From an uncultured Roseicyclus sp. (lineage in GTDB: Bacteria; Pseudomonadota; Alphaproteobacteria; Rhodobacterales; Rhodobacteraceae): 64,000 nucleotides of DNA. The first letter of the stretch is position 1, and each line of letters opens with the position of its first letter. A model generated the notes under the pieces. That model was not told where the DNA came from. It made no database searches and worked only from the letters and a program-made list of their open reading frames with translations. The translations under genes and the position numbers were made by a program. The stretch spans positions 1 through 64,000 of the forward strand of contig CANLXA010000003.1 of the NCBI GenBank assembly GCA_947494975.1. The letters run 5' to 3'. Positions 1 to 64,000 of the stretch are shown here, piece after piece.

Positions 1-120
<120 letters not shown>

Positions 121-167
121 GCCCGGGCGACGACGTCAGTCGGCGCAATCCCTCAATCCGGGAACGG

Positions 168-908
168 CTAATCCAGCGAATAATCCGGCAACGTGTCGAA
201 GGCCTCGCGCAGCTTCTCGCCCCATCCGATGGAGATATCGGCGAAAAAGGCGTCGTCTGCCTCGATCCTGCGCCGGGGGCCGTGGCGGAACGTGTCGGCC
301 TCGTAGATATGCAGATCAAGCGGCATGCCCACGCTCAGATTGGCCTTCAGGGTCGAATCGAAACTGACCATCAGAAGCTTCACCGCCTCCTCGAACCGCA
401 TCTCCGGGTTGTAGGCGCGCACCAGGATCGGCTTGCCGTATTTCGTCTCGCCGATCTGGAAAAACGGGGTGTCGTCGCAGGCCTCGACAAAATTGCCTTC
501 GGGATAGATCAGGAACATCCGCGGCTCACCGCTCCGCACCTGTCCGCCCAGGATGATCGACGCGCCAAACGGCGAATCGGCCTGCGGCCCGGCAACGCCG
601 CTTTGATCCGCGATCACCTCGCGCAGGGTTTCCCCCACCAGCTTGGCGACCTGGAACATCGACGGCGCCTCCATGATCGACAGCGCGCCGCGATCTTCCG
701 CCGCCACGCTGCGCTCATTCAGCAGGCTCACCACGGCCTGTGTCGTCGCCAGGTTGCCCGCCGTCATGATCGTGATCGACCTCTCGCCCTCCGCCTCCCA
801 CAGGAACATCTTCTTGAACATGCTGATATTGTCGACGCCTGCATTGGTGCGGGTATCCGACATGAACACCAATCCACGGCTCAGTTTCAGCCCAACACAA
901 TAGGTCAT
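168..908 (-). CDS. anbu: Anbu proteasome-type peptidase
   Basis: The 246-residue product belongs to the Anbu family, bacterial relatives of HslV and proteasome beta subunits that form self-compartmentalised N-terminal-nucleophile hydrolases in the cytoplasm. It begins MTYCVGLKLSRG, then GLVFMSDTRTNAGVDNIS, the family's N-terminal strand and Ser-Asp-Thr-Arg loop. I chose the ATG at 908 over the upstream ATG at 923 because it makes Thr2 the second residue, ready to become the N-terminal nucleophile once Met is removed. It is the last gene of a same-strand cluster with a transglutaminase-like protein, an alpha-E protein and a circularly permuted ATP-grasp enzyme, a neighbourhood known for this family. 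The physiological substrate is unknown. An HslV-like role without an unfoldase partner is the main alternative. Confidence 0.88.
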   Translation of the reverse strand: MTYCVGLKLSRGLVFMSDTRTNAGVDNISMFKKMFLWEAEGERSITIMTAGNLATTQAVVSLLNERSVAAEDRGALSIMEAPSMFQVAKLVGETLREVIADQSGVAGPQADSPFGASIILGGQVRSGEPRMFLIYPEGNFVEACDDTPFFQIGETKYGKPILVRAYNPEMRFEEAVKLLMVSFDSTLKANLSVGMPLDLHIYEADTFRHGPRRRIEADDAFFADISIGWGEKLREAFDTLPDYSLD

Positions 909-972
909 GGCCCAATCCCCCAAATGCCGCCGGTCGTTTGCTGCACCTTAGCGCCGGTCGGTTGCGGAAGGC

Positions 973-1776
973 TTACTGCTGCGCAATCTGAATGTCGACG
1001 GACATTGCTTCGCCGGACGCACCGTAATGGATGCCCGCGATCGGGGCGGCCTCCTTGTAATCCAGCCCCGTCGCAACCCGCACATAACGCGGATCGGGCG
1101 AGTAGCCGTTGGAGACGTCGAACCCCACCCATCCCAACCCGTCCACATGGGCCTCGGCCCAAGCGTGGGACGCATCCTGGTGCACGCGATCGCTCATCAT
1201 CAGGTAGCCGGAGACGTAACGCGCCGGGTATCCCATGGCGCGGGCGGCGGCGATGAAGATATGGGCGTGGTCCTGGCATACGCCCGCGCCTTCGCCGATT
1301 GCGGCCTCGGCATCGGTGTCGGACCCGGTGCGCCCGATCACATATGGCACGGCGTCGAGAATACGTGCCGACAGGGCGTGGAGGCGGGGAATATCATCGG
1401 ACTGTTCGTCTTTCAGGCCCTTGATCATGGCGCGCACCCGCGGGCCGGGTCGGGTCAGATCGGTGGAGCGCTGGAAGAACCACAGCGGCGCGAAGCCGCC
1501 ATGTTTGCCCACCATGCCCGCCTTGTCCGACGTCTCCACCGCGCCCGTGCACACAACCTGGATCTCATGGGCGCTGGGGTCGAACGAGACCAGCGACACA
1601 CGGTTCTGGTGGTGGTCGTGAAATTCGGTTTCGATCTGTCCGCCATCGACCTTCATCTGCCAGTCGAGCACCGATTGCCCGGGTCGCGTTTTTGGCGTCA
1701 GGCGGAGCTGTTGCAGCCCGTAGACCGCCGGAGAGTCGAAGCGATAGGTGGTCTTGTGGCTGATTTTCAGTTGCAT
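973..1776 (-). CDS. Transglutaminase-like cysteine peptidase family protein
   Basis: This 267-residue protein has the bacterial transglutaminase N-terminal beta domain (from MQLKISHKTTYRF) followed by a transglutaminase/protease core. The core shows GVCQDHAH (catalytic Cys near residue 166), then ARYVSGYL, and HAWAEAHV with the catalytic His. The Asp is probably the one in GWVGFDVSN. The start at 1776 gives the usual family length; a longer open frame upstream only reads through the neighbouring gene. It lies 8 bases after the alpha-E gene and 64 bases before anbu. Members of this cluster are thought to act together in making or breaking an unidentified peptide-like amide, but that is inference. 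Confidence 0.88.
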   Translation of the reverse strand: MQLKISHKTTYRFDSPAVYGLQQLRLTPKTRPGQSVLDWQMKVDGGQIETEFHDHHQNRVSLVSFDPSAHEIQVVCTGAVETSDKAGMVGKHGGFAPLWFFQRSTDLTRPGPRVRAMIKGLKDEQSDDIPRLHALSARILDAVPYVIGRTGSDTDAEAAIGEGAGVCQDHAHIFIAAARAMGYPARYVSGYLMMSDRVHQDASHAWAEAHVDGLGWVGFDVSNGYSPDPRYVRVATGLDYKEAAPIAGIHYGASGEAMSVDIQIAQQ

Positions 1777-1784
1777 CGTGTCAC

Positions 1785-2726
1785 CTATCCCAGGAACCGG
1801 TAGTCTTGATCGATCTGCGCCCCGAGCCGTCCGATATCGGCCAGGAAACCGGTCAGAAACTCGTGCAGCCCATCCTCGAAGATGCTGTCGATTGTGCCAT
1901 GTTTCAGCTTCGCCTCGATCACATCGATCAGGTCGTGGGACGGCATCCGCCCGCCATAATCCTCCTCCAGATAGGTGAGGTTGCCGGCCACCTTGCTGAT
2001 CGCGAAGTTGAGCGACCGGGGCATCCGCCGATCGAAGATCAGGAATTCCGCGATGCCCTTGGGTGTCACCTCGCCCTGGGTCAGCCAGCGATAGGAGCGC
2101 TGGCCCGCGACGGAGCGCAGGATCGTTTCCCATTGCACATTGTCCAGCGACGACCCGATCTGCGTGACCGAGGGAAGCAGCACGTAATACTTCACGTCCA
2201 GGATCCGCGCCGTGTTGTCGGCCCGTTCCAGGAATGTGCCGATCCGGCAGAAATCGAAAGCATCGTTGCGCAGCATGGTGCCAAGCATGGCGCCGCGCAC
2301 AAGGGCCGTTTGCTGGCGGATCGTGGCGAGGACCTGCGGCAGATCCCGGATTCTGACCGGGCGGGCGAGGGTGTCTTTGATGATCATGTAGCCGTCGTTG
2401 ACGGCCTCCCACACTTCCCGCGTCAGGTGGGTGCGCGTCAGCCGTGCGTTTTGCCGCGCCGCCGAAATCGCCGTCAGGACGGAAGACGGATTGGTCTCGT
2501 CGCGCAGCAGGAAATCGATCGCCTTGCCCTGGTCGATATCGCCGTGCAGCTGCGTGTAGATCTGATCGACCGCGGCCGTTTGCAGCACCGATGTCCATTC
2601 GTCATCGGTGCCGTCGGCGCGCGTCAGCGCGATGCGAAAGCCGGTTTCCACCAGCCGCGCGGTGTTTTCGGACCGTTCGAGATAGCGGAACAACCAATAG
2701 AGCCCGCCTGCTGTCTTGCCGAGCAT
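1785..2726 (-). CDS. Alpha-E domain-containing protein
   Basis: The 313-residue protein starts MLGKTAGGLYWLFRYLERSE, the hallmark N-terminus of the alpha-E (COG2307) family of all-helical proteins. It is predicted soluble with no signal peptide. Members are almost always adjacent to a circularly permuted ATP-grasp protein, as here: that gene ends one base before this one begins. Function is not established; a partner or regulatory role for the ATP-grasp ligase is plausible. Length is normal for the family. Confidence 0.9.
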   Translation of the reverse strand: MLGKTAGGLYWLFRYLERSENTARLVETGFRIALTRADGTDDEWTSVLQTAAVDQIYTQLHGDIDQGKAIDFLLRDETNPSSVLTAISAARQNARLTRTHLTREVWEAVNDGYMIIKDTLARPVRIRDLPQVLATIRQQTALVRGAMLGTMLRNDAFDFCRIGTFLERADNTARILDVKYYVLLPSVTQIGSSLDNVQWETILRSVAGQRSYRWLTQGEVTPKGIAEFLIFDRRMPRSLNFAISKVAGNLTYLEEDYGGRMPSHDLIDVIEAKLKHGTIDSIFEDGLHEFLTGFLADIGRLGAQIDQDYRFLG

Positions 2727-2727
2727 A

Positions 2728-4155
2728 TCAGTCCTCCAATACCCAAGTGTCTTTGGTGCCGCCGCCTTGCGACGAGTTCACCACCAGCGATCCGGCCTTG
2801 AGCGCCACGCGGGTCAGCCCGCCGGGCGTGAGGGTGATCTTGTCGGGGGACATCAGGGCGAAGGGCCGCAGATCCACATGGCGCGGTGCCAAGCCCTTGG
2901 ACGTCAGGATCGGGCAGGTGCTCAGCGCCAGCGTGGGTTGCGCGATGTAGTTGGAGGGTCTGGCCTCAAGCTTCTTGCGGAATTCGGCGATCTCCTTCTT
3001 GGAGGCCGCCGGGCCCACCAGCATGCCGTAGCCGCCGGACCCGTGGACCTCTTTCACCACCAGCTCGGACAGGTGATCGAGCACGTATTTGAGCGAGTCC
3101 GCCTCGGAACAGCGCCAGGTGGGCACGTTCTGAAGGATCGCCTTTTCGCCCGTATAGAACTCAACGATATCGGGCATATAGCTGTAGATCGCCTTGTCGT
3201 CCGAAATCCCCGTGCCGGGGGCGTTGGCGATGGTGATGCCGCCCGCGCGGTAGACATCCATGATGCCCGGCACGCCCAACATCGAGTCGGGGTTGAAATT
3301 CAGCGGGTCGAGGAAATCGTCATCCACCCGGCGGTAGATTACGTCGATGGGCTGATAGCCGCGCGTGGTGCGCATGGCGATGCGGCCGTCCACGACGCGA
3401 AGATCATGGCCCTCGACCAGTTCCACGCCCATCTGATCGGCCAGAAACGCATGTTCGAAATAGGCCGAGTTGTGGATGCCGGGGGTGAGAACGGCTACGG
3501 TCGCCTTGCCGTCACAGGCCTGCGGCGCGCAGGCCGCGAGCGAGCGGCGCAGATCCGCGGGGTAATTCTGAACCGGTTGCACCTTGATGCGCGAAAACAG
3601 TTCCGGGAACATCTGCAGCATGGTCTCGCGGTTTTCGAGCATGTAGCTCACGCCCGACGGCGTGCGGGCATTGTCCTCGAGCACGAAGAATTCATCTTCG
3701 CCGGTGCGCACGAGGTCTGTGCCGACGATATGCGTATAGACCCCGCCCGGCGGCGAGACGCCGATCATCTGCGGCAGGAAGGCCTCGTTCCGGTCGATCA
3801 ACTCGCGCGGCACCCGGCCCGCGCGCAGGATCTCCTGCCGGTGATAGATATCATAGAGGAAGGCGTTGACCGCGCGCACACGTTGTTCGATGCCCTTGGT
3901 CAGCTTCGTCCATTCGCGCCCCGAAATGATGCGCGGCACGATATCGAACGGGATCAGCCGCTCATCGGCCTCCGCCTGCCCATACACGTTGAACGTGATG
4001 CCGGTACGCCGGAAGAAGGCCTCGGCCTGGGCCGATTTCTTGCGCAGATCTTCCAGATCTTCGCCCTGAAACCAGGTGTCGTAGGGGTCGTAACAGGGCC
4101 GCGCCGCCTCCGCGCCACCGGTCATTTCGTCGAAAAACTGAGATTGTTCGCTCAT
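2728..4155 (-). CDS. Circularly permuted type 2 ATP-grasp protein
   Basis: This is a 475-residue member of the circularly permuted ATP-grasp family (COG2308). Diagnostic segments are YDPYDTWFQGEDLEDL near the N-terminus, LRAGRVPRELIDRNEAFLPQ, DLVRTGEDEFFVLEDNARTPSG with the metal-binding acidic residues, and GSGGYGMLVGP as the glycine-rich ATP loop. Such enzymes form amide bonds using ATP, but the substrate here is unknown. A clear Shine-Dalgarno sequence GGAGG lies 5 bases upstream of the ATG. It is the first gene of the four-gene Anbu cluster. Confidence 0.9.
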   Translation of the reverse strand: MSEQSQFFDEMTGGAEAARPCYDPYDTWFQGEDLEDLRKKSAQAEAFFRRTGITFNVYGQAEADERLIPFDIVPRIISGREWTKLTKGIEQRVRAVNAFLYDIYHRQEILRAGRVPRELIDRNEAFLPQMIGVSPPGGVYTHIVGTDLVRTGEDEFFVLEDNARTPSGVSYMLENRETMLQMFPELFSRIKVQPVQNYPADLRRSLAACAPQACDGKATVAVLTPGIHNSAYFEHAFLADQMGVELVEGHDLRVVDGRIAMRTTRGYQPIDVIYRRVDDDFLDPLNFNPDSMLGVPGIMDVYRAGGITIANAPGTGISDDKAIYSYMPDIVEFYTGEKAILQNVPTWRCSEADSLKYVLDHLSELVVKEVHGSGGYGMLVGPAASKKEIAEFRKKLEARPSNYIAQPTLALSTCPILTSKGLAPRHVDLRPFALMSPDKITLTPGGLTRVALKAGSLVVNSSQGGGTKDTWVLED

Positions 4156-4198
4156 GTCACCTCCAAGCCCCTGAGCCTAACAGATGAAGCGTTGAGCG

Positions 4199-4223
4199 AA
4201 AGGGCCAGCTTTTTCGGCCCTTT
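4199..4223 (-). terminator. Possible terminator after dtd
   Basis: A perfect 8-bp inverted repeat (AAAGGGCC / GGCCCTTT) with a 9-base loop lies 46 bases beyond the dtd stop and upstream of the ATP-grasp start. The A/T ends of the stem supply only a short U run, so efficiency is uncertain. Confidence 0.4.
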
Positions 4224-4268
4224 AAACAGGGGTTTGGGCGGTTTGTGCTTAAGAAATAGGCGGAATGG

Positions 4269-4706
4269 TCACGCGTCCAGCCAGATCGTGACGGGGCCGT
4301 CGTTTACAAGGCTCACGGCCATGTCCGCGCCGAACTGGCCGGTTTCCACCACGGGGCCAAGGGCGCGCAGGGCCTCGGCGAAGTGGAGATAGAGCGCTTC
4401 GCCGTCCGTGGGCGCGGCGGCGGAGGAGAAGCCGGGCCGGTTGCCGCGGGACGTATCGGCGGCCAATGTGAACTGGCTGACAACAAGGGCGCCGCCGCCG
4501 ACATCCAGAAGCGAGCGGTTCATCTTGCCCGCATCGTCCTTGAAAATCCGCAGCTTGGCGATCTTGGCGGCCAGCGCTTCGGCCTCGGCCTCCGTATCAC
4601 CCTGCATGGCACAGACGAGGATCAGCAGGCCCGGCCCGGTTTGCCCGATCAGCGCGCCGCCCACATCAACCCTGGCCGCGCTGACCCGCTGGATCAGGGC
4701 CCTCAC
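4269..4706 (-). CDS. dtd: D-aminoacyl-tRNA deacylase
   Basis: The 145-residue protein hydrolyses D-aminoacyl-tRNAs (and Gly-tRNA-Ala) in the cytoplasm, protecting translation from D-amino acids. It begins [15 protein letters not shown] and contains the SQFTLAAD active-site motif and the [10 protein letters not shown]-terminus with the Gly-cis-Pro loop (NDGPVT). Length and motifs match the family exactly. Its start overlaps the sugar kinase stop by 4 bases (ATGA), so the two are translationally coupled. Confidence 0.95.
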
Positions 4707-5626
4707 AGCTCGTCGCGGCGCGGCGGGTTGGCCCCGGCCCGGGTGACGGTGATGGCAGCCGCCTTCACACCCAGCGTCATCGCCTCGCGCAGAGTGTCTT
4801 CGCTCAGACCCTGGGTCAGCAACCGCTTTTCCAGCGCGCCCGCATCGGCCAGCCCGGCCAGCACGCCTGCATTGAACGTGTCCCCGGCGCCGACCGTGTC
4901 GACGACCTGAACGGTCTCGGCGTCGATGTGCAATTCGCCCTGCGCGTGAAAGCCTGTGACGCCACTGGCGCCCTGCGTCACCAGCACCAGAGACGGCCCC
5001 TTCACCATCAGTTTTTCGGCCAGAGCCGGCAGGCTTTCATCCCCCAGAAGCCAGCGCAGATCATCATCCGAGGCTTTCACGATATCCGCATGGGCTAGCA
5101 TGTGATCCATCCGGGCCCGGAACCGGCCCTCATCCTTGATGAAATCGGGGCGGATATTGGGATCGAGCATGGTGACATGGGTCTCATGCGCGCGGGTCGC
5201 CAGCGCGGCATAGGCATCGGCGCAAGGCTCCACAGCCAGGGAAATGCCCCCGAAGAAGCAGGCCCGGGTCGCCTCGGGGATGGCGGGCAGATCCGCCTCG
5301 GTCAGCATCCGCCCGGCGGTGTTCTCATCATAGAAGGCATAGCTGGCCTGCCCGTCAGTGAGGGTCACGAAGGCGAGCGTGGTGGGCCGGTCGCTGCGAT
5401 GCGCGAGGGTCGAGCCCACGCCATTGGCCATCAGAACCCCTGCCAGCCGCTCTCCGAACAGATCGGTGGAGAGGCCGGTGAAGAACTCCGTCGGATGGCC
5501 AAGGCGCGACAGGGCCACGGCGGTGTTGAACACCGAGCCGCCGGGATAGGGCGCAAAGGCCGCTTCGCCCGCCTCGGTCTGGCGGGGCAGCATATCAATC
5601 AGGGCTTCGCCTGCGCACAGGATCAT
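4703..5626 (-). CDS. PfkB-family carbohydrate kinase (fructokinase-like)
   Basis: This 307-residue ribokinase/PfkB-family kinase begins [16 protein letters not shown] and has the N-terminal signature [15 protein letters not shown]. The C-terminal signature [17 protein letters not shown] contains the catalytic Asp (second D of GAGD). The EALIDM start resembles fructokinases, so fructose is a reasonable guess, but substrate cannot be fixed from sequence. The ATG at 5626 is followed by dtd in the same transcript. A LacI-like operator sits 39 bases upstream, which would fit control by sugar availability. No LacI regulator or sugar transporter is adjacent. Confidence 0.88.
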
Positions 5627-5664
5627 GGGACGGCCTCATCGTGGCGGGTTTCACACTGCGGTAG

Positions 5665-5678
5665 TGGTAGCGCTCACA
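5665..5678. promoter_or_regulatory. Candidate LacI-type operator upstream of sugar kinase
   Basis: TGGTAGCGCTCACA contains the AGCGCT core flanked by TG...CA, the symmetric arrangement typical of LacI/GalR-family operators. It lies 39 bases upstream of the kinase ATG. Only one copy is seen and the outer bases are not fully symmetric, so this is a prediction. Confidence 0.35.
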
Positions 5679-5724
5679 TATCGGGGTGAAAAGCCCCAAC
5701 CGGCATCCGGCCAGTCGCCGATCC

Positions 5725-6852
5725 TCAGCTATCCATCACCTCAAGGCCATAGAATACCGCAACTGCCAGGATAATCGCGCCAATGACGGCGAGCGCGATC
5801 TTGCCCCAGCTATAGGGTCGCTCGCCCTGCACCTTGCCAGTTTGTGCGTTGACTACGAAGCGGAAGCTCTTGCCGCGGTATTTGTAGGCCGCGATCCAGA
5901 CCGGCAGGAGGATGTGCTTGAACGTGACAGCATCGACATGGGTGTTCATCGCATCGATCTTCTGGGCGTCGCCGCCGATATCGCGGCGGATATCGCGCTG
6001 GATCTGCGCATTCATGATCTGACGTGCCTCGACCATGCCTTCGTCAAGCTCCACCGTATAGCCCTCGGCGCGGAAGCCCGACAGGAATTCAGGCTTGTAT
6101 TCGGCCAGCGCGCTCAGATCCCAGGGCGCCAGCGCATCGGTATAGCGCTTCGGCAGGGATCTGGAGGCGAGCACAAGAATATCGTCGAAGAACCGGCTGA
6201 CCCGGCCCGAGACGCGGGCCCATCGGATGCGGCGTTCTTGCCGGGATTTGCCGTCCGGGCCCTTGACGGTGACGTAATAGGCCGTGCCGCGCTGGCCGCG
6301 ATAGGTGGTGTCGGTATCGGCATCATAGGTCCAGTACGGCACGTAGATGCCATCGAGCGTGCGGCCCTGGCGGGCATAATCCTTCAGCCCGCCCGGCGCG
6401 AACCACAGGCGACCGAGCCAATCGTTCATGGCCTTGTGCGCCTCGCGCTCGGTCAACTGGAACGGGATCAGGCCCTTGGGTTTGATGTGGCGATGGGTGC
6501 CGGTATCGGTGACAACCGGCGTGGCGCAGAACGGGCATTCCTGCGAATGGGTATCGGCATCGAACTGCACCTGCGCGCCGCAAGACGGACATTGCGAGAC
6601 GCGGGTTTCCTCGATCTCCAGGCCGTCCGTCTGACCGCGCAAGGCTGCTTCGAAATCGTTTTCGACCAGCCCTTCGCCACCGCCCCAGGGGCCATCGGCC
6701 ACGTCGATGGCTTCCTCGTTGCCGCAATGATCGCACACCATTTTGCCTTCGGTCGGCGCATAGCGCATGTCCGACCCGCAATTGGAGCACGGAAAGCGGT
6801 GTTCATCTTCGGGGCGGGCGTCTTCTTCTCTTTGGTCGAACGTGTCGGACAT
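5725..6852 (-). CDS. Zinc-ribbon protein with C-terminal membrane anchor
   Basis: The 375-residue protein has two zinc ribbons near the N-terminus: CSNCGSDM with CDHCGN, and CPSCGAQ with CPFCATP. A long domain follows with YVPYWTYDADT and ILLPVWIAAYKYRGK. One transmembrane helix lies near residues 350-368 (IALAVIGAIILAVAVFYGL). Homologues are often misannotated as primosomal protein N' because of the zinc ribbons, but there is no helicase domain. I chose the ATG at 6852; upstream in-frame sequence belongs to other genes. The protein is probably anchored in the inner membrane facing the cytoplasm. Function unknown. Confidence 0.75.
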   Translation of the reverse strand: MSDTFDQREEDARPEDEHRFPCSNCGSDMRYAPTEGKMVCDHCGNEEAIDVADGPWGGGEGLVENDFEAALRGQTDGLEIEETRVSQCPSCGAQVQFDADTHSQECPFCATPVVTDTGTHRHIKPKGLIPFQLTEREAHKAMNDWLGRLWFAPGGLKDYARQGRTLDGIYVPYWTYDADTDTTYRGQRGTAYYVTVKGPDGKSRQERRIRWARVSGRVSRFFDDILVLASRSLPKRYTDALAPWDLSALAEYKPEFLSGFRAEGYTVELDEGMVEARQIMNAQIQRDIRRDIGGDAQKIDAMNTHVDAVTFKHILLPVWIAAYKYRGKSFRFVVNAQTGKVQGERPYSWGKIALAVIGAIILAVAVFYGLEVMDS

Positions 6853-6944
6853 GGGAGGGGGGTTCCGGGCGCGGCTTGAGTGATGCGGCATAGTCCCGTG
6901 CCTTGGCCGGAGGTTCAAGCAGGGAAAACCGGAAAGCGCGGGGA

Positions 6945-7520
6945 TCAGAGGAACCGGTGCAGAACTTTCGGGGCCATGATCCGCAACGCGTTGTCGCGCA
7001 GCCGCAGGTGCCGCCAGATATGAAAGCCGGCATGGGCCACGACGATCAGGCCGAGTGCATAGAACTGGTAGACATGGATCCATGACACGATGGCGTGGGC
7101 CTGGGGCAGGTTCAGGGGCGGCGCAATGGGCAGAACGCCCCCGGCCTCCAGCAAGACCGCAGAGGTGAGGCCCAGGCCGAATCCCGTCAGGGCCACCAGA
7201 AACAGCCCCCAGATCAGCGTCTTGTGCAAGATCGGATGCACCCTGCGGGCCGTTTGGGGCAGCTTTGGCCCGGGCCGCGAGGCAAGCCCGGCGCGCAGGT
7301 GCGATCCGGTCCAGATCAGCGCCAGGGTCACGAAGATCAGCCCGTTGATCGAGTGAAGCTGAAACCAGCCCGGCCCCATGCGACGCAGGGCATCGGGATC
7401 GGCAAACATGAACCAGACAAAGAACGGCACGATGCCCCAATGCAGCGCCTTGAGGAACGTGCGCCGATGCGGAAGGCGCAAACGGGGCAGGCGGAAACCG
7501 GGCGTGCTGATATCGGACAT
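6945..7520 (-). CDS. Cytochrome b561 family protein
   Basis: This 191-residue membrane protein has four predicted helices and histidines placed as in di-haem cytochrome b561/Ni-Fe-hydrogenase b-type subunits: LHWGIVPFF, FQLHSINGLIF, IVSWIHVYQFYALGLIVVAHAGFHIWRHL. It probably shuttles electrons in the inner membrane between quinone and a periplasmic or membrane partner, which is not evident nearby. The ATG at 7520 gives the family's usual length; a longer frame exists but carries unrelated low-complexity residues. Confidence 0.75.
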   Translation of the reverse strand: MSDISTPGFRLPRLRLPHRRTFLKALHWGIVPFFVWFMFADPDALRRMGPGWFQLHSINGLIFVTLALIWTGSHLRAGLASRPGPKLPQTARRVHPILHKTLIWGLFLVALTGFGLGLTSAVLLEAGGVLPIAPPLNLPQAHAIVSWIHVYQFYALGLIVVAHAGFHIWRHLRLRDNALRIMAPKVLHRFL

Positions 7521-7687
7521 CAATGGGCCTTTCTGCCCGGCAAGGTAGGGCGGCAGGTGGATGACGCAAAGTAACATCTGCGCGCGTCCGGACCGGCTGT
7601 GCCACGTGCCGGTTGCCGCGCGTGGTTGCGCCCGGCGGCAAACGGGGGAAGGGTGCCGCGAGAGACCTTTCGTGCGGAGAACGGGAT

Positions 7688-8107
7688 ATGATTTCACTGG
7701 AACAGGCGCGGACGATGATTGCCGTGGCGCGGCAAACGGGCCGGGACATGGGCCTGAAGCCGCTCTCGGTCGTGGTGCTGGATGCGGGCGGCCATGTGTT
7801 GGCCTTCGAGCGGGAGGACGGGGCCGCGCCGGGGCGGTTCGAGATCGCCCAGGGCAAGGCCTATGGCGCGGTGATGCTGGGAATGCCGGGCAGCGCGCAG
7901 ATGGCGCGGGCCGAGGCGCAGGCCTATTTCATGGCCGCCTTGAACGGCGTCTACGGTGGCAAGGTTATCCCCGTGCCCGGCGGCGTTCTGGTGATGGAGG
8001 GCGGCACGGTGGTGGGCGCGGTGGGCGTCACCGGCGATACGTCCGACAATGATGCCGCCGCTGCCGTCGCGGGCATCGAAGCGGCCGGGCTGGAGGCCAG
8101 CGCATGA
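7688..8107 (+). CDS. GlcG/HbpS-like heme-binding family protein
   Basis: The 139-residue product fits the GlcG/HbpS (DUF336) family: MISLEQARTMIAVA at the start, a central SVVVLDAGGHVLAFERED strand-loop, and the C-terminal GGVLVMEGGTVVGAVGVTG. Proteins of this fold bind small ligands, and in HbpS haem, but individual roles are poorly known. I start at the ATG at 7688 rather than an upstream ATG at 7613, because homology begins there. Its stop overlaps the next gene's start by 4 bases, suggesting coupled expression with the RidA-like protein. Confidence 0.8.
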   Translation: MISLEQARTMIAVARQTGRDMGLKPLSVVVLDAGGHVLAFEREDGAAPGRFEIAQGKAYGAVMLGMPGSAQMARAEAQAYFMAALNGVYGGKVIPVPGGVLVMEGGTVVGAVGVTGDTSDNDAAAAVAGIEAAGLEASA

Positions 8108-8484
8108 AGCGGCTGATCTCATCCGGCTCCGAGTTCGAGCGGCAGATCGGTTATTCCCGCGCCGTGGTGCAGGATGGCTGGGTTTTCGTCGCTGGGACAA
8201 CCGGCTTCGACTACGAGACGATGGAAATCGACGAGGATGTCCGGGCCCAGGCCGAGCAGACATTTCGCAACATTGCCGCCGCGCTGGACGAGGCGGGCGC
8301 GGCGATGCGGGATGTGGTGCGGGTCACCTACATGTTGCTCGATCCGGACCTGTGGGAGGCCTGCTGGCCCGTCACCCGCGCGTGGCTGGGAGAGGCGGGG
8401 CCAGCGGCCACGATGATGGTGGTGGGCCTGCAGGACCCGCGCATGAAGATCGAGATCGAGGTGACCGCGAAGCTTCCGGCCTAG
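8104..8484 (+). CDS. RidA/YjgF family protein
   Basis: This 126-residue protein has the Rid-family fold: VFVAGTTGFDYETMEI, QAEQTFRNIAAALDEAGA, MRDVVRVTYMLLD, and a C-terminal KIEIEVTA strand. Classical RidA deaminates reactive enamine/imine intermediates using an arginine. The Arg in LQDPRMKIEIE may serve, but this copy is divergent and belongs to a less characterised Rid subgroup. It is coupled to the GlcG-like gene (4-base overlap) and converges on the P450 gene, with stops overlapping by 4 bases. Confidence 0.85.
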   Translation: MKRLISSGSEFERQIGYSRAVVQDGWVFVAGTTGFDYETMEIDEDVRAQAEQTFRNIAAALDEAGAAMRDVVRVTYMLLDPDLWEACWPVTRAWLGEAGPAATMMVVGLQDPRMKIEIEVTAKLPA

Positions 8485-9689
8485 GCCCGCGCGTCCAGGT
8501 GCAGGCGGACCCCGGCGGGCGCCCGCAGGCCGGGGCGTTTGAGCCAACCGGTCTTGCCGTCCAGCAACAAATCCGGGAACCGCGCGAAGAGCCGGTCGAT
8601 GGCCACCGCCGCCTCCATCCGCGCCAATTGCATGCCCAGGCAGACATGGGGCCCAAACCCGAAGCCCAGATGGGCGTTTGGACGCCGCTCCGGGTCAAGC
8701 GTGCCGGGGGCCTCCACCCGATCAGGGTCATGGTTGGCCCCGATCAGGAAGGCGCTGACCATGTCGCCCTTCTTGATCGGCGCGCCGAGGATGTCGGTGT
8801 CGTCGGCGGCAAACATCCCCTTGGTCATCATCACCGGTGAATAGAACCGCACAAATTCCTCGATCATCAGGTGCCGCGTCTCGGGGTGGGCGTCGAAATG
8901 CGCGCGCAGGGCGGGATCGCCGCACAGCGCCACAATGGCGTTGTTGATCAGATGCACCGTTGTTTCATGGCCCGCCAGGAACAGCAGCATGACGATCGAC
9001 AGAAGTTCGTCATCCGACAGCCGCTCTCCCTCATCCTCGGCATGGACGAGAGCCGAGATCAGGCCGGGGCCGGGCGCGGCGGCGCGGGCGGCGGCGAACA
9101 TCTCGCGGAAATCATTGTGAACACCGCGCAGACGCATCACGGCGTAGATCGCCTTGAGCGGGTTGGTGACATGGCTGAGCGGCGCGATATGGGCCGTCAG
9201 GCGGGCATGGGCCTCGTCGGGAATACCAAGAAGCGCGCAGATCGTCAGGAAAGGCAGCGGCCGGGAATAGCGGGCGACGATATCGACCGAGGGCGCGTCG
9301 GGGATGCTGTCGAGCAATTGGTCGGCCAGCCGGGTGATCTCGGGGCGCAGATCCTCGACCGTGGCGCGGGCAAAGGCCAGTTCCACCAGCTTGCGCTGGC
9401 GGCGATGGGCGGGATCGTCCTGCACGATCATGGTGTTGAGCATCGGCTTGATCGCCGACGGCATCCACCAGAACCGGCGGGCCAGCGACTTGCCGGTGAT
9501 CGGCGCGGGATCCCGGCGGAACATCTCGGGTGATTTCAGCAGCTTGCGGGCGGCTTCATCGGTGGTTGTGACCCAGGTCTTGCCGATCACGGGCACCTTG
9601 ACCTGCACCAGTGGCCCATCGGCCCGCATCCGGGCCAATTGCGCGGCGGGATCGTTCAGAAACTCGGGATCAGTCAGGCGATAGACCAT
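8481..9689 (-). CDS. Cytochrome P450
   Basis: The 402-residue enzyme is a soluble bacterial P450 mono-oxygenase. Visible landmarks are the I-helix oxygen-binding AGHETT (residues 239-244), the ExxR pair in EFVR (278-281), and the haem-binding loop FGFGPHVCLG with ligand Cys350. The substrate is unknown and no dedicated ferredoxin or reductase gene is adjacent. I chose the ATG at 9689, preceded by GGCAGG, giving the common length for this class. A GTG-initiated frame reaches 9770 but adds residues unlike P450s. Confidence 0.9.
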   Translation of the reverse strand: MVYRLTDPEFLNDPAAQLARMRADGPLVQVKVPVIGKTWVTTTDEAARKLLKSPEMFRRDPAPITGKSLARRFWWMPSAIKPMLNTMIVQDDPAHRRQRKLVELAFARATVEDLRPEITRLADQLLDSIPDAPSVDIVARYSRPLPFLTICALLGIPDEAHARLTAHIAPLSHVTNPLKAIYAVMRLRGVHNDFREMFAAARAAAPGPGLISALVHAEDEGERLSDDELLSIVMLLFLAGHETTVHLINNAIVALCGDPALRAHFDAHPETRHLMIEEFVRFYSPVMMTKGMFAADDTDILGAPIKKGDMVSAFLIGANHDPDRVEAPGTLDPERRPNAHLGFGFGPHVCLGMQLARMEAAVAIDRLFARFPDLLLDGKTGWLKRPGLRAPAGVRLHLDARA

Positions 9690-9807
9690 GGAACCTGCCC
9701 ATTTTGGCGTCATGTGCGCAAGTGCAAGGCGATCTGCGCGGGCAAGTGCCTTTTCCTTCGCGTCCTCCACCGCTACTTAAGGTTTCACTGGTAACTTTGG
9801 AAGCAGC

Positions 9808-10587
9808 ATGGCCCGTCCCATTATCGGCATCATCGGAAATCACCACCTGATCAACGATCAGTACGCGACCCACGCCGGGGGCACGATGAATTCCGAAGCC
9901 GTGGCCGAAGTGTCCGGTGGATTGCCGATGGTGATCCCCGCCGATCCCCGGTTCGTATCGGTGAATGACCTGATGGAGGTTTGTGCCGGGTTCCTGTTCA
10001 CCGGCGGGCGGCCCAATGTGCACCCCGAGGAATATGGTGAGGATGAAACCGAAGCCCATGGCGCGTTTGATCGCGCCCGCGATGCCGTCGCCCTGCCGCT
10101 GATCCGGGCCTGCGTGGATCGGGGGCAGCCGTTTCTGGGTGTCTGCCGGGGCTTTCAGGAGGTGAATGTCGCCATGGGCGGGTCGCTCTACCCCGAAATC
10201 CGCGATCTGCCGGGGCGGATGAACCACCGCATGCCCCCCGACGGCACGATTGAAGAGAAATTTGCCCTGCGTCACACCGTGACGTTTTCCGATGGCGGGC
10301 CGTTCCACCGCCTGATGGGCGCGCGCGAGGTGATGACGAATACGCTGCACGGTCAGGGGATCAAGCAGGCCGGCAACCGGATCGTGATCGACGGTCACGC
10401 GCCGGACGGCACGCCCGAGGCCGTCTACATCGCCGATGCGCCGGGCTTCACGCTGTCGGTGCAATGGCACCCCGAATACCGCGCGGCGGAAGATCCGGTC
10501 TCCCGTCCGCTCTTCGCGGCGTTTGGCGAGGCCGCGCGGGCCTGGGCCGCGGGCAAACGCCCGGTTCCGGTCTGCGACGTCGCCTGA
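9808..10587 (+). CDS. Class I glutamine amidotransferase-like gamma-glutamyl hydrolase (peptidase C26)
   Basis: This 259-residue protein resembles PuuD-type gamma-glutamyl-gamma-aminobutyrate hydrolases. The catalytic triad is visible as Cys113 in LGVCRGFQE and His221/Glu223 in QWHPEY. The N-terminus PIIGIIGNHH matches the family. In polyamine catabolism such enzymes release GABA from its gamma-glutamyl derivative. A GS-like gamma-glutamylamide ligase is present far downstream at 48001, so a shared pathway is possible but not shown. It is transcribed divergently from the P450 gene. Confidence 0.85.
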   Translation: MARPIIGIIGNHHLINDQYATHAGGTMNSEAVAEVSGGLPMVIPADPRFVSVNDLMEVCAGFLFTGGRPNVHPEEYGEDETEAHGAFDRARDAVALPLIRACVDRGQPFLGVCRGFQEVNVAMGGSLYPEIRDLPGRMNHRMPPDGTIEEKFALRHTVTFSDGGPFHRLMGAREVMTNTLHGQGIKQAGNRIVIDGHAPDGTPEAVYIADAPGFTLSVQWHPEYRAAEDPVSRPLFAAFGEAARAWAAGKRPVPVCDVA

Positions 10588-10692
10588 TCGCAGCGCGCGG
10601 TCTTATCTCATTCGATCCGGATTTTCCTTGCCGCTACGTCACCGGCCCTGCCAGTGTGCGGGAAGATTTCACGTTCTGCCGGAGACATTTTC

Positions 10693-11409
10693 ATGAAGAC
10701 CCTGTCCACCCCGTTCACCCGCCTTGCCATCGTCGCCGCTGCGACCTGTCTTGGCGCCATGCCCGCGTTGGCCGATTGGAACGCCACCGCCATCACCCAG
10801 GGCACCACGACCGACGGGGATACCGGGTCCGTCGAATGCGCCCCCGGTGGCGTGCCCGGCGCGGTCTGGGGGACAGGGACCTACACGTCCGACAGTTCCA
10901 TCTGCGGCGCGGCACAGCATTTCGGCTGGATCAATGCCGCCGAGGGCGGGCGTGTCAGCTACCGTATGGTGGCGGGGCTTGGGGCCTATGAAGGCTCCAG
11001 CCAGAACGGCGTGACAACATCGGATTACGGCACCTGGAGCTTGAGCCTCCAGATCACCGGGGCCGAGCCGCTGGCTGCCGTAGCACCTGCCCCCACGCCG
11101 GGGCCCCGCGAGATCACCTGGGGGGATAACGCAGACGCGCTTGATATCGGCGAAGCCCTGGGCGAGACCTTCACGTTAAGCTGCCCCGCGGACCAGTTCG
11201 GGGGAGGAACAATCTGGGGTACGGATGTCTATTCGTCGGACAGCCCGATCTGCAACGCGGCCGTACATCGCGGCCACATCGTCGCCGCCGAGGGCGGAAC
11301 CGTAACGATCCTGATCCTGGGTTCGCAACCCACCTTCACCGGGACGGACCGAAACGGGGTGACCTCCGCCGATTTCGGCGAATGGCCGCGCAGCTACGTG
11401 TTCCAGTAA
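10693..11409 (+). CDS. Secreted tandem LCCL-domain protein
   Basis: The 238-residue product has a signal peptide (MKTLSTPFTR, hydrophobic core, cleavage near AMPALA-DW at residue 27). Two LCCL-like domains follow at about residues 47-118 and 162-231. Each shows the family pattern: first Cys, WGTxxYxSDSxIC, A(A/V)xHxG, AAEGGxV, and NGVTS-x-FG near the end. LCCL domains are extracellular modules better known from eukaryotic secreted proteins and a minority of bacterial exported proteins. A proline/alanine linker separates the two. The role, probably periplasmic or extracellular, is unknown. A hairpin terminator follows the stop. Confidence 0.8.
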   Translation: MKTLSTPFTRLAIVAAATCLGAMPALADWNATAITQGTTTDGDTGSVECAPGGVPGAVWGTGTYTSDSSICGAAQHFGWINAAEGGRVSYRMVAGLGAYEGSSQNGVTTSDYGTWSLSLQITGAEPLAAVAPAPTPGPREITWGDNADALDIGEALGETFTLSCPADQFGGGTIWGTDVYSSDSPICNAAVHRGHIVAAEGGTVTILILGSQPTFTGTDRNGVTSADFGEWPRSYVFQ

Positions 11410-11420
11410 GCACGCCTTCA

Positions 11421-11449
11421 CCGTCCGGTCCGACAGGGGCCGGACGGGT
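11421..11449 (+). terminator. Terminator hairpin after LCCL gene
   Basis: An 8-bp perfect stem CCGTCCGG / CCGGACGG with two further possible pairs inside lies 12 bases after the LCCL stop. The following T content is poor. It lies between convergent genes and could serve both. Confidence 0.5.
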
Positions 11450-11474
11450 TCCATATATCCGGCCTCACCGGCGC

Positions 11475-11657
11475 TCAGGTTTGCCGAGCGCCGCGTAACT
11501 CCTTGATGTGCATGCGGATATTTTGCCACTTCTCCGCTTCATCCGGGTTGCCATCCTTGTTGGCAGCCTGCGCCTTCAGCGCGGCCTCGTGCTCGGCCTT
11601 GTCGCCGTGGGCGGCATAAAGCGCGTGGGCATATTGGGTGAGAGAGCTGGTCTGCAT
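11475..11657 (-). CDS. Small conserved hypothetical protein
   Basis: This encodes a 60-residue, charged, probably helical cytoplasmic protein (MQTSSLTQYAHALYAAHGDK...). An AGGA Shine-Dalgarno sequence precedes the ATG at 11657 by 9 bases. Composition and codon use look genuine and I recognise similar small proteins in Rhodobacteraceae, but no function is known. It lies 100 bases downstream of the ligase operon on the same strand. Confidence 0.65.
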   Translation of the reverse strand: MQTSSLTQYAHALYAAHGDKAEHEAALKAQAANKDGNPDEAEKWQNIRMHIKELRGARQT

Positions 11658-11758
11658 CGTCCTGATCCTCCGTGTTGACCGATAGATCGTGCGTGTGCGG
11701 GATCAGTATAGCACATCAGCGGCGCGCGCGTCAGGTCGGGCCGGATCGGTCCTATGTC

Positions 11759-13357
11759 TCAGCCATACTGCGCCAGCATCGCGTTGAGATCCTCCAGCGT
11801 ATTGGCCTCATTGAGCGGTTTGTCCTTGCGCCAGCGTGCCATGCGCGGGAAGCGCAGGGCGACGCCGGATTTGTGGCGGGGGGAGGCCTGGATGCCCTCG
11901 AAGGCGATTTCGAAGACGTGGTGCGGTGTGACGGCGCGAACCGGGCCGAAGCGATCGGTTGTATTCTTCCGCACCCAGGCGGTGATTTCGCGAAACTCCG
12001 CATCGGTCAGGCCGGAATAGGCCTTGGTGAAGGGCACCAGATCGTTGTCATCCCACACGGCGAAGGTGAAATCCGTGTAGAGTGTCGCGCGGCGGCCCGA
12101 GCCCGCCTGCGCATAGATCATGACCGCGTCGATGGTCAGCGGATCGACCTTCCATTTCCACCAATCCCCCTTCTTTCGGCCCGCCAGATAAGGCGCGGAC
12201 AGGCGTTTGAGCATCAGCCCCTCGGCCCCGATCTCCCGGCTGATTGCGCGGGCCTTGGCCAGATCATCCCACGTCTCCGCTTCGACGCGCGGAGACAGGC
12301 GAATAGGCAGCTCCGGGGGCAGGGCGCCAAGCGCGTCCTGAAGAATCGCGCGCCGGTCGACCAGCGGCGTCTGCCGCAAGTCGGCGCCTTGCCATTCCAG
12401 CAGGTCATAGGCCATCAGGATGCAGGGCGCCTCGGCCAGCAGCTTTTTCGGCACCGTCTTGCGGCCGATCCGGGGCTGCAACCTGTTGAACGAGAGCGGC
12501 GCTTCGGCCTCGCGGTCATAGGCCAGCACCTCGCCATCCATAACCGTTCCCGGGGGCAGGAAATCGACAAGCTGGGCGAATTCCGGGAACCGGTCGGTCA
12601 TCAACTCTTCCCCGCGGGACCAGAGGTGGCGTTCACCCCCGCGCAGGATCAATTGCCCCCGTATCCCGTCCCACTTTCTCTCGGCCAGCCAATCACTTAC
12701 ATCCCCAAGTTCATGTGGCTCCCCATCCACCTGATAGGCGAGGTAGAACGGGTAGGGGCGGCTCAGATCCGCCGTGGGATCGGGCGCTTCGATGAGGCTG
12801 TCCCAACTGACCTTGTCGGGCGACCAATCGCCCATCAGACGGTGCGTCAACTCCGCCTCCTCGATCCCCGTGGCCTTGGCCAGCGCGCGCGTCATCAGCT
12901 TTTGACTCACCCCCATACGCCAACCGCCGGTGATCAGCTTGTTGAAGACGAAACGCTCGATCGGCGGCAGACCATCCCAGGCCTCCAGGATCGCGGCCTT
13001 GCGCACGTCGTCCTCCGCATTGTCGAGACCGCGGAGCGTGGCAATCCACCCGCTCAGACTCTTCTCGATGCGGGTCTTGGGTTCGGGCAGGACCAGCGCG
13101 ATGGTCTCGCTCAGATCCCCGACCACGGGATAACAGGCCTCGAAGAGCCACAGGGGAATGCCCGCATGCTCGGCCGCCCATTCGCGCAGTTTCGTCGTGG
13201 TGATCGCCCGGCGCGGACGGCGGCCGGACAGGAGTGCGATGGTCCAGACCCTGTCATCCTCGGGCGCGGTGGAGAAATACTCGGCCAGCGCCGCCGTCTT
13301 CACGCTGGTCCTGGTGGTCTGATCCAGCGCGGTGAAGAGGGCCGCAAATGCCTTCAC
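11759..13357 (-). CDS. ATP-dependent DNA ligase (exonuclease-associated type)
   Basis: The 532-residue enzyme joins DNA ends using ATP. The N-terminal DNA-binding domain spans roughly residues 1-180. The adenylation domain contains the catalytic Lys228 in ERKWDGIRGQ, with later nucleotidyltransferase motifs including DGEVLAYD and the EGLMLK segment. The C-terminal OB domain ends near residue 530. It overlaps the upstream alpha/beta-hydrolase gene by 4 bases and is the last gene of an exonuclease-hydrolase-ligase operon. This matches the bacterial ligase-associated repair cluster, although the usual Lhr-type helicase and phosphoesterase partners are not in this window. Confidence 0.93.
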   Translation of the reverse strand: MKAFAALFTALDQTTRTSVKTAALAEYFSTAPEDDRVWTIALLSGRRPRRAITTTKLREWAAEHAGIPLWLFEACYPVVGDLSETIALVLPEPKTRIEKSLSGWIATLRGLDNAEDDVRKAAILEAWDGLPPIERFVFNKLITGGWRMGVSQKLMTRALAKATGIEEAELTHRLMGDWSPDKVSWDSLIEAPDPTADLSRPYPFYLAYQVDGEPHELGDVSDWLAERKWDGIRGQLILRGGERHLWSRGEELMTDRFPEFAQLVDFLPPGTVMDGEVLAYDREAEAPLSFNRLQPRIGRKTVPKKLLAEAPCILMAYDLLEWQGADLRQTPLVDRRAILQDALGALPPELPIRLSPRVEAETWDDLAKARAISREIGAEGLMLKRLSAPYLAGRKKGDWWKWKVDPLTIDAVMIYAQAGSGRRATLYTDFTFAVWDDNDLVPFTKAYSGLTDAEFREITAWVRKNTTDRFGPVRAVTPHHVFEIAFEGIQASPRHKSGVALRFPRMARWRKDKPLNEANTLEDLNAMLAQYG

Positions 13358-14238
13358 GGCTGCTTACTGGCGAGGAACGCCCCCATCTGCGCGATGGCCT
13401 TGTCGGCCGCCGGGGACCGCCCGGCATGGAGATGCCAGACATGTGGCAAGCCGGGCCAGAGATCGAGCGTGGCGTCCTCCATCACCTCCACCAGGCGCTT
13501 GGCATCCCCGGCCAGTGCCTCCCCCGAGCCCGCCTGTATCAGGGTGGGCGGCAGCCCGGTGAGATCCGCGAAAAGCGGTGAGACCTCGGGCGTATCGCGG
13601 GCCATGCCGGGCAAATAGACGTCCTTGATCCGCTCGGGCCATTCCGGCGGGATCAGGATCTCGTCCTCCGCGGCCTCAAACCGGCTTGCGATATCGCCTG
13701 ACAAATCGGCGACCGGTGCCAACAGGCCCAGGGCGGCGGGCATCGGCGCGCCGGTGTCGCGGGCGTGGCAGGCCACTTGCAGGGCCAGACACCCGCCCGC
13801 GCTGTCGCCGCAGATTGCGGCGGGCGGGGTTCCGTTCGCCACAAGTGCGTCAAACCCGGCAATCGCGTCAATTTTGGCCGCGGGAAACGGGTGTTCCGGG
13901 GCAAGGCGATATTTGGGCAACACGGCGCGCATGCCCGCGGCTGCCGCAAGATGGCCTGCCAGGGCCGCATGGGTGCGCGGACTGCCGATGGTGAACCCAC
14001 CGCCATGCAGGTAATAGAGCACCGGCGCATCGCGCGCGATGCCAGCGGGGCGGATATGCAGCGAGCCATCGGGTTTTCGGATCATCGTGGAGGCGCGTGG
14101 CAGGGCAGAGCCCAGGGGCGCCGTGATCGCGAACAGCTTGCGAACAATCGGCTGCGACGGGATCAGCCGAAGAACATTGCGGTCCAGATACCGCGCCATG
14201 CCGCGCCAGAACCGATCGGTTGTGGTCAGATCCTTCAT
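13354..14238 (-). CDS. Alpha/beta hydrolase (hormone-sensitive lipase/esterase type)
   Basis: This 294-residue hydrolase carries the HSL-family oxyanion motif HGGGF, the nucleophile elbow GDSAGG (Ser), the downstream Glu/Asp region and a C-terminal His in LPHVWHLH. It is a predicted cytoplasmic esterase acting on small esters. It is coupled by 4-base overlaps on both sides, between a ligase-associated exonuclease (upstream) and the DNA ligase (downstream). Its place inside a DNA-repair operon has no obvious biochemical explanation. The start is the ATG at 14238. Confidence 0.88.
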   Translation of the reverse strand: MKDLTTTDRFWRGMARYLDRNVLRLIPSQPIVRKLFAITAPLGSALPRASTMIRKPDGSLHIRPAGIARDAPVLYYLHGGGFTIGSPRTHAALAGHLAAAAGMRAVLPKYRLAPEHPFPAAKIDAIAGFDALVANGTPPAAICGDSAGGCLALQVACHARDTGAPMPAALGLLAPVADLSGDIASRFEAAEDEILIPPEWPERIKDVYLPGMARDTPEVSPLFADLTGLPPTLIQAGSGEALAGDAKRLVEVMEDATLDLWPGLPHVWHLHAGRSPAADKAIAQMGAFLASKQP

Positions 14239-15251
14239 GGCGCCGTCACCTCCGCCTCTTCCACGTCGTCGAGGCTCTCGCCGCCGAATTCTGTCTCGAC
14301 AATACCGGCCTCGTAGCCTTGTTCCGACAGCCATTTCGAGAATTGGGCGGTGTAGCCGTGGGTCACGAAGACCCGTTCGGCCCCGGTTTGGGCGATGGCC
14401 CAGTTCAGTCCTTTCCAATCGGCATGGTCGCTGACGACGAAGCCGCGATCGGCCGCACGCCGACGCCGCACCCCGCGTAGGCGCATCCAGCCGGATGCGA
14501 AACCCGTTGAAACCGTGCCGAACCGCTTCATCCAGGCCGATCCCAGCGCCGAGGGCGGGGCCAGCACAATCGCGTTGGGGTGGCTTTTGGCATCCACACC
14601 GTCGGTCACATGGATCGTATCGGGCAGGATCAGGCCCTGACCGCGCAGCACCTTGTTGGTCGCCTCCACCGCGCCATGGGTCAGGATCGGGCCGATGGAC
14701 GGATCCAGAAGCCGCATGATTCTTTGCGCCTTGCCAAGGGCATAGACCCCGAGAACGGCGCGCTTTCCCTCGGCCACGCAACCTGCCCACCATGCGTTCA
14801 GATCCCGGGCCAGCAGGTCTTGCGCGGGCCAGTCATAGATCGGCAGGCCAAAGGTGCTTTCGGTGATGAAGGTATGGCAGCGCACCGGCTCGAACGGTTC
14901 GGACAGGCCATCATCGATGGTCTTGTAATCGCCTGATGCCACCCAGACCTCGCCGCCAACCTCGACCCGGATCTGGGCCGAGCCCGGGACGTGACCGGCG
15001 GGATGAAAGCTGATCGTGGCGTCGCCCATCCGATGTTCGACGCCGTATCGCGTCGTTTCGATCCGGATATCACCCAGGCGATGGCGGATCACCGGGGCGG
15101 CGGCCTCGGTGGCGAGGTAGGTGCCGTGGCCCGGGCGGGCGTGGTCAGAATGCCCGTGCGTGATGAGCGCGCGGGGTACGGGCCGCCACGGATCGATGTA
15201 GGCGTCAGCGGCGGGGCAATAGATGCCCGCTTCTTTGAATTCCAGAACCAT
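14235..15251 (-). CDS. Ligase-associated DNA exonuclease (metallo-beta-lactamase/CPSF-like)
   Basis: The 338-residue protein has the metal-binding HGHSDHARPGH motif near residue 28, then FHPAGHVPGSA and ASGDYKT as further metal and core motifs, and a C-terminal DHADW. Family members are predicted DNA exonucleases that work with the operon's ATP-dependent ligase in end repair. The ATG at 15251 removes 35 upstream residues unrelated to the fold. First gene of the operon, overlapping the hydrolase by 4 bases. Confidence 0.9.
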   Translation of the reverse strand: MVLEFKEAGIYCPAADAYIDPWRPVPRALITHGHSDHARPGHGTYLATEAAAPVIRHRLGDIRIETTRYGVEHRMGDATISFHPAGHVPGSAQIRVEVGGEVWVASGDYKTIDDGLSEPFEPVRCHTFITESTFGLPIYDWPAQDLLARDLNAWWAGCVAEGKRAVLGVYALGKAQRIMRLLDPSIGPILTHGAVEATNKVLRGQGLILPDTIHVTDGVDAKSHPNAIVLAPPSALGSAWMKRFGTVSTGFASGWMRLRGVRRRRAADRGFVVSDHADWKGLNWAIAQTGAERVFVTHGYTAQFSKWLSEQGYEAGIVETEFGGESLDDVEEAEVTAP

Positions 15252-15303
15252 GGCCGGAATATAGGCCGCCCACGGTCCGGGGGCGAGGGGGGCCGTGCGC
15301 GGC

Positions 15304-16380
15304 TTAGTCCTCGGGCGGGGGCAACAGGCTGATTTCGCCGGCCGCCTCCAGATCACGGATCACGGCGACGACATCGGCCATGGCGGCTTCGCCCTCGGCG
15401 GGTTTGGGTGTGCCGAGGCCTTCGGCCTCGTCGCGCAACTGCTCGGCCAGGCGTTTGGAGATGTTTTCCAGCAGGAATTCGACGCTCAACGGCGCGCTGG
15501 AGAGGCCCGCGGCGATGGCAACGCTCAGGGTTTCGGCATCCACCTTCCGCACCACCAGCGGCGCGTCGCCGGGCTTGAGGCGCATCGCGATATGGGGGAA
15601 GGCGAAGATCGATTTGCGCACATCGCTGGCAAAGGGCGCGCTGCGCGTGTTGAGCCCGTCGAGCACCATATCCCGCGCCGCTTGTGGCGTGGAATTGAGG
15701 ATCGCGCCGATCCGTTCCGCCGCAGTTTTCGTGAAGGCCTGGGTCGGCTGCGCATCGAGGATCGTGGCGACATGGGCCCCGATCCGCTCCACCAGATCCG
15801 GTGTGATCGTCTCGGTGAGCGACACGGTATAGGCGAGGATCTGGGCGCGCTCTTCCGACAGGTCCGACAGCAGCTCCGCCGCCTTGGCGACGGAGAGTTT
15901 CGACAGCAGGACGGAACAGACCTCGGCACTTTCGCTATCGAGGAGCGGACGTAACCGGCTGACCGGCTGTTTCGAGACGCGTGACCATGGATCGGAGCCC
16001 AGTTCGGCCTGGGCCGTCAGGTTGTCGCGCACGCCGTCGGCCAGAAAAGGGGACAGGATTTCAAGGGTTTCCGACAGGTTCTCGGGGAAGCTGAGCGCCA
16101 GATTATCGATCCGATGGGTGAAATCACGGACAACTTCCGCCAGCGTCGCGCGGTCGATATGGCCAAGGCCCGAGATCGTGTGGGCCAGCTTGGCCTGATG
16201 CCGGGTAGGAAGCTTCGCCACGCCGGGCGATACGCCCTGACCCAACAGAAGGCGCACGATCACCGCGGCCTTTTGCTGCGATGTGAGCCGTGACGGCGTG
16301 ACATCACGCGCCGCATTCCCCGCCTTGCCATCCAGCGTCACCGCCGGACCATCGGCAAAAATATCCTGTAGCATTCCCAT
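15304..16380 (-). CDS. fliG: FliG-like flagellar motor switch protein
   Basis: This 358-residue protein fits the FliG family along its length. The N-terminal SQQKAAVIVRLLLGQG matches the FliG N-domain start. The C-terminal domain ends with ETLSVAIAAG, ENISKRLAEQLRDEAEGLG, VVAVIRDLEAAGEISL. FliG sits on the cytoplasmic rotor face and couples stator movement to rotation and CheY-driven switching. No other flagellar gene is in the window, so this is a solitary copy. It might be the main FliG placed apart from the flagellar cluster or a paralogue. The typical C-terminal charged torque residues are only partly recognisable. Confidence 0.8.
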   Translation of the reverse strand: MGMLQDIFADGPAVTLDGKAGNAARDVTPSRLTSQQKAAVIVRLLLGQGVSPGVAKLPTRHQAKLAHTISGLGHIDRATLAEVVRDFTHRIDNLALSFPENLSETLEILSPFLADGVRDNLTAQAELGSDPWSRVSKQPVSRLRPLLDSESAEVCSVLLSKLSVAKAAELLSDLSEERAQILAYTVSLTETITPDLVERIGAHVATILDAQPTQAFTKTAAERIGAILNSTPQAARDMVLDGLNTRSAPFASDVRKSIFAFPHIAMRLKPGDAPLVVRKVDAETLSVAIAAGLSSAPLSVEFLLENISKRLAEQLRDEAEGLGTPKPAEGEAAMADVVAVIRDLEAAGEISLLPPPED

Positions 16381-16561
16381 GGATCACCCGTTTCGCTTCA
16401 CCCGCGACAAGGATGTGACTCACAAGAGTTAACAGCCGGTGTCTCCGGGATCGGAGCCGCCGCAGAATTTATTTCGGTTTGAAAGTATTCCACCGCTGGC
16501 GCAGTGGAAAATGTCCCGCTGACCAATGTCACAGGGGGGGCGAGGAGCCGTTACCGGCGGA

Positions 16562-16729
16562 TCAGCTGGACGCTTCTGCCACGCAGGTCATCGCCACGGG
16601 ATCCCATGTGGATCCATCTGCGCAGCTGATCGCGGCCTCGGTGGAGTAATCGCCCCACATGCACTGGGCGTGCACCAATGCGGGCGCCGAGATCAGAACA
16701 AACGCGGCCAAAAGGGTTTTGATCGTCAT
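16562..16729 (-). CDS. Small secreted cysteine-containing protein
   Basis: The 55-residue peptide has a clear signal sequence (MTIKTLLAAFVLISAPALVHA, cleavage near HA-Q at residue 21). Three cysteines lie in a short mature part (QCMWGDYSTEAAISCADGSTWD...TCVAEASS), resembling small chitin-binding-like disulfide peptides. It lies immediately downstream of purB on the same strand. Homologues in this family are sometimes mislabelled adenylosuccinate lyase only because of this neighbour. Probable periplasmic protein, function unknown. Confidence 0.65.
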   Translation of the reverse strand: MTIKTLLAAFVLISAPALVHAQCMWGDYSTEAAISCADGSTWDPVAMTCVAEASS

Positions 16730-16835
16730 GAAGGCGGTCTCCCGGAATGCTGGCTTGGATACCCGGAAGGTACCACAGGTCACCCGAAACGCAAAACGCG
16801 CCGCTTCGCGTCTCGGGACTGGCTGGCGGGTCGGG

Positions 16836-18140
16836 TTACGCGCCGAACACCCGCTCGAAAATCGTGTCGACATGTTTGGTGTGGTAGCCGAGGTCGAATT
16901 TCTCGTCGATCTCGGCAGGCGAGAGGGCGGCCGTCACCTCTGCATCCCCCAACAATTCCTCGCGGAAATCGCGGCCCTCTTCCCAGACCTTCATGGCGTT
17001 GCGCTGCACCAGGCGGTAGGCATCCTCGCGGCTGACGCCTGCTTGGGTCAGGGCCAGAAGCACGCGCTGGGAATGCACCAGGCCGCGGAATTTGTTCATG
17101 TTTGCAATCATGTTGTCGGGGTAGATCACCAGCCGTTCTATCACGCCCGTCAGGCGCGAGAGGGCAAAATCCAGCGTGATCGTGCTGTCTGGCCCGATCA
17201 TCCGCTCCACCGAGGAATGCGAGATATCGCGCTCATGCCAGAGCGCCACGTTCTCCATTGCAGGCACCACGCCCATGCGCACGATCCGGGCCAGACCCGT
17301 CAGGTTTTCGGTCAGGACCGGATTGCGCTTGTGCGGCATGGCCGACGAGCCTTTTTGGCCCTTGGAAAAGAACTCTTCCGCTTCCAACACTTCGGTGCGT
17401 TGCATGTGGCGGATTTCTGTCGCGACGTTTTCGATGGAGCTGGCGATTACACCCAGCGTCGCGAAGAACATCGCGTGGCGGTCGCGCGGGATCACCTGTG
17501 TGGAGATCGGTTCAGGGCGCAGACCGAGTTTCTCACACACATGGGCCTCAACCGCCGGGTCGATATTGGCGAACGTGCCCACCGCCCCGGAAATCGCACC
17601 GGTCGCCACCTCAAAGCGCGCCTTTTCAAGACGGTTCCGGTTGCGCTCCATCTCCGCATAGAAGCGCGCGAAGGTCAGGCCCATGGTCACCGGCTCCGCA
17701 TGGATCCCGTGGGATCGCCCGATGCGGATCGTCATCTTGTGCTCCATCGCCCGGGCCTTCAGCGCGGCAAGGAGCTTGTCCATGTCGTCCAGAAGGATGT
17801 CGGTGGCCCGCACAAGCTGGATGTTGAACGTGGTGTCGAGCACGTCGGAGCTCGTCATGCCCTGATGCACGAACCGCGCCTGATCCGCGCCCACATGTTC
17901 GGCCAGATGGGTCAGGAACGCGATGACATCGTGCTTGGTCACGGCCTCGATCTCGTCGATACGGGCGACGTCGAATTCAACGTCCTTGGCTTTCCACACG
18001 GCCTCGGCATTCTCGCGCGGGATCACGCCCAGATCGGCCTGGGCATCGCAGGCATGGGCCTCGATCTCGTACCAGATGCGGAACTTGGTGGCGGGGTCCC
18101 ATATGGCGACCATCTCGGGGCGGGAATAGCGGGGGATCAT
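16836..18140 (-). CDS. purB: Adenylosuccinate lyase
   Basis: The 434-residue enzyme catalyses two steps in purine synthesis: SAICAR to AICAR plus fumarate, and adenylosuccinate to AMP plus fumarate. The N-terminus MIPRYSRPEM, the TSSDVLDTT segment and the fumarase/ASL signature GSSAMPHKRNP with the catalytic Ser loop are all present. Length is normal. It has its own short leader and a following small secreted gene in the same direction. Confidence 0.96.
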   Translation of the reverse strand: MIPRYSRPEMVAIWDPATKFRIWYEIEAHACDAQADLGVIPRENAEAVWKAKDVEFDVARIDEIEAVTKHDVIAFLTHLAEHVGADQARFVHQGMTSSDVLDTTFNIQLVRATDILLDDMDKLLAALKARAMEHKMTIRIGRSHGIHAEPVTMGLTFARFYAEMERNRNRLEKARFEVATGAISGAVGTFANIDPAVEAHVCEKLGLRPEPISTQVIPRDRHAMFFATLGVIASSIENVATEIRHMQRTEVLEAEEFFSKGQKGSSAMPHKRNPVLTENLTGLARIVRMGVVPAMENVALWHERDISHSSVERMIGPDSTITLDFALSRLTGVIERLVIYPDNMIANMNKFRGLVHSQRVLLALTQAGVSREDAYRLVQRNAMKVWEEGRDFREELLGDAEVTAALSPAEIDEKFDLGYHTKHVDTIFERVFGA

Positions 18141-18212
18141 GGGCTTGCCTTTCGGGGTGACGTCTGGCTGTCTGCCTGCCTGATAAAAGCACAGCGCGGG
18201 GGGGACAAGCCG

Positions 18213-18548
18213 ATGCGGGCGGCTCTTTTGGGACTGGTACTCATGTCACACCCGGCCTGGGCACAGGATTGGCGCGGTTTGACGGGGCCGGAGATTGCCG
18301 AGGCGCTGACGGATCGGACGCTGCACTATGCGACCGGTGCCACACAGATCTTCCACGCCTCCGGTCGCACGCTCTATACCCACGGAGAGCCCTCCTGGGG
18401 CGAATGGCGCATCGAAGCGGATCAGTATTGCAGCACATGGCCCCCGTCCGGTGATTGGGACTGCTACGATGTGGAGGCCGATGGAACCGGGGCGTTCAAC
18501 TTCGTCGATGCACGCGGAAATCCGTTTTTCGGGATCTATGCCGAATGA
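18213..18548 (+). CDS. Secreted hypothetical protein
   Basis: This is a 111-residue protein with an N-terminal signal peptide (MRAALLGLVLMSHPAWA, cleavage before QD near residue 18). The mature domain contains LTGPEIAEALTDRTLHY, WGEWRIEADQYCSTWPPS and DCYDVEADG. A strong purine-rich ribosome-binding stretch precedes the ATG at 18213. The pattern of a short conserved domain with two cysteines is common in Rhodobacteraceae exported proteins of unknown role. It overlaps the next gene by 4 bases. Confidence 0.75.
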   Translation: MRAALLGLVLMSHPAWAQDWRGLTGPEIAEALTDRTLHYATGATQIFHASGRTLYTHGEPSWGEWRIEADQYCSTWPPSGDWDCYDVEADGTGAFNFVDARGNPFFGIYAE

Positions 18549-18952
18549 TCACCTTGCCGGAGCTGGAGGGGCGCTGGCACCTGTCGCGGGTGATCGAGGA
18601 TGCGCGGGCGGGCCTGACCGGACGGTTGGAGGGTGAGAGCCTCTGGCATATGGGCAAGGGCGGGCTGATCCAGACGGAAACCGGTATGCTCCACTATGGC
18701 AATGCCGCGCCGATGCAGGCCACGCGGCGGTATCTTTGGCGCGGCGAGGGCGGGGCGTTGCAGGTGTTTTTCGACGATGGCCGTCCGTTCCATGAGGTGC
18801 CGCAAGACGGCGGCGACGCCGTGCATGACTGCCCGCCTGACACCTACCGCGTGACCTACCGGTTCGGGGAGCCGGAGGCCTTTACGACGCGCTGGCACGT
18901 GACCGGGCCGCGGAAGGACGCGGTTATCACCAGCACGTTCACGCGCGCCTGA
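18545..18952 (+). CDS. DUF6314 family protein
   Basis: The 135-residue protein begins LPELEGRWHLSRVIED and shows the compact beta-barrel pattern of the DUF6314 family: LWHMGKGGLIQTETGMLHYG, RRYLWR, FDDGRPFHE, HDCPPDTYRV, RWHVTGPRKD. The alternating Trp/Arg-rich strands suggest a lipocalin-like ligand-binding barrel. The start ATG at 18545 overlaps the upstream stop (ATGA), so the two are coupled. No signal peptide; function unknown. Confidence 0.75.
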   Translation: MITLPELEGRWHLSRVIEDARAGLTGRLEGESLWHMGKGGLIQTETGMLHYGNAAPMQATRRYLWRGEGGALQVFFDDGRPFHEVPQDGGDAVHDCPPDTYRVTYRFGEPEAFTTRWHVTGPRKDAVITSTFTRA

Positions 18953-19036
18953 CCTTGCGGAAATCCTCCCTTGCCACGGGGCGGGGTGAGGGCGGAGAGT
19001 GGCCGAGCCTGCCCTCGTGCCCGACGGAGACCCCCC

Positions 19037-20425
19037 ATGACCTTCCACCGCCTTTTCCCGCTCACCCTTGCCGCCAGCCTTGCCACAGCACCGCTCGCCG
19101 CGCAGGAGGCGTTCATCTGGGTCTATGACGCGGAATTCGCCATCTTCCCCAGTGACTCGCAGTTGAACCTAATCGCTATCCAACCCGGTGCGGATGCGTC
19201 TGGCCCTGAGAACGATCTGCCCTCCGGCCTGATCTGGGGCCATTGCCAGGCCGAATTCGATAGCGGCGAGATTGCCTTGCGGTTCGAGACCTTTGCCGGG
19301 GCGGCGCAGGCGGGGGATCCGGTGGCGTTCACCCTGTCGGGCTCGGACGGATCGTCCTTCACGCTCAGCGCGACCATCGTGAACCGCGGTTTCGATCCGA
19401 CCGGCGGCGCCGAGATCATCGTGGAGGCGGGCGGGCCGGAAATGACAATGCTCGCCAATTCCGATATCGTCACCTACGGCGTTGTCGGCCTGACGGATTT
19501 CATCCTCGATTTCGACCTGTCTACCAACCGCGCCTATGTGGCGGAGTTTGACGAGGATTGCGGCGATCTGGCCGCTGGCGGCGCGTTGCAGCGCCCGGCT
19601 GCACCCAGTGGGCCCGCGGCGGCACTGTTCCCCGATGTCGGCCCGGATATCACCGGCCATGTCTGGACCCGGTTCACCGAGGTCAGCGAAGACAATGTCT
19701 TTGAGACGTTTGTCGAGGTGTTCTACGGCGTTCCGGAAACCGATGATGTGTTGGTGCGCGCCCAATGCGTGATCGGTGCGCAGGGGCCGCAGGTGTCGTT
19801 TCAGGTCGCGGCGGATATCGCGGGCCTTGCGGATGGCGATGCGGCCACGTTGCGGGCCACCGCCGCCGATGGCCGGTCGGTCGAGATCCCGGGTAGCGTG
19901 ATTGGCAGCTTCGCGGAAATCGGCATTTCGGGCATCGAGGCCACGCTGGATGTCTCGGATCCCGCCTGGCTTGTGCTGGCCACCAGCCCGGTTCTGGCGC
20001 TGGAGCGGGTTGGCGGGGCGGGTGGCTTTACCCTGACGGGCAATGGCCCCAACACGCTGGGGCCGTTTCTGGCCGATTGCGCCAATATCGATCAGCTTGA
20101 GGTGGAAGGCGGCATGCAGCCCTCCGCCCCGATCGGGGCGCAGGCGGGTTATCTGGCCTGTGACAATTTCGGGCGCGTCTCCTCGCGCGACACGGGACAG
20201 GCGATCAACCTGAATTTCGTGAACGAGAGCAGCGGGTTTCGCGGGCTGACCTGGATCGATCCCGATGGCGTTCCCGTTGACATGGGGGGCCTCAACCCCG
20301 GCCAGGCGACGGCTTTCACCACCGATCCCGGCCATGTCTGGATGGCGACGGACGGGCCGGGAAATTGCCTTGAAATGATCCAGCCAGATGCGGGCCAGTC
20401 CGAATATCGCCTGACGGTCGAATAA
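19037..20425 (+). CDS. Secreted protein with C-terminal VHL-beta-like domain
   Basis: This 462-residue exported protein has a signal peptide (MTFHRLFPLTLAASLATAPLAA, cleavage near residue 23). The large beta-rich body consists of repeats of about 110 residues, each containing cysteine pairs (HCQAEFDSG, DEDCGDL, RAQCVIG, LADCAN). Residues 390-450 resemble the von Hippel-Lindau beta domain: NFVNESS, LTWIDPDGVPV, LNPGQATAFTT, HVWMATDGPGNCL match the strand pattern of bacterial VHL-box proteins. The ATG at 19037 removes an unrelated Arg-rich upstream stretch. Role unknown; periplasmic or surface location predicted. Confidence 0.7.
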   Translation: MTFHRLFPLTLAASLATAPLAAQEAFIWVYDAEFAIFPSDSQLNLIAIQPGADASGPENDLPSGLIWGHCQAEFDSGEIALRFETFAGAAQAGDPVAFTLSGSDGSSFTLSATIVNRGFDPTGGAEIIVEAGGPEMTMLANSDIVTYGVVGLTDFILDFDLSTNRAYVAEFDEDCGDLAAGGALQRPAAPSGPAAALFPDVGPDITGHVWTRFTEVSEDNVFETFVEVFYGVPETDDVLVRAQCVIGAQGPQVSFQVAADIAGLADGDAATLRATAADGRSVEIPGSVIGSFAEIGISGIEATLDVSDPAWLVLATSPVLALERVGGAGGFTLTGNGPNTLGPFLADCANIDQLEVEGGMQPSAPIGAQAGYLACDNFGRVSSRDTGQAINLNFVNESSGFRGLTWIDPDGVPVDMGGLNPGQATAFTTDPGHVWMATDGPGNCLEMIQPDAGQSEYRLTVE

Positions 20426-20457
20426 CGATATCAACAGGTTACGCGGCGACGCTCACC

Positions 20458-20883
20458 TTACTCGGCCGCGTTGTCGGCTGGCTTGGCCCCAGCCATGATC
20501 CGGTCCGCCTTCTTGCGCACCAACACGCTGCGCAGGTCGTGCATCGCCAGAAGCAGACGATCCGTCACGTCCTCCAGATCCTCGTCCGAGGCACGGCTCT
20601 GCGCCCAATGGGTGGTGAGGTTCAGGTAATCGACCGCGCGGTGAATGTCGTCGATATCCCGGTCGGCCAGCACCGCTTGGCGTTCCGCAATCCAATCGGC
20701 GATGACGGCCTGTTCATCGGCCGTCAGCTGATGCTCGCCATGGGGTTTGACATTGCCGTTGCGGATATTGACCACGGCAATCTCGTCCATCTCGATCCGG
20801 CGCTGCCGGTTCTCGGTGGAGACCCGAAACACCGCCGCCCCGTTCTCACGGATGCGGAAATAGTATTCGGGCAAGTCGGTCAT
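20458..20883 (-). CDS. Conserved hypothetical protein
   Basis: The 141-residue soluble protein begins MTDLPEYYFRIRENGAAVFRV, with a small beta domain (to about residue 50) followed by helices (TADEQAVIADWIAERQ, ITHWAQ-type region, DVTDRLLLAMHDLRSVLV). I recognise it only as a conserved Rhodobacteraceae protein. The 74-base gap to the upstream methyltransferase gene leaves its transcription unit open. Confidence 0.7.
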   Translation of the reverse strand: MTDLPEYYFRIRENGAAVFRVSTENRQRRIEMDEIAVVNIRNGNVKPHGEHQLTADEQAVIADWIAERQAVLADRDIDDIHRAVDYLNLTTHWAQSRASDEDLEDVTDRLLLAMHDLRSVLVRKKADRIMAGAKPADNAAE

Positions 20884-20956
20884 GGAGGGCCTGTTCGCGC
20901 TGCGTCCTTGGCGTCAGACCATCCGGGCAAAGCCGGCCCGGGTCAAGATGCGCGGG

Positions 20957-21592
20957 TCATGGCTTGCGCGCCACGACGAAGTGCGACGGCATCTTCTTCG
21001 GATAATCGCCCGCCTCGATGATTTCAAACCCGGCTTGCGTGATGTGGCGTTCCAATTGGGCGACGCTCAGGAAATGCACGAAGGGCGCCTTGCCGAAGAC
21101 TTGCATGACGGCGATCACCGGCTTCAGCCAGCGTTTCCGCTCGCCAATGCACGGCGTCTTGCTGATGAAAAGCGCGCCCGAGGGCAGCTGTGCGTGTATG
21201 CGGGAGAGCGTGGCGTCGAGATCCTTGACCAGATGCAGCAGATTGAAGGCAAGGATGGCATCGAATTGGCCGTCCAGCCCCGGATCCCCGATGCGGCCCG
21301 CCACGGGGGTGACGTTGCGGATGGAGGCATCCCACAACTTGGCCCGCCCGATCTCAACCATCTCGGTCGACACGTCGCTGGCCGTGATATGCGCCACATG
21401 GGGCGCGAGCAGGATGGCGGTCGAGACCGTGCCGCACCCGATTTCCAGAACGCGGTCATCCCTGTGCAGATGGGCGCGGGTGCGCTCCAGCGTGGCCTCA
21501 TAGGCCGGCATGTCCCCGATCTTGCTCTTGGCGTAACGGGGCGCCGCCTTGTTCCAGAATTCAGCGTCAGGTGCGGGGGTGGTTGCGGGCAT
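20957..21592 (-). CDS. Class I SAM-dependent methyltransferase
   Basis: The 211-residue enzyme has the SAM-binding motif I VLEIGCGTV (near residue 47), an acidic motif II region ITASDVSTEM and a motif IV-like FDAILAFNLLHLV. The HLHRDDRV leader is typical of small-molecule methyltransferases. Substrate is unknown. The ATG at 21592 was chosen because the longer frame runs into the divergent LysR gene. It is divergent from that regulator (76-base gap), which may control it. Confidence 0.88.
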   Translation of the reverse strand: MPATTPAPDAEFWNKAAPRYAKSKIGDMPAYEATLERTRAHLHRDDRVLEIGCGTVSTAILLAPHVAHITASDVSTEMVEIGRAKLWDASIRNVTPVAGRIGDPGLDGQFDAILAFNLLHLVKDLDATLSRIHAQLPSGALFISKTPCIGERKRWLKPVIAVMQVFGKAPFVHFLSVAQLERHITQAGFEIIEAGDYPKKMPSHFVVARKP

Positions 21593-21667
21593 ATCGACCT
21601 CCTGTGTTCGCCCTGACGATAGCGCAGGCGAGAGTCGAACGAAATTGCATGGATTGGAATAGATGTT

Positions 21668-22573
21668 ATGCATTGGTGTATGGGAACGAATTGGTCTGCC
21701 ATCAAATTCGACTGGAACCAGGTGCGCGCCTTCATGGCGACGGCCGAGTTGGGGAGTCTGTCCGGTGCGGCGCGGGCCCTGGGCACGACGCAGCCCACCG
21801 TCGGCCGCCAGGTGACGGCGCTGGAGGAGGATCTCGGCGTGGCCCTGTTCGAGCGGGTGGGGCGCGGCCTGGTGCTGACGCCGTCCGGCAAGGCCGTGCT
21901 GGATGAGGTGCGCCTGATGGGAGAGGCGGCGTTGCGTGTGTCGCTGGTGGCGGCGGGCCGCGTGGAGGACGTGCGCGGGACCGTCTCGATCAGCGTGTCG
22001 GACCTCGTGGCGACCTATCTGGTGCCGGATCTGCTTTTGGAATTGTCCGCCCGGGTGCCGGAGATCGTTGTCGATCTTGTGGTGACCAATGCCATTTCGG
22101 ACCTGATGCGGCGGGACGCCGACATCGCGTTGCGCCATGTGGAGCCTGACCAGCCGGACCTGATCGCGCGCCGGGTCCGCTCGGGCGAGGCCGGGCTTTG
22201 GGCCAGTGCCGGTTTTCTGCAACGCCACGGGCGGCCCCAGAGTATCGCCGATCTTGCCGGCCTGCCCTTCGTCGGCATGTCCGAGCCGGTGCAGATGCTG
22301 AGCTACCTGCAATCCTGGGGTCTGCCGACCTGCGAGGCCGATATCCACGTCCATACCGACAGCATGATCGTGGCGTGGGAGATGGTGCGGCAGGGCCTGG
22401 GCCTGGGCGTCATGTCCGACGAGATTGCGCTCAGAACCGAGGGAGTGGAGCGCGTCTTACCCGACTTTGCGCCGCTGCCGGTGCATATGTGGCTGACGAC
22501 CCATCGCGAGTTACGCACCAGTCAGCGGATCCGCGTTGTGTTCGACGTCATCGCCGAGGTGCTGACCCGCTAG
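21668..22573 (+). CDS. LysR-family transcriptional regulator
   Basis: The 301-residue regulator has an N-terminal winged helix-turn-helix (WNQVRAFMATAELGSLSGAARALGTTQPTVGRQV... within residues 15-75) and a C-terminal effector-binding domain beginning near residue 95. A second in-frame ATG at 21680 is an alternative start. It is transcribed divergently from the methyltransferase gene, the usual arrangement in which a LysR protein controls its neighbour and itself. Its stop overlaps the convergent permease stop by 4 bases. Confidence 0.92.
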   Translation: MHWCMGTNWSAIKFDWNQVRAFMATAELGSLSGAARALGTTQPTVGRQVTALEEDLGVALFERVGRGLVLTPSGKAVLDEVRLMGEAALRVSLVAAGRVEDVRGTVSISVSDLVATYLVPDLLLELSARVPEIVVDLVVTNAISDLMRRDADIALRHVEPDQPDLIARRVRSGEAGLWASAGFLQRHGRPQSIADLAGLPFVGMSEPVQMLSYLQSWGLPTCEADIHVHTDSMIVAWEMVRQGLGLGVMSDEIALRTEGVERVLPDFAPLPVHMWLTTHRELRTSQRIRVVFDVIAEVLTR

Positions 22574-23337
22574 CCCCGCATCGGCGCAAGGCCCTTCGCG
22601 ATCCAGCGTTGAGCGACGATGAAGACGATCAGCGGCGGCAGCATGGCGATGGCGGCCAGCGCCAACGAGGACGGTGAGCCGATCTGCAGAAGGGCGATGC
22701 CGCTGACCACCGTGGCCCGTTCCGGCGCCGAGGGCGAGGCGATGAGGGGCCAGAGATACTGATTCCAGCCCAGAACGAAAAAGAACGCCAGAAGGGCCGC
22801 GATGACCGGCAGGCTGAGGGGCAGGATGAAGTGGAAGAACACCCGCATCGGCCCCGCCCCGTCGATCCGCGCAGCCTCGATCACCTCGGGCGGGAGCTGC
22901 ATCATCTGCCCGCGCAGGATCAACGTGCCAAGCCCGGTGGCCGTGACCGGCAGGATCAGCCCGGTATAGGTGTTCAGAAGGCCCAAGGCATCCGTAACGA
23001 GGATCGTGGGCAGGATGCGGCTTTCGATGGGCAGGAAGAGTGGCAAGAGGATCAGGGGCATGATCGCCGGGGCGAAGGGCAGGCGAAAGAAGACCAGCGC
23101 ATACGCCGCGAGCAGCGAGACAAGGGTTTTCACAAGCGCCACGCCAAGCGCGATCACCAAGGAGGTGCGCAGCATTTCTGCGAGCGGCGGGCGGGATGCC
23201 GTGCTGGTGGTGATGAGGGCCTCGACGGCGGTGAGATCCGACCGAAGGACGATGCCGATCAGCAGCCCCAGCGGCGCCAGCATGAACGCGCAGCCCAGGA
23301 TCAGAATCAGGTGGTCGGTCAGGCGGACGCGCGGCAT
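22570..23337 (-). CDS. ABC transporter permease (carbohydrate uptake, MalG/UgpE type)
   Basis: This 255-residue inner-membrane protein has six predicted helices. It carries the EAA loop that contacts the ATPase (EAARIDGAGPMRVFFHFILPL), of the MalG/UgpE carbohydrate-importer class. Neither a substrate-binding protein, a partner permease nor an ATPase is adjacent: the upstream 417 bases are non-coding and the downstream gene is a convergent regulator. A sugar-type ABC ATPase at 40889 lies too far away to assume a partnership. It may be a relic of a broken transporter operon. Confidence 0.82.
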   Translation of the reverse strand: MPRVRLTDHLILILGCAFMLAPLGLLIGIVLRSDLTAVEALITTSTASRPPLAEMLRTSLVIALGVALVKTLVSLLAAYALVFFRLPFAPAIMPLILLPLFLPIESRILPTILVTDALGLLNTYTGLILPVTATGLGTLILRGQMMQLPPEVIEAARIDGAGPMRVFFHFILPLSLPVIAALLAFFFVLGWNQYLWPLIASPSAPERATVVSGIALLQIGSPSSLALAAIAMLPPLIVFIVAQRWIAKGLAPMRG

Positions 23338-23754
23338 GGGTAGGGCGTATCGCGTGGGATCGCGTGGAGCAAGCTATGGGGGTTGTGTCGGTGCGGGGTT
23401 GCGGGCGTCAGGGGGGCGCTGCCCCCCGTCCTGCGGACTCCCCCCGGGGTATTTCGGACCATTGGAAGGGGGGTGGGCATACGGGTATGGCCGTCGCGTT
23501 GCGGGCGCCGCCTGGGATACGGGCTCGGGCTGATGGCGCCGGTCCCTGGGCGGGTCCGGCGTGACATGGGGCGAGGCGGCGCCGCCTCCTGTCAAGGGGC
23601 GGAGCGGTTCGGAAGACCCGGTATATCGAACCGGGATGCCGGCGGTTTGATGCGGGGTGTTCGAACTTGGCCCAATGAGGGGGCTGTCTTCGTTCGGATC
23701 CCGCGCGAACCGTCCTCGTGATGTGGCCACGGGAGGAGGTGTCCCATGGCGGCG
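23338..23754. other. Non-coding gap with dispersed repeat
   Basis: These 417 bases between the permease start and the TetR stop hold no convincing gene: the short frames lack ribosome-binding sites and family-like composition. It contains one copy of the GC-rich dispersed repeat (23411-23472). The rest shows nothing I can assign. Confidence 0.6.
23411..23472 (+). repeat. Dispersed GC-rich intergenic repeat, copy A
   Basis: The element consists of a G6-CGCTG-C6 palindromic head, a short variable part, GACTCCCCCC, GGGGTATT, and an ACCATTGGAAG tail. Two more copies with the same block order occur at 31992-32052 and 42966-43026. The head can form a hairpin. Similar sequences are, in my knowledge, scattered between genes in Rhodobacteraceae genomes. 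Confidence 0.75.
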
Positions 23755-24330
23755 TTAAGGAAGTGTGAAGACCGACGGTCTTGCGGCACCTTGGCCGAGG
23801 AGGCAGTCCAGCAGGGCCGTCAGTGCGCCGGCCGTGTCGGGTCGCCCGCGCGCTTGCAGATCGTCGAGGCCGACAAAGGCGCCGTAGAACAGGATGCCGA
23901 GGTTGCGGGGGCGGCCGCAGGCCTCTAGCAGATCTTCCACATAGGTGATGCGCGCCGCATCGATCTCGGCCACGGCCTTGGCGACGGCGTCATCGCGGAG
24001 CGACCAGGCGCGGATGGCGGGTTCGATCAGGAGGCCACCGAAGCGGTCGGGCGCGCCGTCATTTGCGATCCGGGCGAGGGCGCGGAGTCTGGCCTCAGCT
24101 GAAGGGAGGTCGGCGAGCCCGTCTATGATGCCGGTGAAGGCTTTGTCTTGCCACAAGGCCAGCATCGCCGCGTGAAAGGCCGGGACGTCCTTGAAATGCC
24201 AATAAAAGCTGCCCTTTGACGTGCCGAGCTGGCGCGCCAGTTTCTCGGCTTTCACCGCATCGGGCCCGTCCGCTGCCAGCGCGCGGAAGCCCGCGGCGAT
24301 CCAATCACTGGGGGTGAGGCGATTTGTCAT
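23755..24330 (-). CDS. TetR-family transcriptional regulator
   Basis: The 191-residue repressor has an N-terminal HTH (DWIAAGFRALAADGPDAVKAEKLARQLGTSKGSFYWHFKD region, residues 8-50; recognition helix TSKGSFYWHF) and a helical ligand-binding domain. The start ATG at 24330 is followed, in the divergent spacer, by two copies of an 18-bp palindrome. It probably represses itself and the divergent membrane-protein gene at 24414. The ligand is unknown. Confidence 0.92.
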   Translation of the reverse strand: MTNRLTPSDWIAAGFRALAADGPDAVKAEKLARQLGTSKGSFYWHFKDVPAFHAAMLALWQDKAFTGIIDGLADLPSAEARLRALARIANDGAPDRFGGLLIEPAIRAWSLRDDAVAKAVAEIDAARITYVEDLLEACGRPRNLGILFYGAFVGLDDLQARGRPDTAGALTALLDCLLGQGAARPSVFTLP

Positions 24331-24337
24331 TCGGGCA

Positions 24338-24355
24338 CCATACGGTCGCGTATTG
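24338..24355. promoter_or_regulatory. TetR operator 1
   Basis: CCATACGGTCGCGTATTG has arms CCATACG / CGTATTG around a 4-base spacer (one mismatch). It starts 8 bases upstream of the tetR start. It is near-identical to a second palindrome 36 bases further on. Confidence 0.7.
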
Positions 24356-24373
24356 CCGGCCGCAATCACTTCA

Positions 24374-24391
24374 CCATACGGTAGCGTATGG
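24374..24391. promoter_or_regulatory. TetR operator 2
   Basis: CCATACGGTAGCGTATGG is a perfect 7-bp inverted repeat around GTAG. It lies 23 bases upstream of the divergent membrane-protein start. Paired with operator 1, it covers both promoters in the 83-base spacer. Confidence 0.75.
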
Positions 24392-24413
24392 AATCAGAAA
24401 GCGAGGCGTTCCG

Positions 24414-24833
24414 ATGCAATCTCAATTCCTCAACATCCCTTTTGCCGTCGCCGGAGGCCTGTTCTTTGCCACGGCGGCGATTCACGCTTTCATGGGCGGG
24501 CCGGAAGTGAATGCGCCCGTGCAGGGCAGTGGGCTGGATCCGTTGGTCCGCGCGGTGTCGGCCGTGGTGTGGCACGCGTTGACTGCGCTGTTCGTGGTGT
24601 TCGGCGGGGCGCTCATCTGGGCCGCATGGCACGGAGCGCGGGCCTTGGTGATGACTGTTTTGGCGGTCAACCTCTCCTTCATTGCGCTGTTTCTGGTGAT
24701 TGGAACGGTGGCGCTTGGGACCGTTTGGCCCATGCCGCAATGGGTGCTGTTCACGTTGATCTCGGGCGTAATGGTCTGGGGAATGCGTTCAGACCGTGCG
24801 CGAGAGTGGGACACGGGACGTGTCCGGGCGTAG
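24414..24833 (+). CDS. Small four-helix membrane protein
   Basis: This is a 139-residue protein with four predicted transmembrane helices (AVAGGLFFATAAIHAF, VVWHALTALFVVFGGALIWAAW, VLAVNLSFIALFLVIGTVALG, WVLFTLISGVMVWGM) and little else. The ATG at 24414 follows a GCGAGG element and the second TetR operator. Regulation by the divergent TetR suggests a small-molecule response, but transport or sensing activity cannot be read from sequence. Confidence 0.75.
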   Translation: MQSQFLNIPFAVAGGLFFATAAIHAFMGGPEVNAPVQGSGLDPLVRAVSAVVWHALTALFVVFGGALIWAAWHGARALVMTVLAVNLSFIALFLVIGTVALGTVWPMPQWVLFTLISGVMVWGMRSDRAREWDTGRVRA

Positions 24834-24908
24834 GTGCAGCGGCGAATGGCGGGTTCGTGCCCAAGGTCACCGATGCTGCACTCCCCACCAACGTCCGCTC
24901 TATGAAAA

Positions 24909-25265
24909 CTAATCAGAAAAACACATCTTGTTTCCATCCAGGTCCCGAACATATGCGGAGAACTTTGGCCCACGTTGGTTTGGCGGCCCCTCGCAAGCCC
25001 CCCCGAGGTCTACGGCCAAAGCGTGTAGTCTTCTGACGTCTCCTTCGCCACCAACGCAAAATCCAACCATTGTTCCATTGCCGTTGGTGGCCGGCATGCC
25101 GTCAAATGGTTTGGCCGCGGCGAAGGCAAAATCCTCACCAAGCCAGTAAGTCATTCTGTCTGTAGGTGACATTCTTTGAAGGCCCGACCGCGCAAACAGC
25201 GCATCGTAGAAGGTTCTTGCAGCGGCCATGTCATTCGTTCCAACAACAAAGTAATTCATTTTCAT
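24909..25265 (-). CDS. VOC (glyoxalase/bleomycin-resistance) family protein
   Basis: The 118-residue protein contains one vicinal-oxygen-chelate half: MNYFVVGTNDMAAARTFYDALF at the start, VGFCVGG centrally and SAYVRDLDGNKMCF at the end, where the Asp-Gly-Asn-Lys turn is typical. Such proteins dimerise to make a metal-binding active site. ACAGGAG precedes the ATG at 25265 with good spacing. Base composition is more A/T-rich than the flanks. It is divergent from a WYL regulator. Confidence 0.85.
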   Translation of the reverse strand: MKMNYFVVGTNDMAAARTFYDALFARSGLQRMSPTDRMTYWLGEDFAFAAAKPFDGMPATNGNGTMVGFCVGGEGDVRRLHALAVDLGGACEGPPNQRGPKFSAYVRDLDGNKMCFSD

Positions 25266-25338
25266 CGATTTAGCTCCTGTAAGCGGGTCGCCTGCGCCCG
25301 GCATTGGTTTCAGTGGTTCAAGCCATATCGACTAATAT

Positions 25339-25351
25339 GACATTTTATGTC
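25339..25351. promoter_or_regulatory. Candidate operator between VOC and WYL genes
   Basis: GACATTTTATGTC is a perfect inverted repeat (GACAT/ATGTC, 3-base centre) in the A/T-rich 97-base divergent spacer, 12 bases upstream of the WYL regulator start. This is the expected place for autoregulation. Confidence 0.5.
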
Positions 25352-25362
25352 CTATATGATTC

Positions 25363-26097
25363 ATGACACGGGCGAATGCGCATGACAGGCTGAGACGATT
25401 GGAATTGATTGCCGTTCAGCTTAAGCAAGACGCCCATTGTACGGTCGGGGGCTTGGCGCAACAGCATGGTGTCAGCCCACGCACGATAGCCCGCGACCTT
25501 GTGCTCATGCGGGACCAAGGCATGCAGATCGACGCGGATCGCGGACGTGGGGGAGGTGTGCGCCTTGACCGCAACTGGGGCGTTGGTCGCATGAACCTGA
25601 CGTACGCCGAGGCGGTCGATCTCCTTATCAGCATCGCCGTTGCAGAGCAGATGAAGTCACCCATGTTGCTTGCGAATCTGGCGTCGATACGACGGCAGCT
25701 GGTGGCCTCGTTCTCGCCCGAGAAGCGCAACAAGGTGAACGGGCTCAAGTCCCGTATTCTTATAGGCGTCACGGCCTCGACTTACGTTCAGGCCAGCGCC
25801 GGCGCGCCACCAAAAAGAATTGTGCAAGCCGTACATCAGGCTTTCGTCGATCAAAAGGTCTTGGAGCTGCGATATCAAAGAGAAGACGGCGTCATCTCCA
25901 ACCGGCAGATCGAGCCGCAATATCTCTTGCTGAAGTATCCCATCTGGTACGTCGTTGCGATGGATCGTCTGAGAAACGAACCAAGGACATTTCGATGTGA
26001 TCGGATGCTTGGTGCCTCAATCGAAGAAGTGCGTTTCAAGCTCCTGCCGAAAGAAAAATTCCAAACCTCTTTGGTAGTCGATGACCATTCGATGTGA
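25363..26097 (+). CDS. DeoR/YafY-type regulator with WYL domain
   Basis: The 244-residue protein has an N-terminal helix-turn-helix (RLRRLELIAVQLKQDAHC followed by GLAQQHGVSPRTIARDLVLM, residues 8-50) and a C-terminal WYL ligand-sensing domain near residues 150-215 (LELRYQRED, IEPQYLLLKYPIWYVVAMD, RTFRCDRM). Such regulators often govern the adjacent operon. The VOC gene diverges from it across 97 bases containing a palindrome. Its lower G+C suggests that the pair was acquired together. Confidence 0.88.
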   Translation: MTRANAHDRLRRLELIAVQLKQDAHCTVGGLAQQHGVSPRTIARDLVLMRDQGMQIDADRGRGGGVRLDRNWGVGRMNLTYAEAVDLLISIAVAEQMKSPMLLANLASIRRQLVASFSPEKRNKVNGLKSRILIGVTASTYVQASAGAPPKRIVQAVHQAFVDQKVLELRYQREDGVISNRQIEPQYLLLKYPIWYVVAMDRLRNEPRTFRCDRMLGASIEEVRFKLLPKEKFQTSLVVDDHSM

Positions 26098-26233
26098 TCG
26101 AACCACGGCCAATCGGAGAGCCGACATTGGCAGACCGCGAACTAACGGCAGCTTTGTCCGCAGACCAAACGTCCGCAAGGTGTGGTGGACTCAGGTGGCG
26201 CAGACGAATTGCGCCTGCGCCGTTGCCGACTTG

Positions 26234-27496
<1,263 letters not shown>

Positions 27497-27543
27497 TTAC
27501 GGCGGGCCGTGCGCGCCTTCAACCATTCAAAAGGACACATCCC

Positions 27544-27942
27544 ATGGGCGATCTGTCGCTATCTTCTCCGACTTGGTTCGATGCCGAGACCACCACCTTT
27601 GGCGATCGCGTCACTGGCGCGCGGGAGGCGGCGGGTCTGAGCCAGCCGGAATTGGCGAAACGGCTGGGTGTGAAGGTCAAGACCATCCGGGCCTGGGAAA
27701 ACGACCAATCCGAACCGCGGGCCAACAAGCTGTCGATGCTGGCCGGTATGCTCGGCGTATCGATGATGTGGCTACTGAGCGGCGAGGGCGACGGGCCGGA
27801 TGGGCCCGATGTGGTTGAACGCATGGGCGAGGACATCGAGCGGATCTTGCTGGATCTGCGGCAATTGCGGCTTGACCAATCGCAATTGGCGGAGCGCGCG
27901 GGCCGGTTGGAGAAGCGCCTGAAGGCGGCCCTGGGCAACTGA
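27544..27942 (+). CDS. XRE-family helix-turn-helix regulator
   Basis: This 132-residue protein has a Cro/CI-type HTH at about residues 18-75 (VTGAREAAGLSQPELAKRLG, KVKTIRAWENDQSEPRANKL). A C-terminal helical region (LDLRQLRLDQSQLAERAGRLEKRLK) may dimerise as a coiled coil. Its last base is the first base of the sdhE start codon, so the two genes are co-transcribed. The regulon is unknown. Confidence 0.9.
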   Translation: MGDLSLSSPTWFDAETTTFGDRVTGAREAAGLSQPELAKRLGVKVKTIRAWENDQSEPRANKLSMLAGMLGVSMMWLLSGEGDGPDGPDVVERMGEDIERILLDLRQLRLDQSQLAERAGRLEKRLKAALGN

Positions 27943-28217
27943 TGGCGGAAACACGCGAGATCCGGGTCAAGCGCCTGCGGATGCGGGCGTGGCACCGGGG
28001 CATCAAGGAGATGGATCTGATTCTCGGCGGCTGGGCCGATGCGCATCTGAATGACGCCGATGACCAGGCGCTTGATGCCTTCGAAGCGGTGCTGGCCGAG
28101 GCGGACCATGACCTCTACCAATGGGTGTCGGGCCAGGCGGACGCACCTGCGGGCCTGTCGCCCATGCTGGATCGCATCGCCGCCGACATGACGCCGACCC
28201 TGGGCCGCGGCGCCTGA
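27942..28217 (+). CDS. sdhE: Succinate dehydrogenase assembly factor 2 (SdhE/CptB)
   Basis: The 91-residue protein has the family core RMRAWHRGIKEMDLILGGWAD containing the RGxKEMD motif (residues about 18-24), which assists covalent flavinylation of SdhA and related flavoproteins. The four-helix layout and length are normal. It is separated from the sdh operon, which is not in this window, and coupled to an XRE regulator. Confidence 0.9.
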   Translation: MAETREIRVKRLRMRAWHRGIKEMDLILGGWADAHLNDADDQALDAFEAVLAEADHDLYQWVSGQADAPAGLSPMLDRIAADMTPTLGRGA

Positions 28218-28301
28218 TTTCAAAGGCTTTTTGGCGCTTAACGGAATTTTTCCCTTTTTCTCCGAATCTTGCTCGAAAGCAGTGATTGCGGAGCTTAAAT
28301 C

Positions 28302-28799
28302 ATGAGTATGCATGCGCCTCTGGCCACGTCGACCCAGACCGGGTTCGAAGCGGCTTATCTGGAATCCCTCGCCATGGTGGAGCGCCTGCATCGGCTGCTT
28401 CTCGATGTCATCAAGGACGAATTCGAGCGGTTGGGGGTGTTGGATATCAACGCCGTTCAGGCGCTGTTGCTGTTCAATATCGGCGACAATGAAGTCACTG
28501 CGGGCGAGTTGAAATCGCGCGGCTACTACCAGGGCTCCAACGTCAGCTACAACCTCAAGAAGCTGGTCGATATGGGCTACATGCACCACCAGCGTTGCGA
28601 GATTGACCGCCGCTCCGTGCGCGTGCGCCTGACCGATAAAGGGCGCGATGTGCGCAACACGGTCGAGGGACTCTTCGAGCGGCACGCCGAAGGACTTGAG
28701 AAGCAGGGTGTTCTGAACGCGGACGGGATGGATCGGTTGAACCATTCCCTCAAGCGGATCGAACGCTTCTGGTCCGACCAGATCCGCTACATCTATTAA
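28302..28799 (+). CDS. ldtR: MarR-family winged-helix regulator, LdtR type
   Basis: The 165-residue regulator matches the LdtR branch conserved in Alphaproteobacteria: YLESLAMVERLHRLLLDVIK, INAVQALLLFNIGDNE, the winged-helix TAGELKSRGYYQGSNVSYNL and the wing CEIDRRSVRVRLTDKG. In other alphaproteobacteria LdtR controls an L,D-transpeptidase and cell-wall or osmotic responses. That is inference here, as no such target is adjacent. It is followed by a 252-base convergent gap. Confidence 0.85.
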   Translation: MSMHAPLATSTQTGFEAAYLESLAMVERLHRLLLDVIKDEFERLGVLDINAVQALLLFNIGDNEVTAGELKSRGYYQGSNVSYNLKKLVDMGYMHHQRCEIDRRSVRVRLTDKGRDVRNTVEGLFERHAEGLEKQGVLNADGMDRLNHSLKRIERFWSDQIRYIY

Positions 28800-29051
28800 G
28801 CCACTGCCTGCGTAACCAGTGTTGGGACGGGCGGGGGCAGTGGTCCGCCCACCCGCATTGTCCTGCGGCAGCGTCCGGCGCTCCTAGGGTGCCTGTTCGG
28901 GGCGGGCCCTGCGTGATGTGATCTCGAGGACGTGCAACGCCGGGGGAGCCCGTGTGACAGTCCGGTCTGCAGGTGCAGCAAGAACCTATGGCGGACGGCA
29001 CCGCTGAGCGTGCACGTTTTTGCCCCTATCAAATCTTGATTCTTGGCGGCT

Positions 29052-29651
29052 TCAGTTGGTTTCGACGGCATCGAGCGACGGCAGCTCGGGCAAGGTGTAG
29101 CCTGCCTCTTCCAAAGCCGGGCGGACCTGGTTGTCGAGGGACCGCCGCACGATCGGTCCGCGAAAATGCAGCACCACGATGCCATCGGCGTTGATGAAGA
29201 ATGTCTCGGGCATCGCCACCACCCCCCAGTCGCGCCCGTTGCGGGCCTGGGGATCGGCCCCGATCAGATCGTAGGGATTGCCCAACTCGTCCAGGAACGA
29301 CAGGGCTTGGCTTTCCCGGTCGCGGTAGTTCACGCCGTAAAGGGGAACACCGGCCTCGGCCAGCGCGGTCAGCGTCGGGTGTTCCGCACGGCAGGGCGGG
29401 CACCACGAGGCGAAGAAGTTCAGGATCACCAATTCCTCCCCCTCAAGCGCGGCGCGCGTCAGAAGGGCGGATCCGGGCAGCTCGACCAGATCAAGCGCCG
29501 GGGCGGGATTGCCTTGCTGAACCGAGGGCAGGGAGGTGGTGTCCACACCGGCGCTCAGCGCGTCGCGATTGTTCATCAACTGCCAGCCCGCGATGCCGAA
29601 GAACCCGCCCGTAAGCGCCAAGGGCAGGATCATCAACCAATTGACTTTCAT
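29052..29651 (-). CDS. ccmG: Cytochrome c maturation thiol:disulfide oxidoreductase CcmG
   Basis: This 199-residue periplasmic thioredoxin-like protein is anchored by an N-terminal helix (WLMILPLALTGGFFGIAGW). The redox motif ASWCPPCRAE has Cys84 and Cys87. The GVVAMPETFFI segment contains the cis-Pro loop. It keeps apocytochrome c haem-binding cysteines reduced before haem ligation. Final gene of ccmABCDG, overlapping ccmD by 4 bases. Confidence 0.93.
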   Translation of the reverse strand: MKVNWLMILPLALTGGFFGIAGWQLMNNRDALSAGVDTTSLPSVQQGNPAPALDLVELPGSALLTRAALEGEELVILNFFASWCPPCRAEHPTLTALAEAGVPLYGVNYRDRESQALSFLDELGNPYDLIGADPQARNGRDWGVVAMPETFFINADGIVVLHFRGPIVRRSLDNQVRPALEEAGYTLPELPSLDAVETN

Positions 29652-29812
29652 CGTGCGGCCCCACGTCCGCGACGGGATTCGACCTCATCCAGGTGGCGGG
29701 CCACGCGCCGGGCGCGCCAGATCGACCCGCCGACCAAGGCAATCAACAAGATCAGGGTGCCCGCATAGGCCGACAGGACCTCCACGGCATATTGGCCCAG
29801 ATCCACCATCAT
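29648..29812 (-). CDS. ccmD: Heme exporter protein CcmD
   Basis: The 54-residue protein has one transmembrane helix (YAGTLILLIALVGGSIWRARR) followed by a basic cytoplasmic tail, the typical CcmD form. It stabilises holo-CcmE release from CcmABC. It starts within the ccmC stop (ATGATG with overlapping TGA) and its own stop overlaps ccmG. Confidence 0.85.
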   Translation of the reverse strand: MMVDLGQYAVEVLSAYAGTLILLIALVGGSIWRARRVARHLDEVESRRGRGAAR

Positions 29813-30540
29813 GCCATCCGCTCCTGCGCGATCAGCGCCTTGACCCGGCGCGCGCGGATCTCGGTGCGGGTGCGATAAAGAACGAGGGCGAGAAACAGGA
29901 ACCCGAAGCCCGCCATGACCGTGATCAGCGGGTACCAGAAGACATCCGCGATGTTCTGTTCCGCATCGAGCGAGAGCGTCGCGCCCTGATGCAGGCCCTG
30001 GTTCCAGAACACCAAGGCATAGCGCGAGATCACGGCGAAGACCGACCCGACAAGGCACAGGACCGCCGTCAGATCCGCGGCCTGGTCGGGGTTCTCGATG
30101 GCCTCCCAAAGGGCCATGAAGCCGAGGTAGAACAGGAACAGGATCAGGAACGAGGTCAGGCGCGGATCCCATTCCCACCACGTGCCCCACATCGGCTGCC
30201 CCCAGACCGCCCCCGTGAAGAGCGCGATCAGCGTGAAGACCATGCCGACCGGTGCGGCCGCCTTGGCCGCCAGCGCGCTGACATGGTGGCGGCGCACCAC
30301 CCAGATCAGCGAGGCCACCAGCATCATCAGCCAGGCATTCACCGCCATGATCGCGGAAGGCACGTGGACATAGATGATCTTGACGGTCGATCCCTGGCGG
30401 AAGTCATTGGGGGTAAAGAAGAACCCCCAGACCAGGCCCACCACAAGGCAGATCGCCGCGATGGCCGATATCCAGGGCAGAAGCGCGCCGGAGGTGGCCA
30501 TGAACCGCCGCGGGTTCGCATATTCCCAGATCGAGGACAT
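29809..30540 (-). CDS. ccmC: Heme-handling protein CcmC
   Basis: The 243-residue six-helix membrane protein carries the conserved tryptophan-rich periplasmic haem-handling motif WGTWWEWDPRLTS and flanking histidines (YVHVPSA, QGLHQG). It loads haem onto CcmE. I chose the ATG at 30540 (MSSIWEYANPRRFM), where homology starts. A GTG at 30573 would add 11 residues. Confidence 0.92.
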   Translation of the reverse strand: MSSIWEYANPRRFMATSGALLPWISAIAAICLVVGLVWGFFFTPNDFRQGSTVKIIYVHVPSAIMAVNAWLMMLVASLIWVVRRHHVSALAAKAAAPVGMVFTLIALFTGAVWGQPMWGTWWEWDPRLTSFLILFLFYLGFMALWEAIENPDQAADLTAVLCLVGSVFAVISRYALVFWNQGLHQGATLSLDAEQNIADVFWYPLITVMAGFGFLFLALVLYRTRTEIRARRVKALIAQERMA

Positions 30541-30595
30541 GGCCGGACCATAGGCCTGTGATTTGGGGGTCACAATGGGACGTTCTGGCGCAAAG

Positions 30596-31252
30596 CTAGC
30601 GCAGATTGACGCGGAGCGCGGCGGCGGCGGCGAAGGGCAAAAGTGCGGCGGCGCCGAGGGTGATTCCGGCGGTCAGGGCAAGCGGCGTTGTCGCGTCCAG
30701 CCCCTGCGCGCCCCGGGTCGCGGCCAAGGCCCCGAAGAGCAACGTCGGGACGTAGAGGGGCAGCACGAGGAGCGACAGGAGAAGCCCGCCGCGCTTGATC
30801 CCCACGGTAAGGGCCGCCCCGAATGTGCCGATGATGGAGAGCGCGGGCGTGCCCACGAAGAGCGAGGCGATCAGCCACGGATAGGCGGCGCCGGGCAGGT
30901 TCAGCAGGATGCCCAGAACCGGGGCGGCGGCCACAAGCGGAAGGCCGGTTGTGAGCCAATGGGCGAGCGCCTTGAGCGCGGCCACGGATTCAAGCGGCAA
31001 GGGGGATGTCGCGAGCAGGTCGAGTGTCCCGTCCTCCCAATCGAGCTGAAAGATGCGGTCGAGCGACAGGAGGCAGGCCAGCAATGCGCCGAGCCAGAGG
31101 AGGCCCGCCGCCATTTCGCTCAACCGCCCGGTTTCGGGGCCGACCCCGAACGGGACGAGCGCCGTGAAGATGAGGAAGAAGGCCAGCGAGAGGCCAAAGC
31201 CGCCCCCGGCGCGGATGGCCAGCGCCAGGTCGCGTTTCAGGAGGCCGATCAT
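30596..31252 (-). CDS. ccmB: Heme exporter membrane subunit CcmB
   Basis: This 218-residue integral membrane protein begins [17 protein letters not shown], with six hydrophobic segments and the family region [21 protein letters not shown]. It forms the permease of the CcmAB transporter that drives holo-CcmE release. Its start overlaps the ccmA stop by 4 bases. Confidence 0.92.
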
Positions 31253-31884
31253 GAGAGTGCCCCCACAAACGGATCGTCGGCGAAGGGGTCGGATGCGGGC
31301 AGGCCCTTGGCGATGAAGGGCGTGATGTCGAGCGTTCGGGCATTGGCGAGGCCCAGGTCGATATGGGTGGCAATGAGCGCCGCGCCGCCCTGGGCCAGGT
31401 GGGCCTCGACCGCGGCAGCGAAGCGGGCGGTGTTTTCGGTGTCGAGTGATACCGTTGGTTCGTCCAGGCACCAGATCGGCCGGCCGGTGACCAGAAGCCG
31501 GGCGAGGGACAAGCGGCGTTTTTGTCCCGCGGACAATTCGCCCGCGCGTCTTTCGGCGAGGGATTGCAGATCGAACGCGGTCAGCGCGGGTGTGATATCA
31601 TCGGTGCCGAAGATGCTGGCCCAGAAGGTGAGGTTCTCGGTGACGCTGAGTTGCGCCTTCAACCCGTCGGCATGGCCGGCATAGGCAATCGCGTCCTCCT
31701 CGTGCGCGATCGTTCCGGTGATCGGAGGTGTGAGCCCCGCGAGTGTGCGCAGGAGCGTGGTCTTGCCCGCCCCGTTCGGACCGCGCAGGATCAGTGCCTC
31801 GCCCGCCTCCACGGAAAACGACACAGAGGCAAGGACTTGCGCGGGGCCGCGGGCGCAGGCGAGATCGGATACGCGGAGCGTCAT
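31249..31884 (-). CDS. ccmA: Heme ABC exporter ATP-binding protein CcmA
   Basis: The 211-residue ATPase shows Walker [10 protein letters not shown], the signature LSAGQKRR (Gln/Lys variant typical of CcmA), Walker B WCLDEPT and the H-loop in ATHIDLG. With CcmB it powers haem handover in system I cytochrome c maturation. First gene of ccmABCDG; ccmE, ccmF and ccmH are not in the window and must lie elsewhere. Confidence 0.94.
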
Positions 31885-31991
31885 GGGCGATAGCGGTAGC
31901 CGGTTTGGGGCAGGTGGGGAAGGGGCGCGGTTGCGGACCGGCCCAACAGGCCACCGCGGCCGCGGGTGTCAGCGCGGCTGGTTGGCGGGCG

Positions 31992-32052
31992 AGGGGGCGC
32001 TGCCCCCGTCGCCTCTGGCGACTCCCCCGGGGTATTTCCGAACCAGTGGAAG
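31992..32052 (+). repeat. Dispersed GC-rich intergenic repeat, copy B
   Basis: It has the same block order as copy A: GGGGGCGCTGCCCCC head, GACTCCCCC, GGGGTATT and ACCAGTGGAAG tail. It occupies the middle of the 319-base gap between ccmA and acnA, upstream of the acnA promoter region. Confidence 0.75.
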
Positions 32053-32067
32053 AGGAGGCGAAGGGGC

Positions 32068-32096
32068 TTGTCAAAACGGTATGCAATGGCATACAG
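32068..32096 (+). promoter_or_regulatory. Candidate acnA promoter with embedded palindrome
   Basis: TTGTCA (32068-32073) and ATACAG (32091-32096) are spaced by 17 bases as in sigma-70 promoters. The spacer is almost filled by GTATGCAATGGCATAC (32079-32094), a perfect 6-bp inverted repeat that would place a bound regulator over the core promoter. The acnA start is 108 bases further on. Confidence 0.45.
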
Positions 32097-32203
32097 AGCG
32101 CGGGAGAGACGTTTTGTTCCATTGATGGGGCGCCGTTTGAATGGCACCCCGGAACGGAACAGACCCACATTCGCAGCTTTCACACCGGACAGGAGCAGCC
32201 CGT

Positions 32204-34984
32204 ATGCCCATCACCGTTGGCCACGATTCCGCAAAGACCCGCAAAACATTGACCGTGGGGGGCCAGTCGGTCGCCTATTATTCCATCGCCGCCGCCGAAG
32301 AGGCGGGGCTGGGCGATTTTTCCAAGCTGCCGGCCGCGTTGAAGGTGGTGCTGGAGAACATGTTGCGCTTCGAGGATGGCAAGACCGTCAGCACCGATGA
32401 CATCAAGGCGTTCAGCACCTGGGCCGAGCAGGGCGGCAAGAACCCGCGCGAGATCGCCTATCGCCCGGCGCGCGTGCTGATGCAGGATTTCACCGGCGTG
32501 CCCGCCGTGGTCGACCTGGCCGCGATGCGCGACGGGATCAAGGCGCTGGGCGGTGATCCGCAGAAGATCAACCCGCTGAACCCGGTGGATCTGGTGATCG
32601 ACCATTCGGTGATGATCGACGAATTCGGCAATCCGCGCGCCTTCCAGATGAATGTGGACCGCGAGTATGAGCGGAATATGGAGCGCTATACCTTCCTGAA
32701 ATGGGGTCAGACCGCGTTCAACAATTTCCGCGTCGTTCCCCCCGGCACCGGCATCTGCCATCAGGTGAACCTGGAATATCTGGCGCAGACCGTCTGGACG
32801 GACACCGACCAGTCGGGCGCCGAAGTGGCCTATCCCGACACGCTGGTCGGCACCGACAGCCACACCACGATGGTCAACGGCGCTGCTGTTCTGGGTTGGG
32901 GCGTTGGCGGGATCGAGGCCGAGGCCGCGATGCTGGGTCAGCCCATCTCCATGCTGATCCCCGAGGTCGTTGGCTTTGAGCTGACCGGTGAGATGACCGA
33001 GGGCACAACCGGCACGGACCTTGTGCTGAAGGTCGTCGAAATGCTGCGCGAGAAGGGCGTTGTGGGCAAATTCGTGGAATTCTACGGCAAGGGCCTCGAC
33101 ACGCTGCCTTTGGCCGACCGCGCGACCATCGCCAACATGGCGCCCGAATATGGCGCCACTTGCGGCTTCTTCCCCATCGACGGTGAAACCCTGCGCTACC
33201 TGCGTACGACGGGCCGCGATGAGGATCGGATTGCGCTGGTCGAGGCTTATGCCAAAGAAAACGGCTTCTGGCGCGGCGACGATTACGCGCCGGTCTATAC
33301 GGACACGCTGCACCTGGATATGGGCACCATCGTGCCTGCCATCTCGGGCCCGAAACGGCCACAGGATTACATCGCACTCGACAAGGCGGCGACGGCGTTT
33401 CACGCCTATGTCGAAGGCCAGCGCAAGGGCACGACCGTTGCACAGGACTGCAAGACGCGGTGGGAAGCCGAGGGCGGACAGCCTGCACCGGCGGATATTC
33501 CCGGCGATACCGGAAGCCATGCAATGGGCTACAACAAGGATGCGGGCTATCAGCTGCATGACGGGTCGATCGTGATCGCCTCGATCACCTCGTGCACCAA
33601 CACGTCGAACCCCTATGTGATGATCGGGGCCGGACTGGTGGCGCGGAAAGCGCATGAGAAGGGGTTGACGCGCAAGCCTTGGGTCAAAACCTCGCTCGCG
33701 CCCGGATCACAGGTTGTCAGCGCCTATCTGGAAGCGGCCGAGCTTCAGGACGACCTCGACGCCATCGGCTTTAACCTTGTCGGCTATGGCTGCACGACCT
33801 GCATCGGTAATTCCGGCCCGCTGGAGCCGTCGATTTCCAAGACGATCCACGACAATGACCTGATCGGGGTCAGCGTTCTGTCGGGCAACCGGAATTTCGA
33901 GGGCCGGATCAGCCCCGATGTGCGCGCCAACTACCTCGCCTCGCCGCCGCTGGTGGTGGCCTATGCGCTGGTGGGCGACATGAACGTCGATATCACGACC
34001 GAGCCGCTGGGTCAGGATCAGGACGGCAATGATGTCTTCCTCAAGGATATCTGGCCCACCCAGAAGGAAATCGCGGACCTGGTCGAAAAGACCGTCACGC
34101 GCGAGGCCTTCCAGGAGAAATATGCCGAGGTCTTCGAAGGCGACGAGAAGTGGCAGGGCGTGGATGTGCCGCAGCAGGAAACCTACGATTGGCCCGCGAC
34201 CTCGACCTATATCCAGAACCCGCCCTACTTCCAGGGCATGACCATGGACACAAAGGCCATCGAGAATATCGAAGGGGCCAAGGTTCTTGCGCTGCTGGGG
34301 GATTTCGTGACCACAGACCATATCAGCCCGGCAGGCTCGTTCAAGGAAACGACCCCTGCGGGACAGTATCTGGTCGAACGTCAGGTGCCGGTGCGGGAGT
34401 TTAACTCCTACGGCTCGCGCCGGGGCAATCACGAGGTGATGATGCGCGGCACGTTTGCCAATATCCGCATCCGCAACGAGATGCTGGACGGGGTCGAGGG
34501 CGGCTATACGCTGGGGCCGGATGGCAGCCAGATGTCGATCTTCGATGCGGCCATGGCCTATCAGGCCGAGGGCACGCCCTTGGTGGTCTTCGGCGGCGAG
34601 CAGTACGGGGCCGGGTCCAGCCGTGACTGGGCCGCGAAGGGCACGAACCTTCTGGGCGTGAAGGCGGTGATCGCCGAGAGCTTTGAGCGCATCCACCGCT
34701 CCAACCTTGTTGGCATGGGCGTGATCCCGTTCGAATTCACCGGAGGCGACACGCGCACGACGCTGGGTCTGAAGGGGGATGAAACGGTTTCGATCCACGG
34801 TCTGGAAGGGGTTCAGCCGCTTCAGGACGTGCCTGCCACGATCACGATGGGCGATGGGTCGACCAAGGAGATCACCTTGAAGTGCCGGATCGATACCGGT
34901 GTGGAGATCGATTATATCGAGAATGGCGGCGTGCTGCATTACGTGCTGCGCAACCTCGCCAAGGAGCCCATGGCGGCGGAGTAA
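32204..34984 (+). CDS. acnA: Aconitate hydratase A
   Basis: The 926-residue enzyme interconverts citrate and isocitrate in the TCA cycle using a [4Fe-4S] cluster. The cluster cysteines are visible in ITSCTNTSNP and in GYGCTTCIGNSGP. Active-site segments GTDSHTTMVNG and YGAGSSRDWAAKG are intact. AGGAG precedes the ATG at 32204 with 8-base spacing; the longer upstream frame lacks homology. A strong hairpin terminator follows. Confidence 0.97.
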   Translation: MPITVGHDSAKTRKTLTVGGQSVAYYSIAAAEEAGLGDFSKLPAALKVVLENMLRFEDGKTVSTDDIKAFSTWAEQGGKNPREIAYRPARVLMQDFTGVPAVVDLAAMRDGIKALGGDPQKINPLNPVDLVIDHSVMIDEFGNPRAFQMNVDREYERNMERYTFLKWGQTAFNNFRVVPPGTGICHQVNLEYLAQTVWTDTDQSGAEVAYPDTLVGTDSHTTMVNGAAVLGWGVGGIEAEAAMLGQPISMLIPEVVGFELTGEMTEGTTGTDLVLKVVEMLREKGVVGKFVEFYGKGLDTLPLADRATIANMAPEYGATCGFFPIDGETLRYLRTTGRDEDRIALVEAYAKENGFWRGDDYAPVYTDTLHLDMGTIVPAISGPKRPQDYIALDKAATAFHAYVEGQRKGTTVAQDCKTRWEAEGGQPAPADIPGDTGSHAMGYNKDAGYQLHDGSIVIASITSCTNTSNPYVMIGAGLVARKAHEKGLTRKPWVKTSLAPGSQVVSAYLEAAELQDDLDAIGFNLVGYGCTTCIGNSGPLEPSISKTIHDNDLIGVSVLSGNRNFEGRISPDVRANYLASPPLVVAYALVGDMNVDITTEPLGQDQDGNDVFLKDIWPTQKEIADLVEKTVTREAFQEKYAEVFEGDEKWQGVDVPQQETYDWPATSTYIQNPPYFQGMTMDTKAIENIEGAKVLALLGDFVTTDHISPAGSFKETTPAGQYLVERQVPVREFNSYGSRRGNHEVMMRGTFANIRIRNEMLDGVEGGYTLGPDGSQMSIFDAAMAYQAEGTPLVVFGGEQYGAGSSRDWAAKGTNLLGVKAVIAESFERIHRSNLVGMGVIPFEFTGGDTRTTLGLKGDETVSIHGLEGVQPLQDVPATITMGDGSTKEITLKCRIDTGVEIDYIENGGVLHYVLRNLAKEPMAAE

Positions 34985-35006
34985 GCCGCGATCGGCTGAA
35001 TCGATG

Positions 35007-35031
35007 CGGGGTTCCTTCGGGGACCCCGTTT
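35007..35031 (+). terminator. acnA terminator
   Basis: A 9-bp GC-rich stem (CGGGGTTCC / GGGACCCCG, one G-U pair) capped by a stable TTCG tetraloop ends in a TTT run. It lies 23 bases after the acnA stop and just before the convergent phosphatase stop. Confidence 0.8.
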
Positions 35032-35035
35032 CACA

Positions 35036-35629
35036 TCAGGACATGAGCCCGACCTGATCGTAGTCCGAGCGCACCCAATCCTCGAACCCGATGCCGGTGG
35101 CATCGTGGGCGGCGCCATAGGCATCCAGCAGCTTGTTCACGATGGCCGCACGGCCCCACGGGTTGTGAATGAATCGTGGCGCCAGTTGCTTGCGCGCCTC
35201 GGCCAGGGGCACGCCTTTGAACACATGCAAATAGATCGTAGCGGCGAGGCCCGTGCGATCGGAGCCTGATTTGCAATGGATGACCATCGGCTTCGGCATC
35301 TGCCGCAGCGCATCCAGCAGGCCCAGAAGCGCTTCTTTCCGGGGCAGGATGATGGCCCGCATTTCCAATGCCCTAAACTCGAGCCCCAGTTCGGCGCAAA
35401 CGGCCGCTTCGATCTGGCTCGGGGGGGACGTGTCGCCGCGCAGGGTCAGAACCGAGGCCGCGCCCATCGCCTTCAGCTGCGCAAGACGCGATGGGCTGGG
35501 ATGGTTGTGACGCCACACATCGTCATCAAGTTTGTGGAAGTTGGTCCAGAGCGTCCTCAGAAACCCATGATCCTTCAACCAATACAGGCGCAGCCGGTCG
35601 GCGGGCGTGAAAGGGGCGGGCTGCGTCAT
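35036..35629 (-). CDS. Tyrosine/dual-specificity phosphatase family protein
   Basis: The 197-residue protein has the CX5R phosphatase loop HCKSGSDRTG (catalytic Cys and Arg). The early LTLRGDTSPP region and DRLRLYWLKDHGFLRTLW at the N-terminus resemble cyanobacterial and alphaproteobacterial SDF/TauD-linked DSP-like phosphatases. It probably dephosphorylates proteins or small phosphoesters in the cytoplasm. The ATG at 35629 was chosen because upstream in-frame sequence runs into the divergent gene. Confidence 0.82.
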   Translation of the reverse strand: MTQPAPFTPADRLRLYWLKDHGFLRTLWTNFHKLDDDVWRHNHPSPSRLAQLKAMGAASVLTLRGDTSPPSQIEAAVCAELGLEFRALEMRAIILPRKEALLGLLDALRQMPKPMVIHCKSGSDRTGLAATIYLHVFKGVPLAEARKQLAPRFIHNPWGRAAIVNKLLDAYGAAHDATGIGFEDWVRSDYDQVGLMS

Positions 35630-35708
35630 GGGCCGCGCGGTAACATGGGCGGCATCGGCGCGTCCAGACGGCTTGCGCCGCGGCATTGGCGGAGCCAAGG
35701 TTGCGACC

Positions 35709-36158
35709 ATGAAAGGATTTCCTGATCTTCCGCCGCTTTGGCTGGTGGCGTTCATGGCCCTTGCATGGCTGTTGGCGCGGTTTTTGCCGTTGGTCGTCAT
35801 CCAATCGATCCCATTACAACTGGCCGGGATGGCGCTATCGGCGGCGGGATTTGCCCTGATCGGCTGGTCCGCCCTGTGGTTCTGGCGCAAGAAAACCACG
35901 ATTGAGCCGCATCACGCGCCGGGAACCTTGATCGTGGAAGGACCGTACCGGATCGGTCGCAACCCGATCTATCTGGGCATGATCGCGATTCTGACCGGTC
36001 AGGTTCTTTGGCTTGGTGCGCTCAGCCCGGTGATCCTGCCGCCAATCCTATTGCTGATTCTTACAGCGCGATTTGCCAAGCCCGAGGAAGCGGGCCTGAT
36101 TGCGGCCTTCGGACAGGAGGGGCGCGATTACCTGTCCAGAACGCGCCGGTGGATCTGA
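35709..36158 (+). CDS. Isoprenylcysteine carboxyl methyltransferase family protein
   Basis: This 149-residue membrane protein has four hydrophobic segments. The ICMT/PEMT-type catalytic region GPYRIGRNPIYLGMI binds SAM in the membrane plane, with a C-terminal EEAGLIAAFGQEGRDYLSRTRRW. Substrates in bacteria are unknown; phospholipid or isoprenoid-like acids are possibilities. The start is the ATG at 35709. Confidence 0.85.
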   Translation: MKGFPDLPPLWLVAFMALAWLLARFLPLVVIQSIPLQLAGMALSAAGFALIGWSALWFWRKKTTIEPHHAPGTLIVEGPYRIGRNPIYLGMIAILTGQVLWLGALSPVILPPILLLILTARFAKPEEAGLIAAFGQEGRDYLSRTRRWI

Positions 36159-36273
36159 GGAGGCCTGCCCCGGATCGCCGCGTGTCACATCGTCTCGCAA
36201 AGGCTTGATTGGCCATCCTTGCGACGATCCACTACCTCTCAAGGCCACGGGACAACGAACGGACCACCAGCAG

Positions 36274-36975
36274 ATGACCAACCGCCTCATATTGACCACG
36301 ACCCTCGGGTTGACCCTCGCCGCCGCTCCTGCGCTGGCAGACGGCCCGGTTGTGGTGGAACTGTTCACGTCCCAGGGGTGTTCGTCTTGCCCGCCAGCGG
36401 ACCGGTTGCTGGGTGAATTGGCCGAGCGTGACGATGTCATCGCCTTGGCGCTCCATGTGGATTACTGGGACTATATCGGTTGGGCCGATACGTTCGCGGA
36501 TGCGGCCTTCACGGCGCGCCAGCAGGGCTATGGCCATGCGGCGGGCTCCACGGTGGTTTACACGCCGCAGATGGTGGTCGGCGGTGTGGATCACGTTGTG
36601 GGGTATCGCCCGATGGAAGTGGCAGACCTGATCGTCGCCCATCGCGAGACACCCAATCCCGTTACGGTCGAGGCCAGCGCCGCCGAAAGTGGCTGGCAGG
36701 TCACTGCCGTCTGGACCGGGACCGGCACGGCGCCGGGCATGGTGGTTCAACTGGTCACATACACGCCGATGGAACAGGTGGAGATCACCCGTGGCGAGAA
36801 TGCCGGGCTGTCCGTCGCCTATTACAATATCGTTCAGGATTGGCAGGTTGTGGCGGAATGGGCCGGTGCCGCGCCGTTCGAAGCCCAAGTTGTCCCGACC
36901 GCCGATATGCCCCACGTGGTGATCGTGCAATCGCGCGACCACGGCGCGATCCTCGGGGCGCTTCAGCTCGACTGA
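36274..36975 (+). CDS. DUF1223 secreted thioredoxin-like protein
   Basis: The 233-residue exported protein has a signal peptide (MTNRLILTTTLGLTLAAAPALA, cleavage near residue 22). A DUF1223 domain starts VVVELFTSQGCSSCPPADRLL, whose CSSC pair sits where thioredoxins carry CxxC. HVDYWDYIGWADTF follows. Periplasmic redox activity is suggested but not proven. Its 3' end overlaps the convergent acyltransferase by 13 bases. Confidence 0.88.
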   Translation: MTNRLILTTTLGLTLAAAPALADGPVVVELFTSQGCSSCPPADRLLGELAERDDVIALALHVDYWDYIGWADTFADAAFTARQQGYGHAAGSTVVYTPQMVVGGVDHVVGYRPMEVADLIVAHRETPNPVTVEASAAESGWQVTAVWTGTGTAPGMVVQLVTYTPMEQVEITRGENAGLSVAYYNIVQDWQVVAEWAGAAPFEAQVVPTADMPHVVIVQSRDHGAILGALQLD

Positions 36976-37904
36976 TCCTCCGGTGCCGCGCCCCGTGCCC
37001 GCGCGGCCTTGTCGGCGGCTTTCGAAGCGCGTTCCGGCTTCCACCTGTTATGCACCCAGAACCATTGCTCCGGCGCCGAACGCACCCGCGCGGCGAGGCT
37101 GTCGTTCAGCGCCGCGGTCATGGTGTCGGGGTCGGTGTGGGGAACAGGGGATTCCAGCTCGATCGTGAAATCAAGGCCGTTTCCGGCGCGGGTGGAATAG
37201 ATCGGGATCAGCAGGGCCTCGTATTTCAGCGCCATTTCGGCGGCAGCGGTCGAGGTCGGGGCCGGATGGCCCAGAAACTCGAAGATCTGTCCGTCATAGA
37301 GGTATTGATCGATCAGGATCGCGCCCTGCGCGCCGGACCTGAGGTGTTTGACAAACCCCGCCAACCCCCGCCTGTCGCGGGTGAACCCGCCGCCGCCGAC
37401 ATTCTCGATCGTCGCGATGTAGTGTTCGTTGAGGTAATCGTTGTTGAGCGGACGGTAGAGGCCGCCCATCTGGTAGCCGCGCACGTTCAGCGCCGCGCGG
37501 CCGGCCTGATAATTCCCGAAATGGCCCGAGATGAACAGGATCGGACGGCCCGCCGCTCGTGCCTCCTCCGCCGCGGTCCAACCGGGGCCGACGGGATGCC
37601 AGGCCTTTGCACGCTCCATCTGGTCGTCGGTCGCGTAATTCTCCATCACGACGCGGCCCACGTTATCCAGCACGGCGTCGGCAATCCGCGTCCGGTCGCG
37701 CGCATCCATCTCGGGGAAGACCATCGCCAGATTGTCCAGCGCCTGCCGTTTGCGCCCCGAAAGCGGGCCGATAATGCGGCGGAAGAGCCAGCCCATGGCA
37801 GCCACACGGATCCGGTGCGGCAGGCGCAGCGCAAGCCAGATCAGGCCGCGCCACAGGCGGTCGACGATCCAATCTTTGGGTCGGCGTCCGGGCTGCTGGG
37901 CCAT
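36963..37904 (-). CDS. LpxL/HtrB-type lipid A acyltransferase
   Basis: The 313-residue membrane-associated acyltransferase shows the family pattern: an N-terminal hydrophobic/basic segment, LFISGHFGNYQAGRAAL with the H-x4-(N/D) type catalytic region, GLYRPLNN and FVKHLRSGAQGAILIDQ. It probably adds a secondary acyl chain to lipid A at the inner membrane. The ATG at 37904 fits the family length, while the longer frame starts inside the neighbour. Four bases separate it from the upstream exporter gene. Confidence 0.87.
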   Translation of the reverse strand: MAQQPGRRPKDWIVDRLWRGLIWLALRLPHRIRVAAMGWLFRRIIGPLSGRKRQALDNLAMVFPEMDARDRTRIADAVLDNVGRVVMENYATDDQMERAKAWHPVGPGWTAAEEARAAGRPILFISGHFGNYQAGRAALNVRGYQMGGLYRPLNNDYLNEHYIATIENVGGGGFTRDRRGLAGFVKHLRSGAQGAILIDQYLYDGQIFEFLGHPAPTSTAAAEMALKYEALLIPIYSTRAGNGLDFTIELESPVPHTDPDTMTAALNDSLAARVRSAPEQWFWVHNRWKPERASKAADKAARARGAAPEDQSS

Positions 37905-37908
37905 GATC

Positions 37909-38814
37909 TCACGCTCCGGGGGCAGGAGGGGCGGGTGTGGAACGAACGGGCCCGCGTGCGGCACGGGTTTCGCGGTGCCAGACATAGACACCGGCCCCAA
38001 CGATCACAAGCGCGCCGAGGATGGTGATGGCATCCGGCACCTCGTTGAAGGCGAAAATGCCCCACATCGTCGAAAACACCACACCGGCATATCCGAAAGG
38101 CGCAACCGCCCCGGCCTCGGCCACGGTAAGGGAGCGGATCAGGCAAAGCTGCCCTGCGGCGCCCAGAACCCCAAGCCCGAGATAAATCAGCCAATCCGTC
38201 GGTGCGGGCGGCTGCCAGACCGGCACGGCAAGGGCCGAGGCAACCAGAGTTCCGATCAGCGCCGTGTAGAGAAAGGAGGTCAGGATCGGCTCATCCCGGC
38301 CCAAAAACCGCGTGGTCAGCCCGTAGGAGGCGTAGAACAGGCCAGCCGCGAGCGGCAGGAGGGACGACCACGTCATCACGTCCGCGCCGGGGCGTATCAC
38401 GATCAACGCGCCGGCGAGGGCCAGCGCAATGCCGATGATGCGGCGCGGGCCCAGGCGTTCGCGCAAGATCAGGGCGGCGCCGAGTGTCAGTATGACGGGG
38501 TGGATGTTCATCACCGCTGTGGCCGACGCGATCTCAAGGAACGACAGCGACGTGAAAAAGCAGTAGGTCGCGGCGAAGAGGAAAGCGGAGCGCAGGAGCT
38601 GCAGCCCGATATGCCGTGTCCGGATCAGTGTGCCGAGGCGCGGCGCGAGGATCACAGCGACCACTGCCATCTGCCCCGCATAGCGTGCCCACACGACCTG
38701 CATGACGTCAAATCGCGCCATGAGCGATTTGGCCACGGCATCCATGGCGGAAAACAGGAAGATCGCCGACAGCATCAGCACGATGCCTTGGGCGGTGGGG
38801 CTGAGTTTGGTCAA
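37909..38814 (-). CDS. EamA/DMT-family exporter
   Basis: This 301-residue permease has ten predicted transmembrane helices in two EamA repeats (from about residues 10 and 150). Typical motifs are YCFFTSLSFLEIASATAVMNIHPV and YAGVVFSTMWGIFAFNEVPD. Such carriers export metabolites or amino acids. I chose the TTG at 38814 (product begins MTKLSPTAQGIVL), just after the upstream gene's stop. The next ATG, 38775, would truncate the first helix. Confidence 0.85.
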   Translation of the reverse strand: MTKLSPTAQGIVLMLSAIFLFSAMDAVAKSLMARFDVMQVVWARYAGQMAVVAVILAPRLGTLIRTRHIGLQLLRSAFLFAATYCFFTSLSFLEIASATAVMNIHPVILTLGAALILRERLGPRRIIGIALALAGALIVIRPGADVMTWSSLLPLAAGLFYASYGLTTRFLGRDEPILTSFLYTALIGTLVASALAVPVWQPPAPTDWLIYLGLGVLGAAGQLCLIRSLTVAEAGAVAPFGYAGVVFSTMWGIFAFNEVPDAITILGALVIVGAGVYVWHRETRAARGPVRSTPAPPAPGA

Positions 38815-38824
38815 ACGGGTGCGC

Positions 38825-39259
38825 TCAACCCGCGTTGCGCGCGGCCGCGGCCTCAAGCGCCGGGCGTAATTGATCGAACGGATAGCCGTAGGATGTGGCG
38901 GTTTTGATGATCTGATCCACCGGCACCCGGCCCGCTGCGCCAAAGGCCCATGCCACCGTGGAGCGGTTGCCCGAGGCGCAATAGGCGACGACCGGCCCGT
39001 CCGATCCCGCAATCGCGTCGGCCTGCTCCTCCACGTGATCCTGGGTCATGGTGTTGCCCTGGAAGGGGTTGAACACGAACGCTATGCCGTGCGCCTCGGC
39101 TTCGGCCTGAATGGCGGCGGCCTGAAGGGGCGGCGGGTTCTCGGCATCCGGGCGATTGCAGATCAGGGTTTTCACGCCCATATCGGCCAGTGTTTTCACG
39201 TCTTCGGGCTCAATTTGCGGGGTGACGGAATAGCCCTCGGTGATTTGGCGCAGGTCCAT
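38825..39259 (-). CDS. TIGR01244-family phosphatase/sulfurtransferase-like protein
   Basis: The 144-residue cytoplasmic protein begins MDLRQITEGYSVTPQIEPEDV and carries the CxxGxR loop YCASGNRST (Cys and Arg in phosphatase/rhodanese spacing). This domain is found alone or fused to metallo-beta-lactamase proteins (Blh type) linked to sulfide handling. Here it stands alone, upstream of the DMT exporter on the same strand. Confidence 0.88.
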   Translation of the reverse strand: MDLRQITEGYSVTPQIEPEDVKTLADMGVKTLICNRPDAENPPPLQAAAIQAEAEAHGIAFVFNPFQGNTMTQDHVEEQADAIAGSDGPVVAYCASGNRSTVAWAFGAAGRVPVDQIIKTATSYGYPFDQLRPALEAAAARNAG

Positions 39260-39441
39260 GGCAATGGCTCCGGTTGCGAATGTTTCGCGCAACCTGCCCC
39301 AATCCCGGACCGAGGGAAAGGCCCGCTGCCCGGAGCGGAGGGTCTTGACGCAGGTCAAAGTGGTCCTGCTGTCGCAATGCTAGCCTTCGGTATCACAGGG
39401 GGCCGACAACGCCCCGGCTAGAGGCGCACGGAGGTGGAGTG

Positions 39442-39771
39442 ATGCGAGATGATTTGAAGGAACGCCGCAAAGCGCTCAATGCACGGCTCAATGATCTGAC
39501 CTCACGATTGACGGGGATCGAGCAGGAACTGGATGCCCCGAAATCCCGCGATTGGGAGGATCGGGCGACCGAGTTGGAAGGCGATGAGGTTCTGGAACGC
39601 CTGGGCCATGCCGGAGAGGTCGAGATCTCCCTGATCCGGGAGGCCCTGCGCCGCATGGATCGCGGCGAATACGGCGTCTGCGTGTCTTGCGGTGAGGAGA
39701 TTTCGAGCGAACGTCTCGATGTCCTGCCCTTCACCCCGCAATGTCGGCTATGCGCCCGCGGCGAGGGGTAG
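39442..39771 (+). CDS. TraR/DksA-type zinc finger protein
   Basis: This 109-residue protein has an N-terminal coiled coil (LKERRKALNARLNDLTSRLTGIEQELDAPKS) and a C-terminal four-cysteine finger (CVSCGEEI ... CRLCARG), as in DksA relatives that enter the RNA polymerase secondary channel. It lacks the paired Asp at the coiled-coil tip as clearly as DksA has it, so a role in ppGpp response is uncertain. GGAGG precedes the ATG. Confidence 0.85.
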   Translation: MRDDLKERRKALNARLNDLTSRLTGIEQELDAPKSRDWEDRATELEGDEVLERLGHAGEVEISLIREALRRMDRGEYGVCVSCGEEISSERLDVLPFTPQCRLCARGEG

Positions 39772-39811
39772 CAGCCCCGTTCTAGTCGGCATTATCCGTC
39801 GGCCCCGCGAC

Positions 39812-40789
39812 CTACGCCAGCAGGTCGATGCCAATCTGGTGCGCAAGGCCCAGAATGTCGAAGGGCAGCCAGTTCTCGGCAATCAACCCGGCTTCGTCGA
39901 AATGGTAAAAGTCCATCACGTCAATGTGGACGGCGCGCCCGGTTGTCTCCATCCCCAGAAACGGTCCGGTATGGGTCGCGTAGAGCCGCCCGCCCGTCAG
40001 CGCGAAGGGGCCATCGGCGATCCGCACGAAATGGCCTTTGCTGTATCGGTCCGGAAAAGCGATGCGGAACGGCACCTGGTGATTGGCGCGAAACCCTTCG
40101 ACACCCCGGCAGATGCCGATGCCGCCGGCGGCATAATACATGAAATCAGGCGTCCAGTGATGCATGGTGAGCCCGGAGACGTCCGCGCCCACATGGGTGT
40201 TGAGCGCGGTGTGCATATCGAGCACCTGCGCCATGGACCGCGCACCGCCCTCGGCGTCGCCCACGCCCATCTTCACGCCACCGCCGCCATTCGGACCCGG
40301 CCACATCCCGTGCGCCCCGGCCATGGGACGTAGGGGATAAACGCCAGCCTGATCCATCAGATCCAGCAGATCCGGCAAGATCCAACTGCGCAGGATCCGG
40401 CCCGTCTCATCAAGGTGGTGCACCTCGCAGATCCTCAGATGCACCACGCCGCCGGTGGGCGGAATACCCAGAAGCGGGGCGGTGAATGTCCCCTGCCAAT
40501 GGCCGAATGTGCCGACCAGAGGGGAGTAGCGGCGCGCCTTCGTGCGCGCATCGGGATGGTTTTCGCCAGCCAGCAGGATCTCCGGCCGCCATTGGGCATC
40601 GGGCAGTGCACGGGTCAGATCGGCGTAGAATTGCCTGATCGCCTCCGGCCCCGCGCAGGTGCCGTAGGGGTGGGCGATCTCGGCCACGGCATCTTCCGCG
40701 TAGATCGCCGCGGGGTCTGCGCCCTGGGCCAGAGCCTCAAGATGCGCATGGATGCGCGCCTTCTCCGATTCCAAATCCCGCCTGTCCAC
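39812..40789 (-). CDS. Two-domain SnoaL-like (ester cyclase/NTF2-fold) protein
   Basis: The 325-residue protein contains two NTF2-like SnoaL domains, roughly residues 1-150 (YAEDAVAEIAHPYG, FYADLTRALPDAQW, RICEVHHLDETGRILRSW) and 180-320 (FMYYAAGGIGICRGVEGF, MDFYHFDEAGLIAENWLPFD). SnoaL-type proteins catalyse aldol-type cyclisation or hydrolysis, or simply bind ligands. The start is a GTG at 40789; no internal ATG would preserve domain one. It is transcribed divergently from an ABC ATPase, with a second SnoaL-like gene beyond. Confidence 0.8.
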   Translation of the reverse strand: MDRRDLESEKARIHAHLEALAQGADPAAIYAEDAVAEIAHPYGTCAGPEAIRQFYADLTRALPDAQWRPEILLAGENHPDARTKARRYSPLVGTFGHWQGTFTAPLLGIPPTGGVVHLRICEVHHLDETGRILRSWILPDLLDLMDQAGVYPLRPMAGAHGMWPGPNGGGGVKMGVGDAEGGARSMAQVLDMHTALNTHVGADVSGLTMHHWTPDFMYYAAGGIGICRGVEGFRANHQVPFRIAFPDRYSKGHFVRIADGPFALTGGRLYATHTGPFLGMETTGRAVHIDVMDFYHFDEAGLIAENWLPFDILGLAHQIGIDLLA

Positions 40790-40888
40790 CGTTCTGTTCC
40801 CATTTTTGCAATCCTATGCAAAAGCCTTGCGCCAATCGAATCCGGCTGTCTAGATGGCAAAGACGCAGTTCGGGGAAAGGGCGGTGCG

Positions 40889-41938
40889 ATGGCACAGATC
40901 AGACTCAACCACGTGAGCAAACGCTGGGGCAGCTTTGTGGGCGTGGATGATTTCCACCTCGACATCGCGGATCAGGAATTCCTCGTCCTGCTTGGGCCAT
41001 CGGGCTGTGGCAAGACCACCACGATGCGGATGATCGCCGGGTTGGAGGACCCGACCGACGGCGAGATCTGGATCGGTGACCGGGAGGTGACGACGCTGGA
41101 CCCCAAGGATCGCGACGTGGCGATGGTATTCCAGAGTTACGGCCTCTACCCGAACATGACGGTGTGGGAGAACATTCGCTTTCCCCTGAAAGTGCGCAAA
41201 GTGCCTGAGGCCGAACACGAAGACCGGGTCGCGCGCGCCGCCGCGATGGTGGAGCTGGAAGACTTCATGCACCGCAAGCCCGCCGCGCTGTCGGGTGGTC
41301 AGCGCCAGCGGGTGGCGCTTGCCCGCGCGATCGTGCGGGAGCCACAGGTGTTCCTGATGGATGAGCCGCTCTCGAATCTCGACGCGAAACTGCGCGTCTC
41401 GACACGGGCGCAGATCAAGAACCTGAGCCATGAGTTGAAGGTCACGACGATCTACGTCACCCACGACCAGATCGAGGCCATGACCTTGGCCGACCGCGTG
41501 GTGGTGATGAAGGCGGGCGTCGTGCAGCAGGTCGGCACGCCCACGGATATCTACGACAATCCCGCCAACACCTTCGTGGCGGGCTTCATCGGATCGCCTG
41601 CCATGAACCTGATGGAAGGGGACATTGCGGATGGCACGTTTCAGGGGGACAACGTGCATGTGCCCGGCATGAACGGCGCATCGGGCAAGGTCACGCTTGG
41701 GTTCCGGGCCGAGGACGCCGCGGTCACCGGAGGCGGGCAGGGGGCGATCAATGCCCCGGTCTATTCCATGGAGCTTCTGGGCGATGCCACGATGGTCACC
41801 GTGCGGGCCGGCGGCGCGCTGGTGGCGGTGAAGGCGCCAAAGGATTACCGCGCCCGGATCGGGGAGCCGGTTGGCATCGCATTGCCGGACGGGATCACGC
41901 ATCTGTTCGATGCCGAAACCGGCGCGCGGATCGGCTAA
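40889..41938 (+). CDS. Sugar-type ABC transporter ATP-binding protein (UgpC/MalK-like)
   Basis: The 349-residue ATPase has Walker A GPSGCGKTT, Q-loop VFQSYGLYPNM, signature LSGGQRQRVALARA, Walker B VFLMDEPLSNLDA, the H-loop in VTHDQ and a C-terminal regulatory TOBE domain (from about residue 240). The class energises carbohydrate or glycerol-phosphate uptake. No permease or binding protein adjoins it, so it may serve a transporter encoded elsewhere. Confidence 0.92.
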   Translation: MAQIRLNHVSKRWGSFVGVDDFHLDIADQEFLVLLGPSGCGKTTTMRMIAGLEDPTDGEIWIGDREVTTLDPKDRDVAMVFQSYGLYPNMTVWENIRFPLKVRKVPEAEHEDRVARAAAMVELEDFMHRKPAALSGGQRQRVALARAIVREPQVFLMDEPLSNLDAKLRVSTRAQIKNLSHELKVTTIYVTHDQIEAMTLADRVVVMKAGVVQQVGTPTDIYDNPANTFVAGFIGSPAMNLMEGDIADGTFQGDNVHVPGMNGASGKVTLGFRAEDAAVTGGGQGAINAPVYSMELLGDATMVTVRAGGALVAVKAPKDYRARIGEPVGIALPDGITHLFDAETGARIG

Positions 41939-42010
41939 GGAAACCCTCACTTGCGCGATACCGGGCAATCGGATGCTGTGGCCGCGCGTCTTTCGCAAGA
42001 GGGTATTGCC

Positions 42011-42361
42011 ATGGTCCATGACACATCCGGACGGCCCAAGCCGGGCCGCGCGCGCGCCGCAATCTCAGCCAAGGGGCGGGCTGCGCCACCGCCCTACGCC
42101 TCGCTCAACCGCGCCAAGATCCTGTGCCTGGATTGCCGGGCCTGTTTCAAACGTGATCGCAGCAAAACCGGCTACACATGCCCCACCTGCGGCGGCGCGG
42201 CTGTCGACATCGGGTCGGCCTTCAAGGCCCCGCACCGCATCGCGACACGCCAGTGGGAGGTTGTGCTATTCCTCGCAAGCCACGGATTTCGCTACAGAAA
42301 GAACGCAGGCCCCGCCCCGCGCACCATGTCCGAGGCGCGCCGTCGCGTCGGCGTGACATAG
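42011..42361 (+). CDS. Small zinc-ribbon protein
   Basis: This 116-residue basic protein has a zinc ribbon (CLDCRACFKRDRSKTGYTCPTCGG; four cysteines around residues 39-60), followed by a helix-rich tail ending RTMSEARRRVGVT. AGAGGG lies 7 bases before the ATG at 42011. An upstream ATG at 41951 is possible. Nucleic-acid binding is plausible but unproven. It is placed between the ABC ATPase and a SnoaL gene on the same strand. Confidence 0.65.
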   Translation: MVHDTSGRPKPGRARAAISAKGRAAPPPYASLNRAKILCLDCRACFKRDRSKTGYTCPTCGGAAVDIGSAFKAPHRIATRQWEVVLFLASHGFRYRKNAGPAPRTMSEARRRVGVT

Positions 42362-42402
42362 GTCGACAACCATTACATCCTAAACAAAAGAAGGTTTGGA
42401 CC

Positions 42403-42927
42403 ATGAAAGGCTCTCGCCCTGTGCAGGCCGCGCTGACGCGCGATACGGATATGAGCAAGACCGAGGCCACCCGCGCGGTGATCGAAGGCATGGTCGACGG
42501 CCTGAACGATCACCGCATTGCCGATATTGGGGAGTTCTTCGCCGAGGGATTCAGATGGATGGGCAACCGCGGCTGCGGCACCAAGGAGGGGCTCCGGGCG
42601 TTTCAGGACAATTGGCAAAAGCCGTTCCAGGCGGCGTTCTCCAACAAGGTCTGCGTGGACGAGGCCCGGCTCTACATGGGCGAATGGGCCGCGGCCTTCG
42701 GGCGCCAGGAAGCGACCCATTCCGGAACCTTCATGGGTGTGGAGCCCACCGGCAAACGCATCACGATCCGATACATGGATTTCTGGAAGGTCGTGGATGG
42801 CAAGATCGTCGACAATTACGTGATGGTCGATTTTCCGGATGTGCTGTTTCAGCTCGGCGTCGACGTGTTTGAGGGTGAAGGCTGGGAGGCTTTCGACGAA
42901 GGCCGCAAGACACCCCCCGCGCCGTGA
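42403..42927 (+). CDS. SnoaL-like (ester cyclase family) protein
   Basis: The 174-residue protein is a single NTF2-fold SnoaL-like domain: VIEGMVDGLNDHRIADIGEFFAEGF, TKEGLRAFQDNWQKPFQ, the central GTFMGVEPTGKRITIRYMDFWKVVDGKIVDNYVMVD beta-sheet core. It may act on a small hydrophobic or sugar-derived substrate. It resembles the two-domain gene at 39812, suggesting shared chemistry around the ABC ATPase. Confidence 0.8.
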   Translation: MKGSRPVQAALTRDTDMSKTEATRAVIEGMVDGLNDHRIADIGEFFAEGFRWMGNRGCGTKEGLRAFQDNWQKPFQAAFSNKVCVDEARLYMGEWAAAFGRQEATHSGTFMGVEPTGKRITIRYMDFWKVVDGKIVDNYVMVDFPDVLFQLGVDVFEGEGWEAFDEGRKTPPAP

Positions 42928-42965
42928 TCCAATGGCGCGGGCAAGCCCGCATTCCTTTTGCGAAG

Positions 42966-43026
42966 AGGGGGCGCTGCCCCCGTCGCGTCTCGCGACTCCC
43001 CCCAGGGTATTGTTGACCAATGGAAG
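42966..43026 (+). repeat. Dispersed GC-rich intergenic repeat, copy C
   Basis: It shares the block order of copies A and B: GGGGGCGCTGCCCCC head, GACTCCCCCC, AGGGTATT, and ACCAATGGAAG tail. Here it sits next to an inverted copy of its own tail (43045-43070). Confidence 0.75.
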
Positions 43027-43056
43027 ATGGGATGAACCCTGCTGTCTTCCATTGGT
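43016..43056. repeat. Inverted repeat formed by facing repeat tails
   Basis: ACCAATGGAAGA (43016-43027) and TCTTCCATTGGT (43045-43056) are perfect 12-bp arms with a 17-base spacer. Similarity extends outward through GGGTATT facing AATACCCC. It could form a strong hairpin between the SnoaL and ggt stops, or be the junction of two opposed repeat copies. Confidence 0.75.
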
Positions 43057-43206
43057 TTCAAATACCCCCGCCGGAGGCGGTCCAGGCCTTGCCTAGTGGA
43101 CCAGGAGCCCGGATTGGGTTGCCACGCCGAGCGCCCGAAGGGTGCGAGGCGCCCGGTCCGGCGAGGCAAAGGCGCGCGCAGCGCGCCGTCCGAGGCGGAG
43201 GCCCAC

Positions 43207-45009
43207 CTATTGCCCCAGCGCGATGCCTTCGCGGCGGGGATCAGCCCCGCCCATCAGTCCGTCTGGTGTGATGGCGATGGCGTGGAGGCCGGAGTTCAGG
43301 CCCCGCACGTTCACTTCGTATCCGAGCGCTTCGAGGCCTTCCGCGAGCGCTTCCGCGTCGGTGCCTTCTTCCAAATCATAAGTGCCGAAGCGGTTGACGG
43401 CGTGCGGCAGGGAGATGGCGTCCTGGATATCGAGGCCCCAGTCGTAATGGGCGATGATGGTGGTGGCGACATAGCCGATGATGCGGCTGCCGCCCGGAGA
43501 GCCGATAGCGAGAATGGGGTTACCGTCTTGCATCACGATGGTGGGCGACATCGAGGAGCGGGGGCGTTTTCCGGGCTCGATCCGATTGGCGATGGGGATG
43601 CCGTCGGAGTGGGTGCGGAAGCTGAAATCAGTCAGCTCGTTGTTGAGCAGGAAGCCACCCGGCGCCATCAGGCGGGAGCCGAAGCCGTTCTCGATGGTGG
43701 TCGTCATGCTCAGCACGTTGCCGTAGCTGTCGACGATGGAGATGTGAGATGTGGAGGGGAATTCGAGGCTTTGGTCATCGGCCCAGACCTGTGCGTGATC
43801 CCAGGTCGGGTTGCCCGGGCTGACTTCGGGCAGGGCGACGAAACCGTCTGTCTGATCGCCGCCGATCAGCTGGGCACGTTCCTCCAGATAGGCGGGATCG
43901 ATCAGGCCTTCGGTCGGCATTGGCACATAGTCGCTATCGGCCATGTAGCGGCCGCGGTCGGCAAAGGCGAGGCGGGATGCGTCACCGATGATCCGCCAGG
44001 CGTCGGGATCATCGGGGGTGGACAGGTCGAACTGGCCCGAGATCCCGAGGATCTGGCCGACGGTCAGGGCGCCGGAGGAGGGGGGGCCCATGCCGCAGAC
44101 ATCCATGTCGCGATAGGTGGCACAAACGGCGGGCCGTTCGATGACCTCGTAGACCGCGAGATCACGGAGCGACAGGAGGCCGGGATTGCCCTCGGCGCTG
44201 CGCACGGTCTCCACGATGCCTTCGGCGATGGGGCCCTGATAGATCGCGTCCGCGCCCTGCGCCTGCATGGCGCGCAGCGTGTCGGCGTAGGCCGCGTTTT
44301 GCAGAAGGGTTCCTTCGGCCAGTGGAGCGCCATCGGGGAGAAAATAGGCGGCGGTGGCGGGAAAGGTCGAGAGACGCTCGGCGTCGTTTGCGATGGAGTC
44401 GGCCATCCTTGCGGAGACGGCGAACCCCTCATCGGCCAGCGCAATCGCAGGGTCCAGAAGGTCGCCCCAATTTGCATTGCCCCATCTGCGATGGGCGTCC
44501 TCCATCAGCGCCGGCGTGCCCGGCGTGCCAACGGAGAGCCCGCCAACGACCGCGTCGAAGAAGCCGAGCGGTTCGCCCGTCTCATCCTGAAACAGCGTTG
44601 GCGTGACATCGAGCGGGGCGGTTTCGCGGCCATCGAGCGTCGTCAGCTCGCCACTCTCGGCATCGAACCAGACCAGGAACGCGCCGCCGCCCAGGCCCGA
44701 GCTTTGCGGCTCCACGAGGCCAAGCACGGCTTGTACGGCCACCATGGCATCCGCGGCGGTACCACCGGCTGCGAGCACATCGGCACCGGCTTCGACGGCC
44801 AGCGGATTTGCGGCGGCCACCATCCAGTCCTGTGCGACAACGGGATCACCGGCATCGCGGGCGTCCATGGCGGCCTGGGCGCGCTCGGACAGGGCCGATG
44901 CGCCTGTTTCCGTTGCACCTTCCGGTGCCACCGCATCGGCGGCCTCCTGGGCAAAAAGCGGCGTGGTGAGGATAAGACAGGCGACGACAAGGGGCAGGGT
45001 GGGGCGCAT
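43207..45009 (-). CDS. ggt: Gamma-glutamyltransferase
   Basis: The 600-residue exported proenzyme has a signal peptide (MRPTLPLVVACLILTTPLFA, cleavage near residue 20). The large subunit precedes the autocleavage site in PSTSHISIVD, where the Thr of STSH is the expected new N-terminal nucleophile. Small-subunit motifs SMTTTIENGFGS, GKRPRSSMSPTI and GSPGGSRII bind glutamate. It cleaves or transfers gamma-glutamyl groups from glutathione in the periplasm. Confidence 0.93.
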   Translation of the reverse strand: MRPTLPLVVACLILTTPLFAQEAADAVAPEGATETGASALSERAQAAMDARDAGDPVVAQDWMVAAANPLAVEAGADVLAAGGTAADAMVAVQAVLGLVEPQSSGLGGGAFLVWFDAESGELTTLDGRETAPLDVTPTLFQDETGEPLGFFDAVVGGLSVGTPGTPALMEDAHRRWGNANWGDLLDPAIALADEGFAVSARMADSIANDAERLSTFPATAAYFLPDGAPLAEGTLLQNAAYADTLRAMQAQGADAIYQGPIAEGIVETVRSAEGNPGLLSLRDLAVYEVIERPAVCATYRDMDVCGMGPPSSGALTVGQILGISGQFDLSTPDDPDAWRIIGDASRLAFADRGRYMADSDYVPMPTEGLIDPAYLEERAQLIGGDQTDGFVALPEVSPGNPTWDHAQVWADDQSLEFPSTSHISIVDSYGNVLSMTTTIENGFGSRLMAPGGFLLNNELTDFSFRTHSDGIPIANRIEPGKRPRSSMSPTIVMQDGNPILAIGSPGGSRIIGYVATTIIAHYDWGLDIQDAISLPHAVNRFGTYDLEEGTDAEALAEGLEALGYEVNVRGLNSGLHAIAITPDGLMGGADPRREGIALGQ

Positions 45010-45108
45010 TCCGGATCTCCATGGGGCAGTGAAATCTGACCCTCAGGATGACCCGGATTAACGCAAAGTAAAGCGGCTGTTTCGCATTGGGCCGAAACTC
45101 GCCAGATC

Positions 45109-45324
45109 TCAGCTGAGAAACACGCCCATGACCACGCACATCAGGCCGATGACCGACAGCATCAGTGCCGCCATATTGATTGCCACGATCCTCTGCAGGC
45201 GCGCGCGCATGGCTGCATCTTCGAGGTTTGTCCGCTTGGCGCGGACGGCGGCGGAGATGCAATAACCCAGCATGATCAGGCCGATGCTCGCAATTGCCGT
45301 GCCGATCCAGACCAACCAGGCCAT
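45109..45324 (-). CDS. Small two-helix membrane protein
   Basis: The 71-residue protein has two transmembrane helices (WLVWIGTAIASIGLIMLGYCI and IVAINMAALMLSVIGLMCVVMGVFL) joined by a charged loop. The start at 45324 excludes an upstream unrelated stretch. I recognise it only as a conserved small membrane protein type; function unknown. Confidence 0.6.
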   Translation of the reverse strand: MAWLVWIGTAIASIGLIMLGYCISAAVRAKRTNLEDAAMRARLQRIVAINMAALMLSVIGLMCVVMGVFLS

Positions 45325-45456
45325 GACGTCTCCATTCCGTGTCGGGCGTGACCCTAGCGGTCTGAGCCCGGCGTGCAAGCCTTGCGGGGGACGCACGGCG
45401 GGGCTAGTCAGGGCATCAACGCGATTGATCCCCTTTGATATGAGGCCAGAGCCCAG

Positions 45457-45729
45457 ATGAACGATATGCAAGAGACGTCCGAGCGCCCCGACAGTTACCG
45501 CGTGACGGCCGATGAGCTGCGCCAGTTTATTGAACGCTACGAGCGGCTTGAGGCGGAGAAGAAGGATCTTGCCGACGCCCAGAAAGAGGTGATGGCCGAG
45601 GCGAAATCGCGCGGCTACGACACCAAGGTGATGCGCAAGGTCATCGCGCTACGCAAGCGTGAGCCCGACGATATCGCCGAGGAAGAGGCGGTTCTGGAGA
45701 TGTACAAGGAAGCGCTTGGGATGCGGTGA
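45457..45729 (+). CDS. gapR: GapR-family (DUF2312) nucleoid-associated protein
   Basis: This 90-residue protein matches GapR: YRVTADELRQFIERYERLEAEKKDL, KEVMAEAKSRGYDTKVMRKVIALRK and EEAVLEMYKEALG. In Caulobacter GapR binds overtwisted AT-rich DNA and supports replication and transcription. It is a hallmark of Alphaproteobacteria. Length and core are intact. Confidence 0.93.
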   Translation: MNDMQETSERPDSYRVTADELRQFIERYERLEAEKKDLADAQKEVMAEAKSRGYDTKVMRKVIALRKREPDDIAEEEAVLEMYKEALGMR

Positions 45730-45882
45730 ACACGGCGCGGAGTGCAGCGAGCGGAAGCCGACTGCCTCACCGTTGCAATAGGCGACGTCAGGTCCGATCT
45801 CACCCGGGGGCGCGGCAGGGCAGATTGGCCGCCTTATGCGCTACGGTTTCTGACGGGGTCGGCGCGTGTGTGCCGAAATCGG

Positions 45883-46758
45883 TCATGGGGTCAGGAGCGT
45901 GACACCGGGGATGCGGGCGATCACGTCCATATCCTCATCGTAGCTTTGGCTCATCTCGGCCATCAATTCCTCGGTCCATCCGGGCAGGTTCAGGGTTTCC
46001 TCGATCTTGCTCTCGAGCGCGTAACGTTCCAGGAACGCGGCCACGACGCGGCGTCTCTGAGTTTCCGTGTCGGGCGGGTTCTGGGTGAGCCAGGTCTGCA
46101 TACGCGCAAATCCGTCCGGCTCCATGATCCCTTCCAGCAGGTCGTCGATCCCGTCCAGATCCGCCTGCGGCCCGACGCCTGCAATTTCCCGCATCAACTG
46201 GCCCCACAAGAGCGGCGTATCCTCGTTGCACCACACGGTGATGCGGCAATCCGGGTGGGTCAGTTGCAGGCGGCGCAGAACCTCGGACCATGCCACGGCG
46301 TGGGGCTGCATGTTCTCGCTGAACTCATCAAAATCGGAAAAGCGCGACGCTTTGAACAGGGCCGGGATCAATGTGGCCGGGTCCCGCATGCCGATGAAGA
46401 ACTCGGCTTGGGCGCGAGGAAACAGCGCGCGGAGATGATTTGACGCCCGGTCGATCATTGGCCAGATCTGCGCCCCCTGAACCACGAGGCGGTTGATGCA
46501 GACAAAGCGGGGGTCCGACAAGATCAGGCGATCCGCCTCCAGATCGTCGAGGATGGCATCCATCAACGCCTCCTGCACATCTTCCGTGGCGGGCCGCCCC
46601 TTGAGCGCGCGGGCGGTATCACGGATCACGGCGCGGTAGCGCCCCGGCGGTGGCACGGCGATCCCGGCCTGAGCAAGACGGAGACGGTTCTTGAGAAGCG
46701 ACTGGATCAATTGATCCCCGTCGGTGCAAGGCGCGCCGAGATGATAGACAACCTGCAT
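45883..46758 (-). CDS. Sulfotransferase-like hypothetical protein
   Basis: The 291-residue protein starts MQVVYHLGAPCTDGDQLIQSL, resembling the P-loop start of sulfotransferase-fold proteins common in Roseobacters, but the GxxKTGTT pattern is lost (APCTDGDQL instead). Later segments (FPRAQAEFFIGMRDPATLIPAL, WCNEDTPLLWGQLM) also fit that fold. Catalytic competence is doubtful. The start is the ATG at 46758, 74 bases after the Fe-ADH gene on the same strand. Confidence 0.65.
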   Translation of the reverse strand: MQVVYHLGAPCTDGDQLIQSLLKNRLRLAQAGIAVPPPGRYRAVIRDTARALKGRPATEDVQEALMDAILDDLEADRLILSDPRFVCINRLVVQGAQIWPMIDRASNHLRALFPRAQAEFFIGMRDPATLIPALFKASRFSDFDEFSENMQPHAVAWSEVLRRLQLTHPDCRITVWCNEDTPLLWGQLMREIAGVGPQADLDGIDDLLEGIMEPDGFARMQTWLTQNPPDTETQRRRVVAAFLERYALESKIEETLNLPGWTEELMAEMSQSYDEDMDVIARIPGVTLLTP

Positions 46759-46832
46759 GGCTTGTTTTTTGCCCAATCCGCCTTTTGTGGCAGGTATAGC
46801 GGCCTGATTGCAGGGTGCAAACCCCGCTCGGC

Positions 46833-47978
46833 TCACATGGTTGACGTGAAGAGGTCCGTCAGGTTGGCGCGGGTCAGCGGAACGGGGTTGCCGCCACAGG
46901 ATGGGTCATCAAGCGCCATGGTGACCAGATCGGGGATGCGGGCGGGGTCCACCCCAAGCTCGGACAGGGTGCGGGGGATGGCGAAGCGGTCGTTGAACTC
47001 CTGCACGAAGGCGCGAAACCCTTCATAGCCATGCTCAATGCCCAGATAGGGTGCGGCGCGATCAAAGCGGTCGCGGATGGCCGGCGCGTTGAGGTCCAGC
47101 ACGGCGGGCATGCATACGGCGTTGGTCGTGCCGTGATGGGTGTTGAATACCGCGCCGATCGGGTGGCTCATCGCGTGGATCGCGCCAAGGCCCTTCTGGA
47201 AGGCCGTGGCCCCCATCGCGGCGGCGGACATCATGTTGGCGCGCGCCGCGATGTTGGTGGCATCGGCATAGGCCAGCGGCAGGTTGTCGATCACCAGACG
47301 CATGGTCTCAAGCGCGATCCCCTGGCTCATCGGGTGGTAGTGGGGGCTGGAAAACGCCTCCACCGCATGGGCGAAGGCATCAAGCCCGGTGCCCGCCGTG
47401 ATCGCCTGCGGCATCCCGATGGTCAATTCGGGGTCACAGATCACCACCTTTGGCAGCACCTGCGGGTGAAAGATGATCTTCTTCGCATGGGTCTGCGAAT
47501 TGGTCAGAACGGACGCGCGCCCCACTTCGGACCCGGTCCCGGCGGTGGTGGGCACGGCGACGATAGGGGCGATCTTGCTGGCGTCGGCGCGGGCCCAATT
47601 GTCGCCGACATCCTCGAAATCCCAGACCGGGCGGGTCTGACCCGCCATGAAGGCAACCATCTTGCCCAGATCGAGGCCGGAGCCGCCGCCAAACGCAATC
47701 ACGCCATCATGGTCGCCATCTTCATACGCCGCGATCCCGCCGGCAAGGTTCTGGTCGTTCGGGTTCGGATCGACGTCGGCGAACAGCGCGCGCCCGAGAC
47801 CGGCGGCCTCAAGGATATCAAGGGCCTGGGCCGTGATGGGCAGGGCGGCGAGACCCCTGTCCGTCACCAGAAGCGGGCGTGTGACGCCCGCCTGCGCGCA
47901 GGCCTCGGGCAGTTCCGCAATGCGGCCCGCGCCGAAACTGATGGCCGTGGGGTAGGACCAATTGGCGATGAAATTCAT
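46833..47978 (-). CDS. Iron-containing alcohol dehydrogenase
   Basis: The 381-residue enzyme belongs to the group III Fe-ADH family. The NAD-binding GGGSGLDLGK is present, and the metal ligands are in DAFAHAVEAF (Asp/His), GAIHAMSHPIG and NTHHGTTNA (His). It oxidises a primary alcohol or reduces an aldehyde. It begins 23 bases after a glutamine-synthetase-like gene, so oxidation of a gamma-glutamyl-alkanolamide is a possible role. The ATG at 47978 follows GGAGG-like sequence. Confidence 0.92.
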   Translation of the reverse strand: MNFIANWSYPTAISFGAGRIAELPEACAQAGVTRPLLVTDRGLAALPITAQALDILEAAGLGRALFADVDPNPNDQNLAGGIAAYEDGDHDGVIAFGGGSGLDLGKMVAFMAGQTRPVWDFEDVGDNWARADASKIAPIVAVPTTAGTGSEVGRASVLTNSQTHAKKIIFHPQVLPKVVICDPELTIGMPQAITAGTGLDAFAHAVEAFSSPHYHPMSQGIALETMRLVIDNLPLAYADATNIAARANMMSAAAMGATAFQKGLGAIHAMSHPIGAVFNTHHGTTNAVCMPAVLDLNAPAIRDRFDRAAPYLGIEHGYEGFRAFVQEFNDRFAIPRTLSELGVDPARIPDLVTMALDDPSCGGNPVPLTRANLTDLFTSTM

Positions 47979-48000
47979 AGGAGGGCTTTCCGTTGGACCG

Positions 48001-49362
48001 TCAGGCTTTTTCAAACCCGCGGGCGATTTCGTAATCGGTGACCGCGCGGTCGAATTCCTCGATTTCCCACCCCGCGGCGCGGGTATAGTGATCGATCACA
48101 TCGTCGCCCATGGCCGCGCGGAGCATTTTTGAGGTGGTCATCATCTGGCGCGCGTCCCGCAGGGTGGCGGGGATCTCGCCAGCCTGATCGTCGGCATAGG
48201 CATCGCCTCGAAACGGGGCGGGTAGCGGGAGTTTCTCCTCGATCCCGGCCAGACCGGCGGCCAGAAGCGCGGCTAGGCCCAGATAGGGGTTCATATCCGC
48301 GCCCGGCACCCGGCATTCCACGCGGACGCCCTTGGTGCCCTCTCCGACCAGGCGGAAGGCGGCGGTACGGTTATCGACGGACCAGACCAGCTGCGTTGGG
48401 GCAAACGTGCCCTTGGCAAAGCGTTTGTAGCTGTTAATGTAGGGCGCTAAAAAGTACGTGATATCAGGCGCATAGGTAAGCAGGCCGGCCATATAATGAT
48501 CCATCGGCGCTGATTTGCCCATGGGCGCGTCGGGATCGTGGAAGGCGTTGGCCTCGTCCTGCCAGAGCGACGCATGAACGTGGGCGGCACTGCCCACAGA
48601 CGTCGCGGAGATCTTGGGCAGGAAACTCGCGGCAAAGCCGTGCTGGTGGGCGATTTCCTTGACCGCATGTTTGGCCAGCAGATGGTGATCGGCGGTTGCC
48701 AGCGCGTCGGCATAGCGGATGTTCAACTCCTCCTGGCCGGCCTCCGCCTCCCCCTTCGTGCCCTCCACCGGGATCCCCATCGCGAATAGATGGTTGCGGA
48801 TCGGACGCATCACTGGTTCTTCCTTGGAGGTCTGGAAGATGTGGTAATCCTCGTTGTAGCGCGAGATCGGACGCAGATCGCAGTAGCCCCGTTCGGCGAT
48901 GGCATCATGGGTGCCGTGGAACAGGAAGAACTCGATCTCGGTCGCCATCATCGGCGTGAACCCCAGGGCGGCGGCGCGGGCGATCTGACGCTTCAGGATC
49001 TCCCGCGGAGCATGTGGGACGGGGGCGTGGGTGTGATGGTCAAGGATATCGCACAGCACCATTGCCGTGCCGTCGAGCCACGGCACAGGCCGAAGCGTCG
49101 TCAGGTCGGGGCGTAACGTATAGTCGCCATAACCCTTTTGCCACGAGGTCGCGGCATAGCCATCGGGCGTGGCCATCTCCAGATCCGTGGCAAGAAGGTA
49201 GTTGCAGCAATGGGTCTCCCCATGGGCCATGTCGAGAAACGCGTGGGCATGGAATCTTTTGCCCATCAGCCGCCCCTGCATATCCACCAGACAGACAAGC
49301 ACGGTATCCACGGCGCCATCGGCGATCTGCGCGCTGAGGGTATCAAAGGTCAAAACCGCCAT
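48001..49362 (-). CDS. Glutamine synthetase family protein (gamma-glutamylamide/polyamine synthetase type)
   Basis: This 453-residue ATP-dependent ligase has the GS fold: the N-terminal beta-grasp (LVCLVDMQGRLMGKRF), ATEIEFFLF with metal-binding Glu, GQEELNIRYADAL, HVHASLW with the active-site His, and the glutamate/ATP-binding VECRVPGADMNPYLGLAALLAAGL. These features place it with PuuA/gamma-glutamylpolyamine synthetases rather than GlnA. It would glutamylate an amine ahead of its oxidation, consistent with the following ADH. The ATG at 49362 was chosen. Confidence 0.9.
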   Translation of the reverse strand: MAVLTFDTLSAQIADGAVDTVLVCLVDMQGRLMGKRFHAHAFLDMAHGETHCCNYLLATDLEMATPDGYAATSWQKGYGDYTLRPDLTTLRPVPWLDGTAMVLCDILDHHTHAPVPHAPREILKRQIARAAALGFTPMMATEIEFFLFHGTHDAIAERGYCDLRPISRYNEDYHIFQTSKEEPVMRPIRNHLFAMGIPVEGTKGEAEAGQEELNIRYADALATADHHLLAKHAVKEIAHQHGFAASFLPKISATSVGSAAHVHASLWQDEANAFHDPDAPMGKSAPMDHYMAGLLTYAPDITYFLAPYINSYKRFAKGTFAPTQLVWSVDNRTAAFRLVGEGTKGVRVECRVPGADMNPYLGLAALLAAGLAGIEEKLPLPAPFRGDAYADDQAGEIPATLRDARQMMTTSKMLRAAMGDDVIDHYTRAAGWEIEEFDRAVTDYEIARGFEKA

Positions 49363-49462
49363 GGGCTGGCATCCTTCCGGTTGGATCTGCCCGAGCCTTT
49401 CCAAGGGTTGCGGATTTGTCCAGCCCCCCGATGCCATGCGTGTGTGCCTGTCATTTTCGCCA

Positions 49463-49491
49463 TTGCGCGGGCAGGGGCAGGGACGCTATAT
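49463..49491 (+). promoter_or_regulatory. tRNA-Thr promoter
   Basis: TTGCGC (49463-49468) and CTATAT (49486-49491) with a 17-base spacer form a sigma-70-like promoter. Initiation would fall about 25 bases ahead of the mature tRNA 5' end. Confidence 0.45.
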
Positions 49492-49523
49492 CGCGCGCAA
49501 TCGCGTCACCCACGCGGTCCGGT

Positions 49524-49599
49524 GCCCCTATAGCTCAGCTGGTAGAGCATCTGATTTGTAATCAGTAGGTCCGCGGTTCGAGTCCGTGTGGGGGCACCA
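49524..49599 (+). tRNA. tRNA-Thr (anticodon UGU)
   Basis: The 76-base gene, including encoded CCA, folds as a cloverleaf: acceptor GCCCCTA/TGGGGGC, D stem GCTC/GAGC, anticodon loop TTTGTAA (anticodon TGT, threonine ACA codons) and T loop TTCGAGT. The anticodon-stem pair 27-43 is a T-T mismatch. That is unusual and is explained by the 3' half from position 31 onward having been supplied by the integrated element. It probably still functions as the tRNA. Confidence 0.93.
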
Positions 49600-49600
49600 T
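49554..49600 (+). repeat. attL, tRNA 3' half at element junction
   Basis: These 47 bases run from the anticodon loop to the base after CCA. They match 39 of 47 bases of the copy at the other end of the element (61436-61482). The first twelve bases (ATTTGTAATCAG), the T-loop region TTCGAGTC and the last 11 (GGGGGCACCAT) are identical. The crossover most likely lies in the first block. Confidence 0.8.
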
Positions 49601-49632
49601 TGAAATCAACCACTTAGCTGGCGAGAGAGTTT

Positions 49633-49666
49633 TAGGACGGTCCCGTAGGACGGTTTTTAGGACGGA
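49633..49666 (+). repeat. Left candidate integrase arm sites
   Basis: TAGGACGG occurs three times, at 49633, 49646 and 49658 (spacings 13 and 12), just inside the left end. The related TAAGACGG occurs twice just inside the right end. This two-ended placement is that expected of arm-type integrase binding sites. Confidence 0.55.
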
Positions 49667-49744
49667 ATGCGTCGCGTTTGTTCACTTATCTCCCCATCTC
49701 CTGTATCCAATGTGTGAGGCGAATTTCACACGGGAATCAGTACA

Positions 49745-50464
49745 TTGGCGCGAGAAGACATTGACCCACGCATCCTCGCGCTCTGCGACAAGGTGACTGC
49801 AAAGCGAGCCCGCGCACTCATCGACTACCTCATTGAGCATGGCGAGTGCTCGACAGAGGACTTGAACGACTTGGGCTATGACCACCCGCCCCGGGTAGCC
49901 GGTGACGTGAAGGAGGCAGGCATTCCCATCACCATGAAGCGGGACCGGGTGTCGGCCAAAACTGGCCGCAAGATTGGGGTCTACCGCTTTGGGAACCCCA
50001 GCGATATCAAGGCCGGGCGCATCGACGGGCGCAAGGCGTTCTCCAAGGCGTTCAAGCAGCGGCTGGTGGACCACTACGGCTCCCGGGAAGCGTTCACGCA
50101 GGAGGTGCTCGCGCCGCGCTACCTGCAGATAGACCACCGGGTGCCCTACCAAGTCGCGGGTGACGCTGCGTTCGATGAGTCCAACCCGGACGCCTACATG
50201 CTCATTGACGCGTCCAGCCAGCGGGCGAAGTCTTGGTCATGTGAGAACTGCCGCAATGCCCAACAAGACCACCGCGAGGAGGTCTGCCGGGTCTGCTTCT
50301 GGGCCTTTCCGGAGGAATACACCCACGTCGCATTGGAGGAAGTCCGGCGGCTGGACCTTGAGTGGCGGGGGGACGATGTGGCGGTGTTCGACCGGCTGCG
50401 GAAACAGGCTGCGCGGGAGGGCTTGACCGTGCAGGCCCTCGCCAAGCGCCTGCTAGATCGCTAG
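49745..50464 (+). CDS. HNH endonuclease, probable restriction enzyme
   Basis: The 239-residue protein has an N-terminal helical domain (about 1-90). A treble-clef HNH-type nuclease region follows, with LQIDHRVPYQV (Asp130-His131) and CENCRNAQQDHREEVCRVC, where C166, C169, C181 and C184 hold zinc. Placed convergently with a D12 adenine methyltransferase (12-base overlap), it is probably the restriction half of a type II system. The start is uncertain: an in-frame stop at 49715 limits it, and TTG at 49745 is the best candidate. Confidence 0.75.
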   Translation: MAREDIDPRILALCDKVTAKRARALIDYLIEHGECSTEDLNDLGYDHPPRVAGDVKEAGIPITMKRDRVSAKTGRKIGVYRFGNPSDIKAGRIDGRKAFSKAFKQRLVDHYGSREAFTQEVLAPRYLQIDHRVPYQVAGDAAFDESNPDAYMLIDASSQRAKSWSCENCRNAQQDHREEVCRVCFWAFPEEYTHVALEEVRRLDLEWRGDDVAVFDRLRKQAAREGLTVQALAKRLLDR

Positions 50465-51349
50465 GCGGGCCTGCGCTGCCCTCGGGCGTATCACCTCGTC
50501 AACCGGCTCGGCCAGCCCCGGCGTCACATACAGGCTCTCAACCGTCTCCTCCTTGCGCCCGGACAATGTGGATTGGGACGAGGTCCCGGCATGGAGCAAA
50601 AGACGCGTCAGCCCAAGGGCATCGGGCAGCGGTGGCCCATACTCGCGCCCGCCAGTCATCCCGTCATAGGACAGCGCAAAGGGGACACCGCGTGTGTTCA
50701 GCTCCTCAAGCCCCTCGCATACGGCCTCCTGCGTGAGCTGCTGGTGGTAGCGCTTGTCGCGCCCGATGGAGGTCCCGAGGTAGGGTGGGTCCATGTAGAC
50801 AAAGTCCCCCGGCCCGGCGTCCGCCGCCGTCTCGCGCCAGTCCCCAACCCGGAACTCAGTGCGGCCCCGGAGGATGCGTGAGACACCTAGCACCGCCACC
50901 TGCATTTTCTCGGGCCGCATCCCAAGGCGGCGCTTGTCTACCGACTGCGTGAAGCGACCGTCCCGGTTGAAGCGCACCGCGTTCTTGACGCAGCGGCAGA
51001 TCAGGTAGAGCAGGTCCACCGGGTCTCGGTCCCCGTTGTAGCGGTCCCGGACCTCGTTGAAGTAACCCAGCTCCCCCTCGCGCTGTCCCCGCCACACCTC
51101 GGCATACCGTGCCGCAGTCCGGTCAGGCTCCTCTACGATGGAGCGCAGCAGGGCTACCATAGGCTCAAGGCTGTCGCCCACCACAAACCGTTCCGCCCGC
51201 CCGTGGTGGGCGGCGTAGATCGTCATGGCGGCAGAGCCGCAGAACGGCTCATAGAACGTCTTGATGCCCTTGGGCAGATAGTCGTCAATCATTGGCGCGA
51301 GCTTACGTTTGCTGCCTTGGTATGGAATCGGGTGTGGCAATCTTGTCAT
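50453..51349 (-). CDS. D12-class N6-adenine DNA methyltransferase (Dam-like)
   Basis: The 298-residue enzyme shows PYQGSKRKLAP at residues 9-19 (motif X), FYEPFCGSAAM (motif I, SAM binding) and the catalytic DPPY at 187-190 in DFVYMDPPYLGTS. The target recognition sequence cannot be read from this. It is paired with the HNH gene, which suggests it protects host DNA, though satellites and phages also carry solitary Dam enzymes. A small membrane-protein gene starts 10 bases upstream on the same strand. Confidence 0.9.
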   Translation of the reverse strand: MTRLPHPIPYQGSKRKLAPMIDDYLPKGIKTFYEPFCGSAAMTIYAAHHGRAERFVVGDSLEPMVALLRSIVEEPDRTAARYAEVWRGQREGELGYFNEVRDRYNGDRDPVDLLYLICRCVKNAVRFNRDGRFTQSVDKRRLGMRPEKMQVAVLGVSRILRGRTEFRVGDWRETAADAGPGDFVYMDPPYLGTSIGRDKRYHQQLTQEAVCEGLEELNTRGVPFALSYDGMTGGREYGPPLPDALGLTRLLLHAGTSSQSTLSGRKEETVESLYVTPGLAEPVDEVIRPRAAQARLAI

Positions 51350-51358
51350 GTCTCTTTC

Positions 51359-51598
51359 CTATCGTTGTTCGCGGATTGTTTCCAGCACATCTTGTGGTCG
51401 GGCGGCTGCGACATGCTCAGTCTTGCGCCAGTGGGCCGGGTCGTGGGCGACGTCGAAGAGTGCGAGGGGGAACGCTGCCCAAAACACGGACAGCAGGAGG
51501 GGCAGCCAGAGCAGAAGCCCCGACCTGTGCGGAGTGGGCGTGCGCAGCGGCAGGTGGTAGATAAAGCGCAGATATATGTTCATGTTATGTTCAAACAT
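51359..51598 (-). CDS. Small putative membrane protein
   Basis: This 79-residue product has one hydrophobic helix (LLLWLPLLLSVFWAAFPLALF) after a basic N-terminus and a charged tail (HDPAHWRKTEHVAAARPQDVLETIREQ). No clear Shine-Dalgarno sequence precedes the ATG at 51598 or the ATG at 51583. Its close linkage to the methyltransferase gene supports its being real. Function unknown. Confidence 0.45.
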   Translation of the reverse strand: MFEHNMNIYLRFIYHLPLRTPTPHRSGLLLWLPLLLSVFWAAFPLALFDVAHDPAHWRKTEHVAAARPQDVLETIREQR

Positions 51599-51890
51599 GA
51601 TTGGGAGATAACCTTAGCCCCCACCAGCCGTCTATAGTTATCCCCGTTTCGCGAGTGAATTCAGCCCGTTGGCGGGGATAAACGGGCAAACTTTCTCTTG
51701 CAAAGGGGACTTTGCTGCCGGATATTACGTATAGGTGGGTTTTGACTGAGAACCCGACACCATCTCCCCAGCGGCATTCAGAGGTGGGCCGACAAGATCA
51801 ACGTAACCCCGGTTGCGCTGGCTGTCGGCATGATGTGTGTCCGCGTGACCCGAACCGACCGCCAGTGCTCCGATCAAAAGGAGATACTGA

Positions 51891-52082
51891 ATGGACCTTA
51901 GTGAATGGACGAATATTGATGATCTGAACGCCGATGCGAAGGCAGAGGTTGACCGCTGCTTGTTGATTTCAGACCGCAAGCAGCGTCTTAAGGCGGTAGA
52001 GGCAGCAGCAGCTCAGTTTCCACACCATATTGCGATCACGCAGCGACACCCGCTTACAGTTGAGTGTTACGCAATCCTTTAG
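51891..52082 (+). CDS. Small hypothetical protein
   Basis: The 63-residue protein (MDLSEWTNIDDLNADAKAEV...) has an excellent Shine-Dalgarno AAGGAG 7 bases before its ATG and helical, charged composition. It is less G+C-rich than the chromosome. It precedes another small gene on the same strand and both end before a strong terminator. Unknown function. Confidence 0.6.
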   Translation: MDLSEWTNIDDLNADAKAEVDRCLLISDRKQRLKAVEAAAAQFPHHIAITQRHPLTVECYAIL

Positions 52083-52146
52083 CAAACCGCACCGCCCGGC
52101 GCGGTGTCGGGCGGCGTCTCTCCAAAATCACGATAAGGAACACCCC

Positions 52147-52497
52147 ATGGGTACAAAGATAAGTGTTGCTGATGCAGCAGAGCGGCGCATGGCGCGCCGG
52201 ACGATGAACCAGCTTGAGGAAATGTCCGACTACGACTGGGGCTACTGCATCGGGATGGAAGGCCTGATGCGCCACTTCGGTAAACTGATCGCTAAACAGG
52301 TGCCGCTTCATCTTGCCGTAGGAAACCGCCACCACAACGTGCTGCCTCCGGTTCTGGAAACCATCGCGCGCTATGCTGAGTGGCACTCGGTGGAACACGG
52401 AGACCCCGAGAACCAGCATGTGGCGGAAGCGTTGGACGCGGTAAGGCAGACTGCCGCCCACGCCGCGAAGGTCGTTGCTGATTACCATGCAGCCTGA
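52147..52497 (+). CDS. Small hypothetical protein
   Basis: The 116-residue protein has a helical central region (RMARRTMNQLEEMSDYDWGYCIGMEGLMRHF) and a second block VLETIARYAEWHSVEHGDPENQHVAEALDAVR. AAGGA precedes the ATG at 52147. A GC-rich hairpin terminator follows 41 bases after the stop. No recognisable family; a satellite accessory protein. Confidence 0.65.
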   Translation: MGTKISVADAAERRMARRTMNQLEEMSDYDWGYCIGMEGLMRHFGKLIAKQVPLHLAVGNRHHNVLPPVLETIARYAEWHSVEHGDPENQHVAEALDAVRQTAAHAAKVVADYHAA

Positions 52498-52537
52498 TCC
52501 CGAGCGCCACCCGACGAACTGACCCACCCCGAAAACG

Positions 52538-52570
52538 CCCCGCCGGATTGATCCGGCGGGGCTATTATTC
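52538..52570 (+). terminator. Strong rho-independent terminator
   Basis: An 11-bp perfect stem CCCCGCCGGAT / ATCCGGCGGGG with a 2-base centre is followed by CTATTATTC. It ends the rightward 51891-52497 unit and also lies beyond the leftward unit stopping at 52624, so it could serve as a bidirectional terminator. Confidence 0.85.
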
Positions 52571-52623
52571 AGTGGGCTTCCCCATATGGGTGCGTACCAC
52601 CCCGCAAGCTGCCGTTTTCGGGG

Positions 52624-52989
52624 TCAGTGCATCACCGGGCGCGGCAACCAGAGGTCGCGGGAGAACAGGCACCAGCCCAGTGCGACCTGCACGGTGCGGT
52701 CGTGCTGGCGGATGAGGTGCGGCGTGGCGCGCTCGGGCTCGCGCAGCGCGTCCACCCAAACGTCGCGCCGGGTCCCCGGGTGGCGTCGGCAGAGGAGCCC
52801 TACGAGCCCCCCGAGGCGGGCGCGCGGGACACGGTAGAGCTGGGCGAACTGCACGACCATCGCGGGGGTGGCCCAGCCGTCCGCGCTTGCCTCCTCCGCA
52901 TGGGCCACGAGCGCGAGGTGCGCCAGTTGGAGGCGGCGTGGGAACAGCCGCCCGTAGGCTTCCGCCAGACGGTCCGCGTCCATCTTCAC
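52624..52989 (-). CDS. Hypothetical satellite protein
   Basis: The 121-residue protein is helical and Arg-rich (ADRLAEAYGRLFPRRLQLAHLALVAH ... WATPAMVVQFAQLYRVPRARLGGLVGLLCRRHPG). A GTG start at 52989 overlaps the upstream stop (GTGA), making it translationally coupled; the ATG at 52983 is an alternative. No family recognised. It is last in the leftward satellite operon. Confidence 0.6.
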   Translation of the reverse strand: MKMDADRLAEAYGRLFPRRLQLAHLALVAHAEEASADGWATPAMVVQFAQLYRVPRARLGGLVGLLCRRHPGTRRDVWVDALREPERATPHLIRQHDRTVQVALGWCLFSRDLWLPRPVMH

Positions 52990-53246
52990 GCGCCGCGCCC
53001 GGGGCCTGTGTAGGCCGTGCCCAAGGCATCGCCTTGAAACACGCAGGGGACAAAGCTGCCTGCCGCCGTGGCCGCGACCTGCGTGGTGTCGAAGCCCGCA
53101 AACGGGGTGTTGAGCTGAGGCGTCAGGTCGTTAGCTGCGGCGATGGCCGCCGGGGCGTCCGCTGCGTCCACGAGGGCGGCATGGACGGCGGCGGGGTTCT
53201 TGAGCTGCTCAGCGCCCTTGGGGCGGGTGACGAGGTAGAGGGGCAT
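52986..53246 (-). CDS. Hypothetical satellite protein
   Basis: This 86-residue protein (MPLYLVTRPKGAEQLKNPAAVHAALVDAADAPAAIAAANDL...) is Ala-rich. Its start codon shares a base with the preceding stop (TGATG), and its stop overlaps the next start. This tight coupling in a three-gene run suggests related functions. No family recognised. Confidence 0.6.
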   Translation of the reverse strand: MPLYLVTRPKGAEQLKNPAAVHAALVDAADAPAAIAAANDLTPQLNTPFAGFDTTQVAATAAGSFVPCVFQGDALGTAYTGPGRGA

Positions 53247-53962
53247 CAGTTGGCATCCTTCTTGTTGAGTGCGAGCTTCACGCGGTCCAGAGGCCGGACC
53301 TTCCCGGCGGTGAACTCGCGGTTGAGGTTGATCGCGGCCTGCGCGGCGAGCTTGATGTTAGTGATGGCGGCCTGCACGGCCCGTGTCTCCTCGCCCACTA
53401 GGCGGTCGGCCAGCTCAGCCGTGGACAGGGGGCGGTCACGACGGGGCATCCGGTCCACCACCGACATGATGGCGGCCCCTAGGACCTTGTTGTTGGTCGC
53501 CACAGCCAGCGCGGCCATGTTCTTGAGCTCCACGGTCCCGGAGCCCTCAAGCTGCTGCTGAAGGTGGGAGCGCTCGGGTGTCCCGAGCCCGGCGCGGGCG
53601 AGCACGGCCTGCGGGGAGGCGTAGAGCGTGGCGGTCAGCGCGACGGCCTCGGAGGCGGCGTTCACCTCCCGGATGTAGCCCCAGCGGGCATCCTCGGAGT
53701 TGTTGACCACATCGGCACGGGCCTTGGCCGCGAGCTTGGCAGCAGCGCTGCGCTGGTCCTCGGGGGAGAAGCCCGCAGCGGCGGCGGAGGCAGCGGCCTC
53801 TTCACCACGCCGGGCGATGCCAGCCTCAAGGCCTGCGATCACGGTGCCGAGTTTCTCCGCCCGCTTGGCGGCATGTTCGGCAAGGCTGATCACCTCAGCC
53901 GTGGCAATCAACTTGCCCGGCGGCGGGAGTGGGTCGTGATTGTCGGGGGCGGGTTGGTTCAC
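53246..53962 (-). CDS. Hypothetical helical satellite protein
   Basis: The 238-residue protein is almost entirely helical and Ala-rich (LIATAEVISLAEHAAKRAEKLGTVIAGLEAGIARRG; AAKARADVVNNSEDARWGYIREVNAASEAV; VVDRMPRRDRPLSTAELADRLVGEETRAVQAAITNIKLAAQAAI). The final part resembles a dimerising DNA-associated helix pair. I start at GTG 53962, preceded by AGAGGAG. Coiled-coil structural or capsid-redirecting roles are possible but unsupported. Confidence 0.6.
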   Translation of the reverse strand: MNQPAPDNHDPLPPPGKLIATAEVISLAEHAAKRAEKLGTVIAGLEAGIARRGEEAAASAAAAGFSPEDQRSAAAKLAAKARADVVNNSEDARWGYIREVNAASEAVALTATLYASPQAVLARAGLGTPERSHLQQQLEGSGTVELKNMAALAVATNNKVLGAAIMSVVDRMPRRDRPLSTAELADRLVGEETRAVQAAITNIKLAAQAAINLNREFTAGKVRPLDRVKLALNKKDAN

Positions 53963-54100
53963 TGGACAAGGCTCCTCTGCTTGGGGCCGCCAGTGCAAAA
54001 GCGCCCTCCGGCGGGCGGCCAATCCTGAGGAGAAGATACCGCGCGCTTGAGGTACTAGGCGAATGGAAAGGATTGTAGATTAGGTAGAAACAGCGAACAC

Positions 54101-55009
54101 TCAAAAAGGTGACTCAAAACCGTCCACCTTCTCATCCACAGATTTAACCATATCCGATAAAGCGTCTGATAAGCTCAAAAGGAATGCTTGGTCGATCTGG
54201 TGCAATTCACCGGTGTCTCGGTCCACACCATTCCTGTGGACGCAATCATGGCGCATCTTAATTGATTTCTGAACTAAGGCGAGGTCTTCACCCTCAGGCA
54301 GAATGTCGATGCCAAGCCCAACGCGAAAAAGCCCGTTCGCACTCTGGATATTGTGGAAGGAAACGGCCCTAAGATGTTCGAGCAATTTGGTTTTTGCGAA
54401 GTCTTCAACGCCGATTGCATCAGCAAGTTTGAATTGTTTGTTGCCAATCCCCAAGGTCTTGGAGCCCAGTAATTTTTCCTGCGCCTTTTGACTGTTTGAG
54501 ACCGTCAAAATCAATGTGTCTGCAAGGAATACTTCAAGCGCCGTTATGCTCTGCGCCAATAGCATACGCGCCAACATTTGGGATTGAGCATCCAGCAGCA
54601 CCTTGGACGTCAGAGCCTTCACGTCGCTCATTGTTTGTGTGAAGGCGCGAAAGACAGGCCGGGATAGCTGCTCTTGTTGCTCCAGCCACTCGTAGTAGTC
54701 TTGATCATAATCGTCGTAGTCATTGGCAGAGCCGCGCATTGGTTCTGTTTCGATTGTTACGTCTGGATGATCGTCCAGTTCAATTACGCAACTGTCCCAG
54801 TCGGTTCTGACCCAGCCGTCAAAACTGTGATGTCCGCCAAAACATTCAACGGTCACGGGTAGGTGTTCGGTGTCCCCATTCTCATAGACAGTCGGCAGCT
54901 CAACTGTTCCATCAACCTCTGCTTCGCAATCTGGGCAATAGAATGAAACGTCGCTCGCCTCCCATTGAGCTTCTTCCATTTCCATCATCAGTGCTTTGGC
55001 ACGGCCCAT
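54101..55009 (-). CDS. HEPN-domain protein with N-terminal zinc ribbon
   Basis: The 302-residue protein has an N-terminal CPDC (25-28) and a later Cys56/His60 that may complete a zinc ribbon. An acidic linker rich in Asp/Tyr (97-111) and a C-terminal helical domain follow. The latter has the HEPN RNase signature R-x4-H in KMRHDCVHRNG (Arg253, His258). HEPN RNases act in toxin-antitoxin, abortive infection and CRISPR defence. The codon and base composition is clearly more A/T-rich than the neighbours, indicating separate acquisition. Anti-phage cargo of the satellite is the best guess. Confidence 0.75.
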   Translation of the reverse strand: MGRAKALMMEMEEAQWEASDVSFYCPDCEAEVDGTVELPTVYENGDTEHLPVTVECFGGHHSFDGWVRTDWDSCVIELDDHPDVTIETEPMRGSANDYDDYDQDYYEWLEQQEQLSRPVFRAFTQTMSDVKALTSKVLLDAQSQMLARMLLAQSITALEVFLADTLILTVSNSQKAQEKLLGSKTLGIGNKQFKLADAIGVEDFAKTKLLEHLRAVSFHNIQSANGLFRVGLGIDILPEGEDLALVQKSIKMRHDCVHRNGVDRDTGELHQIDQAFLLSLSDALSDMVKSVDEKVDGFESPF

Positions 55010-55165
55010 CTGATTTCCTTTTTGATTGCCAGCAACATAATAGACTCATTCAGATTGGAAGCTGCGCGAAAAGTGAACTGCGGATTTGTTGCCGCGCGTC
55101 ATTTGGTTGGATCTGTACTAACTGTATTTGGTCTTTTTGGGGTTGGCGAGAATTTTCCGGCGGCC

Positions 55166-55708
55166 TCAATCACCGCGTCGTGTCTCCGGGTCCACGACAA
55201 CCTCGGGCTCGCCGGGGATGCGCTTTACGGCGTCAGGCCGTATGGGGCTGTCATACGTTCCGGCCTGCCGCTGCTCCTCTAGGAACTCCTCCATGCTCAT
55301 CTTGTTCGGGACAACGAGGACGCCGCCGGTGTTCACGCTCAAGCTCAGGTTCGCCTCAAGCGCCTCGCCCTCACGGTACTGGTGGCGGGCCTTCAACAAG
55401 AAGATGTTTGCGACGATGTTGCCCTCATCGGCGGCCTCCCGGAGGTTGCTGACTAGCGCGTCGTGCTCACGGGCGAGCCCGGCGTGGTAGGCGTCGTCAA
55501 CCTCGGGCTGGCGGTCGCGGCACGAGCGGAAGGCGTCCTTGCTCATTCCGAGGGCGCGGGCAATCGTGGCGACGTGTACGCCGCGCCCGGCCAGCTCCTC
55601 CACGAGGCGGAGGCCCAGCTCAGTCACGCGCCAGTGCGAGCGGCCCCCGGCTCCGGGCGCGGGCGGGACCAGCCGCGCGGGCAGGTCAGTTTCAGTGCGT
55701 TTGGTCAT
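55166..55708 (-). CDS. Terminase small subunit-like DNA-packaging protein
   Basis: This 180-residue protein has an N-terminal HTH (LRLVEELAGRGVHVATIARALGMSKDAFRSCRDRQPEV) and the middle region HDALVSNLREAADEGNIVANIFLLKARHQYREG, which follows the TerS-type pattern of phage packaging proteins. No large terminase is present, as in satellites that redirect a helper's packaging motor. It overlaps the serine recombinase stop by 4 bases. Confidence 0.7.
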   Translation of the reverse strand: MTKRTETDLPARLVPPAPGAGGRSHWRVTELGLRLVEELAGRGVHVATIARALGMSKDAFRSCRDRQPEVDDAYHAGLAREHDALVSNLREAADEGNIVANIFLLKARHQYREGEALEANLSLSVNTGGVLVVPNKMSMEEFLEEQRQAGTYDSPIRPDAVKRIPGEPEVVVDPETRRGD

Positions 55709-56322
55709 TGCTCAGTCGCCTCCTTGTCAAATTGTGTGCACACCGTCTGGCTCAGGCCCTTGCCGCAGCGCAGCTCACGCGCGATGCGGTCCATGCCCAT
55801 TCCCCGGCTGCGCAGGTTGCGAATCGCGGCAACGAGGGCGTCGGACGCCGGGGGCCTGCCTAACCTCTTACCTTGAGCGCGGGCGCGGGCGAGACCCGCC
55901 TTGGTTCGCTCAACGATCATTGACCGCTCCATCTCAGCGACCATGCCCCGGACCTGAAACAACAGCTTGCCGGAGGGTGTCGTGGTGTCCAGCGCCTCCT
56001 GATGCAAGTGCAGGTCGATGCGCAGCGCCTCAAGGTCATGCACGAGGTTGAGCAGGTCCCGGAGCGAGCGCCCGAGGCGCGAGGCGTCCCACGCCATGAG
56101 CACGTCATACTGGCGGCGCGCGGCATCAGCGCGCGCCCTGTCCAGCTCGGGCCGCGAGGCGCTGGCACCCGAGGCCGTCTCAACGTACTCCTGCACGACG
56201 GTCCATCCCGCGCGCTCCGCCACCTCCCTGAGGCAGAGAAGCTGGTTTTCGCAGGTCTGGTCCCCGGTGCTCACGCGGGCGTAGATAGCGGCGCGGCGGG
56301 TGGTGTTGTTTGGATGTGTCAT
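55705..56322 (-). CDS. Serine recombinase (resolvase/invertase family)
   Basis: The 205-residue recombinase has the catalytic start AAIYARVSTGDQTCENQL (Ser in VST), RLGRSLRDLLNLV with active-site Args, and a C-terminal HTH (GKRLGRPPASDALVAAIRNLRSRGMGMDRIARELRCGKG). It is of Pin/Hin length, catalysing site-specific inversion or resolution. The ATG at 56322, with GGAG 7 bases upstream, is preferred to the ATG at 56334. It is the second recombinase in the element. Confidence 0.88.
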   Translation of the reverse strand: MTHPNNTTRRAAIYARVSTGDQTCENQLLCLREVAERAGWTVVQEYVETASGASASRPELDRARADAARRQYDVLMAWDASRLGRSLRDLLNLVHDLEALRIDLHLHQEALDTTTPSGKLLFQVRGMVAEMERSMIVERTKAGLARARAQGKRLGRPPASDALVAAIRNLRSRGMGMDRIARELRCGKGLSQTVCTQFDKEATEQ

Positions 56323-56927
56323 ATGGTGCTCCATTTCTATCAACTTGGAATGAGCCCAAGTGAAGGAACGTATCGTGAACACCGCCACCCCGTAAAGGGA
56401 AAATACTGGGGTGTCGGAGGGTTGGTCCGGGGAGCCCAGCGGACGTGGGCTCCGGCGGCGTCGCACGGCGGGGCGTTTTCGGGGTGGGCATGGCAAGCAC
56501 CTTGCAGAACTAGTTGCCGGAGCGTCCCGGGGGCGGCGGCAGCACGCGCGGCGTGATTGGCTGACCTTGCCCACCAACCTTTTACGCATCCGCACAGGAC
56601 GTGTTTTGGTGTTTCCTGCAACCCTGCCCAGAAGCGTGACGCGCCAGCGGTCCGGGCTGGGTCCGGGCTGGGTCCGGGCTGGGTCCGGGGTAGGTCCTGG
56701 GTCTGGAGACTGCTAACCTCCAGTCCTGCCACGCCTTTCTGCGCTAGGTCCGGGAGGTCCGGGATAGTCTTCACATATACGCGAGAGGTCAGAGAAACGG
56801 GGGAGAAGGGAGGCAGACTAGACACACAATAGGGAGTATCCCGGACCGGGCGGACCTAACCCGCTAAGTGTTTGTTTTTCTGGGCAAGCAGCCCGGGGGA
56901 CCCCGGACCGCTATCCCGGACCCTGCC
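56323..56927. other. Non-coding origin-like region
   Basis: These 605 bases between the serine recombinase start and the primase stop contain no convincing gene: short frames exist on both strands but lack ribosome sites and family features. The region is dominated by the GGTCCGGG repeat cluster. It is the largest gap in the element and adjoins the replication gene. Confidence 0.65.
56424..56922. repeat. GGTCCGGG iteron-like cluster, candidate replication origin
   Basis: GGTCCGGG occurs on the plus strand at 56424, 56649, 56660, 56671, 56682, 56747 and 56756, and inverted (CCCGGACC) at 56840, 56902 and 56915. That is ten exact copies. Four are spaced at exactly 11 bases, about one helical turn, with a one-mismatch fifth at 56693. 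The cluster lies directly beside the primase-helicase gene, as iterons bound by a satellite Rep protein would. Confidence 0.7.
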
Positions 56928-59504
56928 TCAGAACGGCGTGTCGCCGCCGTGCCGGAAGCCTACCCGCATGGCGATGCCACGGAAGCCGGGCACCCTGTCC
57001 CCGCCATCTCGGCCCTTGCTGTCCCGCACCTGCTGGTCCATCGCAGAGTAGAGGTCCCGGGCGAAGATGTTGGCATTGCTCAGGTAGTCCTGCCCCATGT
57101 GGTCCCTGTGCCATTCACGGAACGCCGCAAACAGGCGGTCCTTAGCAACCCAGTGTTCCGGTCCGACCTCGCACCACTCACGGACAAAGGCCGGGATCGG
57201 GGAGGATAGGTCCCCCATCTGCATTGACACATCGGCCCCGACCTCTGGCTGCGTGATCCGCCCGGTTGCCCGGACGCGCCGCCAGCCCTCCACCGCCCAG
57301 TTTAGGATGCCCGGCAACTCCGCCATCAGCGCCCCAGTCAGGCCCGTGTCCTCGCGCCCAAAGAAGCTCTGTCGCATTGGCAGGACGATGAAGCGCGAGA
57401 CCAGCGCCCCGGACCTGTCAGCGAACCTCGGAACCTCGTTGGTCATCACCACGAACCGCGCCCGGAGCGTGACCTCCACGGCGCTGCGGTGCTTGCGGTT
57501 CACGCTGATGCGGTCCTCACCTGTGATGCGCAGCAGGTTCTCCGCCACCGCCGCCTCATCGGTCCGCCCGCTCAGTCGCATGTCCGACACGATGGCGAGT
57601 TGCTTAGCAAGAAGGGGCTCAAGTCCGAAGTCACTCTTGCCGAAGCTGTTCAGAGACGGGGCCACTGTGTTCGCCTCGCCCACCAGCTTGCCCATGATGC
57701 GCCCGATGGTCCCTTTGCCTGAGCGCTTTGGGCCGGGGATCAGCAGGGCCTTCTGGAGGCTGGTGTCGGGCGTCAGAAGGTAGCCCATGAACTCCTGCAA
57801 CGCGGCAATGCAGTCCGCCTCATCCTCACCCGGCCAGACCTCACGCAGGAAGGCGAGCCAACGGACAGGCTCCGCCGCGTCCGCATCATGTGCGAAGTCC
57901 AGCGCATTCCTTGTGAACAGCTCCGGCGTCGCGGGCAGCAGATCGCCTGTCGGCAGGTGAAGCAGGCCCGAGCGCGTCGGCAGAAGCTCAAGTGGATCGG
58001 GACCGGCCCGCCCGTCCAGCCATCGCGGCGGCTCTTCACGGGATGGCGCAAGGTGCGTCACCGCCTTGAGCGCGTCAACGGTGGTGCTCACGGCTCCCGA
58101 GGTCGGGTTGAACGGCCCCATCTCGCCTTCCTTTGGTTTGACGCGGCACGCCTCCAAGAACGCCCATGCCTCTGCCCGGACGGTCCCGTCATCAACACCA
58201 GTGTAGGCAGCACCGTCCCAGTCAAGGAACTCTTCATGGTGGTGGAGCAGACGGGGCCACCTCGCACTCCGCACGGCCCTTGCCCAGTCCATTGCACCAC
58301 CATGCAGCACCGGGCCGGGCCGGGGCTGGCGCTCAAGTGCGCGCTGCACCTGACGGCGGGCGTATGTTTCTGAGTTGGACTGGTCAAAGACATGGTCGCT
58401 GACCCGGAAGTCCGGGTCAAGTATCACCCCAAGCAACACGTCATCGGGCACGTCCGCGCGGATCATCTCGCACAGGACGTGCAGCACGAGCTCGGAGCGG
58501 TTTTCCCACTTGCCGGGTTCGTCAGGGTCCTTGCCGTTGACGATCAGGGCACGGGTTTTGGCTGACACCGCCTCTGGCAGCTCATCGACACCCGAGAGGC
58601 GGCGGGCCGGACCAGCGACACGCGCCGCGCTGACCGGAGCGGTGACGCTGGTGCTTTCAAACTCCTCCAGTGCGTGTCGCCGCGCCCAGTCTGCCCAGAG
58701 GAGCCGGGACACGCGGGGCGTGCGCCCCCGCTTGCGCTTCCGCTCGTCGGGCAAGTTGACTGTCCCGACCAGACGCATGATGCGGTCGGCGTTGTGGCAG
58801 TTGTCCGCCTGCAGTGCGGCCTCAAAGGTGAGGTTGCGGCCCTCCACCGTCTCCGCGAGCCGTGACTTGTGGGCATCCATCTCCGCCCGCTCGGCATCGC
58901 TCAGCGGCCCGCGCGCCTCGGGCTTCATTTCACGCCAGAACAGCTTCGCCAGCTCAGCAGAGCCGCCCACCGCGACATCCTCCTTGAGCAGCCAGAACGC
59001 CTGCAAACCGCCACCGCTGTCGATGATTGCGGTGGGTTCAAGCGCCCGCAGCAGCGACCAAGCCCGCGCCCGCTCGCTCACAGGGTCCTCTCCTGCCCTT
59101 GGGTCAACGTCCACGTGCAGGGCGCGGATGGCTGCGACCGCACCCTTGTTGGGCTTGCTCGTCACTGGCCCGTAGAGCCCGTTCACGGTGAAGTAGATGT
59201 TCTCCTTGCCCTGCCGCTCATCAATCCACGCAGCCATCTTGTCGCCTTCACTCGCGGTGAACGTCGCAGTGGTGGTGCGTCCCCCATCCGGGATAATGGA
59301 GGTCAGGACGCGCGGGCCATCGCCGCAGAAGTTGCGCATGAACGCGACCGATGCGGCGGTGTCCGGCAACAAGTCTTTCTGGTCGGCTCCGGTGTCGTCT
59401 GAGGGTATATTTTCCGGGATGATGTTTGGGTTATGTTCGTCATGCTCTCCCTGACCCCCGGTACCCTCCACGGTGCCGGGGGTTCGCTTTTCCGGGGCGC
59501 TCAT
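56928..59504 (-). CDS. Primase-SF3 helicase replication protein
   Basis: This 858-residue bifunctional replicase has an N-terminal RepB/AEP-like primase: LHVDVDP (129-135) as the metal-binding acidic motif, IDSGGGLQAFWLL (161-173) and NADRIMRLVGTVN (238-250). A C-terminal superfamily 3 helicase follows, with Walker A GPKRSGKGT (591-599), Walker B near QLAIVSDM (635-642) and VVMTNEVPRF as motif C. P4-type satellites use such fused enzymes to replicate from their own origin. The ATG at 59504 overlaps the AlpA-like stop by 4 bases; longer upstream sequence is not homologous. Confidence 0.9.
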   Translation of the reverse strand: MSAPEKRTPGTVEGTGGQGEHDEHNPNIIPENIPSDDTGADQKDLLPDTAASVAFMRNFCGDGPRVLTSIIPDGGRTTTATFTASEGDKMAAWIDERQGKENIYFTVNGLYGPVTSKPNKGAVAAIRALHVDVDPRAGEDPVSERARAWSLLRALEPTAIIDSGGGLQAFWLLKEDVAVGGSAELAKLFWREMKPEARGPLSDAERAEMDAHKSRLAETVEGRNLTFEAALQADNCHNADRIMRLVGTVNLPDERKRKRGRTPRVSRLLWADWARRHALEEFESTSVTAPVSAARVAGPARRLSGVDELPEAVSAKTRALIVNGKDPDEPGKWENRSELVLHVLCEMIRADVPDDVLLGVILDPDFRVSDHVFDQSNSETYARRQVQRALERQPRPGPVLHGGAMDWARAVRSARWPRLLHHHEEFLDWDGAAYTGVDDGTVRAEAWAFLEACRVKPKEGEMGPFNPTSGAVSTTVDALKAVTHLAPSREEPPRWLDGRAGPDPLELLPTRSGLLHLPTGDLLPATPELFTRNALDFAHDADAAEPVRWLAFLREVWPGEDEADCIAALQEFMGYLLTPDTSLQKALLIPGPKRSGKGTIGRIMGKLVGEANTVAPSLNSFGKSDFGLEPLLAKQLAIVSDMRLSGRTDEAAVAENLLRITGEDRISVNRKHRSAVEVTLRARFVVMTNEVPRFADRSGALVSRFIVLPMRQSFFGREDTGLTGALMAELPGILNWAVEGWRRVRATGRITQPEVGADVSMQMGDLSSPIPAFVREWCEVGPEHWVAKDRLFAAFREWHRDHMGQDYLSNANIFARDLYSAMDQQVRDSKGRDGGDRVPGFRGIAMRVGFRHGGDTPF

Positions 59505-59734
59505 TCCTGCCTCCCGGCTTCCAGCCACGCATCTAGGTCTTCGCGGCGGTAGCGCACGATGCGCCCGCTCACCTTGTGAAACACTGGGCCACGGCGGCGG
59601 TAGCGCAGCTCCTCTAGGCCACGGGCGGTAAGCCCGCAGTAGGACGCGGCTTGGTCGGGTGTGAGCCACTCGGGCGTGACCAGCTCATCACGCACCCGCG
59701 CAACGACAAGCTGGACGATTTCATCGACGTTCAT
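59501..59734 (-). CDS. alpA: AlpA-type helix-turn-helix regulator
   Basis: The 77-residue protein is a MerR-like HTH of the AlpA/excisionase class: PDQAASYCGLTARGLEELRYRRRGPVFHKV ... RYRREDLDAWLEAG. In P4 and Gram-negative PICIs AlpA activates the integrase-side genes and excision. GGAG precedes the ATG at 59734 by 6 bases; a GTG at 59779 would add 15 residues. It lies between integrase and primase, transcribed with the primase (4-base overlap). Confidence 0.9.
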   Translation of the reverse strand: MNVDEIVQLVVARVRDELVTPEWLTPDQAASYCGLTARGLEELRYRRRGPVFHKVSGRIVRYRREDLDAWLEAGRQE

Positions 59735-60032
59735 GACGATCTCCAAAGGTCGCGGAGCGTCAGAATGTGAGGGTGTCACAGCGACGCCCCGGGTTTCCGG
59801 GGGTCGCCAGTCGGATGAGAGACGCTGCGATGATCGCCGTGTCCGTCCGGGCCTGCACCCGCCCTCTGGGCAGTGCTCAGCCTTGCGGGGGCCGCGTGCT
59901 CACTCCTTCAACGGCACATCATCATCTAGCCGCGCGCCGTTGGCGGTTGAAGTGCTTACGTTAACAGGCGGGCGCGGGCCGGTAAAGTGTCAATCTGCGC
60001 GACAACAAGAATTGCGCAGCTTATTCAGGAGG
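59735..60032. other. Gap between alpA and integrase stop
   Basis: Across these 298 bases I see no gene. A short inverted repeat CTGCGC / GCGCAG near 59994-60018 lies beyond the int stop and could end that transcript. The alpA promoter should lie in the left part, but no clear -35/-10 pair stands out. Confidence 0.45.
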
Positions 60033-61262
60033 TTATCCCCGGTGGCAGGCGTCCATGATGTACCGGCTCATGGCCTCCTGTTGTGCGCGCAGGTAGTCCT
60101 CCGCCACCTTGTTGCGCGTCATGTAGCCGTCGTTCACGTCTCCGTCCGCATGGTTCATCAGTATCATCACGTCCGTCTTGCTCAGCCCGGCCTCAGAGGA
60201 GAGCGTCTTGTAGGTCTGTCGCAGGTCGCCGCCCCACTTGGGCAAGGCATCGCGGTCCTCCCGGTACTCTACAATGTGGCCAGCGGAAAGTGGCCCGTTA
60301 GCCCGGCGAGAGCGAGAAAGGTCCCCGGGGAACACCCATTCATCAGCGTTGCGGGCGTTCACCACCCGTCCGGCGCGGCGGGCGCGCGCGAGGCAGGCCA
60401 GCATCGGGCGCGACAGGGGAATGTCGAAGGCCCGCTTAGTGCCGCCCTTGGGCTTGGGGATGTGCAGGACGCGGCGGCGCATGTCGAGGTGCTCCCACCG
60501 TGCGACGGTGAGCGCCCCGGGCCTCGCGCCAGACAAGAGGCAGAACAGGTGGAACTCCTGCCGCACAAGGTTGGGCAGCGCCCGCAGCTTGCAGTGCCAC
60601 CCGGCAAGGTCTGCGGCGCTCATTGCTGTGTCGCGCCGGGCGCTCGGGTTGAGGTCCACCGAGTCAACGGGGTTGTAGTGGGGCAGGTTCGGGTCAAGAC
60701 GCCGCTTGTGCGCGTAGTTGTACGTGCGGCGCAGGAACACCATCGCGCCGTTCGCAGCGGAAGGCCCGCTCGCCTCGCTCAACTCCCGGTGCCGCTTCCT
60801 GACCTCGTTGGCGTTGTCGGAGAGCCGAGACAGGGGCGTGTCGTGCCAGTCCCGGAGGAGCTGCGCGCCGTACTCGTATGAATCAACGGTGCGCTGGCTG
60901 CGCCTGCCACTGGCTACCTCACGCTCAAGGCTGCCCCTCAGCTCCTCCCATGCGTCGCCCAAGGACAGCGCCCGGCCTGCCGTGCGGGCCTTCTCGCTGG
61001 ATATTGCGACCTTGGCGGCGCGGGCTGCGCGCCGGGCTTCCGCGACGCCCATGTTGGGCCACTTGCCCACGGCCTGTTTCCGGGTCTGCCTCTTGCCCAA
61101 GGGGTTCGTCACGTCCACCTGCACGGTGAAGGTCTTGGACCGTTTGCCCACGACGACAAAGAAGCCCGGCTCCTCGGTGTCCCGGACGATGTACTGGCCC
61201 GCGTCTGCCGGAGGCAACTTTTCTAGGACCTCTTTGGTGAGCTTGGTAGGCTGAGCGTTCAT
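60033..61262 (-). CDS. int: Tyrosine-family integrase
   Basis: The 409-residue integrase has an N-terminal arm-binding domain of the DUF4102 style (TKLTKEVLEKLPPADAGQYIVRDTEEPGFFVVV). A core-binding segment follows (about 100-200) and a catalytic domain with Arg247 (LLSGARPGAL), Arg348 in GGDLRQTYKT, His371 in MNHADGD and Tyr380 in VNDGYMTR. The usual HxxR is changed: Gly replaces the first His. The ATG at 61262 is preferred; an in-frame TTG sits at 61265. It starts next to the right attachment arm. Confidence 0.9.
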   Translation of the reverse strand: MNAQPTKLTKEVLEKLPPADAGQYIVRDTEEPGFFVVVGKRSKTFTVQVDVTNPLGKRQTRKQAVGKWPNMGVAEARRAARAAKVAISSEKARTAGRALSLGDAWEELRGSLEREVASGRRSQRTVDSYEYGAQLLRDWHDTPLSRLSDNANEVRKRHRELSEASGPSAANGAMVFLRRTYNYAHKRRLDPNLPHYNPVDSVDLNPSARRDTAMSAADLAGWHCKLRALPNLVRQEFHLFCLLSGARPGALTVARWEHLDMRRRVLHIPKPKGGTKRAFDIPLSRPMLACLARARRAGRVVNARNADEWVFPGDLSRSRRANGPLSAGHIVEYREDRDALPKWGGDLRQTYKTLSSEAGLSKTDVMILMNHADGDVNDGYMTRNKVAEDYLRAQQEAMSRYIMDACHRG

Positions 61263-61286
61263 CAAATGTTCTCCCCGTTGCGGGCC

Positions 61287-61306
61287 TAAGACGGAATTAA
61301 GACGGT
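61287..61306 (+). repeat. Right candidate integrase arm sites
   Basis: TAAGACGG occurs at 61287 and 61298 (11-base spacing), immediately upstream of the int start and inside the right attachment site. It differs from the left TAGGACGG sites at one base, giving a shared TARGACGG motif. Confidence 0.55.
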
Positions 61307-61435
61307 GCTTCCAGCTTAGGGGTAAGTGTGGTGTGGCCCGTTAGCGCCCCGCGACTTCTTGTAAAAGTCATAGAGCACAGGGGTTTGGGCCGTTCGGCGG
61401 GAGCTTAACGGGCGGCACGTGGAGCGTCTAGTCTT

Positions 61436-61482
61436 ATTTGTAATCAGAGGGTCGGGAGTTCGAGTCTCTCTGGGGGCACCAT
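61436..61482 (+). repeat. attR, displaced host tRNA-Thr 3' half
   Basis: This 47-base tRNA 3' half runs from the anticodon loop through CCA. Compared with the active tRNA copy, six of eight differences are three compensating base-pair changes in the T stem (49-65, 51-63, 52-62), so it is a functional tRNA half rather than decay. Its A43 would also restore the 27-43 pair with the retained host 5' half. It is therefore most likely the original host 3' end. Confidence 0.8.
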
Positions 61483-61630
61483 CATATCCTTGGCCTACCG
61501 CCCTTCGGGCTACTTGAGGCCGGGATGCGGGTTCTAGGTTTTGCCCGTCACCCGCACCATCTTTTCAGGGCCTGTTCCGCCGTCGACTGCACCGGCTGTC
61601 CGCTCGGACACGTTAACAATGGGCGGTGTC

Positions 61631-63607
61631 TCATACCAATTCCGCATCCGACATGATTTCCACCAGCGCCGGACCGTCCACCGCCAGCGCCTCTGCCAGG
61701 GCGGCCTCCACATCCGCGCCCGCCGTCACTTTGGACCCATGCGCACCGCAGAGCCGCGCGAAGGCGGAGAAGGAGGGGTTCACAAGTGAGGTCTCCCAGA
61801 CCTCCCATTCGCCCGAGCGTTGCTCCTTGGAGATCTTGCCAAGCTCATCGTTGTGAAGGAGCACATGGGTGATATCCATCTGGTACTTCACAGCCGTCGT
61901 CAGCTCCATCGCGTATTGCCCGAACCCGCCATCGCCGGAGACGGAGATCACCTTGCGCCCGCGCAGATGCTCGAAATCCTGCGTCGCGGCCCAGGCGCCC
62001 ATGGCCGCCGGCAGGGCGAAGCCGATGGAGCCGAGATAGCCCGACATCATCACGTGCTGGCCCTTGGTCTCGAAATACCGCCCGAAGGAATAGGTGTTGT
62101 TGCCGACATCCACCGCGATAAGCGCATCGGCGGGGGCCACGCGCGAAAGCGCCTCGAAGATCGCGGCGGAATGCACGCCGTTTGCGGCCTCCTCCGAAAG
62201 GCGGGCGGTTTTCTCGGCCCGCCACATCTCCCACCGATCTGCCAGCTCCGCCATCTGGTCCGGCGCGTCCGGATTGCGCGTCAGGTGGCGTTCAATGGCC
62301 GAACAGAAGGCCCCGATCTCACCCCAGACCGGCAGGGTGACGGGGTGGAACTTGCCAAGCTGCATCCGCTCGAAATCCACCTGGATCGTGGGTTTGCCGG
62401 AATTGATGCCGGTGTGGTTGGAGAACGAGGCGCCAAGCACGATCTGCAGGTCACATTCATTCATGAACCAGCTGGCAATCGGTGTGCCGGAACGGCCCAG
62501 AACCCCGCCCGCATTGGGGTGGCTGTCGGCAATCAGGCCCTTGCCCTTGAAGGTCGTCACCACCGGCGCGCCCATGGTTTCGGCCAGCGCGGCGATCTGT
62601 TCGCGCGCCTCCCACGCGCCGTGGCCGATAATGATGATCGGGCGCTTGGCGTCATTGATCATGCGGATCGCCTGATCCACGTCGATATCGGCGGGTTTCA
62701 CGACCGGGCCGGACATGCGGCCTTCGGGCTTGCCTGCGGGCGCGTCGCTCGGCTGCGTCTGCATGTCGTCGGGGAAGATCAGGTGAGAGACGTCCCGCTC
62801 GATCAGCGCGGTCTTACACGCCAGCGAGGCAAGCTCGGTGTGGTTCGACGTCGACAGGACCGGTTGCGAGAACCGGCTCACGGCCTGGAACGCGGAGAGC
62901 AGATCGATATCCTGAAACGCGCCGGGGCCCATCACTTGCGTCTGGACCTGCCCGGTCAGCGCCAGAACCGGCGCGCGGTCGACTTTTGCATCCCACATGC
63001 CGGTCAGCAGATTGGTGGCGCCGGGCCCCGCGATGGTCAGGCAAGCGGCCGGTTTGCCGGTCACTTTGCCATAGGCCGATGCGGCGAAGGCGGCGGCACC
63101 CTCGTGGCGGATACCCACATAGCTCATCGCGCCGGTGAGCGTCTGGCGGCGGATCGCGTCGGCGAGGCCCAGATTGGAATGGCCGACCATCCCGAACACC
63201 CGTTTGACGCCCCAGTTCACCAGCGTTTCCGCCATCGCATCGGTGACGGTGCGGGTGTGCTCGGGCTCCGGCTCCAGCCCCACATAAACGCCGCCATCGC
63301 GCACCTCGACCGGGTAGGTTTTCTGCCCGGTATCCTCGTGCCCGCCCGGAGGCGCCCCGGTCAGCGGGTCGAAATCCCAGCCGTGCCAGGGGCAGCGGAT
63401 CCAGCATTTGTCATCGACGCCACGCTCGATCGTGCCTTCACCAAGCGGCCCGCCCTGATGCGGGCAATGGTTGTCCATCGCCGCCCAGTGGCCATCGAAA
63501 TGGGACAGGCAGATGAAGGTCGTGCGCGCGGTGACGGTCTTTACCCGGCCCTCGGGCACTTCGGCCACGTCAGCCACATGGATCCAGTCGAGGGTCTCGT
63601 CAGTCAT
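61631..63607 (-). CDS. ThDP-dependent enzyme with N-terminal Rieske domain
   Basis: The 658-residue fusion protein has a Rieske [2Fe-2S] domain at about residues 1-115 (C48-x-H50 in NHCPHQGGPL and C72-x2-H75 in RCPWHGWDF). Its ThDP-enzyme part then resembles acetolactate synthase/pyruvate oxidase: the Glu169 activating glutamate in GIRHEGAAAF, a central domain, and the ThDP-Mg GDG motif VSGDGGFGQ with its downstream Asn (LLHNDELGK). The Rieske part suggests electron transfer coupled to 2-oxoacid decarboxylation. Of three in-frame ATGs I prefer 63607, 8 bases after AAGGA. It overlaps the upstream membrane gene. Confidence 0.85.
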   Translation of the reverse strand: MTDETLDWIHVADVAEVPEGRVKTVTARTTFICLSHFDGHWAAMDNHCPHQGGPLGEGTIERGVDDKCWIRCPWHGWDFDPLTGAPPGGHEDTGQKTYPVEVRDGGVYVGLEPEPEHTRTVTDAMAETLVNWGVKRVFGMVGHSNLGLADAIRRQTLTGAMSYVGIRHEGAAAFAASAYGKVTGKPAACLTIAGPGATNLLTGMWDAKVDRAPVLALTGQVQTQVMGPGAFQDIDLLSAFQAVSRFSQPVLSTSNHTELASLACKTALIERDVSHLIFPDDMQTQPSDAPAGKPEGRMSGPVVKPADIDVDQAIRMINDAKRPIIIIGHGAWEAREQIAALAETMGAPVVTTFKGKGLIADSHPNAGGVLGRSGTPIASWFMNECDLQIVLGASFSNHTGINSGKPTIQVDFERMQLGKFHPVTLPVWGEIGAFCSAIERHLTRNPDAPDQMAELADRWEMWRAEKTARLSEEAANGVHSAAIFEALSRVAPADALIAVDVGNNTYSFGRYFETKGQHVMMSGYLGSIGFALPAAMGAWAATQDFEHLRGRKVISVSGDGGFGQYAMELTTAVKYQMDITHVLLHNDELGKISKEQRSGEWEVWETSLVNPSFSAFARLCGAHGSKVTAGADVEAALAEALAVDGPALVEIMSDAELV

Positions 63608-63899
63608 CATCATTGTCCTTGCTTGCCGGGTCAGCGGGCGGGGCGGGGGTGAAAAAGTCGAAGAGCTTCTGCAGCCAGGTGAGGATCAGGAAGATCGCGA
63701 CGACCCAGATCAGCAATTCGAAGGGTGCGAAATCGGTGCCGCGCAGCCAGCGGGCCAAAAGCCCGCCCTGGGGCCGCAACTCCATTACGCCGAACAGGCC
63801 GTCGCGGCCCCACAGGCGGAAATCCCAGAAGCGCGACAGATAGTAGAAGACCGCCGTGATCAGGGCGACGATGGACAGAAAAACGACGCGGCGGATCAT
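63600..63899 (-). CDS. Small membrane protein upstream of Rieske-ThDP enzyme
   Basis: This 99-residue protein has two hydrophobic helices (VVFLSIVALITAVFYYLS and FELLIWVVAIFLILTWLQKLF) and an acidic tail (DPASKDNDDD). The ATG at 63899 overlaps the upstream gene's stop by 4 bases, and its stop overlaps the enzyme start by 8 bases, so the three are one operon. It may anchor the complex at the membrane. Confidence 0.7.
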   Translation of the reverse strand: MIRRVVFLSIVALITAVFYYLSRFWDFRLWGRDGLFGVMELRPQGGLLARWLRGTDFAPFELLIWVVAIFLILTWLQKLFDFFTPAPPADPASKDNDDD

Positions 63900-64000
63900 C
63901 GGGCGAGCTCCACGGTCTCGGTATCCACGGTCAGCACCAGCATGTCGCCATGGCGCGCGACATCGCCTTCCAGCGTCACATAAAGACCCACGTAATCGAT
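63896..64000 (-). CDS. Partial protein, C-terminal 34 residues
   Basis: The gene enters from beyond the right window edge and ends in IDYVGLYVTLEGDVARHGDM then LVLTVDTETVELAR. It is coupled to the small membrane protein by a 4-base ATGA overlap, making it the upstream member of the Rieske-ThDP operon. Too little is visible to name a family. Confidence 0.7.
   Translation of the reverse strand: MDYVGLYVTLEGDVARHGDMLVLTVDTETVELAR

Follow-up and report, generated by a model that had tools for sequence, protein, structure and literature searches.

A candidate phage satellite with its own small terminase in a Rhodobacterales tRNA-Thr gene

What is the 11.9-kb unit that interrupts a tRNA-Thr gene in this Rhodobacterales genome, and how does it move? 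An earlier note, made from the window (the whole 64,000-nucleotide stretch of DNA analysed), had read it as a Rhodobacterales satellite that parasitises helper phages. Our analysis supports the satellite reading, from which we infer the parasitic life cycle; it is highly probable that the locus is an integrated phage satellite that has its own small terminase (TerS) and is packaged via a helper.

Island borders, replication genes and cargo

The mobile island measures 11,882 bp and is inserted at a 12-bp core inside the tRNA-Thr gene. The attachment gene, tRNA-Thr(TGT), lies at 49524..49599 on the + strand (ARAGORN, Rfam), and in a genome of the same genus (G010) this site is empty. Comparison with the empty site indicated that the gene is chimeric, its 5' half being that of the host and its 3' half, from the T arm on, being borne by the island. 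The tRNA-proximal crossover core, ATTTGTAATCAG, occupies 49554..49565: the left att copy matches the empty site up to the core, and the right copy from the core onward. The distal att (61432..61482, + strand, core at 61436-61447), defined by the repeat and the empty site, is the displaced host 3' half of tRNA-Thr. Together the copies form a 51-nt direct repeat (49550-49600 and 61432-61482), only 82% identical because two tRNA-Thr genes are their sources. The tRNA-bounded 11.9-kb unit of the earlier note is thereby confirmed, and its size and discrete att agree with the broad sense of phage-inducible chromosomal islands (PICIs; about 9-15 kb). A Rhizobiales donor for the distal att, suggested by plasmid matches, was rejected: the empty site assigns the distal half to the host itself and the proximal 3' half to the island. 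Near-identity DNA searches returned only tRNA-size pieces in plasmids, and no match in phages.

The integrase, AlpA-type regulator, primase-SF3 helicase and TerS-like protein named in the earlier note were all found approximately where it had placed them (Pfam, PHROG, TIGR01613). The tyrosine integrase gene (int; 60033..61265, - strand) matched Arm-DNA-bind_3 (3.6e-7) and, slightly short of its cut-off, Phage_integrase (1.2e-5). It is accompanied by an AlpA/excisionase-type HTH regulator (59501..59779, - strand; HTH_17, 3.7e-10) and a primase-SF3 (D5) helicase (56928..59507, longest frame 56928-59669, - strand; TIGR01613, 1.2e-43; PHROG primases). Most genes are indeed read leftward, but two run rightward: that of the HNH restriction enzyme, at 49745-50464, and a small ORF at 52030-52497. 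As had been claimed, no large terminase or structural gene was present: capsid, portal, tail and lytic genes were absent from the island proteins scanned (PHROG and Pfam; Pfam only for AlpA and the integrase), as were a relaxase and the capsid, portal and protease genes of capsid-forming PICIs.

Beside the primase gene lies a putative replication origin (56424..56922), where 10 GGTCCGGG sites, seven in one orientation and three in the other, surround an A+T-richer spacer (56764-56839; 51% A+T against 32-40% in its neighbours). This would correspond to the origin typical of PICIs, in which an AT-rich spacer next to pri separates two sets of iterons. The repeat cluster withstood a shuffling control: GGTCCGGG occurs 10 times in 56329-56927, whereas the commonest 8-mer in 100 shuffles of the region reached 2.2 copies on average and 5 at most. 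Over the whole window there are 15 copies, compared to a shuffle mean of 7.4, and one shuffle in 100 reaches 15. For four other islands (L065, L072, L076 and L084), the origin repeat count does not exceed that of their own shuffles.

Cargo had been described as a HEPN protein and an HNH/Dam pair. The pair proved to be a type II restriction-modification system, composed of an HNH endonuclease (49745..50464, + strand; PADLOC REase_II, 2.1e-48) and a D12/Dam-type adenine methyltransferase (50453..51349, - strand; Pfam PF02086, 2.4e-26; PADLOC MTase_II, 3e-66). The HEPN label is less firm: it comes from an RHDCVH motif, recognised by eye, which we take to be HEPN, and the PADLOC match of the protein is weak (0.009). 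The small ORF (52144..52497 with a start chosen by eye, + strand) has nucleotide matches to two islands, L132 (81%) and L123 (73%). Restriction, methyltransferase or other defence genes occupied the cargo slot in 9 of 9 islands scanned. Antiviral defences that cut or mark DNA are frequent in related islands.

The packaging operon and its control

The serine recombinase and the LexA boxes described here are additions to the earlier note. The recombinase gene, of the resolvase/invertase type (55705..about 56328, - strand; Pfam Resolvase, 2.9e-43), reads into terS from upstream and overlaps it by 4 nt; its product is 52-97% identical to those of seven other islands. The terS gene (55166..55708, - strand), recognised with PHROG and a profile of its relatives, encodes a small terminase with a GGVLVVP...RGD tail. 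Inside the operon follows the gene of the HEPN-motif protein (54101..55009, - strand; phrog_29321, 1.5e-12, function not assigned in PHROG), which is 77% identical in L068 and is a candidate defence or interference gene.

Three core genes complete the operon. The first, p53246 (53246..53977, - strand), encodes a protein modelled as helices only (AlphaFold pLDDT 84.5), a candidate morphogenesis or interference factor for which fold searches gave no match below E 0.2. The second, p52986 (52986..53246, - strand), is present in family islands; it is absent by tblastn from L066, L067 and L069, where p53246 adjoins p52624, and its structure model is poor (pLDDT 43). The third, p52624 (52624..52989, - strand), occurs in 9 islands that were fetched and, among the 26 family loci (window included), in 23. 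None of the three matched PHROG or Pfam, and PDB profile searches with their families and that of TerS returned nothing usable.

A LexA (SOS) box, GTTCACGATACGTTC (56366..56380, - strand), stands 52 nt ahead of the recombinase start. This box, of the alphaproteobacterial type, is exact in 22 of 26 loci, against a background of 0.127 boxes per kb in the 32 loci fetched, counted loci included; the same spaced motif adjoins recA in all 12 same-genus genomes read, the island's own included. A second match lies across the int start codon (61257..61271, + strand), and int boxes were seen in 10 of 17 islands, leaving out L069 (int split), L128 and L134 (no full int). The operon is followed by a GC-rich conserved hairpin (52500..52640, - strand), delineated by an alignment of eight islands and a consensus fold. 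It is probably a terminator, although support from covariation is weak, with 4 of 20 pairs and an unfavourable covariation term. A role of this hairpin as cos or pac site was considered; a terminator accounts for it, and no such site was identified in the island.

A 23-nt perfect inverted repeat flanks the operon (arms at 52523..52545, + strand, and 56466..56488, - strand). Shorter, diverged versions occupy corresponding places in L065 and L072, and none was seen there in the other islands compared. With the serine recombinase, these repeats may make the operon an exchangeable or invertible cassette; inversion was considered, and no island was seen in the inverted state.

The island family, its small terminases and candidate helpers

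Serine recombinase followed by terS was found in 26 non-redundant islands or fragments, window included (duplicate loci of one contig being counted once: L114=L068, L118=L071, L120=L070, L126=L073, L135=L072). The family is here mainly from Rhodobacteraceae, and one member (L131) is in Rhodobacter capsulatus SP108. In fifteen of the 26 loci the whole stretch between int and the last core gene, p52624, can be read, and these are alike in gene set and order, so that the int-alpA-primase-TerS arrangement foreseen in the earlier note does recur. The order int, regulator, primase, origin, interference/terS is that of PICIs, but int is co-directional with the other genes and a divergent repressor is lacking. 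The 12 islands that were measured span 11.3-14.0 kb, and their attachment gene, where a tRNA was found across the family, is tRNA-Thr, -Arg or -Asn. A further 13 relatives match the primase, G011 and G014 among them.

The best PHROG match of the TerS-like protein was phrog_12540 (unknown function, 2.5e-5), followed by phrog_309, terminase small subunit (3.1e-4); the latter matches 10 of 11 aligned relatives, at best with 1.1e-8. Packaging homologues do exist: TerS relatives stand directly upstream of the large terminase gene (terL) in Moraxella phage Mcat8 and in four IMG/VR contigs. The IMG/VR matches were obtained with alignments of p53246 and TerS; scans with the single proteins gave none. 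In island L129, TerL is the next recognised gene after TerS, about 0.5 kb on, and L084 has a diverged TerS (phrog_4044, 6.5e-9) at the corresponding place. TerL is present in 3 of the 26 loci.

The TerS tails fall into two groups. A GV[LI] motif is present in all 24 readable tails from loci without detected terL, and in none of the six with terL. A tail profile (A12) found the phage contigs L139 and L140; set against shuffled controls, it was significant for L139 only (3.3e-13), where TerL is preceded, at a distance of 3 kb, by a TerS from a different family. Among 50,697 phage records, the L139 tail matched three (E 1-3), all annotated as TerS of Rhodobacter or Roseobacter phages. A similar motif, with weak scores, is seen in TerS of RcSimone-Hastad/RDJL3-type phages: the profile gave E 0.39-4.8 for RcSimone-Hastad, RcRudolph, PaMx11 and RDJL3, the last scoring below two shuffles, and E 0.64 for the L081 TerS, which lacks the motif. 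TerS matched RcSimone-Hastad at E 0.022 over 43 residues. The N-terminal half of the island primase shares 38-45% identity with primases of phages whose TerLs are also the best matches of the L139 TerL, and a family primase profile recovered RcSimone-Hastad (4.6e-24) and RDJL3 (1e-10).

These weak scores provide a lead: the helper may be a phage of the RDJL/YuA/RcSimone-Hastad type. The link is weakened by the shuffled control, by the RGD end being absent from all five phage TerS compared in it, and by the failure of the window primase to match RcSimone-Hastad or RDJL3 in tblastn at E 1. Neither the window TerS tail (at E 10) nor the C-terminal 30 residues of TerS from L122 matched the phage collection. 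Moreover, the TerLs of RcSimone-Hastad and RDJL3 show relationship to that of the L079 type (3e-80 to 4e-60), so that no clean line divides tail type from TerL type. A temperate helper would suit the LexA box better; no integrase is annotated in bases 1-54992 of the 63102 of RcSimone-Hastad. A search of the host genome by the phrog_2 family alone showed no resident helper, its sole phrog_2 large terminase belonging to a gene transfer agent (GTA).

A satellite cycle may be proposed from these elements. The integrase and AlpA would mediate insertion and excision at the tRNA anticodon loop, and the primase-helicase would replicate the circle from the repeat-bearing origin. The LexA-box operon would then supply the serine recombinase, probably to resolve multimers or to recombine DNA at specific sites, three conserved proteins whose probable role is to modify or exploit the heads of the helper, and a satellite-specific TerS. 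The N-terminal domain of this TerS would bind island DNA and its C-terminal tail recruit the helper TerL, so that island DNA would be packaged in helper particles and transferred. The restriction-modification cargo would protect the host against other phages.

Alternative explanations and comparison with known satellites

Could the island be what is left of a temperate phage after loss of the structural genes? The phage-type integrase, primase and TerS would fit, as would damage in some relatives (int split in L069, serine recombinase split in L074, TerS short in L072). However, independent remnants would differ from one another, and 15 islands share the same short gene order with conserved regulation over 11.3-14.0 kb. 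Among the PHROG families listed (25 of 51 matched) for 81 further ORFs from 14 islands (86 listed minus five from L131, four short and one a 466-aa frame), none was structural; nor was any among those listed for the remaining ORFs of L125 and L129, two of the loci with TerL. The recurring family and the empty tRNA site argue that this is not a prophage remnant, and we regard decay as very improbable. Hijacking of the host GTA in place of a phage appears equally far-fetched: a GTA cluster does exist in the genome, but the TerS profile matched no frame of its region (L113), and a GTA particle has room for only a few kb, too little for an 11.9-kb island.

A defence island or integrated replicon independent of phages, moved by recombinases of its own or through chance transduction and with the TerS-like protein as HTH partner of the serine recombinase, deserves more attention but is still unlikely. 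The two genes overlap and travel together, and resolvase-type and TerS-like genes at most 1.5 kb apart also occur in L077 and L089-L092, with no TerL match there; the restriction-modification cargo and the inverted repeat around the operon in three islands point the same way. Against this, TerS homologues precede TerL in phages, L129 has both, and no relaxase was found among the island proteins. A recombinase partner would also not explain why the TerS tail varies with the presence of TerL.

Within the phage satellite reading, we tentatively entertain, at somewhat less than even chances, a distinct alphaproteobacterial family that reached the solution of SaPIs independently, with a chimeric TerS in which a satellite DNA-binding domain is joined to an RDJL/YuA/RcSimone-Hastad-like TerL-binding tail, TerL-bearing islands keeping the other tail type. 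If this is true, tail type would predict the helper from sequence alone. No title or abstract opening among the literature matches listed describes a satellite of Rhodobacterales, and the family may be undescribed. Candidate helper phages of R. capsulatus exist in public records; with the SP108 member, a tractable alphaproteobacterium is therefore at hand in which to test how satellite and helper interact and how restriction-modification genes spread.

Known satellites resemble the island to differing degrees. An integrase, an AlpA-type regulator, a primase-helicase and a similar size are traits of P4-like satellites. The available description agrees (PMC6092414); the Rhodobacterales island differs by its own TerS. 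P4 has the packaging and head-size genes psu, delta and sid; the three conserved operon proteins of the island had no match in the general PHROG scan. PICMIs of Vibrionaceae, also from marine bacteria, share the int, alpA and primase core, but the prototype has six genes and a fis site, whereas our family uses tRNA genes (here tRNA-Thr) and has a TerS operon; the available PICMI text lacks the word 'terminase' (PMC10803314).

Gram-negative PICIs of the EcCICFT073 group, as far as the available text goes, have int, alpA and pri-rep without structural genes and an origin in which iterons form two sets on either side of an AT-rich spacer, and some carry a terS homologue (PMC6092414). EcCICFT073 has Rpp and uses the helper TerS (PMC6739421), and its alpA is stated to be SOS-independent, whereas the Rhodobacterales island has its own full-length TerS, LexA boxes, a serine recombinase and an alphaproteobacterial host.

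With pac-type SaPIs, according to the accessible parts of the sources, the island shares int, a primase with adjoining origin, a LexA-controlled TerS packaging operon and cargo that can sit at the end away from int (PMC5052747, PMC6092414). It differs by an AlpA-type regulator in place of the divergent Stl repressor, a serine recombinase before terS, tRNA sites and another phylum, and among the matches of general family scans none was to cpmA/cpmB or to pti genes. The LexA box on its packaging operon would, by analogy, parallel the control of SaPI operon I.

Insertion site and gene content of the island

One end of the island lies at a tRNA-Thr(TGT) gene, 49524-49599 of the window; at the other end, 61432-61482 repeats the 3' half of that gene. 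In G010, a genome of the same genus with an empty site, both island flanks are adjacent, with the complete tRNA-Thr alone between them, and are 94% identical to those of the window. Base by base comparison of the three tRNA sequences placed the crossover within the 12 bases ATTTGTAATCAG (49554-49565 and 61436-61447): the left copy agrees with the empty site through the end of this stretch, and the right copy does so from its first base on. From these positions the island measures 11,882 bp, and the window's present tRNA-Thr is a host-island chimera. Just outside the distal attachment site lies a dispersed repeat (61483-61560), of which the host genome has several copies and its genus many partial ones.

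Reading leftward from the distal end, the island encodes an integrase (int), an AlpA-type regulator, a primase-D5 helicase, a repeat cluster, a serine recombinase, a small terminase (TerS)-like protein, a HEPN-motif protein, and three proteins of no known family, p53246, p52986 and p52624; beyond them, a small ORF that reads rightward precedes a type II restriction-modification pair. An earlier note had int, the AlpA-type regulator, the primase-helicase and the TerS-like gene running leftward, and so they do; the small ORF and the restriction endonuclease gene read rightward. The repeat cluster consists of ten GGTCCGGG sites, seven in one orientation and three in the other, and the spacer between the repeat sets has 51% A+T, compared to 32 to 40% in neighbouring stretches.

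A family of related islands

Among 295 genomes of the same bacterial family, by inference Rhodobacteraceae, 18 (own included) contained a relative of the TerS-like protein, and 12 a relative of p53246. In named genomes, 25 loci were found, with carriers including Rhodobacter capsulatus SP108 (island L131), Paracoccus sediminis, Rhodovulum tesquicola, Loktanella fryxellensis, Gemmobacter and Shimia litoralis, whose island is of the tRNA-Thr type. Five of the 25 come from metagenome bins, assigned to Thioalkalivibrio, Aestuariivirga or Sphingomonadales or to no more than a class or phylum, and may be mis-binned. The order common to the fetched regions was int, alpA, primase, serine recombinase, TerS, variable genes, p53246, p52986 (absent from some regions), p52624, cargo and tRNA. 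The serine recombinase gene followed by terS was found in 26 islands or fragments, each contig being counted once, and 15 of these, window included, were readable from int to p52624. Within such readable islands, p52986 was not found in L067, L069 and L078, and int is split in L069. Twelve measured islands, window included, were 11.3 to 14.0 kb long. Nucleotide comparison showed them to be mosaics: the recombinase-TerS block of the window is 92% identical to that of island L065, its primase block is nearest to L066 (78%), and its int-side blocks are nearest to L129, L115, L122 and L068 (73 to 75%).

On the int side, part of the tRNA recurred as a direct repeat at 6 of 9 loci in one test and 8 of 18 in another; among the failures of the latter, sequence before int or primase was present in L117, L118, L119 and L131, and the remainder were loci cut off or the window, whose repeat at 61432-61482 was found separately. 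The repeat starts at tRNA position 30 or 31, L136 being the exception. Copies of the tRNA 5' half also occur about 95 to 140 bp from the intact gene in L065 (2352-2390), L066 (5341-5376), L071 (14656-14693) and L076 (5518-5555); these are perhaps scars of earlier insertions.

At the place of the repeat cluster, other islands carry different motifs: nine AGTCCGGG in L066, nine CCCCGACC in L067 and eight in L069, six GTCGGTAA in L068, and six AACGACTA in L078. No excess over their own shuffles was detected in L072, L076 and L084, and the five copies in L065 were inside the range of its shuffles; L071, which has a run of N, was left out of this judgement.

The serine recombinase is constant in the family, and its presumed catalytic residues are conserved in the eight sequences aligned. 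The window operon lies between the arms of a perfect 23-nt inverted repeat, of which L065 and L072 have diverged versions; resolution, inversion or cassette exchange are candidate roles for the recombinase and these repeats. In three tRNA-Asn-type islands, 16- to 18-nt inverted repeats flank the LexA-box promoter of the recombinase (L067, about 10770-10863; L069, 11784-11883; L078, 5265-5368), an arrangement that resembles invertible promoters; the inverted form was not seen in these three.

In all nine islands scanned for cargo (L066 and L073 were left out), the stretch from p52624 to the tRNA held genes for restriction enzymes, methyltransferases or other defences: besides the type II pair of the window, an N6/N4 methylase (L065), type IIG enzymes (L067, L069, where it is split, and L078), PD-Lambda-2 (L068), NaeI with a C5 methylase (L070), a C5 methylase (L071) and an Eco57I-type methylase (L072). 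When 81 non-core ORFs from 14 further islands were compared with PHROG, 51 families matched; the best 25 of these were mostly methyltransferases, a restriction endonuclease, primases and families of no known function, and none of the 25 was a capsid, portal, tail or lysis family. With PADLOC, the best 25 of 138 families in the same 14 islands were mainly type II and related methyltransferases.

A more distant type is L076 (5697-15337, genome G129), a 9.6-kb island with int, a gene of AlpA size, primase, TerS and large terminase (TerL); p53246 was not found there, and four scanned neighbours had no PHROG match. Other candidate islands (L077, L089 to L092) have a weak TerS relative with a resolvase-type gene within 1.5 kb, and in L089 a Terminase_4 small terminase adjoins the TerS-like gene.

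The small terminase and its candidate helpers

The 'terminase-small-like protein' of the earlier note was borne out: in Moraxella phage Mcat8 a homologue directly precedes the annotated terminase, four IMG/VR contigs (L079 to L082) have homologues directly before large terminases, and 10 of 11 aligned members match phrog_309, terminase small subunit (best 1.1e-8). Sequence comparison thus argues strongly for a small terminase. Among the islands, L129 has TerL about 0.5 kb after TerS, L125 and L128 have TerL before p53246, and L084 has a diverged TerS (phrog_4044) in the same position. In L072 (8498-8797), TerS is only 99 residues long and appears to be a fusion of its first 74 residues with the end of a small neighbouring gene type.

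The tails of these proteins differed with the presence of TerL. Of 27 TerS from loci without detected TerL (in L074 and L075 the contigs end soon after TerS, so that TerL may lie beyond), 24 had a readable tail; all 24 contained GV[LI], in 17 cases exactly as GGVLVVP, and 19 ended in RGD. Neither feature occurred in the six tails that could be read where an island or phage carries TerL (L129, L076, L079 to L082). In lambda, the end of TerS recruits TerL, according to PMC6739421; since it does so in known systems, a helper TerS would be expected to share the tail and otherwise to differ in the part that binds DNA.

A profile of ten tails matched two IMG/VR loci. The protein matched in contig L139 belongs to a different TerS family, and its own matches include many annotated terminase small subunits; it lies 3 kb upstream of a large terminase, and a portal-like gene was recognized by eye. 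The 33-residue tail of L139 had three matches in 50,697 phage records (E 1 to 3), each of them a protein of a Rhodobacter or Roseobacter phage annotated as terminase small subunit. The TerS of RcSimone-Hastad, RcRudolph, RDJL3, PaMx11 and L139 share GGV[LM], then two hydrophobic residues and P, and none of them ends in RGD. Against 9,000 shuffled proteins, the tail profile was significant for L139 only; the four named phages scored E 0.39 to 4.8, and the motif-less L081 0.64. Used alone, the window TerS tail and the end of the L122 tail had no match in the phage collection; window TerS residues 102-142 matched RcSimone-Hastad TerS at E 0.022.

The window primase had no tblastn match in RcSimone-Hastad or RDJL3 at E 1; the family primase profile matched them at 4.6e-24 and 1e-10, respectively. 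For p53246, p52986 and p52624, the best tblastn value against these two phages was E 0.35, with no profile match. The N-terminal half of the island primase is 38 to 45% identical to that of PaMx11, Bordetella CN1/FP1/MW2 and related phages, which also top the L139 TerL search. Phages with an island-like TerS tail (RcSimone-Hastad, RcRudolph, RDJL3, PaMx11) are thus proposed as a lead to the putative helper group. Since they share the operon with TerS, p53246, p52986 and p52624 are candidates for helper-specific functions.

The host genome itself contains a gene transfer agent cluster (contig C1, 158000-170500), with terminase, portal, protease, capsid and GTA TIM barrel; its terminase is the only phrog_2 large terminase found in that genome.

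Predicted LexA control and comparison with known satellites

In each of the 12 same-genus genomes (own included) examined at the recA locus, GTTCN7GTTC, the alphaproteobacterial LexA box, occurred 130 to 150 bases upstream of the RecA domain; of eight more distant genomes, five have it near recA. The exact box was present on the coding strand between primase and serine recombinase in 22 of the 26 islands (10 of 12 in the first set, plus 12 more non-redundant ones), compared to a background of 0.127 per kb over 32 fetched loci, a figure that includes the operon sites. It lay at most 70 bases from the recombinase start in 12 islands, and 280 to 1,200 bases upstream in 10, with extra genes between (seen in L065 and L071). 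As for the other four, L073 has one mismatch (by eye), L074 a damaged recombinase gene, and the contigs of L124 and L130 begin 583 and 186 bp upstream. Ten of 17 islands also have a box at the start of int (9 of 14 in one set, 1 of 3 in another). An identical match, GTTCACACTTTGTTC, occurs in the cargo region of L122 (12401), L132 (12764) and L124 (5155), so that part of the cargo may also be SOS-controlled.

As to the kind of element, the earlier note's reading as a phage satellite is upheld. The element is best filed as a PICI-like (phage-inducible chromosomal island) satellite family with a putative life cycle. No published description of this family was found in the literature searched, and 'undescribed' is to be taken as a lead only. 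The exact putative LexA box before the recombinase-TerS operon in 22 of 26 islands recalls staphylococcal pathogenicity islands (SaPIs), whose packaging operon (operon I, with terS) is LexA-controlled according to PMC5052747. For Gram-negative PICIs, PMC6092414 describes an AT-rich region between two iteron sets, and the window likewise has two repeat sets around an A+T-richer spacer; alpA of such a PICI is SOS-independent according to the same paper, whereas LexA boxes are predicted in the present family. These islands would combine SaPI-type LexA regulators with AlpA regulators of the Gram-negative PICI type.
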